Both the position numbers and the translations under genes were made by a program. Positions 1 to 64,000 of a DNA stretch of 64,000 bases are shown one piece after another; the stretch's first letter is position 1, and every line of letters begins with the position of its first letter. The DNA is from Bryoerythrophyllum caledonicum (taxonomy: Eukaryota; Streptophyta; Bryopsida; Pottiales; Pottiaceae): assembly GCA_963971425.1 (NCBI GenBank), contig OZ020519.1, positions 8,820,028 through 8,884,027 of the forward strand, in the 5' to 3' direction. The notes under the pieces are model-generated. The model saw only the letters and a program-made list of their open reading frames with translations, made no database searches and was not told the DNA's origin.

Positions 1-70
1 TTTAATATAAAATTTGTGCCTTTTTAATTAAATGGACCCTATCTTTTAACTCACATAGTTCTCTTAAAAA

Positions 71-1325
71 TTGCCAGTGACCTCCCCGGGTACACTCCAT
101 GAAGTCCGAGCTCATGCTAATATCGCCGGCAATGAACAAGCCAACAAACTAGCAAAAGAAGGAAGAGAAAAAACCCACAAGAATGCCGAACACCCATACA
201 AACACGCCCATGCCACCCCATATTACTTTCATAGATATGAATGGCCCTCTATGGAAAAAACCCCCGATAAAGGCCCCATACAGTTCTTAGACAAATACCT
301 CAAAAAACATAACCTCATAAATAACCTGGAAAAACTTATAGAAAATTTCCCCAATATTGACAAATGGACCGGCAACCCAAACATTCATAACGAACTGTCC
401 ACCAATTTTTGGAAAAACCCCATAATCACGGATCCACAAATCACATGCCTGATCAAATTCCGCACCAGACAATACATGGGAAATGCCCGCAAACAACTCT
501 TCTTTGGAATAGAAAGATTTCCTACAATAACATGTCTAATTTGCAACACCACGGACCCGGACACATGGCTACATGTCTTACTCAAATGCCAAAACCCCCA
601 TATACACTCACTAATTGTCAAAAGACACAACAAAGCCGTATGGGCAATTCGTAAACTACTCGTATCATCAACCAAATCCAATTGCTTCATTCTCATGAAT
701 GTCAGAACCTTTAATGACAAACCAGAAGAAAATTCAGTCCCTCCTTGGCTATTACCATGCATATGTTGCACTCAAAGATGCCATTGTAATGCAAGATTCA
801 AACCCGACCTACTATGTATTAGAGGACTCATACAAAGACCCCCCACCAAACCACATAGACCCTAGTCTCACTATTCAATTTATTGAATTCACATATTGCA
901 ATGATAGATTTTCTCTAGACACTATTGCAAACATAACAAATAAATACCAACCACTACTTAACGATATTCAAGCACTTGTATGGAAAGTAGACCCCCTCAT
1001 TGTCATTACCACGGGTGCTAGAGCCACCACCTTCATTCCCTCAATGACAACCCTTGAAGAAAGATTCAAAATCCCCATCACTTCAACCACCTTTTCAAAT
1101 ATTAACATTATTGCAATTCAACATGCTATGTCGATACTCCTACATAAACGAAAACTTGAAAACAACCAACCCCTTCGTGACACTTCGGACCCCCCTCTAC
1201 AGACTAACATTTGCATTTCACCATACACGCCCTCCCTCTTTTGGAGACTTTTGGAACCTATGGTCCTTTGTTCATGGCTACTTGTTACTGGGTACATAGT
1301 GTCTACCCTCCAAAGGGGGAAGTAG
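71..1325 (+). pseudogene. LINE-A ORF2 C-terminus (RNase H tail and zinc-binding region), frameshifted
   Basis: The first frame (to about 865) starts in the end of an RNase H domain: the motif HEVRAHANIAGNEQANKLAKEG-like (H..A.IAGNE.A..LAKEG) is the usual LINE/RNase H C-terminal signature. Further on there is a zinc-binding pattern CLICN...TWLHVLLKC...VKRHN, typical of the LINE ORF2 tail, and then CHCNARFKPDLLCIRG. The continuation (QFIEFTYCNDRF, then GARATTF and the run to about 1180) lies in another frame that is open from 699 to 1325. The two frames overlap at about 770-850, so this copy has at least one frameshift and is probably inactive. The stop of the second frame lies inside the 3' hairpin region. 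Confidence 0.78.
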
Positions 1326-1425
1326 TTCCATACTACTAACCCATGCCCGGTGGGCATGGACTTAGTGGTGGAATGAACGGACACTTTATTTACGCCGGCC
1401 TCTTTACGGGGACCAGCGTTCTTCT
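1297..1425 (+). repeat. Structured 3' UTR of LINE-A (two hairpins plus TTC tail)
   Basis: A hairpin with perfect 8-bp arms CCATGCCC / GGGCATGG around GGT (about 1348-1366) is extended outward by further pairing between ACTACTAA-type and TTAGTGGT-type flanks. A second, imperfect hairpin follows (ACGCCGG...CCAGCGT, about 1392-1420) and then TTC repeats. The same arrangement, with a perfect second hairpin, is present in reverse complement at 52160-52290. LINE reverse transcriptases of the stringent type recognise structured 3' ends; that role here is inferred. Confidence 0.75.
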
Positions 1426-1473
1426 TCTTCTTTGCAACTACAATACTATAATTAGTAAAACAGATTATCAATC

Positions 1474-2067
1474 CTATATTTTGTATAGTCTAAATTGAGC
1501 TTCATTTATGTGCCCACCATAGATAGCGATTTGTGCTTGTTGAAGTGCGGCTATGTCAGCCTCCTTTGGATTTGGCATTCCACTTGTACAATCTATCATT
1601 GCTTTCACTTCTTTTATTTTATTCCTTGCGCTTAGTTTGTCATTACTTTCCTCTATAAATTGACTCCATGTGCAGGGCTTATATGTTGGTTTTTGTATTC
1701 TATTACATCCACCTTTCTTTTTTGGAACTTTTTTTAAGATGTTGGGAAGGAGCCGTGTAGTTTTCTTTCTCCACAATATTTCATAATGATTTCGAGTTTG
1801 AAAACATGAGTGCACATATTTAGGAGGGTGTGTGACTTCCACTTGAGGCTGATCTATGCTTACATCAAAAGCTTCTTCCCTTATCTCATCTTTAAGATGT
1901 ATTTTGGGTCTTTTAGAAAGAGGAGGTTGACCTATAGGAGATTTTCTTTTCAAAGACAATAGATTTCGCACTTCTAATAGAGTTGGCATGTTTGAAGACC
2001 ATGTGTCATGACAATCATCATCAATGACCATTGGATTTTCAAAAGTCAAGCCTACTTGTGAATTCAT
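1474..2067 (-). CDS. Hypothetical protein, 197 aa, basic, NLS-like
   Basis: An open frame of 197 codons starts with ATG and ends just beside the LINE-A tail. I do not recognise the family. The N-terminal third has a bipartite basic stretch (KRKSP...SKRPK, about residues 40-55) like a nuclear localisation signal, and the middle has a lysine-rich run (KKVPKKKGG). No membrane segment or signal peptide is visible. The C-terminus (ADIAALQQAQIAIYGG) could form a helix. Its position between a LINE and AT-rich DNA suggests a transposon-encoded or truncated protein. A real host gene is possible, but I see no splice signals or further exons. Confidence 0.4.
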   Translation of the reverse strand: MNSQVGLTFENPMVIDDDCHDTWSSNMPTLLEVRNLLSLKRKSPIGQPPLSKRPKIHLKDEIREEAFDVSIDQPQVEVTHPPKYVHSCFQTRNHYEILWRKKTTRLLPNILKKVPKKKGGCNRIQKPTYKPCTWSQFIEESNDKLSARNKIKEVKAMIDCTSGMPNPKEADIAALQQAQIAIYGGHINEAQFRLYKI

Positions 2068-2723
2068 TTTTGAATTTCTAAAAACCTATTAAAATCATTG
2101 AAAAATGATTTAAAACGTGGTACTTTTGTATAACACTTTTATATTAGTATTTTTATAACAACAAAAAGAATTTTATCTTAAAAATTTGTATTCAAGTTAA
2201 AGTCAATAAGGACCATCGAATATATTGAGAATAAGTGATGGTAGTATTTGAAAGTGTTTAAGCATTGAAGATCTCCTTTTATAAGTTTAAAATGTCATAT
2301 AAAAAGTAAAAGATATTAAAAGTTGAAAAGTAAAAGTTCAGAAGTGAAGGTTTTCTAATGTAAAATAGATTGTATATTGATGTGGAAGTTGCAATTATAC
2401 AAAAGAAACTGGCACTCGCCATTTCACCTTAACAAACTTGAACTTTACTTTCAAACAAATGTATTTTCATTCCTGTACGAAAAATAGCCGGTAGGATAAA
2501 AACGGATCAGAAACGAGCCAAACCTATGCACCACACAGAAGAATCAATATACTCAACACGTCTGGAGTTTGAAGAGATTTTCTCGCTCGCATTATAAACA
2601 CATGGAAATGGCTACACGGGTCGGGTCACGGATCAAAATGTTTACAAGAGTCGGAATCATCGATCGCAACTACAGTCACTCTACACTGGCTGGTTGCCTT
2701 GATTGCCATCCTATTATGCCCAT
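2068..2723. other. Intergenic, no gene seen
   Basis: AT-rich DNA between the hypothetical ORF and the 3' end of PGK. The part nearest 2724 would include the PGK 3' UTR (minus strand). I see no coding signal or clear repeat. Confidence 0.5.
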
Positions 2724-4308
2724 CTACGCGTGGATGCGCACGTCGTCCAAGGCCGCCACGCCGGGCAGCACCTTGCCCTCCAGCAGCTCCAGGCTCGCGC
2801 CGCCGCCCGTCGAGACGTGGCTCATCTTCTCCGCCAGCCCCGCCTTCTCCACGGCCGCCACGGAGTCGCCCCCGCCCACCACCGTGATGGCGCCCCCCTC
2901 CGTCAGCTGCGCCATCGTCTGCGCCACCGCGTACGTGCCCTTGGCGAACGCGTCGAACTCGAACACGCCCATCGGCCCGTTCCACAACACCGTCTGCACA
3001 TATTCAATCCACAACCATCAGTGCGTGGTCCCAGACAGTTACACATAGGGCATTCCACGCGCGCTCCCAGCACAGGCCTACCAAGCTTCCTCACAAATAC
3101 TATCCGTTCTTGAAAGCGTGACCCATGTGGCAATCTAGGTACTTGGCGTCACGCGCAAGCAGTGAGAATTCAACCCACTCCGGTCCATCCCAGGTGCACC
3201 ACTACATACTAGAATCCAGCTATCAGGTTTTGGGATCCTCCCCAGGCACATACCTTGGCGTCCTTCAGGGCCGCCTCGAACTGCTTGATGGCATCGGGGC
3301 CGATGTCGAGTCCCATCCACCCTGCAACACAGCAAATCCACCATCCAAACTCAGACTCCCTCGATGGCCTTCAAGTGCTGCTCACATATCATCACAGCTT
3401 TCGCCGCCATTCCACTCTAAAACCGTGCATTCATACGCCTCACTTGACCCATGCGATGTCGCATCGGCCGGTCACTTACCGTCGGGGATGTCTGACGAGC
3501 TGCACGTCTGCACGTTCGCGTCCGGCGCAAACTTGTCCGCCGCCAGGACGTCCACCGGCAGGATCAGCTCCACGCCCTTCTCCTTCGCTATCTTCACCAA
3601 GCTCTTCGCCAGCTCAATCTTGTCGTCCTCCACCAGCGACGACCCCACGTTCTTCCCGTCCGCCTTGAAGAACGTGAAGATCATGCCCCCGCCCAGAATC
3701 ACCTTGTCGCACACGTTCATTAGCGACTCGATCACCGCGATCTTCGAGGAGACCTTGCTACCGCCCACGATGGCCACGAACGGCTTCGTCGGCTTCTGCA
3801 CCACACCCGACAGATACTCCAGCTCCTTCTCCAGCAGCAGCCCCGCCAGCCGCGACGACACGTAGTCGGCGATGCCCGCCGTCGACGCGTGCGCGCGGTG
3901 CGCCGTGCCGAACGCGTCCAGCACGAAGATGTCTATGTTCTCCGACAGCTTCTTTGAGAACTGGATGTCGTTCTTCTCCTCCTCTTTGTAGAAACGCACG
4001 TTCTCCAGCAGCAGCACGTCCCCGCCCTGCATTCATTCGTTCATTTACAGCATTCATCAATCAGTCTCGTTCGCAGCATCGACCTCCGAGCTAGCTACAC
4101 CGGCCACTACGGCTTGCGAATAAGGTATACCCCTGTAGTCTGAGTGCCATACCCGTGTGCTCCTCATCCATTCCCAAGAGACGCACTTGAGGGATTTAGA
4201 GATGAATTAGCGGGCTCACCTTCAATGCGGCAATCTTGGACTTCACCTCCTCACCGATGCAGTCGGGCGCCAGCTCCACCGTCTGCCCCAGCAACTCCGT
4301 CAACCTCG
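2724..4308 (-). CDS. PGK: Phosphoglycerate kinase, partial (N-terminus missing at assembly gap)
   Basis: PGK transfers phosphate from 1,3-bisphosphoglycerate to ADP in glycolysis, and runs in reverse in the Calvin cycle in plastids. Four exons can be placed with GT-AG junctions and matching phases: 4308-4220, 4026-3480, 3321-3254 and 2993-2724, together about 324 codons. They read [15 protein letters not shown], then [20 protein letters not shown], the hinge and nucleotide region [19 protein letters not shown] and [42 protein letters not shown] and the ADP-binding [11 protein letters not shown]...[13 protein letters not shown]. The whole C-terminal domain and part of the N-terminal domain are present. 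About 90 N-terminal residues, including the substrate-binding DLNVP and SHLGRP motifs, are absent; they probably lay at the N run 4614-4813. Whether it is cytosolic or plastid cannot be told without the N-terminus. Confidence 0.95.
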
Positions 4309-4613
4309 CTGCACATTCAATTCACATCGTCGCGCGCCATCAGAACGACATAATTTTACATGCTACCATATGCACCCCCGCTGAGGCCTCCCACGACCAC
4401 CTCACCGGTGCCAGCACTGAACCTTGGACCACATTCCCATAATAATCCTAGTGAACAGCTCCAACTTCACATGCCCTTGGAACAACATCCACATTCATGC
4501 CAGTGCAGAGCCTCCGCGCATTCCCCTCTCACCGTCCCCAAGAAAAATGTGAGATCCGCTTACATTCCATGACGGCCCCAAAGAAATGTCCCTACCATAC
4601 CATCACACAACCT

Positions 4614-4813
4614 NNNNNNNNNNNNNNNNNNNNNNNNNNNNNNNNNNNNNNNNNNNNNNNNNNNNNNNNNNNNNNNNNNNNNNNNNNNNNNNNNNNNNNN
4701 NNNNNNNNNNNNNNNNNNNNNNNNNNNNNNNNNNNNNNNNNNNNNNNNNNNNNNNNNNNNNNNNNNNNNNNNNNNNNNNNNNNNNNNNNNNNNNNNNNNN
4801 NNNNNNNNNNNNN
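4614..4813. other. Assembly gap of exactly 200 N
   Basis: A run of 200 undetermined bases. The round length suggests a placeholder rather than a measured size. It falls where the missing N-terminal PGK exon(s) should be. On the minus strand the bases just before the gap read ATG GAG ACG CTG GCG ATG AGG, so one of these ATGs could be the PGK start, with the rest of the exon in the gap. Confidence 0.95.
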
Positions 4814-5085
4814 CCTCATCGCCAGCGTCTCCATGATCTCCAACTCCCAAGTCGACAAATTCACTGCGCCACCACCCAATGCCCACCCCCTCTCGTCACA
4901 TCCCGATCCCCAAACTCCCCAATCCCACTCCACACCAAACAATTCCAAACGCAACACGCCTACAGTGCCGTGCACGCTCCCACTGCAAAGCCGGCACTAT
5001 CCTGAACCCAGTGGGCCTCCTATCAAAGACCAGACGCGCGATGTGACATCCAGGAGCAGACAAAGCCATCCGAATTGGAAGCAAT

Positions 5086-5183
5086 GTCTAGCAAGTGTCT
5101 AGAAATGTCTAGCAAGTGTCTAGAACGGTCTCGCAAATGTCCAGAAATGTTTAGCAATGTCTAGCAAGTGTCTAGCAATGTCC
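5086..5183. repeat. Short degenerate tandem repeat (TGTCTAGCAAG type)
   Basis: About seven imperfect copies of a 10-20 base unit around TGTCTAGCAA / TGTCTAGAAA run head to tail. It lies upstream of PGK between the gap and the candidate leader exon, inside what may be the first intron. Confidence 0.8.
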
Positions 5184-5206
5184 AGGAACGAATGTGTAGC
5201 ACATAC

Positions 5207-5317
5207 CTCAGGGATGGCGATCGATGCGATGGAGCGTGATAGTGATGGACTGAGAAGACAGGGGATGGGGTCTGAGTTTGGGAGAAGGAGAGGGGACCAA
5301 GTGGATTTCAGTGGCAC
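5207..5317 (-). promoter_or_regulatory. Possible 5' leader exon of PGK
   Basis: On the minus strand a pyrimidine-rich leader-like sequence ends in a good donor (CCTGAG/gtatgt) at 5207/5206. Pyrimidine-rich leaders split by an intron are common in plant housekeeping genes, and this lies upstream of PGK on the same strand. It also has an ATG-led open frame from 5317, rich in Ser and Pro, which could alternatively be a transit-peptide exon. No downstream acceptor could be matched because of the gap. Confidence 0.3.
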
Positions 5318-5320
5318 TGC

Positions 5321-6029
5321 GGGGGATCAGATGGACGTGCGCTGGCATTGGTGCGACCCCGGCGCTGCCTCTCCTGGTCCTCACATCTGCGTTGAGGGCG
5401 TCTTTTTGAGCCTCCAGTGGTGCCCGCGGGAGAGTTTGTGGCTGCCCCCCGCGCTGTGGCGGTGAGGTGTGGGCAGCGCAGGCCCTGATGGGTTTGCATG
5501 GCCACTGAGGGCAGGCTTTTGTGGGCGGGCAGGGGGATACTCTTCCGACGGGTATGTGGCGCCCTTCCGGTGGTCTTGTACAGGCTGCCACAGGAATGAA
5601 GATGTGCCTCGCTCTGCTTTATCCGGCTTCCGATGGCTTTGTGGAGTCTTTCGCATCCGGTACCTAAAGAATAAACTCTCATGAGCCTTGGGCCCAGGGC
5701 GAATTGACACCCTCTTTGGGAGAGGTCCAACAAGGGGAGGGTCAGCCCGCCCCGATGTCCTTCATCCTTGGTCCAAAAATGATCCCCGCTCGCGGTCCAA
5801 CCCGTTCCCAGCCCAACCCACTCCCCAGCCTAGTCCGGAAGCCCTTCCCAACCACCCTTCCCCGCCTTGCAGCCCTTCCCTTATACTATTTCCGGATCCG
5901 AAACTAGGTGGGATTAGGGCGCACATGGAGCACGGTCGCCGGCTTCAAGGTGATCGAGATTCTGTCCTCACCGTTCCATAATGAGTTTGGAGGGGACGAC
6001 TACGAGGAGGAGGAGGAGGGGGTTTCAAG
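5321..6029. other. Upstream of PGK; GC-rich, no gene seen
   Basis: GC-rich sequence with several short open frames on both strands. None shows a recognisable motif or convincing splice structure. The part near 5330-5700 may be PGK promoter. Confidence 0.4.
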
Positions 6030-6386
6030 TAAGGTAAGCCCCCCGTACCCAACCAAAACCCAAAGCCAACGCCAATAAAATTTGGGAATATCCAACCTCT
6101 TCCATCCCATTACCACCAACTCAACTCCAAATGGAGTTTTGCTATTTGTCAAGACCCTTACTTTTGGTCGTTGGTCGTGGGGGTACCTATTTTGGCCACC
6201 TACTAAATATGGTTGTACGTTTTGAAAATTCATAACTTAATATTCAATTTTCATCGAAAAAATATGAAATCACTTGGGTTGGAATTGTATATCTATTTGC
6301 TATCACGCAAAAATAATAGTATAATTATCTCCTCTCTCTATATATGCACATTCTTCAATTTGTCGATTTTAGGGGGGCTTACCTTA
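6030..6386. mobile_element. TIR element, 357 bp (MITE-like)
   Basis: Perfect 15-bp terminal inverted repeats TAAGGTAAGCCCCCC (6030-6044) and its complement (6372-6386) bound a 357-bp AT-rich interior without coding capacity. A target duplication is not clear, so the superfamily is open. Confidence 0.6.
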
Positions 6387-6403
6387 TATTACGGCAAGGC
6401 GCC

Positions 6404-6570
6404 AGAGTAGCCTGGGGTACAGGAGCCGGCCCTCGCTACTATGGGCGGGTTGAAACGGGGGGAGTGCCTCCCTACCTGCCCTCCCTCGCCCGATTCCAAT
6501 AGCTCTTGCCCCTGCTCTCCAACCCAAACTTGTGCCTCCTGATACCCGCCCACTGCTGATACCCACCTAC
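6404..6570. repeat. Inverted repeat arm 1 (pairs with about 7590-7735)
   Basis: This GC-rich block is, in reverse complement, clearly similar to about 7590-7735: both share GGGGCAAGAGCTA, the GAGGGAGGGC run and GTTTCAAC(C/T)CGCCC. The arms are diverged and separated by about 1 kb, so they are either two copies of a dispersed repeat or the ends of one large element. Confidence 0.65.
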
Positions 6571-7589
6571 TGCTAGTATCCTCCCACCCGAGGGTCCAGG
6601 CCTCCGTAGGGACTCTAGAGAGACCAAGGACCAAACCACTTGAGCACCTCAAACAACTCTAGCCCCTAAAGACTTTGCACTTTGACCTCAATTATCTTTC
6701 AACCCGTACGGTCATAATTCACCAAAAATTTACCACATCATCTCATACAAGTTTATAAGAAGATCCTATGGTTACATTCACAAAAAAAATTAATCTTGAT
6801 TCAAGGTTAATGTATTAGGTAAAGATCCCTCTAAATTGACTTGATCCTTTTAGGGCTAGTATGTTACACACTAAGTGTTTTAGTAGTTAGTTTACCAATC
6901 TAATGAAAACTTATATGTTACATGTAAGGTCTACAAATGAAAAAAATAAATGAAAAAAATAACTAGTGCCAAATCTAGCGCCTGTGGATGGAGGTGGTAA
7001 GAACTTAGTAGAGGTTAAAGTTAGCTGAAGATTTAGAGGATGTTCGGTAAGTTCCGCTAGATTGCACCACGAGGGCTCGTACTCTTTGGCGACCTCCCGT
7101 AGCCACCCGCACCCTTCGTGAACTTGAAGCGTTGTGATGTTGATCACCTACCTCCAAAACCCTAGTTTGACTTGTTGCTTCGCGCAGTGTTGCTACTTCT
7201 TGCCACTTCTCTAATGTGTTCCAAATTTTTTATTGCGTAGGATGAGATTTGACATGCAAAAATAATAAATTTGAACATGGTGCATGAACTTTATTCCAAC
7301 CATCCAAACAACAACTCCAACCCGCCTCTACAATCTAATCAACAAAGTATTGAAATCAAAACCCACAAATCCACAATCATAGAGATGGAGCGCTACGCAG
7401 AGATGGTGGAAACAATCACGAGAGAGACGATGAGTTCAGAGAAAGCACACGAGTTCAGTGAAATGGTATAACTTAGCGGAGGTTTTTACATTCGTTAAGA
7501 TTATAAGTTAGTTGAGATTATAGTTGGCTAAGATTATAAATTAGCGAATTTATAACTCATGAGAGGTATAACTTATGGGAGGGATGAGT

Positions 7590-7735
7590 ATATATGAGCA
7601 GTGGGCGGTTATTGGGAGGCGCAGGCTTGGGTAGGGGAGTAGGGGCAAGAGCTACTGGAACGAGGCGAGGGAGGGCGGGCATGGAGGCGCTCCCCTTGTT
7701 TCAACTCGCCCTTAGTGGCAAGGGGAGCCGACGGC
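7590..7735. repeat. Inverted repeat arm 2 (pairs with about 6404-6570)
   Basis: Reverse-complement partner of the block at 6404-6570. The ~1 kb between the arms is AT-rich and holds no recognisable gene. Confidence 0.65.
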
Positions 7736-7787
7736 AGGAGGTATCTCCAGAGCTATACATTCTGTAGGCCGAGCGTGGCAAAGCCAC

Positions 7788-8229
7788 TAAACTCACGCAT
7801 ATGTATGCAGATGAGCCTGCATTGGAGCCACAACGATTGGTGGTGGGCCCTACTAAATAGAAGGTAAATATGGATTTCATTTTAAAAGTATAAATTGGTT
7901 CCCACTGTAAATACGTTGGAACTCTTTGGAAACGGGGGAACGTTGGAGAAAGCACTTGGAAACACATTGAGGAACTCTCAGGAACAACATGGGAACTCAT
8001 TGGAAAGGCATTGGAAACGTTGTGGTAATAATATGGTTAAAAAGGTAAATCAGAAGAGTTTTTGGATAGAAACCACATTAGATTTGGTTACCAATTGGTT
8101 TGGTTAGGAACCACATCAGATTTTACCATGAAACTGGTATGGGCATGAGGACTCGAGGGCCCAACCCAGGCTTTTAGGGACCATATCTGGGAGATGAAAT
8201 CCCACATGGTCGTCATGTGCGTCTACCTA
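7788..8229. repeat. Direct repeat A, left copy (about 440 bp)
   Basis: Homologous to 9182-9588 in the same orientation. Shared landmarks, in order: ATTGGTGGTGGGCCC, AAATTGGTTCC, the GGAAC-rich run, AACCACATC(A/G)GATTTTACC, GGGACCATATCTG and TGGTCGTCATGTGCGT. It ends exactly at the TTAA where the element at 8234 is inserted. Confidence 0.8.
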
Positions 8230-8233
8230 TTAA

Positions 8234-9177
8234 CCCCTAAGGTACCGGGACAGTTTTACACCAAAAACACTTCAAAATTAATGGATTCTAGTGCAATGAA
8301 TAAAGAAGGTAACAAAAACTTCGATTTTTAGTTCTGATCGTAGGATCTCAATAAAGGCTTATTAAGTAATACATGTACATAATTTCATAAACTTTGACCG
8401 CACGGATTGAAAGATTATAGTGTTTGAAGTCAAGCAAATGGTTCATTTTCTTCCCTGCGTTTAGTGGATCAGCAGACTTTGACTTTAGTTAGTGTCAAAA
8501 AATTTCACTACACAAGGTCTATATCTATTACCATCTTGTTAATCATGATGTTAGCTCCTTACACACCAATTTTTAGAGGTAGAGACGGGGTGTAGCATAT
8601 TCAAAACAAGTGTGCAAGGAGTGGAGGCTCGAAATTTGTTAATTCACACTTTAATTTTTTTTGAACTTAATATGTTTTTGATTGATAATCCGAATGGTTA
8701 ATAAGAAGGTTTACGTTACATATTGTTGTGGAAAATATAAAAAGTGAAAAATATAAAGATACCTAGGTTTTATGTGGAAAAGAAGAAGTTTTTTTGGTAC
8801 CTTGCTCGACAATGAGTGACAATGTGTGAAATTGTTTGACTTGGTTTGGTATGCTATTTTTCACTAAAGACAAGAACTTTTTTTTGACAATATGAAGGGA
8901 AGTAATATTACTTGCGAGTACTGAAAATTTCACTTTTAATAGAGTGTCCTATCAAAAGTATTTGGAGGTGCCCGAGGTGCCCGCCCTCCCCAACTAAAAT
9001 TCAAACCCTGTAACTTTTTCATCAAATGTCCAATTTAGAAAAAAATTCTTTTCCCACTAAGGTCTTGGTAATGTCTTTCTATAGTAAAAATTTCAAAGAA
9101 GAATGTTGGAAATTGATACCATAGGAACTTGACCGAACTTTCAAAAAGCCCATTTTTGACACTTGGTACCTTAGGGG
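8234..9177. mobile_element. TTAA-bounded TIR element, copy 1 (944 bp)
   Basis: Flanked on both sides by TTAA (8230-8233 and 9178-9181), with perfect 13-bp terminal inverted repeats CCCCTAAGGTACC / GGTACCTTAGGGG. The interior is AT-rich and non-coding, and it matches the copy at 15502-16443 over most of its length (for example CACCAAAAACACTTCAAAA and GACCGCACGGAT). TTAA duplication with termini starting CCC is the signature of piggyBac-type elements. With no transposase this would be a non-autonomous member; the superfamily is inferred from the ends only. Confidence 0.75.
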
Positions 9178-9181
9178 TTAA

Positions 9182-9588
9182 GCTCACGCACATGTGTGCG
9201 AAAGAGCCTCTGTTGGAGCCCCAACAATTGGTGGTGGGCCCCACTAAACGAAAGGTAAATTTGGATAAATTTTTTAGAGTATAAATTGGTTCCTAGTGTA
9301 AATGCATTGGGAACTCTAGGGAACGTGTTGGGAACACGGAATGCTTGACAACACGACCGGGAACTCTAGGGAACTCTGGAGAACTCATCGGGAACACAAT
9401 GGGAACATTGTGGTAATAAAATGGTTACAAAGGTAAATCAGAAGTGGGTAACCAAATGGTTTGGTTAGGAACCACATCGGATTTTACCGTGAAACTCGTG
9501 TGGGCATGAGGAGCCCAACCCGGACTTTTAGGGACCATATCTGAGAGATGAAGCCCCATATGGTCGTCATGTGCGTATGCTTATTGAC
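9182..9588. repeat. Direct repeat A, right copy (about 407 bp)
   Basis: Second copy of the segment at 7788-8229, starting directly after the right TTAA of the 944-bp element and ending at TTATTGAC, the position equivalent to the TTAA insertion site in the left copy. Confidence 0.8.
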
Positions 9589-9589
9589 G

Positions 9590-9799
9590 GTGCAGGAGCG
9601 CGTCCAAAGCCGGTTCAAGAGCCTCTGGGCCGCGGTGGCGTGCAACCCTTCCAACCTGCCCCGCCACGTGCGCCGCCTCAGGGACAAATTCGCGCTCAAG
9701 TCCGCTCGGCACGCGCTCCAGCGCAGCTCCGCTAGAAATTATCATACTGGCTCTCGAGTCATGCCCTTCTTGCAACCGTTAAAAATCAGCTTCAGGTAG
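9590..9799 (+). pseudogene. Orphan exon-like fragment, GC-rich, unknown product
   Basis: Right after an acceptor-like GGTGCAG there is a GC-rich open stretch of about 60 codons reading ERVQSRFKSLWAAVACNPSN and then LPRHVRRLRDKFALKSARHA. Its base composition matches the exons of the real genes here, not the AT-rich surroundings. I do not recognise the family. No neighbouring exons are seen, so it may be a captured or relic exon. It abuts repeat A, which hints at capture by a transposable element. Confidence 0.4.
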
Positions 9800-11472
9800 A
9801 CAGTTTCATGTGTAAGCATTTGGAAACGGATTTCAACCCCTACTATTTCATATCTTTTGGAATTGACATGCAAAAGTCACTGTGTAAAATCACTGTGATC
9901 GTACAATCTAAAGTGGCACCTCCAAATCTGAGGGATCTCTTGCTAACCTGAAGCTAATTGATGCAGTTTCAAGACCCAGATAACAGTGGAGTCTTGGATT
10001 GATTCATAGTATTTTACCCACGTATTTTAATTCTTTACATACCGTACTTGCGGGTCAATTTCATACATCAATAATTTACAATGGAAAATGTCCAGAATTT
10101 CTAGAAAATTCAACAAATTTGTCCAAATGATACCCATGGAATGCTTTAGGCGATACCCATGTAACGCCTAGGTGATACCCATTGTGTCAAAATGCCTTTG
10201 TCAAAATACTTATTTCAGAATCCAGGTGCCGGAACTAACTTGAACGTATGGCATAGAATTGTGAATGCATCCTAAACATGTTGTGTTCTTGAAATACTAT
10301 TTGTGCGACCCTTCTTAGAAGGAATATATGAGTTTAGGGTGCTTCTTAGACCAAATTAAAACAAGCTATTGAAAATAGTGTAAGGGATGTGAAAGGAAAC
10401 AAACGATTGGTGGTTAGTAAAGGGATGGGCATATTATCATGTAAGAAAAGGAACTCTAGTCTTGAAGGAGGCTAGAGTGTCAAAGTAAAGTGTTTGTTTA
10501 TTCCACCACTACGTCTATATCACATGACATAGGTTGGCGGTATAAAGCTACTTCCTCCTCTCGAGGGTACTAGATAAGAAAAGTAATATATCATTATCAA
10601 GACTTAAGTGTGTTTTACTGCAGTTTGCCAAGAGGCTATCCTAGCATCAATTTCACTAGCATGTTTTGGATCCAAAATGCATTACAATACAGTAATACGG
10701 TTTGGTTAAGGATTCACATTTTCTTTCTATAAGTCGATTTTTCACCCCAAACATAGAATCGATGGAAAATGTATCACTTCTGCATACAATTTTGAGATAG
10801 TATTTTCTTTCTGAAAATTCCTATTTCATACAGAATACGTTTTCCTCTGGTAGTTTGAAAAAGAATTGTTCAAGAATTGGAGTTCAAAATAAAAAGATAT
10901 AAAGTTTATGCCAACATGGTTTGGACCTCCTTCCATTACAATTGATTTTTAAAAATGTTGCATCCCTCTACCATTTTCAAATTGAGTACTCAAGTACTCA
11001 ATTTACAATATAAGAAAATCAACTTTAGTGACGGGAAATTTTCATAATTTCGCTAAAGTATCACAGGATTTCCTAGTTTCACTTCACTTTGAATCACAGT
11101 AAGAGTCCTCAAGATTCAAAAATCGGTCTCAGATGTCCTTGGGACACAGACAAAAGATTATGATACAAACTAATAGGAGAAAACTAGAGTTGCCGAAGCT
11201 AACTACACTAAACTGAGAATTAGTGTTCGCAACACTAATTACGAACACTAACACTAAGTCTAGTTAGGGCAACAACACAAATAGATCTGCATGACATTAA
11301 AGTCCTGTCCAAAACTATCACATGGCTTACACTTTTGAAGCACATGAAGGTTCTTGCCAGGATTCCAATACACCGTTGAATTTGAGCTGCTGCCGCAGAA
11401 GCACGTGAGCTTCAATTGCATGATGATTTGTCTCAATTCATAAAATTGGATAAAACCATGGCCACTTCAGAT
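9800..11472. other. Intergenic; dispersed AT-rich repeat near 10078-10200
   Basis: No gene seen. About 10078-10200 (motifs AATGTCCAGAATTTCTAG, GATACCCATG) resembles about 26770-26890 and, reversed, about 34480-34680, so it is a diverged dispersed repeat. A small palindrome sits near 11215-11245. The part next to 11473 would be the 3' flank of the oxidase gene. Confidence 0.45.
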
Positions 11473-13403
11473 CTACAAATGACGCTTGGTGAGACCGCAG
11501 CCCAAAGTTTGAGTTGGGAGCCGGGGAAGGTTATGGACGCCCTCCGCGAAGACAGTCCCCATGCCCATGTGAAAATGCGGGTCAATATGGCAATGGAACG
11601 GCCATGCCCCGGGGTTATCCGCCACAAACCGAAGCGCCACCCACCCATACGGAAACACCGCCGCAGTATTCCGAACTGGAGGATCCACCAAGTTGAAACT
11701 AGCGTAGTCCTTCTGCGGGTCATACATGCCCTTGCCGTACCCGAGCACCCAGAAATCATGCCCATGCAGATGCCAGGGATGAATCTCGCTGTTGTTCACT
11801 GTCAAGGTGTTGGCATTCTGGACAATCACGTCAACCACGCTCCCCTCCCGGAACACGTAGACGGGGCTTCCATACTGGGCGCTCGCTGGCAGCTCAGGCT
11901 TCTGGAAGACGTTGTAGTTTGCGACAGGGAAATCCGGGGGCGGGGTGGAATCTACAGCGCCTTTGATCTTGTACTTGAGAGCCGCAATCACGGGCGTCGC
12001 CTTGTGCAAGTACGAGATGTTGTTCAGCGCCCACTTGAGGTTCCCGTTGATGTAGTTTTGCGTGCCGAGGATCACCAGAGTGCGGTCGGATCTCTTGGGC
12101 GGCGCCGCTTCGTGTCCAACCTTGGCCACTATCTGCTCCGCCTGCGCAATACTAGCCGCGGTGTCGTTCCAGACGGGGCTCACAGGGGGCGGAGTTGTGG
12201 GAGCAACAGGAGCACTCAAGTACTGCAGAACTGCGAGTCCAGTGGGCGTCGCCGGCTTGCGACCTCTCACGTTGACTGCAGCCCAGTAGTTCCGGGACGC
12301 GTCCTGATTCGCGGTGAAGAGCACATCGTACGTCTGCCCGGAGTAGACGTCCAGGTTGCGAACCTCAAAAGGCCTGACGTAACGCCCGTCGGCCATGACG
12401 ACCGTCATGACGTGGCCCTCCAGGATGAAGTTGAGGGAGGACAGAGACGCGACGCTGGCGATGCGGAGGCGGTAGGTTTTTCCCGGCGTCACGGGGATCG
12501 CGTGTGGGCTGCACTGAGGCCTGGAGGCGTTGCAGGTGAGGCACCCGGGTGTTGGCGGGACTGTCGGGGGCAGCAGCGAGCAGTTGTAGCGCCCACGCTC
12601 TTGGATCAGCAGCGACTGCGGCTCGCCCACGAACCGGAAGGGGATGCTGTTCAGCCCGAGCTCCTGCTCGTAGATAGACTTGTGCCACCAGTCGTTCAGG
12701 ACGAGGTTGTGCTCGCCGTCGTAGGCGAAGAGCTCTTTCCTTGTTGATGGTAGGTCTACTATGAGGGAACCGTAGAGCCCGCCAGAGCGTTGCATTCCGA
12801 AGTGGCCATGGTAGAAGTACGTTCCTGCTCTATCCACTTTGAATCTGTACGTAAAGGTCTCGCCGGGGTTAATCGGACACTGCGACACATACGCCGCGCC
12901 ATCGTAGAACGGTGATCCTCTCTGCAAGTGAACCAATTCGACACGAGTCAGCACATGGTGCAAGGTTTTGAATTGCTGGCGGAAATCGTTTTGCTAATTC
13001 TAAGTACTGGAAACTGCCAACTGAACAGATATAGCCATGGAGGATTTTGAGGTGCAGTACTGTAACTTGAGGATATGTTTCCTACCTGATGTATGCCGTG
13101 CCAGTGGAAGACAACGCCCTCGGAAGGAATATGATTAGTGACGCGCACCACAACCGTGTCGCCTTCCACGGCGCGAATTGTGGGCGACGGAAACTGGCCA
13201 TTCACAGCCAGGATCTGCTTCTCCACGCAATCAGGTGCAGCGAACATGTAATCCACAGTCCAGTCATGCTTAACAACCGCCGCCTCCGCAAGTGGCAATA
13301 TAACCGCGACCATCACCACCAGCGCCGCCAGACACAATCTCACCATCGTCGTGTAGCCCTTCATATTGCTCTTCACGAAGCTGTATCTGTTCCACAAGCT
13401 CAA
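11473..13403 (-). CDS. L-ascorbate oxidase-type multicopper oxidase
   Basis: Secreted blue copper oxidase, expected to oxidise ascorbate to dehydroascorbate in the cell wall while reducing O2 to water. Two exons, 13403-13086 and 12921-11473, are joined in phase by GT-AG sites (HQ/RGSPFYDG) and give up to 588 aa, the usual family size. An N-terminal hydrophobic stretch (MVRLCLAALVVMVAVILPLA) is a signal peptide; ATGs at 13364 or 13346 are plausible alternative starts closer to it. All four copper motifs are present: HWHGIHQ at the end of exon 1, YFYHGHFGMQRSGGLYG, HPWHLHGHDFW (about residue 485) and HCHIDPHFHMGM (about 550), including the type-1 Cys, His and Met. The motif set fits ascorbate oxidase better than lignin laccase. 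A TATA-like box lies upstream. It appears intact. Confidence 0.93.
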
Positions 13404-13500
13404 TCAGAGTCTTGTCTTCGCTCTCCCAAACTGTCTAGACACTGTCTTCTGTTTGATACATCTGCTAGTATGATATGAACTAGTGAGCGGTTTCCAGTGA

Positions 13501-13506
13501 TATATA
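13501..13506 (-). promoter_or_regulatory. TATA-like box of the ascorbate oxidase gene
   Basis: TATATA inside GTGTATATATCAC on the minus strand, about 100-140 bases upstream of the possible start codons, a normal distance for a plant gene with a short leader. Confidence 0.4.
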
Positions 13507-13707
13507 CACTTAATTGTGAGAGTAGACCCATGACCTTGACTCAGGTCGCGTTACGCGTTTAGCGTTGCACATATCAACGCCGGCGACCATGTGCTTCAGA
13601 GTCTAAGTGGCTGTGTTGACCCTGGAACGTGCAAGGAGCCTAAATGTGGCTTTTGGATGGCTTCTTGACATTTGGCACACTTTGAGTTTCCAGGTAGCCA
13701 AAATGTG

Positions 13708-13836
13708 GCATCTTCTTCGCCCGGTTGGCTATGGCTGATGGAAAATCTACGAGGATAGTAGATGGTCTTTTGCAAAATCTATTATGTTCGTAGATTTGAC
13801 CATCAACCAAAGTTAGCTCGGGCCTTAAAGGGTTAA
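13708..13836. repeat. Foldback repeat ending AAAGGG-TTAA, copy 1
   Basis: Imperfect inverted repeat: the left arm GGTTGGCTATGGCTGATGG pairs with the right arm CCATCAACCAAAGTTAGC. The right edge is CCTTAAAGGG next to TTAA. The same layout recurs at about 15238-15362, so this is a short foldback element with a TTAA edge. Confidence 0.5.
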
Positions 13837-14502
13837 AGACGAGCAATCCATTTTGGATTGTTTTGGTACCATAACCTCACTAGCAATTGCTAAAGGCCAT
13901 TTCTATGAAAGATTTAGCCTATGAAAAAGAGGTGGAGGATCTATTGAGACAATAGCCTTGAAAATGAGTCCAAGCATTGGTGAGCAATGATGATTTCCGT
14001 GACAGAGGGTTGTGATGAAATGTACCCTTCGCGTAGATGTTATTTTGCATGATCTAGAACACTCGTAGATTCTTGTAGGCAAGGAAAGCTCATCAGCCTT
14101 AAAAGGGTTAGATGACATGTTGTAGTTAAGCCCACCTTGATGTGGCTTCTTGGATAACATCTTGCGACTTAGTCCACCTTGAGTGTCGGATTACGCTTGT
14201 AGTGTTGTGCGCACGAAACTCTGTCTCCCGGTGAAAAAGGCTTCACAGTGGCGGCCGACATGCGTTTAAGAGTCTCATGTGTTGTACAGTGTACTCCAGT
14301 GCCCTCTTAATATGGCTCTGCTTTGCTTGGAGTATATACAATGGAGTATATTACATGGGCCATGTTGCTAGCTGTAGTCACAAACACGCTCCTGGACATG
14401 GGATATTAGTCCGTTGTGAGCTACGAGTTCAGAAATTGAAGTTGACATTGGAGTTTCCTGAAAGTAAAGGAGGGCCCCGCAAATCTTAGGGTCTTATGTT
14501 AA

Positions 14503-14899
14503 GGTTGGATGACCTATAACCACCAACTTAAGCTTGCTGATCTATTTATAGCATTTGTATACGTGGTAAGGATTTTTTTGGGAATTCAAAATAGGATTTC
14601 ATGAATATTGCAATTGTCGTGACCATTTATTTCTTCATATTGAAATTGCTACAAATTTTCAAAGTGGATAGTAAGCCGTGACCCATTCTCGACATACAAA
14701 ACTCTCTACTTCCACACTAAGTTGTGCTAATGACCACTTGTGCAAGAGACTAAAAACCAAGAGCTTTGAACCAATTATAAGTTGACACCCAATCATAACT
14801 GACTTCCTAAAATTTCGGAAATGGGGTGGGCAGCTGGTGGTTTTGGCCCACATAAGATTGTTGGTTCTGGGGTTTGTGGTGGTGATAGGTCATCCAACC
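14503..14899. mobile_element. TTAA-bounded TIR element (397 bp), GGTTGGATGACC type
   Basis: TTAA (14499-14502 and 14900-14903) flanks terminal inverted repeats GGTTGGATGACCTAT(A/C)ACCACCA of about 23 bp with one mismatch. The interior is non-coding. It shares the TTAA target with the CCCC-type elements, but the terminal sequence is unrelated, so it is a separate family. Confidence 0.7.
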
Positions 14900-15237
14900 T
14901 TAATAACTGGAACCACATGCACATGGTGATTTGGCTTGGGAAAGGTGTGGGGAACTACTAGTCAACTTTTTTGGGAAATTGGGGTACTATGTGGGAACTT
15001 TGGGGCGAGTCCCCATGCTACACCCAACCCGACTAAGTCACTATAGCTTCCCGACTTGAAGAATGTGGGGAAGAGACAGTAGGGTCACTTACATGTGTTT
15101 GGCCCGTAGGCTATTTTGATCAATTGATGTTGAGGTGGCTTCCAAGAAAAAAATATCCAAAGAAGAGAACATGTTTCCAATATTATAGGTTCTTCAAGAC
15201 CAAATTGCCAAATCAAGTGTGCGCACATCACCTTTAT

Positions 15238-15362
15238 CCTTGAACGCCCCGTTGGCTATGGCGCAACCATCCATCTACGAGTGTAGTTGCTATTGCATTT
15301 CAAAATCTATTACACTTGTATATGATGGTCGCGCCATAGCTAGCTCGGCGTTAAAGGGTTAA
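15238..15362. repeat. Foldback repeat ending AAAGGG-TTAA, copy 2
   Basis: Left arm CCGTTGGCTATGGCGC and right arm GCGCCATAGC fold on each other; the right edge GCGTTAAAGGG is followed by TTAA (15359-15362). Homologous to 13708-13836 through AAATCTATTA and the TAGCTCGG(C/G) edge. Confidence 0.55.
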
Positions 15363-15501
15363 CCAAGTCACAATAAAATCTACTTTGTTGAGATTAGTAA
15401 GCCAAGAAGAATTTTGAAGATGATAGGCTTGCAAAGGGAGGGTTGCATTTCCAATATTTTGAGCTACAATAGGCTTATCTAAATCGGGTAGATGATCTTT
15501 A

Positions 15502-16443
15502 CCCCTAAATTTCTTTGACAATTTCACACCAAAAACACTTCAAAACTGCCCGTTTTAGTGCAATGAGTAAGGACAAAACTAAAAACTTAAACTTCTAGTT
15601 TTAACCATAGGATCTCAATTAAGACTTATTGAGTAACTAACACAAAAAAATTCATAAATTTTGACCGCACGGATGGTAATATAATAGTGTTTGAAGAAGA
15701 GAGAAGGTTTATTTTCTTCCATGCATTTAGTAGATCAATAGACTTTGACTTCGCTTGGTGTCAAATTTTTCCACTACACAAGGTCTAAATCCATTTTCAT
15801 CATGTTAAGCATGATATTTGTTCCTTGTACTCCAATATTTAGAGGTAGAGGAAGGGTGTAGCATATTCAAAAAAATTGTCCAAGGAGTGGAGGTTCATAC
15901 ATTGTCAATTTGCGTTATATTTTTTTGCAAACATAGTATGTTTTAGAATGAGAATCCAAATGGTCAAAAAGAAGGTTTACACCACATATTGCTCCAGAAA
16001 AACAAAAAGTGAAAAATACAATGATCTCAAAGCTTTATGTCGAAAAGAAGAAGTTTTTTTGGTACCTTGCCCAACAATGTGCAATAATGTGTGAAAATGT
16101 TTGACTTGGATTTATATGCTTTTTTTCACTAAAGACAAGAGATTTTCTGGACTGTATGAAAGGAAATAATATTTGTAGCTCATATTGAAAATCTCACATT
16201 CAATAGAGTGTCATAGCAAAAAAATATTGGAGTTGCCTGACTTGCCCGCTCTCACCATTTGAACTACAAATCCCTGTAACTTTTTCATAAAATGTCGGAT
16301 TTAGGAAAAAATTAAAATCACACTAAGCTTTTAGTAATGTTCATCTATTGTAATTTTTTTTAAAATAATGTTATAAATTGACGCAGGAGGTACTTGCCCG
16401 AACCTTCGAGAGTTCCCCAAGGGGACTCTTGGAAATTTAGGGG
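15502..16443. mobile_element. TTAA-bounded TIR element, copy 2 (942 bp)
   Basis: Termini CCCCTAAATTTC / GAAATTTAGGGG. The right flank is TTAA (16444-16447); the left flank is TTTA, probably a mutated TTAA. The interior aligns by eye with the copy at 8234-9177 from end to end. It has no open frame of note. Confidence 0.75.
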
Positions 16444-16447
16444 TTAA

Positions 16448-17800
16448 TCAGAACATGTGAGTGACTGGACCTCATCAGAGATGAAGGGTCGGGTGATGCA
16501 TGGAAAGAGGCTCTTAGCTTGCATAGGGTAGGGCCCAAGAGCATTGTTTTCCATGCATCTCATTGGTGCAGAAAAAAGGGAGTATGAGATTTTTGGAAGT
16601 CTATTTTTATGCATTAAAAAAATCGTTTTGTTTGACACCATATCCCTACTAGCTTTCCCCTTCAAGAAGCACTTTCAAGAAAACCCTATTGTGTGGATCT
16701 TTTGACGCATTGTAGTCTACACTTGAAGATCTTCGGTGGTTACCATTAAAAATATGTCGGCCTATTACCGCCCACGTTTGGAACTTCTATATTGTCCACT
16801 TCTATATCCTTCCTAGGAACTTTGGACAGTATCATAAAAGAAGGTGGTAGTGTATTGACATACCTTTAATAACCCCAAAAGTTTCAAGGCATCTTAGAGG
16901 AATCTCTACTTCATTGATTCAAAATTGCCAAGAACTTTTTTTAAATGTAATTATAGGATCTTTTTCTAAGCTTATATGTGTTGATGTGGAAAAGAAATTG
17001 TGAATTTTTTTATTGTATGGATTGGAAGATAATTGTACTTGAAGTGAAAAACATTGTCCCCTCGAGAGGCACTTGGTCCTTTAAGGATTAATGTGTTACC
17101 ATTCATTGGATTGTGAGATTTGGACCATTGTGAGATTGTAAGCTTTATAACAATAATTACCCATTATTTAAGTTCAAATGCAGTAGGGGGAGAGCAAACT
17201 GGAAAAGGCATAAGAAAGACAAGGCCCTAGTGTGAACTTTGGATTCCATCAAATCAACACTTCTTCTTATGTTGAATTTCAGCTAAAGATTACCTACAAT
17301 ACATATCAAATCATGAAAATAACTCAATCATTTCCTAGATTTTCCACCATTTTGAAAGATAAAGTCTTTTTGGCAAATGAATGTTAGTTGGAAAGTACAT
17401 ATGGAGGCCAACTTTAAAATAAATTCAATGAATTCTTTTCATTCTATAAATTGGATTATCGTAAAACTTGTAAAATCTTTGAAGAATTATTTGGTGAGGA
17501 ACAAAATTTTGGGAAAGAATTATTAACACAAGGCAAATTTTACTATATAAAAGGACCGTCAAAGCTAGTATAGTCGTTGGCTGTATCTAGAGTACTATTT
17601 TATAATCTTATTCAGTGACGATTATGAAGTATCTATCATTGATCCTTAAAGAACAAATCACCCTGTAGGAGAATTTTGGCAATTCGAATAGGTTTTTATG
17701 ATGTTCAATTTAATTATCACTTTTTAAGTTATCGTGTAGAGATGTCCCATGGATGATTGTGGTAAACTTATGAAAATATAAGGATTTTTTCACCAATCTT
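16448..17800. other. Repeat-derived intergenic DNA, no gene seen
   Basis: AT-rich. An edge resembling the TTAA elements (GGTCCTTTAAGGATTAATG) occurs at about 17087-17104, so part of this is another decayed member. No coding signal. Confidence 0.45.
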
Positions 17801-17804
17801 TTAA

Positions 17805-18867
17805 CCCCTATAGGACCATTTTCCCTTGGGGGGTTGATTTTGATTTTGGGCAGGTTTCTAAACTTTGAAGAAAAAAAAATGGAAATTTTTATTCTAAATT
17901 GTCCCTGATAAGAGCTTTGTAGAGATCTTTTAATTTAATTCAATTTTTGGATTCATGGTTTGAAAGTTAGTATCACTCAAATTTAGAAATGGGGACGCAG
18001 GGCAGCCTGAGCACCCCTGTGAACCAATGAAACACAAGTGTTAAAGAGGGGCGGTAAGTAGGGGCACAAAAGGTGGAAGAAGAGTGGAGCAGCCCAAATG
18101 AAGGGAGAGAAAAGTACAAGGGAAGATCCCAGGAATTCGAAGAAGTATGGACCAATAAAAAATAGTTGAAATAAAATGTTCTTGACTTGGAGTTAATTTA
18201 TCTTAGAAGACCCTGACTTCTTGGGGGAGTAGGTGAATGATGTGGCCCTTTATTTCATGAAGGGTCCCCAATTTCAAGCCTTGCCCTCCTCTATAATGCT
18301 TGAATAATTTAATAAATCTATGAAAATGAGAGTTTTTATCATTTTTAGAATATTATTTTCCAAAATTAGTGGAAAGAAAATGGCACATATGAGCCATTGG
18401 GATTCTCAAATTTGTAAAATTTTATGTAGCAAGACATTTTTTACCACTTTTGTATTCATTCTTATGGTTTTATTCCCCTTTTCACAAAAGTACTTATTTT
18501 CCACATGTTATCCCCCTCAATTTGACCCCAAACTTTGCACACAATTAACTAACACCATATGGGTCATATTGGTAATGGTTTCAAACACACCTTAGTGTAA
18601 ATGTTACAAGATATGCTAAGTCAAAGTGGGCTGACCTTGTTGGGCAAGGGGGAAAAAACTATTTCTTGCACTTTAAACGCTATCATCTTCATATTCTTGC
18701 GGAGGATCACTACCAAAAAAACTATGGTATATTTATACATGATTCTATATTGAGATCTTGCGATTTAAAGTCCAAAATGTTGCTCAGAAATGTGATTTTT
18801 GTCTGTCTTTTTGACAGTGGCATTTTTGGACTAGTTTTTGAGGAAATTTGTCAAGGAAGTTTAGGGA
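17805..18867. mobile_element. Possible TTAA-bounded element, diverged (1063 bp)
   Basis: TTAA at 17801-17804 is followed by CCCCTATAGG, and TTTAGGGA is followed by TTAA at 18868-18871. The ends are imperfect inverted repeats. The left 60 bases (GATTTTGGGCAGGTT) resemble about 22655-22680. Only short AT-rich open frames lie inside. Confidence 0.4.
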
Positions 18868-19332
18868 TTAACAAAAATGGCTAAATACTATTCTAAATAC
18901 AATTTAATTGACTTTAGACAAGTGTTGCTCTATTCCCAAGAAAGATGATGTGAAGATAGGTAATGGGTGGATCGTTTAAATGAGTTGAGCTAGAATAATT
19001 TTCTTGTCCTTATCTACAATTTGGATAATTGATAATTGCACCATTTGAATTAGTATAATAAAACCATTCTTCTTCTTTCCTTCTCTCGCGCTTGGTTGTC
19101 TTTAATATTTCCTTTTCTTTTCATTTCAATGATTTGAAAATGTTAGGATCCATAATGACCCTTTACGTCAATGATTCAAAATATATGACTCACATATGCC
19201 ATTAAATCAAAAACTACCTTCGGATGTTGAACCACAATTTTGAGCGCTTTTAAACAATATAATTTGATCCAATCCATTACAATTATGCAAAAAGTAATCA
19301 TCAACCAAATGTTACATCTTGTGGATTATTAA

Positions 19333-19619
19333 CCCCTAAATTTCCAAGAGTCCCCTTGGGGGACTTTATAAAGTTCAGGCATGTTCCTGTGATGATAATT
19401 TACAACATTTTTCTTTGAAATTTTTGTTGAAGATGGACGTTACTAAATGCTTTGTGTGAGTTTAATTTTTCTTAAATCCAAAATTTAATGAAAAAGTTTT
19501 AATTGAGATCCTATGGTTCAAAACAGAAACAAAGGTTCTACACTACTTCCTTCCTCATCACACTAAAATCAACAGTTTTGAAGTGTTTTTGGTGTGAAAT
19601 TGTCACAGAAATTTAGGGG
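19333..19619. mobile_element. TTAA-bounded TIR element, copy 3 (287 bp, internally deleted)
   Basis: TTAA at 19329-19332 and a mutated TTCA at 19620-19623 flank CCCCTAAATTTCC and GAAATTTAGGGG. Both ends match the ends of the 942-bp copy in reverse orientation (AAGAGTCCCCTTGGGG at one end, CACCAAAAACACTTCAAAA at the other), but the middle ~650 bp is missing. This is a typical deletion derivative. Confidence 0.75.
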
Positions 19620-19993
19620 TTCATAGAACATTTGCTCTTAACACTGTTAACGGTATTTCACTCCAGTTGTCTTTTTACGATGTTCCATTGATGAAAATGC
19701 AATATTGCATAATATCACATACTGCAAAATGTTCTTTCAAGAAGTACACATGTGACAAGTCATCTCTATGACTGATCCATACCTGCCATAATAAAGAGGG
19801 GAAAGAGTACAAAGGAAAAGTGTATGTACAATACAATAACAGTAAACTGCAGAAACTGAACAATTTGCAAACAACTGAGATCCCTAGAACCACAAAACCG
19901 GTAATCTCCTCTGCTCTTTCCTTTCAGAAACTCGCAAGCAAAACACCATTTATATGGAAATCACGCATCGCACGTCACCTACTCCGAATCGCT

Positions 19994-21611
19994 TCAGTGG
20001 TGTCCCGGCAGCTTCTCCTTGATCTTCTCCACCATGCCTGGCTTCTGCGAAGGCGGCGCTGTCGTCCCCGTCGCGGTGTGGTGCTGCCCCGGCAGCTTCT
20101 CCTTGATCTTGTTCACCAGCCCGTCCTCCTTCGCCCCTTGCGTGCGCGCTGCAAAGAAACAACCACCACAACCAAACAAACCAACCCCGTCTCACCAAAC
20201 AGCATGCAGAATCCAACTTCACATGCTAATTCTTTAAGGACGAACGAGCTTTAAATGATGGGAGCCTGAGAGCATGATAGATTGTGCATATCACCATCAA
20301 AGCAGTGGATATATTTCACTTTCCTACAGTCACTGGTTTGCGGCAAACATCATAATGCTCACTCTGATGTCTCGTTTGATGACAAAATGGAGATTCTAAT
20401 AAGTCTTCGGTGGAGGTGGCCTTAGCGCACACACCACGCCAAAAAGTGTGTTAGTGACCAGGAAATGGTCGTTTGTCCTTAAAGGGTTCAATGAGTAAAT
20501 GAAGTTGTTTGTGAAGTGCGGCAACGATACCATGAGTTTTGAACTCTTTTCTTAATCTCAATTATTGCAGTCAGGCCTAGATAGGTCTCAGTTTCTATGT
20601 TTAGCTCAACGAGGAAAAAGTTAACTTAAGATTCATGGTACAACATGACCTAGGGGGCTAAAACATTGTTCCTTGTTCAGAGACCACCAAGCTCTCCCGT
20701 TGATTGAAGTGAAGGATTCTAGCCGAGAGACTACCAAACTCTTTCATTAACCTACGACGAAAGAGGAGTATCCTAAATCGAAGGAGGGGCGTCTGATTGA
20801 CTTCACGAATACCTCAAATGTGAAGACGAGGATACACAAAACCAGAAACTAAATAGCTCTCAGATTCATGGTACAATATGACCTACGGCGGCTTAAACAT
20901 TGTTACTTATTCAAAGACCACCAAGCTCTTCCATTAACTGAAGTGAAGGATTCTATCTTGCAGACTAGCAAACTCTTTCATTAATCTACGAATGACGAAA
21001 GAGGAGTGTTCTTAATCAGAGGAGGGGCATCTGATTCAAACTTGAGTTGATTTCTCGAATATCTCACATGTTAAGGCGAGGACACGACCACCAGCACACA
21101 ATGAAATTGGCAATCACACAATCTTTTGAGAAAACCTGGTCCATAATTCTTACATGTATCCTCGCGGCTCCACCCGTCTCCGCCAGGCACCGTCTCCGCG
21201 TTGGGCCGCGGCGCGTCGTCGTACTGGGACGCCGACGGGTCCACGGCGCCGTAAGCCCTGGTGTCTGTCGCCCCGAGGTGCGGGTCCGACCCCTCGTGCC
21301 CGTACCCGGACTCCTTCCCCTCCAGCCCGAACTGCGTCTGCTCGCTGGTGGCGCCGTCGAACGCCGCACCCTCCTTCGACACACCATACCCCGACTTCGG
21401 ACCTACCAATCAAAAACCCCAGCATCAGGGAAAAGAAAAAAAACCCTCGCAATTATCTCTCCTTTCCTGATTATTCGTACTGAACCCACTCACCTCCGAC
21501 CCCGGAATCGGTGTCGCCGTATCCTGTCACGCGATCGGGCTCCTGGAAGCCGAACTCGTCCTGGTGAGCGTTGTAGGTGGACACGGGCCGCTGCTGGTTG
21601 TAGTCCGCCAT
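19994..21611 (-). CDS. Dehydrin (group 2 LEA protein) with two K-segments
   Basis: Dehydrins are disordered hydrophilic proteins that protect membranes and enzymes during desiccation and cold. Three exons, 21611-21494, 21402-21154 and 20148-19994, splice with matching phases (1 and 1) to a 173-aa protein with no signal or membrane segment. The first two exons are rich in Gly, Asp, Gln and Tyr (QDEFGFQ, VTGYGDTDSG, SGYGHEGSD, TRAYGAVDP) and may contain degenerate Y-segments. Exon 3 has two K-segments, EDGLVNKIKEKLPG and KPGMVEKIKEKLPG, the second at the extreme C-terminus. No poly-Ser S-segment is seen. Intron 2 is long (about 1 kb) and carries a tandem duplication. A CACGTG G-box upstream suits control by abscisic acid. 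Family assignment is firm; the exact donor of exon 2 (ACAT/gtaaga) is my reading. Confidence 0.88.
20629..21075. repeat. Tandem duplication, two copies of about 220 bp, in dehydrin intron 2
   Basis: About 20629-20831 and 20862-21075 share, in order, ATTCATGGTACAA(C/T)ATGACCTA, AGACCACCAAGCTCT, TGAAGTGAAGGATTCTA, AAACTCTTTCATTAA and GAGGAGGGGC. The copies have diverged clearly, so the duplication is old. Confidence 0.8.
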
Positions 21612-21815
21612 TATTCTGGTTGCAAACACAGCAACAACGACGACTGATTTCTCGTGAGTGTGTGTGCGGCGAAGTGGTGGCGGTTTCGGACGTAGTAGTG
21701 TTGGAGTATGTGATTTAGTGGCTCAGGTGCGGGTCTCTAGAGTTGTGCGTCGATGGAACTGTGGTGATCGCGGCGAAAGCTCGAGGCGTGGGTTGTGACA
21801 AGTGTTGCATTAGTT

Positions 21816-21821
21816 CACGTG
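21816..21821 (-). promoter_or_regulatory. G-box / ABRE core upstream of the dehydrin
   Basis: A palindromic CACGTG lies about 205 bases upstream of the dehydrin start codon. ACGT-core G-boxes are binding sites for bZIP factors in abscisic-acid-responsive LEA genes. One hexamer alone is weak evidence. Confidence 0.45.
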
Positions 21822-22378
21822 TTGGGTTGTGGGAGCGGACCGCGTGGATGCGTGACCTGGAAGTGGTGATGACCTGGTGGATGCCTTCATGACAAGGATT
21901 GTAGAGGTAGACTATTAAGGTAGGACAATCTGAAACCAATTGGCGACCCAATACCACTCCCTTCTACACCCTTCCTAAGTTTTAAGGAGGAAGTGTAGCC
22001 AATCATCACATGACTTTTTAAGATTTTAGGATCTTCCAAAAATGAATTAATGAAAGAGAAAAATGCTCTCTTGTTACTAAATTTTATGGACCATGAACTC
22101 AAAATGCCATAAAAAATTTGCTTCGAATTTAAGTGGCTGGAATGGACTATGTCTCTTATATGGTGCACTGGCTAATATGATCTCAAATCTATTAAAATAT
22201 TTGAAGTTGTAGCTCAGCAAACACAAGTGCCTAAACATCCAGAATAGTGCATTAAAAAAAATTAACAGCCAAATTATACGAGGGAAAAAAAAAAATCCAC
22301 CCTACTTTTCATAGCATGGTCACCCCCTGTCCAAACTTGTTTGATGATCCCAAGGGCTTCAAAATTTGCTTTTTACTA
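21822..22378. other. Intergenic, no gene seen
   Basis: AT-rich flank upstream of the dehydrin promoter; short open frames only, no motif recognised. Confidence 0.4.
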
Positions 22379-22382
22379 TTAA

Positions 22383-22620
22383 CCTTTTAACACCAATGAG
22401 GCCTTGGCCAATTTTGGTGCTTTTTCTCTTGAAACTCTTTCCACAATTGGCCATTGTTTCTTGTGTACTCCAAACGGGGTTGCAGCTCCTTGTTAGCTCT
22501 CCACCGGATCTTCTCAATCTCCAATCCATGCAAGCATTAGCAAACTACAACAATTTTTGTAAAGTGGGGTTGTGCTGAAATATATCCATTGTGTAGATGA
22601 TGTTTGCTTGAACCCTAAGG
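22383..22620. mobile_element. TTAA-type short element, partial (relative of 27206-27476)
   Basis: Starts after TTAA (22379-22382) with CCTTTTAACACC and continues in the reverse orientation of the 271-bp element at 27206-27476. The best shared block is TTTGTAAAGTGGGGTT with GCATTAGCAAACTACA upstream. The far end is not preserved clearly. Confidence 0.5.
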
Positions 22621-23436
22621 GCTCATTTGTACCTACGGGGTACAAATTGATTTTGGGCAGGTTCTCCAAAATCCATTTTTGAAGATAACTTCTTGAACTT
22701 TTTTGTGAGAATTGAAATACGGGTTATCTTTAAGGGGATATTTTCCCTTTTTTTTGGACTTATAGGGAAAAAGTTATCATGCTTCAAACATAAGAAGCAT
22801 GTTCCTTTTGGCAGCTCGGCAAGGTACTATAGAGATGAATAGTGCTATTGTAGAATTGACAATTGCACTTTTTTGAGGCCGGTAGTAGTGAAGGAAAGTT
22901 CTTGGCAACCTTCATTGTTTTCACTTAAAAACACATAGAAATTAAGGATTTTACTTTTTTTGAAAAATAATTTTTTTTATTGTTAGGATAATCCATGATA
23001 ACTCTATTCACTGTTTGGATTTTAGATCCAACAGTTATTTCTCTAATTAAGAAATTGCTTTCTTAAGTAAAGTGCCACTTTTTATATTACCCCCATTCGT
23101 TGCAAATCCATTTTCTTATTGTAATCACCTCCATTACTTGTGATTTTTAGCGTGCAATGACCTAATACAAGTAAGAACAAAGATCCATTGAGCTTATGCA
23201 ATATGTAGTGGAAAATATGCCGTAATCTTGAGTCAAATTACGTTGGCCCTGTTCGGGCACTATGGAAAAAAACAATTTTGCATTCTTCAAATGCATGTAT
23301 CTTACAATCCGCACAGTCAACTTTTACAAAAAAAAATTGTGTGTCTTCTTTTAGTAGTTAGCATGGAGATCCTACGTTTGAAAATGTGACCACATGTCAA
23401 TGGAATTCATCCTATTTCCTTGGTCAAGGCTCTTAG
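22621..23436. other. Repeat-like AT-rich DNA, no gene seen
   Basis: Contains a hairpin TTGTACCTACGGGGTACAA near 22630 and a GATTTTGGGCAGGTT block also present at about 17840. Probably decayed TTAA-type elements. No coding signal. Confidence 0.4.
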
Positions 23437-24509
23437 CCCCTGAAGACCCGCAACATTTATGTCCCCAACTCACTCAAAACGACCAATTTCAATGCATTCA
23501 TCACGAAATGCAAATAAACATAGTTTTTACATATATATCCTTAGGATCTTGTATTAGGATTGTATAAGAGTATGTGGTCATTTTTTTTTTTTAATTTGAC
23601 CGCCCGGATTGAAAAATATCAGCCTTCGAAGTGAGACATCAACTCTTCTTGAGGTCGTACTAAACACCTTCAACAAATTTTGACCACCTTCTATGGCAAC
23701 TTTTCGCACTACGGTCCGTGATTTTATAGTTTTAACTTAAAAAAGATTATGTTAGGCACATGTGCACCAAATTGTAGAAGTAGAAGGATAGAAGATGTCC
23801 TTAAAAATCTTGCAATGCAACTATGATTTGACAATTAACAATATGCTTCAAGTTTTGCATATGACATATCCTTCTCATATTTTTGAAATTCGAAAATTTG
23901 TACGGCAGATGCAAAGATTTCCAATTTTTTTCCAAGAGAATTTTTTCTTTTTTTCTATTGAATTTAGAATTAGTTAAAGTTTTGCTACACTATTGGTTAT
24001 ATGTCTCACAAAACTGCCGCACCATTTGTATATGTTACTGAAAGAAAATTGTAACTTTCGCATCGTACGTTGGATTTCTACAAAAATTATGTCGGCCAAG
24101 ACGAATTGACCTCCTCGCTCGTCCTTACCGGAGGGGGCCATGAGGTGGTGGAGCCAAACCTGGCCCCTATTTTGATTTTGGATGGGCCCTATTTATAACA
24201 AGGGAGTGTGCTCCAGGATAAACAATGGCCATAGGTCCCAAATTTGTCCAAAAATATCCCAAAAAAAGCCTCTGGACCCCCCAAAATTAAGAGGGCTAGA
24301 AAAATGACCCCATGCAATCAAGACGGGGCCCACCTCGGGTAAGGACGAGCGAGGGGGTCAATTTGCCTTGCCCAATTATGTCTACGCGAAGCTAATAAAA
24401 AGTTGCCCATTTAATAAAAAAATCTCATAAAAGCATGCCTAAATTTGTGATAGAGGGGACCTTACCCAAACTCAGAATGTCCCTTGGGGGGACATTGGGC
24501 CTTTAAGGG
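23437..24509. mobile_element. TTAA-family element, copy 4, carrying a nested MITE
   Basis: Left end CCCCTGAAGACC after TTAG (23433-23436); right end CTTTAAGGG before TTAG (24510-24513). Internal similarity to the 942-bp copies (ATCCTTAGGATCTTGTATT-type block, TTGACCGCCCGGATTGAAA) and a CCCTTGGGG block near the right end place it in the same family. Without the nested 280-bp element and its 9-bp duplication it would be 784 bp. Confidence 0.6.
24094..24373. mobile_element. Mutator-like MITE, 280 bp, with 9-bp target duplication
   Basis: Terminal inverted repeats of about 36 bp (GGCCAAGACGAATTGACC... against GGGCAAGGCAAATTGACC...; the inner part CCTCGCTCGTCCTTACC is perfect) are flanked by a perfect 9-bp direct repeat AATTATGTC at 24085-24093 and 24374-24382. 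Long TIRs starting with G and 9-bp duplications are diagnostic of Mutator-type elements. No open frame, so non-autonomous. It sits inside copy 4 of the TTAA family and is therefore younger. Confidence 0.85.
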
Positions 24510-24565
24510 TTAGTCCACACAAAAAACTGGATATGGAGCAGGTTAAATTTTGAATCCTCTTCACT

Positions 24566-24783
24566 ACACTAAAGATGATATTTAGTGTTAACCACACTAA
24601 TTTGTTTAAAAGTGCTATAAGTTTTCACTCTTGATGAATATTTTTACCAACTATGTCAGCAATGATCACTCTCTTTGGATAGTATTGATAGTTGTGCCCT
24701 CGGTAAAAATCTTCTTCGAAAGTAAATAGTTATGGCATTACCAAAAACATTGGTGTGGTTACACTAAATATCATCTTTAGTGT
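24566..24783. mobile_element. TIR element, 218 bp, ACACTAAAG ends, 3-bp duplication
   Basis: Perfect 23-bp inverted repeats ACACTAAAGATGATATTTAGTGT, extended imperfectly to about 35 bp, flanked by ACT on both sides (24563-24565 and 24784-24786). The CACTA near the tip and a 3-bp duplication suggest a CACTA-type non-autonomous element, although the leading A is unusual. A diverged reverse copy is at about 33853-34061. Confidence 0.7.
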
Positions 24784-25599
24784 ACTCAATTTTAAAAACC
24801 ACACTGACACCCAAAGTACTTCAGACACTGATTATTGTAAATTAGGGGTTCATTAACTTCAATAAGTAAAGCTGATGCGACAGTCATGGAGAAGAGCGCC
24901 ACAGCTTAGAACGGAAGCTAGCCATAATTAAATGATTAAACACAACAACAATAAAAAAGGAGGATGCAAAATCCACACACTTCACACAGGGGCTGATTAC
25001 TGTGAAATTAATAAGAAAGTCATAAATCAATGATTCTCACTTAACATGAAGCTGATCCCAACATTGGCGTAGAACGTGAGCTACTTAGCCATGTGAGAGC
25101 CTGGAAACATGTAGTAATCTCAAAGGTAGCTTCAAAGTGGGGTTGCCAGACTCTGACACCAGGTTTAGGGTTTAGGGCTCTCTGACACCCTCTCTCCTGC
25201 CTATTTTATGTTTTCCTAATAACGTCTAATCAACTCCAAAGTACCCGAGAACAAAAGTGTCCATTGTAATACATAGCTCATTACACTTCAGAATCTGAAG
25301 TTTTTTTCCTAGTATCGTGTGTAGCGCGAGTGGCTACACACTAACCAACCCTTTGATGATGTTTGGCAATTTGTTGTGAATGTGTAGTAAGGAACTGTGG
25401 CTCCCACGGTGAATAGATAGTTACTATAGTGGCAACACTGATTTTTCATCTGTCAGTTGAATAGTGAATTCGTTATGTTCCTTCCATGCTTCATAGTAGC
25501 TCATGTGGCGACTTTCCTGAACAAACAATCTCTGTTTTGGCGATGTGGTTGAGAATACATGTGCCACTGTGGAAACATATGACCATCATCATACAAGTT
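24784..25599. other. Intergenic, no gene seen
   Basis: AT-rich; no open frame or repeat edge that I can support. Confidence 0.4.
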
Positions 25600-25775
25600 T
25601 TGCCAATTGAAACGACACAATGCTCAATCATACAAACAAGACACAGTGATACAACTTAGAGGACACGAAGTTGCTGAACATGCAAACAAGGATGTGATGC
25701 AACCACATAGACATATTGATTGGAGGAATCGAACCTCGACCAAGTAACAACTATCGACATCCACTGTGCCACCGC
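25600..25775 (-). mobile_element. tRNA-derived SINE
   Basis: On the minus strand an A box TGGCACAGTGGA (25771-25760) is followed 36 bases later by a B box GGTTCGATTCC (25735-25725), the internal RNA polymerase III promoter spacing of a tRNA. The sequence between and after does not fold as an intact tRNA, which points to a SINE head. The 3' end and any tail are not clear, so the lower boundary is approximate. Confidence 0.6.
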
Positions 25776-27205
25776 TTTCCGACCCCTGCGTAGAGACCCT
25801 CGCATCCTCAAACCCAACGCTCAACGACTCCAAAGATTCTAACGGCACTTTGCCATCGTAAAGAAATTTTGACATAGAGGATTGCTGAGGAACCATGACT
25901 CCCCCCAAAAAGCAACAATGAAGAACCTAATGCAATCCACGCACACAATGGGAGACAAATCTGCATGGAATCCACAGACAAAAATCCAAAGCTGTGAAAC
26001 TCCTTGATCACAGTCGAATTTAATGCTGCCATTCTACGCGCACTAGCCTCCTTTGTCGCGCCTTAGCTGACACTCATGAGCACTCCGCTTCTGCCACTTC
26101 TCTCTTCTCGTTGCTGTCAATTGCAACAACCACTACGCAATCCTAAATGCAGGTTGAGACAAGGTCTAAACCCTAATGTGGCTACAAGACCTTAGCAAGC
26201 AGCTGCAACAGTGGCAATATTAGAAGGAGCGGACTAATCCGAGAGTCTAGCTCCCAACCTAACTTAACGAGAGAAGGTGGCGTGCTGAGTGAAATTATAG
26301 GCTGGAAAAGGCGACTCGTGACGCGCATAGTAGAAGGCTCAATGGCGACCGAGAACGCAACGTTGGCTGCATGACGGGCGACGCGACGCGAAACGCTAAA
26401 GGGTGACTGGCAACCTAGTACCCCAAAACTGCCATTTTCGTATGTGTAAATTTTGCCAGTAAGATTTTAAGGTAAGTTGCTGGCAAATTTTCGCCAACAT
26501 ATTTTTCGCTACTTCAGATAAAGCACTAGAAATTTGTAAAATTGCATACCCAATAATTAAAAGAATCTACTATTCAATATATACGTTTGGAAAAATTCAA
26601 AGTGCTGCTTCAAATTTTAGGTTGATTACTTAGAGACTATAAATGATTTATGCTATGACTTTCCAACACACAATAATATATTTGCAGTAACTTCACCAAT
26701 ATAGAATTTAGGTTGTAAAAAACAACCCCATTCCTACTACCCTACATAGTGGTCAGTTGTACATGATAATTCAAAATGGAGAATGTTCAAGAATTTTGGA
26801 AATTTCAAGAGATTTGTCTAGGTGATATCTAGAGAATGCATAGGTGTTAGCCATTGATATCCATTGGTCCAAACTACTAAGATCTAAAATAATAAAAAGC
26901 TCGGCAAGTAGTGTCTGAAAGTGACCACTTTATACGGTACACTAACTATGATGTTAGGTGTGGTTTGACATTTATAATAAATCACCTTACAAAATAGCTC
27001 ACTTCAACTTTAAAACAAATTGAAATTTGGTGTGTGGCGCTACACAGTGAGGTAAACATTAGTGAATGTCTGGCAACGCAAACCCTGCTATGTGAGTAAA
27101 ATGTTTTCTACTCCAAAATTTTACTAAGGTTGATAAATAGTGATAGATTTACATTTAGTGGAAGTCACATTTAGGCCAAATTTTAGTGTTTGTATTTGTG
27201 TTTAG
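25776..27205. other. Intergenic with dispersed repeat near 26770-26890
   Basis: No gene seen. The block around 26770-26890 (AGAATGTTCAAGAATTTTGG, GTGATATCTAG) resembles about 10078-10200. A GC-rich piece at 26030-26400 has no convincing coding signal. Confidence 0.4.
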
Positions 27206-27476
27206 CCCTTTAACGTCTAAGTGGACCACAAGGGCCTAAGAGAATCTATGAGTGTGAAAGATTACATGTATTTCATTGCAACCCCACTTTACAAAAATGA
27301 CTGTAGTTTGCCGATGCCTACATTGATTTGAGATTAGGAAGATCCATTAAAAACCTAACAACTTGCCTGAAGTGGGCACTGAAGATTGCAACAACAACAA
27401 CCAATTGTGGAAAAAGGTAAAACTCCAAGAGCACCATAATCAACCCTCCCATGCCCTTGTACTAGGCGTTAAAGGG
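27206..27476. mobile_element. TTAA-type TIR element, 271 bp, CCCTTTAACG ends
   Basis: Ends CCCTTTAACGTCTA and TAGGCGTTAAAGGG are inverted repeats with one mismatch, flanked by TTAG on both sides (27202-27205 and 27477-27480). No coding capacity. Related in reverse to 22383-22620. Confidence 0.65.
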
Positions 27477-27480
27477 TTAG

Positions 27481-27960
27481 TGTTGCCAAACACTAGATAG
27501 CATAGTTACTGTTGTGTATCATGGAAAGTATGGAAAGTAATAAGTGTACTTGAGAGAGAGATGAGGTGCAGTACAAGAGTCTAGGCCGCTGTGAGAGATG
27601 AGATGCTTTAGAATGGTTCAACGACAGAGCTGTGTCAGTGTGGTCGGCAAACGCATGTGTCTGATGCGCCATTGCGCTCTCCAGCTCAGGAACATGTGTA
27701 CTACATCTACAGCACAGTACGACTCCAGAGAAAGAGGCTCAAAAAAGACGTTCATCCCCATCTTCACTGTTGATCTCCGCATTAATTGTTGGAAATAAAC
27801 GCACCTGATGATTGGGCCAGCATTGGTGTTTGTGTGGATACACTGCCTTCACTTTGTGTGACCACTGAGTGAGTGATTGGAGTGCAACTGAACTAGATAC
27901 AAGACTTGCTGTGAATCGAGGTCTGCAAGGGTCTTAGTACGATGTTGTGAAAGATGAGTG
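27481..27960. promoter_or_regulatory. Upstream region of SERK (promoter and leader)
   Basis: The ~480 bases before the SERK start must hold its promoter and leader. I could not identify a convincing TATA box or known element. Confidence 0.35.
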
Positions 27961-30900
27961 ATGAAAACAGCGATGGCGGATCTAGATCATCTATGGCGCG
28001 CTAGTGGATTTGTGTTTGTGATTCTCCAAGCTGCGTTGTGTAATCTTCAACTCAGTGTGGGTGCCAGTGACGGCAACCCTGAAGGTATGGAATGAACTAG
28101 GAGTGAAAGTTTGAATTTGGTTCATTGAAGTGCTCACTTTGGGGAGTGTTTGTGTGTGCTGCAGTGAGGTCGTTGTTTGCGGTGAAGCAGGCGCTTCAGG
28201 ACCCGGAGAATGTGCTTGCGTCATGGGACCCCAACTATTTGTCCCCCTGCACCTTCGCCTTTGTGGAGTGTGATGACAACAGCTCTGTTTCGGGAGTGTA
28301 AGTGCTACTGAAGCCCATTGTTTACGAATTTGTGGACAATGTTACCTTGGGTGGATGAAGGTTTTTATGGTTTTTTGTTGGATATATGGGTCAGGGAGCT
28401 GCCCTCACATGGATTATCTGGAGCCCTGTCACCTCAGATTGGGAGCCTCTCCAATCTTAAGCGTCTGTATGTACCTCCTCTGAGACTAGATGAGTCTGCA
28501 TGTTCGACCTTTTCATCTTTTTGAAGGGTATTTTAGCTCTCAGGTACAAAAGTTTGTAATTCAGACTGTTTTGCAGACTAGAATGCAGCAGATCAGTATA
28601 CCGGTAGGATAAACTATTATTGCTGTTTCCAGGTGCAAATTAAGTTCTAGTTAGCACATGAGTTTTGGTCATGTTTTGGTGATGTATATTCAAGCTCATT
28701 ACTGTGTTTTAATTTCTGTTTGGCAGGATAATCACCAACAACTCGGTGTCTGGCCTGGTACCTCCTGAGATTGGGAACCTGTCCAAGCTTGTGGTGTTGG
28801 ACTTGACCAGGAATGGGTTCTCTGGCGTCATTCCGGAAGCCATTGTCAACCTGAAAAGCTTAGTCATTCTGTAAGAAAACCGTCCCCTCAATTGCCCCCC
28901 AAATTTGTCAAGTTCTTCAGTTGAGTTTGCATGAACTCATGAAACCTGGAAATTCCTCATTCGTGAGCTGGCTCATTGTTTCTACAGAAATCTGGGGGGG
29001 AATCACTTCAATGGAAGCTTTCCCTTTTTTGTCGCCAACATGTCCTCTTTACAATCACTGTAAGTTATAGTTTACTTGTATAATCACCTTGTGGAACCCT
29101 ATACTACTGGTGAACTGATTACTGTGCTGGATCTGATTTCAGAGATATTTCCCACAACAACTTGGAGGGGCCTGTGCCCAATCAGACACTGAAAAGTTTG
29201 AGGTTAGCATTCCGAAACTACAATATGTGTGGCTGAAAGATGTATCATGCTTAAATTGTGGAAGTTCGAATGTAGGACATGAAATTCAGAGGGAAATCAG
29301 AGCAGCCAAAATGCCACAGTAGATTACAATCTGAATGATCTTGTTTGACATTTGACTTCAGTCACTGGATATTAAATTAGTCTTCATACTAGATGAGGTT
29401 GTTGAGGGATATACTGCCCTTTTAGAAAATTTAACATTATAAGGTTGTTGTTCCTCATGAGTTTGAAAGCAACTCTTCATTCTTGTTGTCTAGCTACCAA
29501 CCTTTATGAATACCTCAATTGGATGTTTTGTACCAGTGCTGATGGAAATAATTTGTGCGGATGGGCGGTGGGAAAGGAGTGTCCCGGTGACCCTCCACTT
29601 CCAAACGCTGCCAACCTTGACATGACTGACGGTGAGTAATTATGTATCTCTTTATGTTACTTTGAAACCCCTTTATTATCATGAGCTTGAGAAGATGTAG
29701 AACCAATGAAGGAATGCTTATGGCCCTCCGAAGGTAAAGTTTGGTGATGTTGTAAAAGATGACAAAAAGGGGTAAGAGTGCATACAATAAAACTTCTGAC
29801 GTCTTGAAATAAAATTTATATGCAGATAGAAGCAGGAGAGCATCGTCAAACACATCAGCTATGGCATGTGGGCTTTCTTTGGGAGCAGCAGTGCTGCTGG
29901 GGTCGTTTCTGGTGGGCTTCCTCCTATGGCGTCGCCGTAACACCAAACAAGTCTTCTTTGATATGAATGGTATTAACTCAATCTAGATAATTTCGAGTAC
30001 ATTGTTTTCTATGTCCATTTTCAATATTGAAGTTTGGCTATGAGTTACAGATAGTAACCTTGAAGGATCTCTCTAGAGTGAAGTTGCAAGTAGCAGAGCA
30101 AGTGTGTCTTCATTGCAGAAAAATTACAGTTGTCGATTAATTCGCTGTGAATCTGATCAAACTTCCGATTCTCGCAATCTATGCTATGCTTGCATCCAGA
30201 GCAACAGGACCCGAACGTGTTGCTCGGGCAACTGAAGAAGTTTTCATTCAAGGAACTTCAGAAATGCACAGAGAACTTCAACCCGAAGAACATCCTGGGC
30301 AAGGGTGGGTTCGGGAACGTGTACAAGGGCTACTTGTCGGACGGGACAACGGTGGCGGTGAAGCGGTTGAAAGGGGAGGGCAGCGCAGGCCATGAAGTGC
30401 AGTTCCAGATGGAGGTAGAAATGATCTCTCTGGCGGTGCACCGGAATCTGCTCCGGTTGCGCGGGTTTTGCATGACTCCCACGGAGCGATTGTTGGTGTA
30501 CCCGTACATGCCTAACGGGAGCGTGGCATCGCGGCTCCGCGGTGAGTTGCCCTGCGCCTAAGTGCTCATCCTAACAATAATCATGTGGCTTTACAATCTC
30601 AAAGATGAAAATAACAAATATTTTTTGTGCATCCTTTGGACTGTTTACTAGACATTAATTTCATGACGTTTGTGCTATTTGTAAAGCCACTGAGCGTTTA
30701 TTTGAATACTAATATTTTTCCTCCCTGGATCGATCAATGGAGGAGTTTGGTGGTCTATCCTTATGAAATATAAAAGAAGAGCTTAGTGGACTCAAGTTTA
30801 GAAGTAGTTATAGCCACCCCCAGGAGAAATAACAAGGAGAGGTCCATGAATATCAATCATGGCCTTTTTTCTTTCTCGGAGTTAATTACAAAAATTTAAA

Positions 30901-32830
30901 GCCATTTAGAGGCAAAAAAAAAAAAAAAAACAAAAAAACAAGAGGTCAAAACTCATGGTATCTTTGCCTCTCTTTAGAAACAACTCCACCCAATGAGCTA
31001 CAACAGTGGTGGAGGGGATATATCCAAATAGCACCTGTGAGTTAGATCGCGTGCATTTTTGTTCAATTTGACATGCGAAGTGGAGCTGCTCTTATGAGCC
31101 TTCTAAGGCAGTGTCCATCATACTCGCATGAATCTAGCATTTGTTGGGATAGTGCAACTAAATATGCCATGAGTGAAGTGCCAAAGTGACCCTGGAGTTG
31201 CTAACCTCGGTGTTGTTTGTTGTGTTTGTTTGATAGATACAGAGGGTGGGAAGCCGGCCCTGGACTGGCCCAAGCGCAAGGCTGTAGCCCTCGGTGCCGC
31301 GCGTGGGCTATTGTACCTCCATGAGCACTGCGACCCCAAGATCATCCACCGCGACGTCAAGGCCGCCAACATCCTGTTGGACGAGGACTTTGATGCCGTG
31401 GTGGGCGACTTCGGCCTCGCCAAGCTCCTGGACCCCCGCCGCTCGCACGTCACCACGGCCGTGCGCGGCACTGTCGGCCACATCGCACCTGAGTATCTCT
31501 CCACGGGCCAATCTAGTGAAAAAACAGACGTGTTTGGGTATGGCGTCTTGTTATTGGAGCTTCTCACGGGCCAGCGTGCGTTCGAGTTTGGCCGGCTGTC
31601 CAACCAAAACGACATGATGCTTCATGATTGGGTCAGGAATTTTCAAGGCAACATTTCTTCTCACGTTGCTGATTGATCCATGATCTCTCTTTCACAGATT
31701 TTCACTAAAATTCATGAGACAAATCTAATATGCCGGCCTCTTGTATCACACAATAGAGCCTGTTTAGAATCCAGAGATGTTTGTAATAAATCAATCAATT
31801 TGTCAATCTATAAATCAAATAACTCTGTGAATTGCACTTTGAAGAATTTTTTGCACAAAAGCGCAAATGGTACTGTATATCATCAATGTAATGCTTTAAA
31901 TCTGGCTTTTGTTTGGCTTGCAAGCGTTTGCATAGAAGCGAAATAGCTGATTATTGTGTACATGTGTAGAGGTTTTGATCTCTGATTCGTGTCAAAGTTT
32001 GCTGAGTGACAGGTGAAGAAACTTCACGCTGAGAAGCGACTCGATTTGTTAGTGGATGCAGACCTCAAGGCACAATTCAATTCACTAGAGCTGGAAGAGA
32101 TGGTGCAGGTCAGAAACCAAAAATCTTCTCCTAACATCTCAACTGCTTCCGAAACCACACTAGTCATTGTATACAAATCTGGATATCTGTAGACATTTGT
32201 CACTGGCTGAATGAACTATCGAATGTGAGGATCATCTCATTTATGCGGTTTTGTATTGGAAGTTATTCTGTGAGTTTGGACATGCACATTTGAAAAGTGA
32301 AATTCATCCATTGCAAAGGTTTTATTTTCATCTGCAAAGTACGACATCTATAACTAGGGATATCACACCTTTGTCAAGAGAAACAGTGTGTGAAGATTGA
32401 AAATGGGCGGGAAGATTTGTAGGGTCCAATGAAAGCTGTTCTCCATATGAATCGATGAAGAAATTTCGAAATGTTTGGGAAAAGGTAGCTTGTTCCAAAG
32501 GAGATGGAATTTGATTCTCCAAACCCATCTTTAATCTTGAAAATATGGGTCCCTCTTTTTTCATGGAAAAAACTCCACATGATCCATTCTGCGATGATTT
32601 GTTTTGTGCAGGTGGCGCTCCTCTGCACCCAAGTACTCCCCACGGAGCGCCCCAAAATGCTGGACGTGGTGCGGATGCTGGAAGGCGATGGACTCGCAGA
32701 GCGTTGGGCACAGTGGCGCGAGATAGAGAGCCGGCGAACTCGGGACGCGCTGCTGCCGCGGCGCTACTGCGAGTTGGTGGAAGACTCATCATGGGACATT
32801 GAAGCTATTCAATTGTCAGGCCCCAGATGA
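27961..32830 (+). CDS. SERK: SERK/BAK1-type LRR receptor kinase, complete, 12 exons
   Basis: Somatic embryogenesis receptor kinases are plasma-membrane co-receptors for brassinosteroid, peptide and immune receptors. Exons: 27961-28084, 28165-28297, 28395-28466, 28727-28870, 28988-29059, 29143-29202, 29537-29631, 29826-29969, 30200-30541, 31237-31631, 32013-32108, 32612-32830. All are GT-AG with consistent phases (phase 2 between LRRs) and sum to 631 aa, the usual SERK length. Order: signal peptide; N-cap ([13 protein letters not shown]); five LRRs (such as [17 protein letters not shown]); Cys pair (NNLCG...KECPG); short hinge; transmembrane helix ([20 protein letters not shown]); kinase with [34 protein letters not shown] and [15 protein letters not shown]; and the SERK-specific C-terminal LSGPR. 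It is an RD kinase and looks active. The Pro-rich hinge typical of SERKs is reduced to PGDPPLPN. Start chosen as the first ATG after an in-frame stop. Confidence 0.95.
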
Positions 32831-33310
32831 AAGAATTATCAGGGGTATTCAAAGCACTCTCTCAACTAGCCGTTGGTTTCCATCCTAGAGCCCCTAAATG
32901 TGTAGGAAAATGCAATGCAAAAGTGAGAGTGGAAGCCACACATCCCTTTTCCATTATGGCAAATTCAACTGTAACTCAAGCACCTAATGGAAGTTTTTGC
33001 TTTTCTCCTAGACAAGTCTATTCAATAGATCACATACTTTCTCTAATTTCCTTTCTTGGAAAAAGAAGAGTAATTTTGGCCTTTTTGACCAATTTGAATA
33101 AAGAGTCTTTTGGAGATAATGTTGCTACTTAGATCACTAACACCTAGATAAGGTAGAGGCACCCAATTCCGATCAATAGAGTATGCATGGCATGGTGCAT
33201 GAAAATGGCAAATGCTTGAAATGGTGCATGAAGTGACCCAAAACCTATAGCTCAAAATCTGAAAACACCAGTAATTATCGGCATTGGGTCATGATGTGTG
33301 TAATTTTGGG

Positions 33311-33472
33311 TTGCTCCACCTAAATTGAGCTCTCATTGGTGGCATTGCCTCGGAAGTTGAACAAGGCCGATTGGTATTGGGTACCCTCCAATTGCTCCAC
33401 CTAAATTGAGCTCTCATTGGTGGCATTGCCTCGAAAGTGGAACAAGGCCGATTGGTATTGGGTACCCTCCAT
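33311..33472. repeat. Tandem repeat, 81 bp x 2
   Basis: Two nearly identical 81-bp units start at 33311 and 33392 (TTGCTCCACCTAAATTGAGC... ...GGTACCCTCCA). 81 is a multiple of three, so the minus strand reads a repeated 27-residue unit (containing MPPMRAQFRWSN), but nothing else supports a protein. Confidence 0.9.
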
Positions 33473-34860
33473 GAGTTGATTATCCATGGCATGTCTTCTC
33501 TCTTTTACTCACTCTCACTTATTGGCATTGGGTGAAGGAGGGCACCAAACCTCACCTACTCGAGAGTTTGATTATGTGCTTTGGTGGTTTTTGAGCTTTT
33601 AAATTCTATATCAATTCCAAATCTCTGTGATTAAATTAAAATAAATATTTGTTGAGTTTCATTCCTGATTCCGCATCTTTCTACATAAGTGTTTTTGACA
33701 TACAATGTCATTTGAGTCCCGAACTGGCTTAAGTGATCAGAATTGGGTGCCTCTACCTTAGCTCATATTGAGTTATTTTGGAAGGTAATTGGGTGTAGGA
33801 GTTTGGTTGTGAGTTGTAACTTTTACTTTTTATAGACCATCACAAACAACATTAAAATTTAGATTTAGTGTAGTGGTACTATATGATTTAAAAGTGCTAC
33901 ATAATTTTTAAAATTTTGATGAAGATTTTTATTGAAGAACCAACTATTCAAAGAGGGTGCTCATTGACAACATTGTTGGTAAAAATATTCATCAAGAGTA
34001 AAAACTTATAGCATTTATGAATCATATCAATAGTGTGGCTACACTAAACATAAATTTTAGTCTACTATGAGTTGGTTGAAGAATCTCCCAACGACGCTAT
34101 CTTGTGAGTGGTGAGTGGTGAGCGGCAAGCATAAAAAACTCTGAAAAAAGAAAGAAAACAAAGTTCAAGCGGGATTTTACATTTTTATGAAACTAGGTAA
34201 TTTTTGTAGAACTGCGAAATTAAGATTTTTCTGTAAAATATGTTGAATTAAGAAAGGAACCTATTACTATGGTCACTTGTGCCATTTTTTTTATTTAGGC
34301 CTTCTTCACTTCTCGTTGTTGGATTATAATCAAAGTTTTTTTTGGGAACTGTCCAGATTTGTAGGAGAGTATATCAAGATGTAGAGATTTATTGATCCCC
34401 AAATGACAATGTTGTCATATAGTACCGTACAAAGTGGTTTGTTTTGCACACTACCTATTGAATTAGTTATTTATTAATATCCTAGTGATATGGATAGAAT
34501 AGGTATTTCCTAGGTATTAAACGGATATCATCTTAGCATAACAAGGGTATCGCCTATGTATTACATGCATATTGTAGTGGCATTATATGGATATGAACTA
34601 AACAAATCCTTGGAAATTTCTCATAAAAAATGATAGTCTCCATTTTGAATTAATTATGTATGAAATTGATCACTGCATAGGGTACTGCACATGTAGTATG
34701 ACAATTTACTGCTCAAAAAAATATTTGTGGATATATTCCCTAAATTCATAACTATTAATCATTGTCATGAAATTGAATGTTGATTCAACATGTACTACAA
34801 GCTTCTACATATGAGCAATCTAGAAACATAGAAATTTCCAAAAACTACGACTCCATTGTT
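33473..34860. other. Repeat-derived intergenic DNA
   Basis: About 33853-34061 is a diverged reverse copy of the 218-bp ACACTAAAG element (shared GATGAATATTTTTACCAAC in reverse). About 34480-34680 is a reverse copy of the 10078/26770 repeat. No gene seen. Confidence 0.5.
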
Positions 34861-36020
34861 TTTTCTTACTCTTGTTTGGCGATGTTAGTACGCTCTAGAA
34901 TGCACATGACTTTGTTGAAGCTGTAGCTTGGAGCATGTATGAACAAGTCCTTCTTGTAGTCCATCTTACACAAGTAACATAAGATGTAATACACATGCTT
35001 GCAATACATCCATTTTGCTTGCTTCTCCAATGCCTCCAATTGCATCTTCAGAAATCAAGGCACAAACACCCTAGGAGATCCGTGAAGGTGACGCAATAGG
35101 ACTTGTTCTTCTCTATCTCAAGAGTAAAAACACATCTCTATCAAGGGTATGGTATGGTATGGCAAAGAGATTGGAGACGTAGCAGCTATTTACAAGAACA
35201 ACGCTTGATCACTTCTTTTGTTGCTTGATTGTGGAAACATTTGTTGTTGTTCAAATAGCGTAGCCGTTTTGGAAGGAGTGGAAAAAATTCGGATTTGCTG
35301 GAATGGAGAAGTGTGACCGCGGAAAAGGCATGTCCGTACACTTGGAATTTTCTTCTTGGAGACAAAGTTCCACGTTGCTGCAACTAAAAACCTGCTTCTT
35401 CCAATGCCAATACCTCGTGCACTGTTAAATTAGTGCCAAGATTCACATGCCACGTCATTGGAGCTGTTGGCCAATCCACCACAAACAATTTTTTTGATCC
35501 CTTCACGCAACTGCCAATATCATCGGGACAGTACCATAACTTCGCAGCAACATTTTGTGGTGATTTGTAATCCTTCTTCAAATTGGCATATGAGAGGGTT
35601 TGTGTTCCATGAATCTTACGTCCAATTTTAGTGTTGCATGGCTCACTTGTGTAAGCCTGCAATGCTTGGCATTTTCAAGCGGACTTCTTTGAGAAGCGGG
35701 CAATGTGCCACTTCAATGGATCATAGTCGGATTTCAATAAAGATGTTGTGTACTGGACTCCAAAATCTTATCCGCTCAGGGCCTGTTTGATACGCGCCCG
35801 AGTCACCCTTTTGTCATCACGAACTGAATAGTTCACGGTATCATATTGATGTGAATCGTGGTTGGATCGGGTAGCATGTCGAGCTTTCATTTTGTGGATC
35901 CAAAAATCTCCGCACCCTTTAGGCCGCCCGTCTTGGTCAGTAGATTCTCAATCCTAAGGAAGTTCTTAACATCATCAACAATAAATTTAGGATCACCTAA
36001 ACGTTGAGCTAACTGCAAAC
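34861..36020 (-). pseudogene. Decayed protein-coding sequence, unknown (possibly transposon ORF)
   Basis: The minus strand from about 35680 to 35186 stays in one frame with a single internal stop near 35384: ...NTKIGRKIHGTQTLSYANLK..., KLWYCPDDIGSCVKG, KLFVVDWPTAPMTWHVNLGT, then LSPRRKFQVYGHAF. Further upstream (to about 36010, DPKFIVDDVKNFLRIENLL) coding-like stretches occur with many stops. I do not recognise the family. The density of breaks and the repeat-rich context suggest a dead transposon gene or retrocopy. Confidence 0.4.
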
Positions 36021-38190
36021 CAAGTGTATCTTAGTCCGGACCTTTCTAGACGTGCCACCTTTCAGCCACGCGCAATACAAAGTTATTTGCATGAAAGCAC
36101 GGGTGAGGTCGTCTATAGTTGCTATGTACAAACACGACATTGTATTTCTGGACTGTTGGAGCCGACGGTTGTGGATTGTTTTCGTAAGGTTGTATGACGG
36201 CCAATCACAGATTGTGTGAGCGGTTTCAAAAAAATGCTAAATATAATAAGGTTTAAAATTAATCTTTGAATATGTGTAAATATGGAAGATTAGATTCAAA
36301 TTATCTAGATATATCTTCTGAATTTGAAAATATTTTGGACCTATTTCCGTGGAAAAAAGTGGCAGCATCCCCCATTCAAGGACTACATGAATGATCCTTT
36401 CGGACCTTGGTCGGTTTCTTATAGGCCTCTTGTATTGAGGAAGAAGAGTTGGACTTGGATTTGGACCTCGACTGTGACAATAGTGGCCAGTACTTGGACT
36501 GCGACGACAAACCAAAACTGCGTTTGTAGAGAGTCGAACAGACTAACAAATATGACAACTAACAACCCGGACTCTGACAATGATGATGGTGATTAGACGT
36601 ATTCTTGAAGTAAGATATCTTGTGGTAATGAACATGTGTTGCACTCAATTGAATGCAACAGATATCTCAAGTGTTTACATTTATTTCCCTTGCCTCATCT
36701 AATTCTATTGTTCGCCTTTCATAACACATTGGCCACTCTGCTTTCAACATTTCCACATACGAATTATATTGCGCTACGGTATTTGGAGTACATTGACGCC
36801 ATGACAATTTGCCTAAACGTTGAGCTCCTATCGGCTTGGCAATGCCTCAATGTTGACATGTTCCGACACGTGCATTAGAACCATGAGGTTTCAAGCCATA
36901 CCCTTTAGAAATTGGCTTTCCAGTATCCTTCAACGTTGGAATGTCACAGTGCAACAACAATATAGGCTTAGCACGCTCCCTTTGCCGGAATAACTTAAGC
37001 CCTCTCTATATCCACGAGAATTTTAAAAACATTGTCAACAAGCTCGTCTGATTCACCATCTGACTCCTCCAACAGATGAAATAGGCCAACCACGTCATTG
37101 AAGGACATGGTATGCTAGGATGTATCATTTCCTTCTAGCGTAGAGCCAATACAATGGGATCACGCCCTAACCGAGTCCATGGCAACAAATTATGAGAAGA
37201 GGTGAACAACTTCATAGTCCGAGTATGTGTTTAACTTTTGTGGACTAGTATATAGATGAAGAATGAAGTTTGCATCGGATATCCGAGGTTAAAGAAATTT
37301 GAAATTTAAACTTTGATACTATATACTTATGCAACCTTCTAGGCACCGTTTAATTAGCCACATGTAAAAGTTGATTTGCATATCTAATGACCACTAGCCA
37401 TTATTGCCACCCGCTTAATTATCACCTCGGATCCAAGACTCGACATTTTCCCTCGTCTGCCAAACTCGGCCTAGTTTGATTTCAAGCATGGAAAGGTATT
37501 AAATTATGTCTATCAGCGTTCGGGTATTCGTGGTCGTATTATACAAGAGACGTCCAAAATGGGCGGATTCTATAGCGGCTATTTCACGCACATAGAGTGG
37601 TGCTTATAGGCGGATTTGGGTGACGGTTCAAATATATGTCAGTCTGACATGTTCGATGATAAATGCTTGGATGCGGCTATCAATCGGCATGATGAAATAA
37701 GAAGGGTTGTCATACTAGGCAAACGTCTAGTGCCCTCATCGATATGATTTGCACGTCCGGTTGAGGTCTCGCCCATCGGATGTAGTCAACACGTACTTGA
37801 CTCTTTGGTAAGGTAAAAAAATTGCAATGTAGCTGCCACGTTGACGCCACCCTGGTTGTCAGACAAGATGTTGGGCGGGGACGGCATTGGTAGGGACAAT
37901 GACATCATTGGTGGAGCCCGGACAAAATGTATGGGCACGGACTTCATTCCAACTAAGCACGGACACACGTGATACAATTGCCATGAGGACAAAGTAGAAA
38001 TTGTGTATAATAGTATTTTGACTATTGTATATGTTGGTGGTTTTATATATGAGATGTTTGGCAATTGCCAAGTACACATACTCCTCTACGATGATGACTT
38101 ATCTTCTATATAAGCACCACATGCTAAACTTCAAAAACAAAAAACAAAAAACTATGTACAAAAACAACATTCAAGCATAGTCCAACAATG
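36021..38190. other. Intergenic, no supported gene
   Basis: Mixed composition with short open frames on both strands but no motif. A piece at 37550-37650 (GGCGGATT) looks like ancient coding DNA but cannot be read for more than a few codons. Confidence 0.35.
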
Positions 38191-38219
38191 GGGTGCCATC
38201 TTCAATGTGTCTAGAACAT

Positions 38220-39770
38220 CAAGCACAGACCCCCTTTAGTGCTCATCTTCTTTTTGGAGGCTTTCTAGTTTTTAAGGTTGATAAACCGCTCCAAGTTTTT
38301 TGTAGTAAATACTTTGGATCCCAATCTTCTTCCCAAATTTTACCTGCTATCCATCCCGTTGCATGTGCATCAGCAACCATGGAGTGCAAGTGTGTTTGTT
38401 GCATGACTTGAAGCGAGTTTGTAGAGCCCTCGTCTTTGGATTCATGGAACAATTCAGGTGCTGCAAACCTTCGCCCCTCTTTCTTCAATTGAAGTTGCTC
38501 CTTGAATCGATAACTTTACCTTGATGGCTCATTTTCTACAACTCAATTGGAAAGCCCCCAATTGCAGATTCCTGTGTATTTCGAATCAACTTTCCAATCA
38601 TCAAAGTGGAGTAGAAAATTGGATGCACATATGTTGTTGTATATACAATTCGCAGTGTAGCATTTCCCTACAACAACAAGCAATGATAGTTCTAGGTTCA
38701 CTCGATTCTTGCGGTAAGTTGCAACCCATCCAAATTCTTGTTCCAAATGCCAATCCTATGTTGCACTATAACATAATTTTATCTAGTGGCAGTGCTTCAG
38801 TCACTTTCAAGTTGTATTTGGACCAAAAACATCCAACGGATCCTTCATTTTACTAGAGCGTATAGCCTTTCATCGTTTTAGGATGCAGGTACACAAGTCT
38901 AATGAGGCATGGATGCTTCACCGGACGCCCCCCTCACCTCATTGATGATTTCTTGGCACTTCTCCTTTTTTTTGTCGTCTTCAAATTTATTCCGACAAAG
39001 TAAATTTAACTGGGAATGCTCTTCAATTTTGTAAGCATCACCATCATGACAATTCCATATCCATCGATTGGCAACTGCTTTCTCTTATGGCATGAAAATC
39101 ACTTCAAGAGAACTATCAAGCCACTTAAATGTTCCACTAACACAATGAACGAGTATCTGGTCTTCAATTGTTGCTTTCCATGGAGTTTGTTTCTTCTTCC
39201 GCAAATGTGAGTAATGTTGAACAAAATTTTGAATCATCTTCAATCTGGAACCAAACCTCTAGTTGTGCATGTCCCACACAGAACCATCCTCTTTCTTGCT
39301 TGTGTAGTAACACCAACTCGCCACAATATTGGTAGTCAATGGAACCACCTGTTTAGCCAAACACTTCGAGTGCAACCAATAGTCTGAGTAATTGTTGAAT
39401 CTCACAGATGCTTCAAACTTCGACTCTATCAAACTTTGCAAGTCAAGAGTCAATTTATAGTATCCTTCTTTGTTGAGCGCCAATACTTCTTCATCAACAT
39501 CCTCAAAGATCGCCGATTGTAAAAGGAAACAACAATTCCTCTACTCTCAACCACATATTCATGGAAAGGCATATGAGATTAGGGATCTTCTTGCGCCTTT
39601 TTTGGCTTGATGACAAAGGATTTGACAAACCTCAAGCAAGATCTGTGTTTGTGGACAGAAGTACAGACTCACAAACATCATCCAAATCCACAAATATTGG
39701 ATGCTTCTTCAACGACCTAGTCTCTTTTCCTGCTATAATTGAAAAAAAACTCCTCCAACCGGCTTAGGTT
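38220..39770 (-). pseudogene. Decayed protein-coding sequence, minus strand, unknown
   Basis: Separate minus-strand stretches read as protein: 39483-39259 (NKEGYYKLTLDLQSLIESKF, YWLHSKCLAKQVVPLT, ASWCYYTSKKEDGSVWDMHN), a middle part near 38850-38550 with TIIACCCREMLHCELY-like text in mixed frames, and 38488-38243 (GRRFAAPELFHESKDEGSTN, LHSMVADAHATGWIAGKIWE). Order and orientation are consistent with one protein broken by frameshifts and stops. I cannot name the family. The plus-strand pseudogene that follows at 40385-42091 may belong to the same kind of element. Confidence 0.4.
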
Positions 39771-40384
39771 TCAATTTGCAAGTGCTAGATTTAGAAGAAG
39801 AAAAAATGACTTTGGGTGTTGTATGTGGATCAAGCCTCAGCATCCACCAAACTCAATTGCATAGGCCGTTGAACAAACTAGTGTGTGAGACATATGGCAT
39901 GGACTTGGAAAAGAATGAGAAGGGAGCAACGGCTTTATATAGTCTCCGCCCTGCCCTATCGAGTGCGTCCCCATCCCTACCAGTAATGACGTTACTACCC
40001 AGACATGGATCCTACAACGACACCCCCACCGAACAATGGGACCCCGCGATGACATCCCCGCCTAGCAATGGGACCCCGCAATGGCATCCCACCCAGCATG
40101 GACCCCGTGATGACGTCCGCGCCCCGACCTCATCCCCAACTACTATATAAAATTGTCCCCGCCCTAGTTGTCTCCGCCTCGCATACTCCCGGTCAATAAC
40201 TTCTTAATTGAGCTGGTTTTGAGCATCATGCGAGGTCCACTTTTATATGGAAGACGAGTTTTTGAAGTTTGCAACAACAATGGCTTATCTGGCAAGAATG
40301 ACCAAAGGAGAATGAGACAAGACCCCACTACAAACCGGTAATAAACATTGGAAGCAACTCCATGTTCTACGCAACCCGACAAAA

Positions 40385-42091
40385 TTGGCTTTGAGAGGAT
40401 GGAAAGAAGTACGTAAGCCATGGAGTTTTGAAGATTGTGCAAACTACATAGAGTGGTGCTACATCGACAAGGCCTTCCCGAAAGAACGGCACAACTATCA
40501 CCGACGTTTCTACAAGGCTAACATGAAACACTGCATTGACAAGGCGTTCAAAAATCAATGCATTGAAGTGTATCAGGTGTTGTACAACGTCCCACACGTC
40601 TAACGCAATTATGTAAATATCTTCATTGCACAAGGTGTCCACGTTGAGATGGAGTTGAACAAGAGAGTAGACTAGTCCACCTTGAAGGATGTCGGAAAGA
40701 GTATCAAAGTTCCTACTCCAGTGAATGGATTGATTCCAATGGGGATGCGGAAATATCTACAGGCCTGGTTGAAAAAATTGAAGACAATGATTGAGTCAGT
40801 TGACAGATATGAGACCGATGCCTCAAGTACGGATTTGGACTACAATGGATCTCATACTCAAGTCAAATTGAGCTGTAGAGCACAAAAATATACCAAGCAA
40901 AGGTGGGTTGAACGGGTAGTCAACAAAGTCATTAATGAAGTTGTTGCTGAGGTGCAATTGCCTAAAATCGACAAACAAACAATTGGAGTTCCCAATGGTG
41001 TTGTTGTTGCAAACACCATCCAAAACTTGAGGAACCAACTCAAAGAGAGAAATGCAGAATTACAGTCATTGTATGAAGAGGTTTGCAAGTTTAAGGAAGA
41101 AGTCAATGACAAGAACATTGTTATTAATCAACAACGACGTGACATGGAGGAACTTCTTCTTGCTCTATTGGCCGCTATGATGATTGATGTGGATCAAGAT
41201 CCATGAGGGGAAGAATAAGAACATGTATCCATGTCTATCCAAAAGGATTCATTGTCATTTGACGCTCCACTAGCCACCACCAACATAGCAACGGTCGACA
41301 AAGATGGAGGCGTGGCGTCTGACACACGCAATGAGTTAACCAACGTGCTTGCGAAGAATTCAACATTGTAGAAACAATTGAATGCATTGGTAGAGCAATA
41401 CTATCAATGGAAGTTGGCCAACGTCTTCACCGTTGATCGGACCCGACAATTGGTGGCGGAATTCAAGAAAATTGACCATAATTATACCGATCACAATCAA
41501 GAGACAATGTTTGGATTGACGTCATGGGCCCACGTGGATGATCTTATTAAGATGGATGAAATGACAACCATCAAAACTATTGGCAGGCAGACAACCATTG
41601 ATTGGTTCCAACACAATTGGGATTTCAAGAATGAAACTTTATCCACCCTCGACCATCAGGGCAAGCCAATGGTGTTGTGGCCATATCCTTCAAGCTTTGT
41701 GTCAGATGGTACTATGTGCCCTATTTTGTTTAGATCCATTCGGTCCAGAAGGTGGAATACATATGGACACTTGTGAGCACTTGTACCATCCATTTTGCTG
41801 ATTAGCTTGATGATTGTCCGTCAACGATGCTCATTGTGCAAGGCTCCTTTCTTCAAGCGCATAATACGAGTTGTTTGGCTTAGTTCCATATGTGCCACCA
41901 CATTAGGAATCCAATGTAACAAATGCCCCCGATCATTTGAAAATGTGGGGAAAAGACTTTGTATGGAGCTGGAAACAAAAGATGCACTTGTTGGACAAGA
42001 TGCACCTCTCTACCAAATGGGGTTGGAAAAGGGATCTCGACCAAATTGTCTAAGTGTGCCACAATTTGATCCCAATAAAAGACAAGTTTAG
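40385..42091 (+). pseudogene. Decayed ORF with coiled coil and zinc-binding (RING/PHD-like) end
   Basis: Open pieces in order: 40385-40603 (FEDCANYIEWCYIDKAFPKE), 40682-41206, a 174-codon stretch ending in a coiled coil (IQNLRNQLKERNAELQSLYE...), 41378-41776 (WAHVDDLIKMDEMTTI...), then in shifted frames a zinc-binding pattern (GPEGGIHMDTCEHLYHPFC followed by VRQRCSLCKAPF). The spacing C..H.YHP.C...C..CKAPF resembles a RING/PHD-like half. At least two frameshifts separate the parts, so it is inactive. It is probably the remnant of a transposon-borne protein; the family is not known to me. Confidence 0.45.
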
Positions 42092-43089
42092 TCAAGGGCG
42101 ACGGAATGTTTTCTACTAATGCTTCAATGGACAAAAGAACAAGGTCGGGAAGAAGTTTCAATTCAAACCTCATTCAAGACAATGGTTGTGGCGCCTTAAT
42201 GGAGTCTGTATCACTGACGACAACGTGGCTTGTATATTGAATGATGCTAAAAAACCTGACCCTACAAAACTCAAGTAGCTATTGGAATTGAAGTAGAGGG
42301 AAATTTTCCGAAAAGACGGGATAGACTTTTTGCTTGAAAAACACAATCCGGGAACACGACAAGCTCTTCACCACCTCATAATATCCACAATCTAACCGTA
42401 CACCTTGAAAGGGTTGAAAAGTTTGCAGCCGGTTCACCGGTCTTCACAATCTACCAGGAACTTGTCTCGGTAAATCGGTTACGCAAGCTCGGGTTCCAAC
42501 TACAACCACACGCAATGAATCAAACCAAGAAAATACAAGACTCGCAACTAGTTAGTACTAAGTAAATCATATGAGCAGGACAACCTTCCACGGCCATCGT
42601 CGAAACTCGTCTACTGCAAGGGTAACAACCCCGGAATTCTTCGGACTCAGGCTTAGCCGAGATCTCTCCCGCTGTACCAAGAGTGGGGATATCACCCCTC
42701 CTCTCCCACCAATCCAAACACTTTCCACTTTAGGGAGGCTATCAAAAATAGCCGTGGGCTTTCTGGATCCCATCCGCGAAAGCAACTCTTCTCGGTCCGA
42801 CCGATGAAGGATCTGGAGTATAGATCCCAAATCTTATTCCACCTATCTAACCTGGATATCATATACTCTTGTAAAGTCTCTACTCACACTCTATCACATA
42901 ACACACAACAAGTCACAACCTTACACACCTAACGAAGACACACTAGGAGGACTCAACTCTCTCTCGATCTACTCACACAAGCTCAACAAAGACTCTAGAC
43001 ACAAGCAATGAAGGCAAGACACGAGCACATCGACAAAGAGAAGAGTACTTGACACAAAAGCCCAAGGCTCTATAAGTACACAAACGCTA
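42092..43089. other. Intergenic, no gene seen
   Basis: Includes CCGG-rich DNA from about 42400 that belongs with the large repeat-like domain to about 46260. No coding signal. Confidence 0.35.
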
Positions 43090-43285
43090 TTAGTTACCCT
43101 CCAAAACTAGATCCCCAAAAGGTGGAAATGGCATCTAAAGAGTGCACTAAAGCCAGTAGCTACCCTCTAAACTAGATCCCCAAAAGATAGAAATGGCATC
43201 TATAGAGTGCACTAAAGTCAATAGCTACCCTCCAAAAGTAGATTCATTAAAGGACAGAACGACATTTAGATCCTAAAATCAAGAG
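43090..43285. repeat. Tandem repeat, about 65 bp x 3
   Basis: Three imperfect units, each beginning near TAG(T/C)TACCCTC and containing CTAGATCCCCAAAAG, AAATGGCATCTA and AGTGCACTAAAG. The third is the most diverged. Confidence 0.85.
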
Positions 43286-43641
43286 TAGCCTAGTCACTGG
43301 CGGATTACCGGTAGACCGGTAAACCGGAAGACTCCCGGTCCCGTGACCGATGAACCTTTTCCTAACAAAAGTAAGTAGCCGGAGAAACCACTCAAGTGGA
43401 AGTGACCGGGTGCGCAATGGGCTCCATCGACATCACTACTCTCATCCTAGTGTTTAAGTCTAGCAACTTAAAACAACATCCCACCAACTGGTGGGATAAA
43501 TCAACAATAACACATTACATGTAACAAAGACTCAATCGGAAGACTCTTCCGATTAATTCGTATAGGAATTGTCACTACGGTTGGAGGTACCCACATGGTT
43601 GAGAGAATCCACCAGGAGGTCGGATGTCTCAACCGGGAGGT

Positions 43642-44957
43642 CTACCGGTGGAGTGGAGATACTACCGGGAGGTTGGATGTATCTACAGATACACGCGGAG
43701 TCTCCTTAAGCTCAATTAGTATGGCCACAAAGGATTCCACCAAAGACTCTAGGGTTGAAGACGGGAGGTCTACCGGTTCCTTCCCAGTAGGAGTTACCGA
43801 GAGGTTTCTTTTTCTTTCGTAGACCTTCACACCCCACTCCTTGGAGGATGGAGAATCCACCCGACTCACCGGTGTTTGAGTGGGTGAATCATTCTTCTCC
43901 GAAGAAAAAGATTTGGCATAGACCAATCTCCTCTTCTTCCGCGGTGAACCCCGGTCTTGCAACGGTGTTGTGGCACTTAGTCGCTTAGCAAGCTTCTTGG
44001 TCAACGACATGATAGTCTCTTGGGATTGCGCCTTCGAGTCTTGGGTCTCCTTCTGAGTGGCCCGGAGATCCCTCTTTAACTTGGTCAGTAGCTCTAGTTT
44101 CTCCCGGGCCGCCGGTAAGATATCCCGGTTGTCTTCCACTTCAAAGATCCTCCAGAGAGCCCTTTTGAGATTCCTTGCCTCCTTTAATTCCATCTCCATC
44201 TCTTGGATCTCCCGGGTCACTTCTCGGGAGAACTTGGATACGTTCTCCACGAGAGTGAGTTGCTTGGATGCCCCGAGGGTTGTGATGGTCTCTCCCGTTG
44301 AGACCGGGAAGTCCTCTCCTTCCTTGGAATTGCTTGAGACAAAGAGGCTTTTCGTGGAGTTGCCGGTAGTGTCGACCGCGACTTCGGTTGCGGAGGATCC
44401 CGGGGAGTTTCCAGTAATACGAACCGGGTCTCCAGTTGTTGAGAAGGGCCCCGGGGAAGATGATCTGAAGGAGCCATCGCGTCTCTCCACATCCTCTGCT
44501 CATCCGGGTCGAAACAAGAGTGGTGCTCATACAAATGCATGAAATAGAGGGTCAAGAATGTCTTGGAGCCTCTACCTTGTTGAATCACCCGAATTTGAGG
44601 CAGAATTGCCTCCACCAACAAAGATCTCCCATCCGGGGAGGATTCTTCAACAAAGGCTTCGATGTAGGCAGTGGCCAACTAGGTCGTGACCCTTTCACGG
44701 CGGTTGGGATGGAGGATTGGATTTTGAAACTCAACTTCCCTTCCCAACCGGTGATTCGTGAAGTAGTTGCTCCAGTAGCATTCTGATGAGTTGTAAGGTT
44801 GGAATACATGTTCCTCTAGCAGCTCCCGCTTGACCCCGGCTGACCACTCATTCTCTTGACGAAGAGAGTACACTTCGCGCCATACATCCACGGTCCAAGA
44901 CCGGTGATTTGCCCGGTAGGCTCCCCGGGGATTCTCGGGAGGTTGCAACTCCGACAC
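43642..44957 (-). pseudogene. Decayed transposon-type ORF with long coiled coil
   Basis: From 44957 downwards one frame reads NHRSWTVDVWREVYSLRQEN, LLEEHVFQPYNSSECYWSN, then a single stop at 44679-44681, then TAYIEAFVEESSPDGRSLLV and FLTLYFMHLYEHHSCFDPDE. A frame change near 44490 leads to a 282-codon frame that is Ser/Thr/Pro-rich, has a long Glu/Lys/Leu coiled coil (VTREIQEMEMELKEARNLKR and on) and a basic cluster RGSPRKKRRL like a nuclear localisation signal. I do not know the family. It lies in a CCGGT-rich domain (about 42.4-46.2 kb) that looks like one large mobile element. Confidence 0.45.
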
Positions 44958-47789
44958 TGCACGTCCCCTCTAGAATACCCACGGCTTTTCGTAGAGTCCC
45001 CTGCACCCCATCCGGATAAGGTCTTCCTCCAACTGTACGCCTTTCGCAGTCCCCTCCCACTTGTTTGGGTCAATCTTCAAAAGAGTTATGGACACCGGTA
45101 GAGCCATGTTGTCCGGGGTGGACAAAATCCTTGAAATGCATGTAGTTCCACCAATCTCCGTATTAATTTGTCACAAACTCCGGTCTGGCCTGGAAACACA
45201 AGTCTACCGGCCAACCGATAAACAACTCCGGAATACCTTGCTAGAATATGTGGATATAGGTGTCTCACATATCTAGCAAGATACTAACAACACAAGGTCA
45301 CATAAAATCGTAACAAAGAGAGGACTTTGTAGACGAGGACTTAAAGAGGTTTTCCCGGTTGACCGGAAAGACCGGAAAAAAGATAGGAAATATAGGCAAG
45401 ACCTAAAAATGATAGGAGGATGGAGAAAACTTAAAAGAATGACTTGTCACAAGGCTTGGACAATAGACAACAATTAATATGACATTAATTTAGACTTCAC
45501 ATGTATACTAGGTCACAATAAGGTCTCGATAGAGTTCCACGGGAGACTTTTTCTCTAGACCGGAGAGGATATTACCGGGGAGTCACCCCAGTAGAAAAGA
45601 GAGGAAAAGACTTACAAGTAAGAAATTTGCACAAACAAGAGAAACTCAACATAGGCAAGAGTCACCTTTGTTTTCCCACTACTCGTTGCACCCGCAATCT
45701 CTTTTCTTTGTCTCTTTTATCTTCTCGCCTTGACCACTAATCTCCTTCACCTCCACATACCCTAGAAATCTCCACCACCACCAAACCCTAGGAAACGCAC
45801 ACCTCTTCCTCCAAACCCTAGTTGTACCACCTCCTCTTCAAACCTTTTTTTTTTTTTTTTGAAACCCTAACTTGTATCTCCTTTCTTCTACTTGAAACCC
45901 CAACTCCAAAAGACAATAGGGAAGAAGAGAAACTAAGAGAGAGAGGGAGAGAGGAAAAAAAAACAAAAAAACAAAAAAAAATAATAGGGGGGGAGGAAAT
46001 TTTGGAAGAGAGAGAGACACTACGGCTGCAGAGAGGGAGAGAGTTGTGAAGAAAAAAAATTAAAAAAATTCCAGGCGGAGCTAGAAGTTGGCAGGGTCGG
46101 GGGTTCGTCTCTCTCCCTACCCGCTGGCCCGCGGCCCAGCTCATCGGAGCTCGGGTCAGAGCCCAAGTGGGCGAGGCCCGGCCTTGGTCGGCCAGGACCC
46201 GGCTCGGTTGGTACCCGGGTTAGTACCCAGACCCGCCCGGAGCCTCATTATATTATTTATTAATTATTATTATTTTTTATAAATTTTTTATTTATTTTTT
46301 ATTTTTCTTTTCTTTTCTTCTATTGTTTTCTTCTTTCTACCACTACTACTAATTCAAACAAGAATTAGCATCTAGAAGAACTCAACTACTTCTAACTACC
46401 TCCTAAACTTAACTAGTTAATTTAGGTTAAGTGGTGATTTTAGACTTACGTCTCGGGATCTCTTCCGGGACTCTTTGAAATTGTTTTTCGGGACTAAAAC
46501 TAGTGATTTGAAGACCCGATTTTATCACCACTATAAATCTAATTAACTACTTAAGCATTTTCGCTATCCGCTATCTAATCTAATTCCACACAACACTAAC
46601 TACTTTTCTAGTTAATCAACACTGAAAATCCTATTTAAACTAATTTTTTTGGTAGGGGCAACGAAGTGGGAGTTTTAGACTCCCATAGCCCCAAATCCAG
46701 ATATACATTAATACCATGTTAACCCACATATACACATCAACCCATGTATGAACATCCACCTAGATATTACACCAATCCTAGGTATGGCCCACCATCCATA
46801 TGTACACCCCTACCTAAATATGCCTAAAATCCATGTATAGGACCTTACCCGGGTACACACTCCATTGGATCAGTACCCGGGCAAACACCACAATCCATTG
46901 GATATACACTCCTAGCTAGGTATACACCGGACCCTAGCTTGCTAACTACATCGTATATAAATTAACCCGGGTATACCCCCTAAACGAGCCCAATATAGTT
47001 ATCCGGGTCAAGGCGTAGTGTCTACCTGTAACAAACGTCTCCACTAGAAACATGGTCTTTGTTCTAATCCTACATATCTACCAAAGACACACTATCCACT
47101 CTAAATCCAAGTATCTACACAACTCATAGCATATACCTAGGTTAGAGTCTACAGAGACTAGCATTGCCTATTTGTGTAACGCATTCATAATCTTAGGATA
47201 CGAACAGACCTAGCTAAGTAGATGTTAAGACCCTAAAAGCACGTATTATTCAACAACCTAAACCCCAAAGATGTTAACCACCACGACAGTGTGACCATGC
47301 AATGAACGTTGCCATACTAAACATATCATCTAACGCTACATGGAAGCGCACATTACCTTTCTGTGCTTTTTGTAATCAGTCCTAAAGCAATCACCCAATT
47401 CTCCACTACATGCTCAGGTCAAGAATTGCATGCTCACGTCAAGAACTGCACGCTCACTACTCCTACCCCAATCATCTACTGTTCAGGTGTACATCAATCA
47501 AATAGTAACCTTGTACCCTGAACCAAAAATTGAAGTCATGGACGATCTTCCAATGTAGGTCCAACTAAAACAAACAATATTAAAGAGGAATACAAGTAAA
47601 CGAACTCGCCTAGCACCTCTAATTAGACTAAGCAGCAAGATGCCAAAATGGTATATTACTATCACAAACACTACTTGCAAGCACTCCCCACATTTCCTCC
47701 AGCTACGTAGGTGTTGCGCTTTCTACTCACATATTGCCGAAGAAGTAAATTGAGCCATCTAATGTGCAAAAAATTACAAGAGAGCAAAC
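44958..47789. other. Repeat-like region, no gene seen
   Basis: CCGG-rich DNA up to about 45600, pyrimidine/purine low-complexity at 45840-46070, a GC-rich stretch with GGGTACTAACCCGGGTACC-type palindromic words at 46090-46245, an A/T-only run at 46247-46330, then AT-rich DNA with repeated (A)CCCGGGTA words at 46850-47000. No coding signal. These features may mark the end of the element carrying the ORF at 43642-44957. Confidence 0.4.
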
Positions 47790-48260
47790 TTACCCAAAAT
47801 ATGAAGCTTTGGGGATGTTGTAGCATGTGGCTTTGTCCGCAGGCAATTGCCCCCTCAAGCGCCAACTGCGATCCAAGAGCTCTTCCTTCAATTCCTCCAT
47901 GTAGTCTCCACCTGAGTAAGTGAGACTGAAAAGAGCCTTATGGTGCGATCTGCGGTCTTCATACCCTCCTCCAGAGACAACCTTTTGCGCACAAACACCG
48001 ATAGAGCACCGCTTTTCGCTAGATGCAAATCCTATCAAGAGCAACACCTTGCCCGCCTCATGAACAACAATCCCCTTGGGACACCGTTGGCACTCTCGAG
48101 GTGCGACTCCAGTTGTTGAATGTGCACCTTTGAACAGCGCACGTCAATTGCGCTCCGTACCACATTCGCAATTTTCAAGCACTTCCGAGAGCGGCAGAGC
48201 TCTATACATTGTAGCTCAACACCGCCAAAGAGATCGCAATTGGTGTCGCGCACAAAATGA
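47790..48260 (-). pseudogene. Unknown protein fragment, two frames
   Basis: Minus strand: 48253-48035 reads NCDLFGGVELQCIELCRSRK, VRSAIDVRCSKVHIQQLESH, GVPRGLLFMRRARCC; then in another frame 48047-47790 reads GFASSEKRCSIGVCAQKVVS, GGGYEDRRSHHKALFSLTYS and EELLDRSWRLRGQLPADKA. The text looks like conserved protein but I do not recognise it. The frame change at about 48040 is either a mutation or an undetected splice. Confidence 0.4.
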
Positions 48261-48484
48261 ATGTGGAAGGGGCTAAAATTGGTTGCCCCAAGTACCCCTC
48301 AAAAAGCGCGCCCACCTTGAAATAAATTCAAAGCCACGTGGTTTTATCCGACTTGTTTAGAAAAATGCGCCGTTGTTTGTAATATAATGTCAGGTCCATC
48401 GGCAAATTCTACTGCCACTAAAAATATACTTCGTAGTATATTTTTTTGCCCCAAAAGTGAGTAACCTTAGTGGATTTCTACCCT

Positions 48485-48720
48485 GGACAATTGTTTTGAA
48501 TATGCTACACCCCTTCTCTACCTCTAAAAATTGGTGTATAGGGAACTAACATCATGCTTAATACAATGGAAAAAGATTTAGATCTTTTGTAGTGCAAAAA
48601 TTTGATACCAAGTGAACCCAAAGTTTGTTGATCCACTCATCGCAGGGAAGAAAATAAACCATTTTCTTGACTTTAAACACTATAATCTTTCAATCCGTGC
48701 GGTCAAAGCACATTTCATAC
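48485..48720. mobile_element. TTAA-family element, fragment (copy 5, reverse)
   Basis: Reverse-complement match to the interior of the 942-bp elements: TTTTGAATATGCTACACCCC, TACCTCTAAAAATTGGTGTA, GTTGATCCACTCATCGCAGG and CAATCCGTGCGGTCAAAGC. The ends are not preserved. Confidence 0.65.
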
Positions 48721-48942
48721 CGGCAAATCACATCGTTATATCAAACTAAATGAAAACCGATAATGGAAACCTCTCAAGACCATAGGAATCAATGTAATCC
48801 ACACAAAAAGACGCTAAAAGACTCTAGAAACAAAGGATAGGCCAAGCGCAAGTTGAGCCCCAAGGTTAATCGCCTCTAACACATCATTAATGCTAGACTT
48901 TGTCTACTTACACCCTCAACATGCTAAACACTCTGGACAAGA

Positions 48943-49233
48943 CTATTGACCAATTGGTACCTTCAAAAGAGGTAGAATTAGGCATTTTAAATGCCACCCC
49001 GTAGAACATAAGTCACAAATAACCATTGTGGCTGCCTGTTTGGCACTACCACATAACCGACAACATAATCCAGCAGAGATGTGAGAGAGACTAGGATGTA
49101 TAGTCCCATCATTGTGTGGCAAGTGGACGGATATGTTGGATGTCGTATCAAGATGAAGACTGAGTGAGCTCCAAAATTTCTGGTGAGGGAGGAGGAAGGA
49201 CTTAGTCTCAGAAGTAAGGTTTATGGACAACAA
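48943..49233 (-). pseudogene. PHD-finger-like fragment
   Basis: The 3' part of a 96-codon minus-strand frame reads CRLCGSAKQAATMVICDLCS then GWHLKCLILPLLKVPIG, which fits the first part of a PHD finger (C-x2-C ... C-x2-C ... H-x2-C-L ... P...VP.G). The final Cys pair is missing because the frame stops just after VPIGQ. PHD fingers occur in chromatin proteins and also in some plant retroelements. With no flanking exon this is a fragment. Confidence 0.5.
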
Positions 49234-49979
49234 GTGTGGTTGGCCTTGTTGAGAGCCTCCATAGACTGTAGATCTGAGTTATAGAGAGGTTTGTGAAGCA
49301 GTGCTTGTGTTGGAAAGAGCTCACGCACCAGATCTGAAGTTAGTCGACCATAGAACGTGCATGAGGGACCGGTCTAAGCAAAGTGGATCTGAGAGCGAGG
49401 CATTTGTGTTGGTGCATAGATCCATGCTTTCTAGACGTTAAAGAGTCAGATCTAACTCAGATCTGGTGAAGAAACAGTAGATCTGCTACCTCTTGCAAGC
49501 ATGTTCCTCCTTCCCGACCCAGACACTCTGCAAGCAAGATTAAGCAAGAGATCAACTCGACACTTGTTTCCAGCAACAACGTCACACCATTTCAGGTCAT
49601 ATTTTACCCATCTCAATGCTTTTACATAGTTTGGTTCTCTCTCACTAGACACATCACACACACTAGTCACAACACTTTAGATCTCACGCACAATAGTCAC
49701 AATACTACACGCAAGACCTTGCTACTAACCCTCCAACCCTTAAGCACATCACTAAGAAACGTGTTTCTACACAACACAAGCGGAAGCGCTGGCAAAATCA
49801 CTGCAAATCTACACAACGAGCACACGAGATCTACACAATGTGAGATGCAAAGATGAACACGCAAGATCGTGGGGTGCACAACAGCAAGCACCCCACAAAC
49901 AATGAACATGCAAGATCTACACAACGAACATACAAGATCTGTTTTTTTGTCCTTGATCTGTATCTCACATTCTCACAGC
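49234..49979. other. Intergenic, no gene seen
   Basis: Mixed DNA with AGATCT/GATCT-rich words (about ten between 49260 and 49940), otherwise no feature. It may be flank or the outer 5' part of LINE-B. Confidence 0.35.
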
Positions 49980-50752
49980 TCCACTCTCCCTCCTCTCACC
50001 GCCCCCCCTCCCCCTCTACCTCCACTTCCTCTCTTCTCTTCAATCACCCCCCTCCCACCCTCACCAACACCGACTCTCCCCCCACGGCCTTCCCCTACAG
50101 TCCTTTTCCCTCGGCAAATCCTCCCCAACCCCCACCAACATCCCCCTCTCCTCCCACAGCCTTCCCCCACAGCCCCCTCCCCTCAGTAACCCATTCTCCA
50201 CACCCTCCCCTCACAGCCCCTCCCCCTCCCCGCCCTCAACATCTTCCAAACACCCGGAACCCCAAAAAAACCTAAACCCATAACCTACACCCTCAGCACT
50301 CCCCAAACCCTCACCAAACACTGAACGCCCTCCCCTGCGAGACACTGCGCTTCTCGAAAAGACCGTTGCATGGGGACTTTGCGACACTGCGTTCCTTGTC
50401 TGCGACACTGCGCTCCCCGCAGTGACCTATGCCTTGCGACCTACCTCCCCTATAGCGACCTAAGACATGCGACATCCCTTCCCTGTAGAGACTTACGGCC
50501 AGCGACCCCCCTCTCCCACGACCTACTCCCAACGACCCTCAACTCCAGTAGCAACCCCCAAACCTCACTGCGACCTCCCTTAGCGACCCCCCTCCTGCGA
50601 CCTCCGTCTCCCTCTTGCGACCCCTCTCTCTCTCTAAACTCCCTACCCACTAGCACATACCCCCTCTCTTATCATAAAACCTCCTCTTTTCCAAAATCTA
50701 ATATTAAACTAATATTAAAACACCACCACCACAAGTGTAGCTCGCCTAGCAA
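49980..50752. repeat. Pyrimidine-rich, degenerate repeat leader of LINE-B
   Basis: 49980-50340 is almost pure C/T on the plus strand with repeated CCTTCCCC(C/T)ACAG words. 50340-50640 carries about ten degenerate copies of a GCGAC(C/A)(C/T)-type word spaced about 15-35 bases. It lies directly before LINE-B ORF1 and is probably its 5' UTR/promoter. Confidence 0.6.
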
Positions 50753-52569
50753 GTGTATGAGCAAGAAATAGATATGGACCAGTGGGGCAGCACAAGAATT
50801 CTTATGTATGGAGACGACATGGAAATTGAAGCATCCGATGAAAAACTGAAGAGACACCCAAGCATTGCCTCCACAACGAACCAAGATGGAGTATCCCCTC
50901 CAGCAAGAAAAAGAAGATCTCTAACGTGGAAGGTATGATGCACTCTCTCGAACCCAAGGTCTCTTCCTTCAAATTTTGGTTGGGATTTTCAAGTAATGGA
51001 GGACATGGCTAAAGAGGAGGGACTTGAGCCACTAATCCAAGATGAGTCTATACTCGACATGGTAACAAGAGGAATCAAAGAAGTAGAGGCCAAAAAAATC
51101 ACCCTAGCAACTCCGGCATTTCCACGAATTCCTCAAACCCTATACCTTTGTGCAAGGAAGGAGGCGGTTGGACAACACTACAACATAACACATATACCGT
51201 TCGACATCCCGGTAAGTGAAACTACCGGACTTGCCCTTGATTTTCAAGTGTCCATCCACTTTGAGGTAGGCAATCTTGTCCTCATGCATGATGATGTCAA
51301 AGTCTTGGTGATTGATAGGCTAAAATTCATGGAAATTGAAGTAGGTAATGAGATTATTGACCCTATTTCCATCCTTTGCATGAGTGTGAAAAATGCCGGG
51401 AAGAAGGGGGTTTGGGCGGGTATAATTAAATTGCATCTTCTCAAACCCGAGATTGATGGCATAAGCCTCCTCAAAGGTCTTAGACCTTTCATCTTCAAGT
51501 TAGACAAACAATATGTGATAGGAAAAGTATGTAAAACTTATCATGCCATTGCAAGGAACTCTAATCTTTCTACAAAAATTAAAAGTGACTCTCTCAAGGG
51601 CATTTCAGCCAACTCTCTCTTTGAAGACATTCTTCGCAACAGTTTTAACCGTGGGCTTGAGTTTGAAGTAATCAATGTGCAGAAAGGTAAAGAAGAGAGT
51701 CATGCATTTATCATTGCACCAACTCCACAACAAGCGGCGAAGATTAAGCTACACCAAGTTGCTACCAACCACGAGATGCTCCAACCAACAGGCAATATAG
51801 GCGAATCTTCAAATGGAAACACACGGGAGAGTAACGCAAAGAAGGATGCCATTACTCTAACTCTAACTCAAATGCCTATTCGTATGAATGTTGAAGACAC
51901 TAGTGCTGAAATTCACAAGGTTATGGGAATGTGTAATATAAACCACATTTGGTTCCATCGTGACAATGGACATAGGCACAATGGAAGTGCCAATGTCCAT
52001 TGTGCTAATGCTATAATTTATAGGAAGTTTGTGGACAAGGTCATCAAGCTAGGAGGTCACTATGTGGACTTCACTCCACACCGAAGAAGCCTTGATGGAA
52101 TTGAGCCTCCTACCAAGGAGCAAGTAGAGGAATTTGGCTTCTCGGACGTTAACACAGCCAGAAGAAGAAGAACGCCGGTCCCCGGAGGGGACCGGCGTGA
52201 GTAAAGTGTCCGTTCATTCCACCACTAAGTCCATGCCCACCGGGCATGGGTTAGTAGTGTGGAACTACTTCCCCCTTTTAAGGGTAGACTAACAAAGCCA
52301 TTGTTAATACCGTGGAGGCCTTCAAGATGGAAGAGACATCTCAAAGCATCACGAAGAAAGACATCCTTGCCATAGTGGAGACCGCGGTGGAAGAAAGCAA
52401 CAAGAAAATACGGTTGGAAACACAAGCATATGCGGACAAGAAGAGTGATGAATTGAAAACCCAAATGCTTAGTATTCAACACACGATGAGTGCAACACTT
52501 GCATCATTGCAAGCACTAACCGAAGCCATGAGCACACCAAGAATTGAAGATGGACCGCCAAAAATGTGA
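50753..52569 (+). pseudogene. LINE-B ORF1 (RNA-binding, RRM-like), interrupted
   Basis: ORF1 proteins bind the element RNA and act with ORF2 in retrotransposition. One frame runs from ATG 50753 to 52159 with a single in-frame TGA at 50936-50938. After removal of 140 bp (52160-52299: insertion plus one target copy) it continues in the same register to a stop at 52567-52569, about 557 codons in all. The N-terminus has a basic cluster PPARKRRSLTW. The part near 51880-52140 (MPIRMNVEDTSAEIHKVMG, VHCANAIIYRKFVDKVIKLG, HYVDFTPHRRSLDG) looks like a degenerate RRM. The tail after the insertion is a Lys/Glu/Gln helix that may be a coiled coil. A later ATG at 50996 avoids the TGA and still gives 402 aa up to the insertion. 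Confidence 0.7.
52160..52290 (-). mobile_element. 131-bp 5'-truncated LINE 3' end inserted in LINE-B ORF1
   Basis: Reverse-complement match to LINE-A 1297-1425, including both hairpins (CCATGCCC/GGGCATGG, and a perfect 11-bp stem CGCCGGTCCCC/GGGGACCGGCG) and the TTC tail. It is flanked by AACACAGCC (52151-52159) and AACAAAGCC (52291-52299), a 9-bp target duplication with one mismatch. Removing it restores the ORF1 frame exactly. This fits a very short antisense product of target-primed reverse transcription. Confidence 0.85.
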
Positions 52570-53437
52570 AGATTGAAGACCGCAAGGAAAAAGGTATTAC
52601 ATACATACCAATATATGCTATATGCAAGATATACATGCTTTGTAATTGCAATACATATACAAAATACGTATTAAAATACATAGTAGCATACAAGGTAGCA
52701 CTACTAGTAATCTATATAGTATTATCCACCGTACATATAGAGATACACACAATAGAATACATGGTAGAATACATAATAGTATACATAGGCACGTATCCCA
52801 CAGAGTATACGCTATACAATCTATGTATGGTATACCCATACTGTATTAAAACAAAAAATAAATACAAATACTATACAAAATATTGTATATACAATACATA
52901 TACAATTACAAATACATATATCTACACTGTATTGGACAAAAATATAGACCTTTATACAAATACGAATACAAATATAAACACCAGTATAAATACTGAAATA
53001 CATAATAATACAAACATAAAAACAAACACTAGTATAAATCCCAACATATATACTAATACAAATACATATAAAAACGACTTAAATACCCCTTCAAATACCA
53101 ACATAAACCCATATACAAATATTCTTACACATAATAGTCACATACACACATGGCCAAACACAACCACAAAAATATACAAACAAACATACACACACCTATA
53201 CATCATTAATAAAACAAAAACAACTACGCAAATAAACACATGGACACATAAAAAGTTAACGACGAATACAATTACACCCACTATAAAAATGAATAACAAA
53301 AAATACATTACCTACATTCAAAATACAAACACCCGCTCACCCCCAAACAAACAAGACTTTAATAACATAACAAAGCCTCCAAAAATTATACAAAAAACAA
53401 AACTTTAAAATACAACAATAAACATACATATCACAAA
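52570..53437 (+). repeat. A-rich, G-poor low-complexity spacer between LINE-B ORFs
   Basis: About 850 bases built of quasi-repeated ATACA / AATACAA / TATA words, with hardly any G after 52850. A 280-codon frame is open here (52566-53408) but its product is almost only Asn, Thr, Ile, Tyr and Lys and follows from base composition. I do not treat it as a gene. Confidence 0.65.
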
Positions 53438-53840
53438 CTCCTACTACTTCTAGGAGGAGACATAGAAACCAACCTGGGGCCCATGCCTAATATACTAAAA
53501 AGACACCCTACATCACATAAGAAAAATGCCAAAACATACTTCGTACCTAACACCATAAAATTACAACCGGAATATGAACACATTGCAAAATCCTTCGCAC
53601 CTTTTTTAAAAAACACACATAACACTACACACCCAAACATTGCCCAATACATACAACAAAAAAATACGCATCCACCACCCCACATTCTATATGCCCTAGT
53701 AGTCACTACTCACCTACACATAGATGAATGTAATCATCTCCTAAATCCACAAAATTCGAACACAACCACATGGACCAATACACTTTTACAAACTTTACTA
53801 AACTTACAAAACCCACCAGAACGATACATTCACACTCCGC
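53438..53840 (+). pseudogene. LINE-B ORF2 N-terminus with 2A-like leader (left part)
   Basis: The frame reads LLLLLGGDIETNLGP (53438-53482) followed by an ATG and about 119 codons to the LTR retrotransposon insertion at 53841. The pattern LLLL-x-GD(I/V)ExNPGP is the 2A-like ribosome-skipping motif known at the N-terminus of several LINE ORF2 proteins; here NPGP has become NLGP. The frame is open further upstream to at least 53400 but no ATG for it was found. It continues after the insertion at 63358. Confidence 0.65.
53837..53840. repeat. Target site duplication (left) of the Ty3-type element, CCGC
   Basis: CCGC directly before the left LTR, matching CCGC at 63354-63357 directly after the right LTR. 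Only four bases match, although five is commoner for Ty3-type integrases. Confidence 0.7.
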
Positions 53841-54049
53841 TGTCGTGGAGAGAGAATTTGCCTTGGGAAAACGCAGGGTTCTTGGCTGCTACCAATTTCA
53901 GTAAAGGAAGAAGGGAGGTGTAATAAAGGCGATCTTCATTGGTGATAAATTTGAAATAATACAAAGTAAGACTTAGATCTTCAATAAAGGTAAACTTCTT
54001 GACTCATCTTGACAAACCCTCGCAAGTGATTAAACAAGTAGTTTGAATG

Positions 54050-54720
54050 AACTTGGGGCAGCAGAATCTTCTCTCATTCTATCAAGCTCTACCACTTCAT
54101 ACTTAACTTTATATGAGCATGCAATAGCTTCTTAGAAAGCTAATATAGTAAGGCTCATACGTACAAAATTTAAATATAAAAATATCTATACAAATGCTTC
54201 TATAAGGAATCAAAGTCACTGCTCTAATTTGCTCAAGGCAGCTGACTCCTTTCCACTCAATCTAGCATAACTCTCTCAAACCAACTCCAATCCACTTACG
54301 TAATAGCTTTTTGAAAAGCTAACAACAAGATCAACAAGTGATAAAATTCTCAATCCTACTGATTCTATATTCAATGAACTATAGTTGCTCAAAGTCACTG
54401 CTTGAAACTTGTGGAAAACAACCCGCTCCTCCGAGAACACTCCTTCAATAGATCAAGTGCCACGACTCCATAACAACTCGGATTTGAGCTTATGATAGCT
54501 CATTGGAAAGCTAATACAATCAACACTATACACACAAAGATTCATTATCTCACTCTTTGTATACAAGTTTCTACATGGAATCAAAGTTACTGCTCTCGAA
54601 AATTCATGGCAGCAGTACCCTCTTTTATTCAAATCCACACCACAGCTTCTACATAACTCCGATTGGAGTGTGTGATAGCTTGTTGGAAAGCTATTAACAA
54701 GTTCTACAACACTCTAAAAA
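54050..54720. repeat. Four degenerate ~180-bp direct repeats within the LTR
   Basis: A core ATAGCTTNTTRGAAAGCTA recurs at 54124, 54303, 54495 and 54675 (spacing 179, 192, 180). Between cores the same order is seen: TATACAA..CTTCTA, GGAATCAAAGT(C/T)ACTGCTC, GGCAGC, CTC..., CATAACTC. The core is itself a hairpin (AGCTT/AAGCT). The same set is present in the other LTR at +7912. Confidence 0.75.
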
Positions 54721-55128
54721 CTGACATCAAAACTCACAAAACTCTACCTCTCACACTGGAAAACCCGAGCGTCTTTTTATACTAAATGGAGGAGGCTTAG
54801 GCTGAGGGAGGAGGGAAGAAAAGTCAAGGGCCTAAATCAGCCCATGCTTCTCTAGCCTTCCTTTTGACTCACCCTTGGACACCAAAGTCTATTTACCTCC
54901 AAATCTTATCCAAATCTTCCCACATAAGCCTAGCTTGACTTTTATTTCCTAACCTATAACTCTACTACAAGTTGGCACTATATTTCTCCCCCTAAACTAA
55001 CCCCCAAACTAAACATTTCTTATTTCTACTACAAACTATAATACCATAACACTCTGTTTAAGTTTTTTGATCTCAGAAGAGTTAGAGAATAGCTTAAATA
55101 TCACTAGAGCCCACGTACTGCCATCGAC

Positions 55129-55190
55129 CGCGGCTTAGTTCGGCTGGCTAAGCTTTTCGTTGCACCTCGCCGGTCCGGGTTCGATTCCTT
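55129..55190 (+). other. tRNA-like module in the 3' LTR, antisense to the element
   Basis: A box-like TAGTTCGGCTGG (55136-55147) and a perfect B box GGTTCGATTCC (55178-55188) lie 42 bases apart, the spacing of a tRNA gene. Acceptor and T stems do not pair well, so it is not an intact tRNA. It may be a SINE remnant or a captured polymerase III promoter. Confidence 0.55.
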
Positions 55191-55440
55191 GGCTTGTCAG
55201 AGCGGCTGGCGCTCGCGCGGTCAGGGGACTGCCGGAATCAGCAGCAAATCCAGCTGGTGGACGCTCCTAAGCCTGAGCTAGTGACAAGATGCAGTAAAGA
55301 TCCTCTAAGATAAGCTTCTGGCCTGGTAGGGTAATTGAGGAAAAAGCCATTTATTCTCCACAATTACCTTAACCAGCTAAATTCCCCATTTTTCTTCTCA
55401 ATCTTATTTTTTATATCATGAACTATATTGCATCACGACA

Positions 55441-55452
55441 TCCACCCCCTCT
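55441..55452 (-). other. Polypurine tract
   Basis: AGAGGGGGTGGA on the minus strand abuts the 3' LTR; this is the expected primer for plus-strand DNA synthesis. Confidence 0.75.
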
Positions 55453-55482
55453 AAACCTGCACATCGTCCATGATGTGCCAAG

Positions 55483-58400
55483 TTAGTCCGTTTCCGATGT
55501 ATCTTCCATGCCTTCGTCCTCTTCCTCAATGTATGAATCATTGTCTTCTTGTTGGCTTAGGCTTGAATCATCTCCTGACATGTCCTCAAAGCAATATCTG
55601 CCATCTCTCTTCTTGAATGCCTTGATTCTCTTGCCAGCTACTGGAATTCTCAATAGCGTTCCATCTAACTCACGAAGTGTGTAAGTAGCATTATTATGTA
55701 CTTCCACCACTACATATGGTCCAAACCATCTACGTGCAAACTTTCTGAGAGTACTATGTTGATGCTCCAGAGTGCTATCAAACACTAATACCCAATCCCC
55801 AACTCGAATCTGGTTTGTCCTCAACCGATGAGTTCTATCAAATCTGGCTTTGTTCTTCAACCGCGCTATCTTCATCCTTTCGATGGCCACATTGTGGTCT
55901 TCAGGCAATCTTTCCAATTGCTTTATGCGGAGTTCTAATAATCTTTCTGTGCTAACTCCATCTTTCCAATCCAAAAACACCCAAGTAGGCAATGAGTCTT
56001 CTACAGGCAATATTGATTTTTGTCCCATCATAAGCTCAATTGGCATATAGCCAGTGACAGTACTATGTGTAGTCCTGTCTGCCCACAATGCAAATGGTAG
56101 AAGTCTAGGCCAATGCTTTGGTTTTCCTTTACAGGCTTTGACAAGTGCGTTGATGATTGGAGGATGTCCTCGTTCACTCTTGCCATTAGCCTCAGGGTTA
56201 TAAGCGGTAGTTAGCCTCAGTTTCACACCATACCTTTGAAAAAAACTTCTAGCTTCAGCTGCATTTAATTCTCCACGATCTGCTCTCATTCTGCCAACAC
56301 TACCATATCTGCTGAAAATGTCTTCTAGGATGAACCTACAAATTCCTTCGGTAGACTTAGTTCTTAAGGCTCTACCTTCTACAAAATTTGAGAGTTCTTC
56401 CCTTGCCAAAACAAGGTACTTCATACTCCACAAACCTGATGGCATCGCGACTAAATCAATTACCCATTGAAAATGTATGGCAAGTGGGTAGGTTGGATGC
56501 AACTCATCTCTGTATCTAATTTTTGATTGGAGTTGACAATCAATGCATGAAGCTACAAATTCTTCCACATCCTTGTACAAACCCTTCCACCAATACCGTT
56601 CTTTGATTTTGTTGTAAGTGGCCCAAATCCCTCTGTGTCCTGCCCAAAGTGTGTCATGAAATTCTTTGAGGACTTGATTTTTGGTATCAGTATCATCAAC
56701 CACTCTTAACGGCACCCCATCTTTCCTCTTTGGCCTCTTCCATAACAATCCATCTCTCAAAAGATAACCATAAGACTGGTGTCTAATATCTTTATATGTC
56801 TTGTCTGACCAGTCTCTATGTTTCTTCAAAGTGCTGAGATATAAGCCAATATCCTTCAGCCTTCCTTCAAATAGATCTACCTTGAAAGGTAAATCACCAT
56901 CACTTAAGTCCAACCCATCAAGTGTCATAACATAACCATAATCCCTTTCCTCATAGTCCTCTCCAATCTCTTGTGCCACCATCTCTTCCTCGCACATAAA
57001 TCTGGCTCTTGATAACATATCTGCCACTGAATTCATCTTGCCAGTAATATGTGTTAACACAGGATTCAGTGATCTGATATATGCTATCCATCTCAGCATT
57101 GCAATATCTGGAGTAGAGCAATTAGCCACCATTCCGAGTAATGGTAAACAATCAGTCTCAAGCACAACATCAGCACCAATTAAATAGTTTCTTTCTGCCT
57201 TCAATGCTGTAAGTGCCCCTAAAAGTTCTCTCTTCACTTGTGGATACGCTCTTTGACGTTCTGTGAGAATTCTTGCTCCAAATCTTATGGCATACCTTCG
57301 TCCTTCTGCATCATCTTAACCAACAGCCCAACCTGTAGCAATTGGACTGGTATCAACTGTTATAACGACTGGTCTACCACAGTTGTAATCCACTTGCTTC
57401 AAAACTGGTGGAGACATCAAAGTTTCCTTCAAGCCTTCCATGGCTAACTCTTGTTTTTGCCCCCACTTGAATTTAATCCCTTTCCTCAAAAGCTTGTACA
57501 ACGGATCAGCAAGATGAGCAAAATGTGGAACCCATGTTTGGTAGAAGACACAAGCCCCTAAAAACCTCCTTACTTCAGTGATGCTACCACATGGCTTCAT
57601 CCTAGAGATAGCATCTACTTTCTCAGGGTTAGGTTTTTTGCCGTATACTCCACACAAATGACCAACCACAATAATCTCATCAACACCAAACTTGGACTTC
57701 TCTATGGATAATGTCAAGTCCACCTCTCCAAGTCTGTTTAAGATCATTTCCACATCTCTTATGTGGTTCTTGACAAATACTCTGCAACCATCGTCATCCG
57801 TAGTCAAGTCCTTGATTTCTTCTTTGCAGCCTTTAATGGGAATATCATCTACAAAGGGTATAGTTTTCTCAGGCACAAAATTCTTGAGGATCTGGTTCAT
57901 CGCGTTTTGCATATGCGCCACCGAATTAGTGGCTCCCTGGGGCAATGTGCACATTCTAACAAGTCCTAATGGAGTTTTCATGGTAGTCAGATCTCTGCTT
58001 TCGTTCGCAAGTTGGAACTGATCATAACCAGAATATAAGTCTCCAATGGAATAGATGGCATGTCCTGCAAATGCTTCAGCAACCTCATCCACAATTGGCC
58101 CTGACCCTTTGTTTCTAATAGTAACCTTATTGGCTGGCTGCATATCTTGTATAAATCTAAGTGCACCAGACTTCTTTGGCACTGTAAACCAACGGTTGGA
58201 GTATGGAGCCATTGAAGGCTCAAGTATACCCATCTGCATCTTCTCTTTCAACAAATTCACCAACTTAGGAAGTAATGCTCTTGGCACTGGTATAGGCTTT
58301 AAGTCCCACGGCACATGAGGAACTGTAAAAATCACCATTGGTACAACCACACTAGGATGGACACATCCAATTTCTTCTTGTGAAGAAGAAAATGATTTCC

Positions 58401-59037
58401 CATGTTTAGAGAGCATATCTTGGAACATTTTTCTCTCTTGTACATGTAAGAAATCACCCCCTCCAATCTTTAGTCCAGCCAATGACTCCTCAGTAAACTT
58501 GTGCCCAATTTTCCTTGTTTCTCTTAGCCCTGGCTCCTTTTCAGCTTGCTTGATATGTTCCTCAGTGTCTGGTGGCAATTGAGTTGCCACCGGCCTCACT
58601 TTCTTCGCCACGGTCTTGTATTTGGTATTAACCCTAGCCTCAAGATGAGAAACATAACTTCCGGTAGACTCCATGGTTGTTCTTGTTTCCAGTACCTCAT
58701 CATAAAGTTCCCTTGAATGAATCTCGATTATAACATCTCTTGGTCCCGAGCTTTGAGCTAACACTCCTTCCAAAGTCCTTATTATATCGTCTGAAAAACC
58801 TTCCTCTTCTATAACTCCTGTAATATACTCATCACTCAATACCACACCCACTCTTTTTAATTTTTCTTCAGTCTTTCTAATCCATCTCTTATGTACACGG
58901 TCCAACTCTGTAATTTTTGTAAAGCTGACCAAACCATCCTTTGCTAAACTTAAAAGTCCACAACCACCATTTTTTACACTGGGGAATGTAGTATTCGATG
59001 ATCTGTTAGCACCCGTGGATCCCCAGTCTCCACGCGT
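55483..59037 (-). pseudogene. Pol of the Ty3-type element (reverse transcriptase, RNase H, integrase)
   Basis: A single frame runs from about 59037 to 55483 with one stop (TAA at 57316-57318, just inside RNase H after TGWAVG). RT motifs: FIQDMQPANKVT, SIGDLYSGYDQF, LPQGATNS and the catalytic FVDD (in PFVDDIPIKG). RNase H starts with ITVDTSPIATGWAV and has LETDCLPLLGMV and HITGKMNSVADMLSRA. Integrase has the HHCC zinc site (HRG...CIDCQ), Asp in WVIDLVAM, Asp in MRADRGELN and Glu in NGKSERGH, then a GPYVVVEVHNNATYTLRELDG tail; no chromodomain. The block IIVVGHLCGVYGKKPNPEKV and the integrase tail resemble fungal Ty3 elements more than the common plant lineages. It is in the -1 frame relative to protease. 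Confidence 0.88.
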
Positions 59038-59042
59038 GCAAT

Positions 59043-61700
59043 CTAGAAATCCTGAAAGTCTTCGTTGCCACGGTCATAACCCATAGGTTCATCTCTAAGC
59101 TGATCCCTATGCCTCTCATTGTTTGATTTCACGGTGAGAAACTGTACAGCTTGCATCCCATCCAAACTACGAATTCTTGCATAGTGTGAGCCATCATCCA
59201 AAACCTTGGTCTCCATCCTTGTTGCTGTAATATATGGCTGACCAAGAATAATAGGATAAGACCCATAGTTTTGAACAAAGTAGTTTTGTTCCACCTCAAC
59301 ATTTCCAATCTTGGTTTTGACCGCTGGACATGCTCCATACAACTTGCCTTTCTCATTGTTTGCTGCCCGCATCACCCATCCATGGTTAATATCAATAGGC
59401 CATTTTCCTTTCTCATATAACTTCCTGGATATGATATTAATTTCTGAACCATGGTCCACAAGGGCTAAAAAAGTCTCATCCAAGTCTCCAAGTTTAACAC
59501 GTGTCTCTGTAGTGGCTCTTGCCCAAAATGGATGAGTAAAAGCTGTCATTGCTTCACTCCCACGCATCACTTGAGACTTGTTGTGCAAACAACAAGAAAC
59601 ATTGGCTTCTATAAAAGCCTCTTCTCTACTGACTCGCTGTAGTGTATCGTCCTCCACAAGTGCTCTGTCTTTCTCTTCCACCACCCTCTCTTCTTGGTTC
59701 TTGTTAGAATTTGCTTCAACCATATTCTTGCCACTACAGCTGCAAGCAAACATTTTCAAAACCTCATCCTCCATTTCTCCATTCAATAGTTCTTCAATTC
59801 CTTCATCATCTTCATCAGTCTTCATAAAGACACACTCTGTCTTCTTCTCTTGGCCTTCTGTATCCACATGGTCATACATCAATGCAAATACTTGACCAAT
59901 TTCTTCCTCCTCATCTTCTGTCATATGAGTGTCCAATGCTCTAGTCATCACTATTTCGACAGTGATCTGTCTCTTCCTCTTGATGACATCAATGATGAGC
60001 TCATGAAAGTCCTTTTTGGCTATGCCAAGGGCTTCCCTCAGAGTAAACTCTATCTTGGCATCCAAAATCCTCTCTTCTAGAATACCTTTCATATCGATAG
60101 AGGTCTCAATATCAGACTGAAGTCTATAAGCCGGTGCTTTGCCTTTCCCCTTTACTCCATCTTCCTTCGCTTTCTTCTCACCACTCATTATTTCCTCCCA
60201 CTTCTCCTTCGGAAGCGGTGCACCTCCTGGATGAGAGGTAGAAGGTCGTCCTTCTTGCCTTTGTCGTGTTTGACCTGCTGGGCCTTGATTCTGAACATTT
60301 TCCTTCCCAACAGGTGTCTTCTTCTTGCTAGCAGGTTCTTCAGCTTCATCTTCTGTATTTCTACCTCTCTTCACTTCTACAATCACATCCTGAGGCTCTT
60401 TCTCTCCATTCTCACTTCCCAAGTAGGCTTTGATGGTATTAGAGTCCACAGGATCATCCCAACCCGTTAGACTTCTGATAATTTGAGCCCCCCTGATCAT
60501 AACTTCTCGATTCGGATTTGATAATGCTTCCACCCCATTCTGTACTACTTGAATATTGTAAGTTTCAGCATCTCTGAGATGAATAGAGCTAGTCCTACCT
60601 AGCTTATCATCCACCAATTTCTTCATCCCTCCTTTACCAAAATTCGTGGCCAGTGGATCACCTGATGTAGCATCTCTGATCATCCCTTCTCTGAAAATGA
60701 TGATACCCGCCTTCAAGTCATCTGCAAGAAACTTGCAGTCTCCACGTTTGTGACTCGGGTCATCACAATAAATACATCGCACAACAAATCCTCTTGAGCC
60801 ATCAGCAGGGCGGGTGTCGTTCATCATACGGCCTTTTTTCAGAGCACTCATCTCCACCTTCAGTTCCTTGAGGCCTTTCACAAGATCTTCAAGAGTGTCA
60901 TTATCAAGGATTTTGCCACTAGACGAACTTGATGGCGTTGAAGATACCGAAGATGCTGGAGTCTTGGAAAACGATACCACTGGTGCATCACCCCTCGATA
61001 TAACTCCACGAGCCTTTACACGTTGCTGCTTGGCAATAAGGCTCACTAACTCCTCCAATCTCCTCCAGTTGGGATCAAAACCTCCCTCGGCTGTCACGTC
61101 TTGAAGAATAAGAAGGAGTCTGTCTTCCAAAACATCATCAGCAGCTTGGAGAAATAACTCGGACTTCCTCGTATCAAGAAGCCGCTTCTCAGATAGTGGA
61201 AGTTGACCATACTTCTTCTCAAACTCTCTCTAGAGTTCGTTCGGCCCCATGGTCTTTCCAGGCTGCATTTCCACCCACTCCAAGAATGCCCTCTTAGACA
61301 TTCGCTGAGAATCTTCATCAAAATACTCTTCCTTCAACCTCTCAGCAAACCTTGCCCATGTATTTACATTCACTGCATCATGGAGTTCTCTCACTCTTTC
61401 TCGAATCTCGGGCACAACCGCAAGATCAAACGTCTCTATCATTCGTGCCTCAGGCACCTGATAAATCTCCATCTCACAAGTGTATGCCCTCAAAAACCCC
61501 GTGATATTCTTGCCATCAAATCTTCCAATCTTACTGATGACATCCCTCAATGCTTTCGTAGCTCCTTGTCCTGCCATATTAGTAGCCTGTTGGCCCATAA
61601 ACAACTGCATGGCCCGAACAAAGTCCGCCGTGAAATTGACACCACCACCAATATCTCCAACACCACCCCCAGAGGATGACCCACCGTCGTGATCTCCCAT
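59043..61700 (-). pseudogene. Gag and protease of the Ty3-type element
   Basis: Start chosen at ATG 61700 (GDHDGGSSSGGG), downstream of the primer-binding site. The frame continues to TAG at 59043, broken once by TAG at 61230-61232 (after MGPNEL); on both sides the sequence reads on smoothly. Gag capsid-like text: LRAYTCEMEIYQVPEARMIE and FAERLKEEYFDEDSQRMSKR. The zinc knuckle is CIYCDDPSHKRGDC (C-x2-C-x4-H-x4-C). A charged linker follows, then the aspartic protease with ALVDHGSEINIISRKLYE (DHG instead of DSG/DTG) and PIILGQPYITATRMETK. The protein ends GNEDFQDF, and pol is reached by a -1 frame change in the overlap. Confidence 0.85.
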
Positions 61701-61732
61701 CTTGTCTTGACCAAATAAGTAGCCCCAAGGCT

Positions 61733-61750
61733 CTCTCAGTGGAAGCACCA
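61733..61750 (-). other. Primer-binding site
   Basis: TGGTGCTTCCACTGAGAG on the minus strand starts two bases after the 5' LTR. It begins with TGG, complementary to the CCA of a tRNA whose 3' end would read ...AAGCACCA. I did not identify the tRNA. Confidence 0.75.
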
Positions 61751-61752
61751 AA

Positions 61753-63353
61753 TGTCGTGGAGAGAGAATTTGCCTTGGGAAAACGCAGGGTTCTTGGCTG
61801 CTACCAATTTCAGTAAAGGAAGAAGGGAGGTGTAATAAAGGCGATCTTCATTGGTGATAAATTTGAAATAATACAAAGTAAGACTTAGATCTTCAATAAA
61901 GGTAAACTTCTTGACTCATCTTGACAAACCCTCGCAAGTGATTAAACAAGTAGTTTGAATGAACTTGGGGCAGCAGAATCTTCTCTCATTCTATCAAGCT
62001 CTACCACTTCATACTTAACTTTATATGAGCATGCAATAGCTTCTTAGAAAGCTAATATAGTAAGGCTCATACGTACAAAATTTAAATATAAAAATATCTA
62101 TACAAATGCTTCTATAAGGAATCAAAGTCACTGCTCTAATTTGCTCAAGGCAGCTGACTCCTTTCCACTCAATCTAGCATAACTCTCTCAAACCAACTCC
62201 AATCCACTTACGTAATAGCTTTTTGAAAAGCTAACAACAAGATCAACAAGTGATAAAATTCTCAATCCTACTGATTCTATATTCAATGAACTATAGTTGC
62301 TCAAAGTCACTGCTTGAAACTTGTGGAAAACAACCCGCTCCTCCGAGAACACTCCTTCAATAGATCAAGTGCCACGACTCCATAACAACTCGGATTTGAG
62401 CTTATGATAGCTCATTGGAAAGCTAATACAATCAACACTATACACACAAAGATTCATTATCTCACTCTTTGTATACAAGTTTCTACATGGAATCAAAGTT
62501 ACTGCTCTCGAAAATTCATGGCAGCAGTACCCTCTTTTATTCAAATCCACACCACAGCTTCTACATAACTCCGATTGGAGTGTGTGATAGCTTGTTGGAA
62601 AGCTATTAACAAGTTCTACAACACTCTAAAAACTGACATCAAAACTCACAAAACTCTACCTCTCACACTGGAAAACCCGAGCGTCTTTTTATACTAAATG
62701 GAGGAGGCTTAGGCTGAGGGAGGAGGGAAGAAAAGTCAAGGGCCTAAATCAGCCCATGCTTCTCTAGCCTTCCTTTTGACTCACCCTTGGACACCAAAGT
62801 CTATTTACCTCCAAATCTTATCCAAATCTTCCCACATAAGCCTAGCTTGACTTTTATTTCCTAACCTATAACTCTACTACAAGTTGGCACTATATTTCTC
62901 CCCCTAAACTAACCCCCAAACTAAACATTTCTTATTTCTACTACAAACTATAATACCATAACACTCTGTTTAAGTTTTTTGATCTCAGAAGAGTTAGAGA
63001 ATAGCTTAAATATCACTAGAGCCCACGTACTGCCATCGACCGCGGCTTAGTTCGGCTGGCTAAACTTTTCGTTGCACCTCGCCGGTCCGGGTTCGATTCC
63101 TTGACTTGTCAGAGCGGCTGGCGCTCGCGCGGTCAGGGGACTGCCGGAATCAGCAGCAAATCCAGCTGGTGGACGCTCCTAAGCCCTGAGCTAGTGACAA
63201 GATGCAGTAAAGATCCTCTAAGATAAGCTTCTGGCCTGGTAGGGTAATTGAGGAAAAAGCCATTTATTCTCCACAATTACCTTAACCAGCTAAATTCCCC
63301 ATTTTTCTTCTCAATCTTATTTTTTATATCATGAACTATATTGCATCACGACA
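61753..63353 (-). repeat. 5' LTR of the Ty3-type element (1601 bp)
   Basis: Near-identical partner of 53841-55440, one base longer. It should carry promoter and polyadenylation signals for the element. The internal ~180-bp repeats (cores at about 62036, 62215, 62407, 62587) and the tRNA-like module (about 63041-63102) are all duplicated here. Confidence 0.95.
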
Positions 63354-63357
63354 CCGC
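63354..63357. repeat. Target site duplication (right), CCGC
   Basis: Second copy of CCGC, directly after the 5' LTR end CACGACA. Confidence 0.7.
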
Positions 63358-64000
63358 ACCCTTATACAAAGTTTCTTGAAGACAACTAAAATATTACAGA
63401 CCATGAAAACTCAATACATAAGGAACTATATGACTTATTACATAGTCAAGCCATACCTCCCTCAAATGAAACAATAAAACTACAATTCCCTTACCTCCCT
63501 AACAATCTCATCAATGAATCACTCAAATATTTAGACCCTATACCAGAATACACCCACCCACCTCCACCACTTCCCTACATCCCTCCACAAAATCAAAACA
63601 ATAGATCAAATCAAGAAAATACATACATAATCACATGGAATGCCTCCTCTCTAAACACTGCCCTTCCTAGCTTACAAAATTTGGTCACGCACACAGACAC
63701 ACCACCAACCCTCATAATTATACAAGAAACAAAATCATCCGCCACAAAATCTACAAAATATATACAAAATATATTTCAAGACTATAAACTCATCTTTAAC
63801 AATACACATGCACTTACAAGATGCATTCAACAACGGAGACCATACACACCAGGCCGCCGTGGCCTCCTTACACTAATACACAAAAAATATGCCTTCCCGG
63901 GTAACATCAACAAAATTCCTACCCCAATGGAGATATCACCTTACATTCAAATAATCAAAATTACTAATCACCCTCTACAACCATGGTTAATCTTTCACAT
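63358..64000 (+). pseudogene. LINE-B ORF2, endonuclease domain start (right part), runs off the window
   Basis: Resumes the frame left at 53840 (joined across one CCGC). One in-frame TAA occurs near 63391-63393; after it the frame is open to the end of the window. A Pro-rich linker (YTHPPPPLPYIPPQNQ) is followed by ITWNASSLNT and LIIIQETKSS, the first two motifs (Asn and catalytic Glu) of apurinic-type LINE endonucleases, and GRRGLLTLIHKKYA further on. The rest lies beyond 64000. Confidence 0.75.

What the first reader, a model, noticed from the sequence alone, without database searches (positions are those of the whole stretch)
53438..53482. 2A-like ribosome-skipping motif (LLLLLGGDIETNLGP) at the start of LINE-B ORF2
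Seen: the frame leading into ORF2 reads LLLLLGGDIETNLGP. Known: 2A and 2A-like peptides share D(I/V)ExNPGP, and such motifs occur at the N-terminus of some LINE ORF2 proteins, where they can separate or target products. Inference: this family has (or had) such a leader; in this copy NPGP is NLGP, which should abolish skipping.
Basis: partly seen in the sequence, partly recalled or inferred. Interest (0 to 1): 0.75.

Follow-up and report, generated by a model that had tools for sequence, protein, structure and literature searches.

The report
Moss LINE with 2A ribosome-skip site
A jumping-gene family in a moss genome carries, in more than a thousand copies, a short peptide signal known from animal viruses that makes the ribosome release one protein and start the next, and here it sits between a long, probably throw-away leader and the jumping gene's enzymes; the copy in this window has a broken version.

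Summary
LLLLLGGDIETNLGP is encoded at 53438-53482 (+), in the frame that runs, across a later Ty3-like LTR insertion and one stop codon, into LINE ORF2. The host is a moss close to Ceratodon. A degenerate GDIExNxGP pattern hits 1633 places in the genome (reversed control 0); 1479 read NPGP followed by Met and 87 read NLGP, this copy among them. Of 33 protein relatives that cover the site, 30 keep NPGP. So the family has a genuine 2A/StopGo core, and this copy carries P17->L at a position reported as essential. One correction: the site is not at the N-terminus of an open frame. In 28 of 33 places the 2A frame is the longest-open one upstream (medians 188, 1 and 17 codons), through a low-complexity, variable leader. 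After the ORF1 stop the -1 frame is the longest-open in 24 of 25 sequences. Two leaders hold no AUG at all. Best model: ribosomes coming from ORF1 enter the leader by reinitiation or a -1 shift, and StopGo then frees ORF2 protein. Skipping itself was not tested. LINEs with 2A are known from sea urchin and trypanosomes; my searches listed none from plants. New variant of a known kind.

The parts
53417..53482 (+). 2A/StopGo-like peptide (conserved block of about 13 residues plus GDIETNLGP); proline-17 codon is CTG (Leu) at 53474-53476
   Evidence: conservation rises about 13 residues before GD in moss copies and in relatives
52548..53408 (+). leader ORF (286 codons, low complexity), -1 frame relative to ORF1, overlapping the ORF1 stop; taken as the upstream extension of the 2A frame, put out of frame in this copy by a small indel in an A-rich run near 53395-53410
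   Evidence: indel inferred by eye from L025 and L030
50939..52159 (+). LINE ORF1, first part, as far as one frame is open (start codon not determined; no Pfam match)
52160..52287 (+). small GC-rich hairpin insert that splits ORF1 (boundaries approximate)
   Evidence: L030 has the uninterrupted ORF1
52288..52569 (+). LINE ORF1, last part, ending ...GPPKM-TGA (stop 52567-52569)
52558..52563 (+). YCAAAM hexamer, in phase just before the ORF1 stop, candidate site of the switch into the -1 leader frame
   Evidence: present in phase 6-12 nt before the ORF1 stop in 23 of 25 sequences
53483..53840 (+). ORF2 N-terminal region after the 2A (MPNILKRHPT...NPPERYIHTP)
   Evidence: no Pfam match of its own
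53837..53840 (+). target-site duplication CCGC, left copy
53841..63353 (-). Ty3-like LTR retrotransposon inserted in the LINE (LTRs 53841-55440 and 61753-63353, 2 mismatches and 1 gap in 1601 columns; genes on the minus strand)
63354..63357 (+). target-site duplication CCGC, right copy
63358..64000 (+). continuation of ORF2 in the 2A frame, with in-frame TAA at 63387-63389, towards the endonuclease domain; runs off the window
   Evidence: no Pfam match of its own, but the corresponding part of L012 begins the Exo_endo_phos match (residues 228-401)

Best explanation
The motif is the remnant, in one dead copy, of a functional 2A/StopGo element of a large moss LINE family. In the family the RNA carries ORF1, then a low-complexity leader in the -1 frame overlapping the ORF1 stop, then a 2A of about 20 residues, then one long ORF2 (endonuclease, reverse transcriptase, RNase H). 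Shown by sequence: the NPGP core and its conservation, the frame continuous with ORF2, the open leader, the -1 opening after the ORF1 stop. Inferred: ribosomes that finish ORF1 enter the leader at the stop codon (termination-reinitiation more likely than a -1 shift), read the leader, fail to make the Gly-Pro bond at NPG/P and go on, so that ORF2 protein is released from the leader with an N-terminal Pro. Because the leader is cut off, it can grow and change (microsatellites, duplications) as long as it stays in frame. In the window copy NPGP is NLGP, so skipping should be lost.
For: Copy number and control: 1633 against 0. NPGP-Met 1479, NLGP 87. Synonymous codon variety at conserved residues, e.g. 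Pro-17 CCA/CCT/CCG/CCC and Gly-18 GGA/GGC/GGT, points to selection on protein. In relatives found with the ORF2 profile (75 proteins), 33 cover the site and 30 have NPGP; exceptions P0047 NLGP, P0058 NFGP, P0054 NPDP. In the 31 with at least 40 residues upstream, at positions that my pattern left free, Pro-17 is kept in 30 and Pro-19 in 31, the Met after NPGP in only 21. The 2A frame is the longest-open one upstream in 28 of 33 places, medians 188, 1 and 17 codons for the three frames. The -1 frame after the ORF1 stop is the longest in 24 of 25 sequences and exceeds dinucleotide shuffles (p<0.05) in 22 of 25; the pattern was seen in 17 of 18 and then held in 7 of 7 assessable newly fetched loci (1 of 8 set aside). 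Six of the 25 are unbroken from ORF1 stop through leader and 2A into the start of ORF2. Decayed second 2As lie upstream in L012, L020, L021, L024, L028, L037 (6 of 32 loci) and in L022 by eye, each with a 2A that keeps the core abutting ORF2. [quoted passage not shown]
Against: No skipping assay; no transcript or protein data. No fetched copy is intact from ORF1 to the end of ORF2: the six with an unbroken leader have ORF2 open for 24, 970, 31, 409, 341 (end of fetched stretch) and 86 codons, while of the three with ORF2 open about 2000 codons, L012 and L025 show no ORF1 end in the stretch and L022 has a broken -1 leader. L019 does not show the -1 opening; L014 and L031 do not exceed shuffles. 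Five of 33 places do not have the 2A frame longest, and counted from the motif the 2A frame exceeds shuffles at p<0.05 in only 14 of 21 places (CAA arrays leave every frame open). The duplicated-2A observation is biased because every anchor had to match the pattern, and L012, L020, L022, L024 and L037 share one leader cluster. Many fetched loci are related copies (20 clusters among 33 places). Asn-16 and Gly-18 were required by my pattern in the relatives, so their constancy is no evidence.
Confidence: 0.85

Rival explanations
1. ORF2 translation starts at the AUG that directly follows NPGP; the leader and 2A are then mostly untranslated, and the motif is a relic.
For: ATG follows NPGP (or its decayed form) in all 33 moss places examined and NPGP-ATG stands at 1479 of 1633 genomic matches. 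In L010 and L032 no ATG in any frame lies between ORF1 stop and the 2A. Seven relatives are predicted to start at or right by that Met (P0011, P0028, P0030, P0034, P0035, P0037, P0042), although a gene caller's choice is weak evidence.
Against: The ATG follows a Pro codon (CCN), so position -3 is always C, a weak context (recalled rule). Met is replaced by Leu, Lys, Ile, Arg or Pro in 10 of 31 relatives, 9 of which keep NPGP. The leader stays open in the 2A frame far beyond the other two frames.
Confidence: 0.06
2. The 2A is an N-terminal signal-sequence 2A as in sea-urchin NLR proteins: ORF2 starts a few codons upstream and the leucine-rich stretch is a signal peptide whose removal decides between two destinations.
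For: Leucine run just before the core; such dual-function 2As exist (PMC4981915, abstract and first part of Results).
Against: No Met stands within 30 residues upstream in 32 of 33 moss places (exception: the upstream place in L021). The open frame goes on for a median of 188 further codons, and 31 of 32 relatives with the motif have 48-894 residues before it (P0047 has 16).
Confidence: 0.05
3. The leader is reached by programmed -1 frameshifting at the YCAAAM site, giving an ORF1-leader fusion, rather than by reinitiation at the ORF1 stop. (Alternative within the best model, for its first step.)
For: The -1 frame after the ORF1 stop is the longest-open in 24 of 25 sequences and the hexamer stands in phase in 23 of 25. 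Two of six unbroken leaders have no AUG at all.
Against: The site is not a canonical X XXY YYZ heptamer. No consistent RNA structure downstream (mean z -0.87 over 19 sequences; z below -3 in L010, L017 and L031, all of one group). Four loci have an ATG overlapping or touching the ORF1 stop (ATGA or TAATGA: L009, L013, L029, L020), as in stop-start coupling.
Confidence: 0.3
4. Chance resemblance.
For: None found.
Against: 1633 places against 0 in the reversed control.
Confidence: 0.005

Closest known systems
2A-like sequences of APE-type non-LTR retrotransposons (sea urchin, trypanosomes; Odon 2013 and Heras 2006, seen only as citations)
   Same: LINE-encoded 2A-like core of the DxExNPGP kind
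   Different: Host is a moss; the site lies behind a long, low-complexity leader that opens in the -1 frame over the ORF1 stop. The two papers were not read, so their architectures were not compared
Picornavirus 2A (StopGo)
   Same: The nonapeptide GDIETNPGP is listed for several picornaviruses (PMC8623073, table passages)
   Different: Encoded by a transposon; the upstream product looks disposable, not a capsid protein (inference)
Sea-urchin NLR 2A signal sequences (PMC4981915)
   Same: Hydrophobic 2A at a junction before a protein encoded by a cellular genome
   Different: There a 26-residue N-terminal sequence; here tens to hundreds of codons precede it in most copies
Stop-start translational coupling of the silkworm LINE SART1 (described in PMC5972666, passage and reference)
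   Same: ORF1 stop overlapped by the next reading frame; a TAATG-type junction is seen in L020
   Different: 21 of 25 sequences have no AUG at the junction, and the coupled frame leads to a leader and a 2A, not directly to the enzymes

Membership tests
2A/StopGo element | Core (D/G/C/N)(V/I)ExNPGP | tested here: met
   Family: 1479 of 1633 places GDIExNPGP-Met. Window copy itself: not met, NLGP
2A/StopGo element | Conserved upstream stretch of the kind that fills the exit tunnel | tested here: met
   Leucine/isoleucine-rich block, conservation rising about 13 residues before GD; resembles L-rich motifs described in PMC12846837 (passages)
2A/StopGo element | Lies inside one open frame with coding sequence on both sides | tested here: met
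   Downstream: L012, L022 and L025 (3 of 20 ten-kb loci) open to the end of the fetched stretch, about 2000 codons. Upstream: open leader, longest frame in 28 of 33 places
2A/StopGo element | Two products without a peptide bond at Gly-Pro | not testable with these tools
   Needs a translation assay
APE-type LINE | Apurinic-like endonuclease and RT in one ORF | tested here: met
   L012, L022, L025: Exo_endo_phos, RVT_1, RNase_H above Pfam cut-off. The window's own two ORF2 pieces gave no Pfam match
APE-type LINE | Clade assignment by RT tree | not tested
   No tree was made
SART1-like stop-start coupling | AUG overlapping the ORF1 stop | tested here: inconclusive
   ATGA or TAATGA in 4 of 25 sequences, three of them one leader cluster; TTG, AAG, GCG and others at the same place elsewhere
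Canonical -1 programmed frameshift | X XXY YYZ slippery heptamer plus downstream structure | tested here: not met
   YCAAAM only; no consistent structure

The most novel reading that the evidence does not exclude
A plant LINE uses two recoding steps in a row: ribosomes leave ORF1 at its stop into a -1 leader that need not hold an AUG, and a StopGo site then cuts that leader off, so that the transposon can carry a hypervariable, expendable protein leader (poly-Asn/Gln/Thr tracts, duplicated 2As) between its two genes without harming the enzyme. As far as my searches show, it would be the first natural use of StopGo known in plants.
Probability: 0.45. Interest if true: 0.78.

Novelty: new variant of a known kind. 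Interest (0 to 1): 0.62.

Why it matters
StopGo is described as common in RNA viruses, only rarely used in cellular genes, active in plants but with no plant virus found to use it (PMC12846837: abstract, sections 9 and 14, and a passage of section 11). A moss LINE family with over a thousand copies gives a natural, plant-adapted set of 2A sequences with variants, and a clean way to ask what StopGo is for in a transposon. The open but variable leader suggests an answer (freeing ORF2 protein from whatever precedes it) that can be tested with simple reporters.

Tried and rejected
Odon 2013 and Rao 2025 are not held, so I could not check whether they list plant elements. Paper searches, of which I saw listings with titles and the starts of abstracts: 2A with LINE and moss (15 of 17 listed), with bryophyte (15 of 26), the nonapeptide (one virus review), 2A or StopGo with retrotransposon (3 of 3 each, 15 of 26), LINE with moss (12 of 69). 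None of the listed titles is about 2A in plant LINEs; unlisted ones were not seen. An early idea that ORF1 and the 2A share one frame was dropped after the frame table. AUG depletion in the leader was tested and is weak overall (154 against 190 expected in 25 spacers), although L010 and L032 have none. RNA structure at the junction: not consistent. A model of the PCIF1-like region was useless (mean pLDDT 35), so no fold search was made. Pattern counts are lower bounds by the tool's own note. The count of NPGP regardless of the next codon did not complete.

Full report
Observation. The window reads LLLLLGGDIETNLGP at 53438-53482 on the plus strand, in a frame open from 53366 to 53923. It is the only match to D.E.N.GP in six frames of the window; looser parts of the pattern hit three other places. 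A Ty3-like LTR element occupies 53841-63353 inside the LINE: LTRs 53841-55440 and 61753-63353 differ by 2 mismatches and 1 gap in 1601 columns, the flanking duplication is CCGC, and its RT, integrase and related domains lie on the minus strand. With the flanks joined, the motif frame continues into ...TWNASSLNTALPSLQNL... with one TAA at 63387-63389. The window's two ORF2 pieces have no Pfam match themselves.

Host. The host is therefore a moss; the species is not known to me. The assembly has 437 Mb in 894 contigs.

Is the family consensus NPGP? The pattern GGNGAYATHGARANNAAYNNNGGNCC has 1633 exact matches (822 forward, 811 reverse) and its reversed control none. With NPGP and a following ATG there are 1479. 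With Leu in place of Pro-17 there are 87, one of which is the window copy at C7:8873483. The remaining 67 were not resolved: another residue at Pro-17, or NPGP without the ATG. Counts are lower bounds by the tool's note. Over 1064 compared bases the window copy is 91.2% identical to its nearest fetched copy, L030, with 71 transitions and 23 transversions. The CTG codon fits decay of a CCG codon (inference).

Frame and enzymes. In all 33 motif places of L009-L040 the motif is followed by the start of the same ORF2. Of the 20 ten-kb loci, L012, L022 and L025 stay open to the end of the fetched stretch, about 2000 codons; the others have stops or frameshifts. In these three, ORF2 matches endonuclease, RVT_1 and RNase_H above the Pfam cut-offs.

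Protein relatives. A search with L012 residues 1-500 gave 4 proteins. A search with a seven-sequence profile gave 75. The 61 close ones (P0002-P0062) come from ENA and JGI sources without organism names; the 14 weak ones (P0063-P0076) are other LINE or RT proteins without the motif. Of the 61, 33 cover the site: 32 by pattern (the window's own P0001 left out) and P0054 by eye. The other 28 start downstream, judged from their first residues; P0051 starts inside the site and was not counted. NPGP is intact in 30 of the 33; P0047 has NLGP, P0058 NFGP, P0054 NPDP. Among the 31 pattern hits with at least 40 residues upstream, at positions the pattern left free, Pro-17 is kept in 30 and Pro-19 in 31; Glu-14 is Glu in 26, Gln in 4, His in 1; the following Met is kept in 21. 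Asn-16 and Gly-18 were demanded by the pattern. So the 2A is more constant than the Met after it. Leaders in these 31 are 48-894 residues long; in the 12 I analysed the five commonest residues make 47-70%.

Upstream of the 2A. For 33 motif places in 32 loci I counted codons up to the first stop in each frame, starting 45 nt before the motif: medians 188, 1 and 17, the 2A frame longest in 28. The five exceptions are L009, L023, L027, L030 and L031. By leader similarity the 33 fall into 20 clusters, and taking one per cluster the 2A frame is longest in 16 of 20. In the first 21 places, counted from the motif, the 2A frame exceeds dinucleotide shuffles at p<0.05 in 14; the 7 that do not include L010 and L015, whose CAA arrays leave shuffled frames open too. 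No Met lies within 30 residues upstream in 32 of 33 places. The leader is low in complexity: (CAA)n arrays in one group; Thr/Asn/Tyr/Ile-rich repeats in the other.

Junction with ORF1. In 18 of 25 sequences (24 loci and the window) the end of ORF1 could be aligned to within about 20 residues; three were set aside because it could not (L016, L018, L026), and four have no ORF1 end in the fetched stretch (L012, L023, L024, L025). The -1 frame after the ORF1 stop was the longest in 17 of these 18 (exception L019). I then fetched eight new places: it held in 7 of 7 assessable, L040 being set aside because its ORF1 end was not aligned. The seven belong to five leader clusters, two of them already in the first set. 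Over the 25, the -1 frame is the longest in 24 and exceeds dinucleotide shuffles at p<0.05 in 22; L014, L019 and L031 do not. Copies are partly related, so these are not 25 independent events. Six (L010, L015, L017, L032, L033, L034) are unbroken from ORF1 stop through leader and 2A into ORF2, but their ORF2 is then open for only 24, 970, 31, 409, 341 (end of stretch) and 86 codons. No copy that I saw is intact from ORF1 to the end of ORF2. Two of these leaders (L010, 1098 nt; L032, 333 nt) contain no ATG in any frame; overall, ATG is only mildly rarer than in shuffles (154 against 190). Just before the ORF1 stop a YCAAAM hexamer stands in phase in 23 of 25. In four an ATG overlaps or touches the stop (ATGA; TAATGA); in others the same place reads TTG, AAG, GCG or something else. 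RNA folding around the junction shows nothing consistent (mean z -0.87 downstream, 0.02 upstream, 19 sequences).

Duplicated 2As. A pattern scan found a second, decayed 2A further upstream in 6 of 32 loci (L012, L020, L021, L024, L028, L037); L022 has one too. The upstream core is broken (ETNPRP, ETNPRS, ETNRGP, GTIPGP) while the one abutting ORF2 keeps NPGP. In L012, L028 and L037 the frame between them has no stop. This fits selection for one working 2A at the ORF2 border, with two cautions: every anchor had to match the pattern, and L012, L020, L022, L024 and L037 fall in one leader cluster.

How it most likely works. Shown by sequence: a 2A core conserved as protein, embedded in an open frame between a variable leader and the ORF2 enzymes, and a leader that opens in the -1 frame over the ORF1 stop. 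Inferred: StopGo frees ORF2 protein from the leader; ribosomes get into the leader from ORF1, by reinitiation (preferred) or by a -1 shift. Not shown: that skipping happens, and how well. For the window copy, Pro-17 is Leu. Pro-17 and Gly-18 are reported as completely conserved and essential (PMC5972666, passages); the P3A change at the same place ablated recoding of a sea-urchin 2A (PMC4981915, first part of Results); a structural role for Pro-17 is described in PMC12846837 (passages; sections 9 and 14 read).

What is known. 2A in LINEs of trypanosomes and sea urchin is described in a review I read in passages. StopGo works in plants in artificial constructs, but no plant virus was found to use it (PMC12846837, abstract and passages). 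The nonapeptide GDIETNPGP is listed for several picornaviruses (PMC8623073, passages). None of the titles listed by my paper searches (several lists capped) is about 2A in a plant LINE, but the two most relevant papers were not held. The finding is a new variant of a known kind.

Noticed in passing
L012:626-1348 (-), and the same region of L022 and L025; ORF2 residues about 1592-1730: ORF2 matches Pfam PCIF1_WW (the family of the cap m6Am methyltransferase PCIF1, function recalled) above the curated cut-off in the three copies scanned, between RT and RNase H. PDB gives only a weak PCIF1 hit (6irx, E 0.13); the structure model failed (pLDDT 35). One paper search (3 of 3 listed) showed no title on such a domain in a retrotransposon.
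   Followed up: partly
52160-52287; also 1301-1431 (inverted) and 10483-10569: A GC-rich insert of about 125 bp with two hairpins splits ORF1, flanked by a near-repeat TAACAMAGCC (by eye); similar pieces occur twice more in the window.
   Followed up: no
53841-63353: Young Ty3-like LTR retrotransposon in the LINE (LTRs almost identical), with genes antisense to the LINE.
   Followed up: partly
68-1325: 3' end of a LINE copy that looks by eye like the same family (compare the end of L012 ORF2); its own RNase_H match is below the Pfam cut-off (E 0.045).
   Followed up: no
L010, L015, L017, L026, L032, L033 upstream of the 2A: (CAA)n arrays, up to several hundred nucleotides, fill the leader in one subfamily, read as poly-Asn or poly-Gln in the 2A frame; in L026 ORF1 runs in frame into poly-Gln and the 2A, apparently through a deletion.
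   Followed up: partly
P0002-P0062: The close relatives come from ENA and JGI contigs without organism names; whether they are mosses, soil fungi or something else is unknown, so exchange between kingdoms is possible but untested.
   Followed up: no
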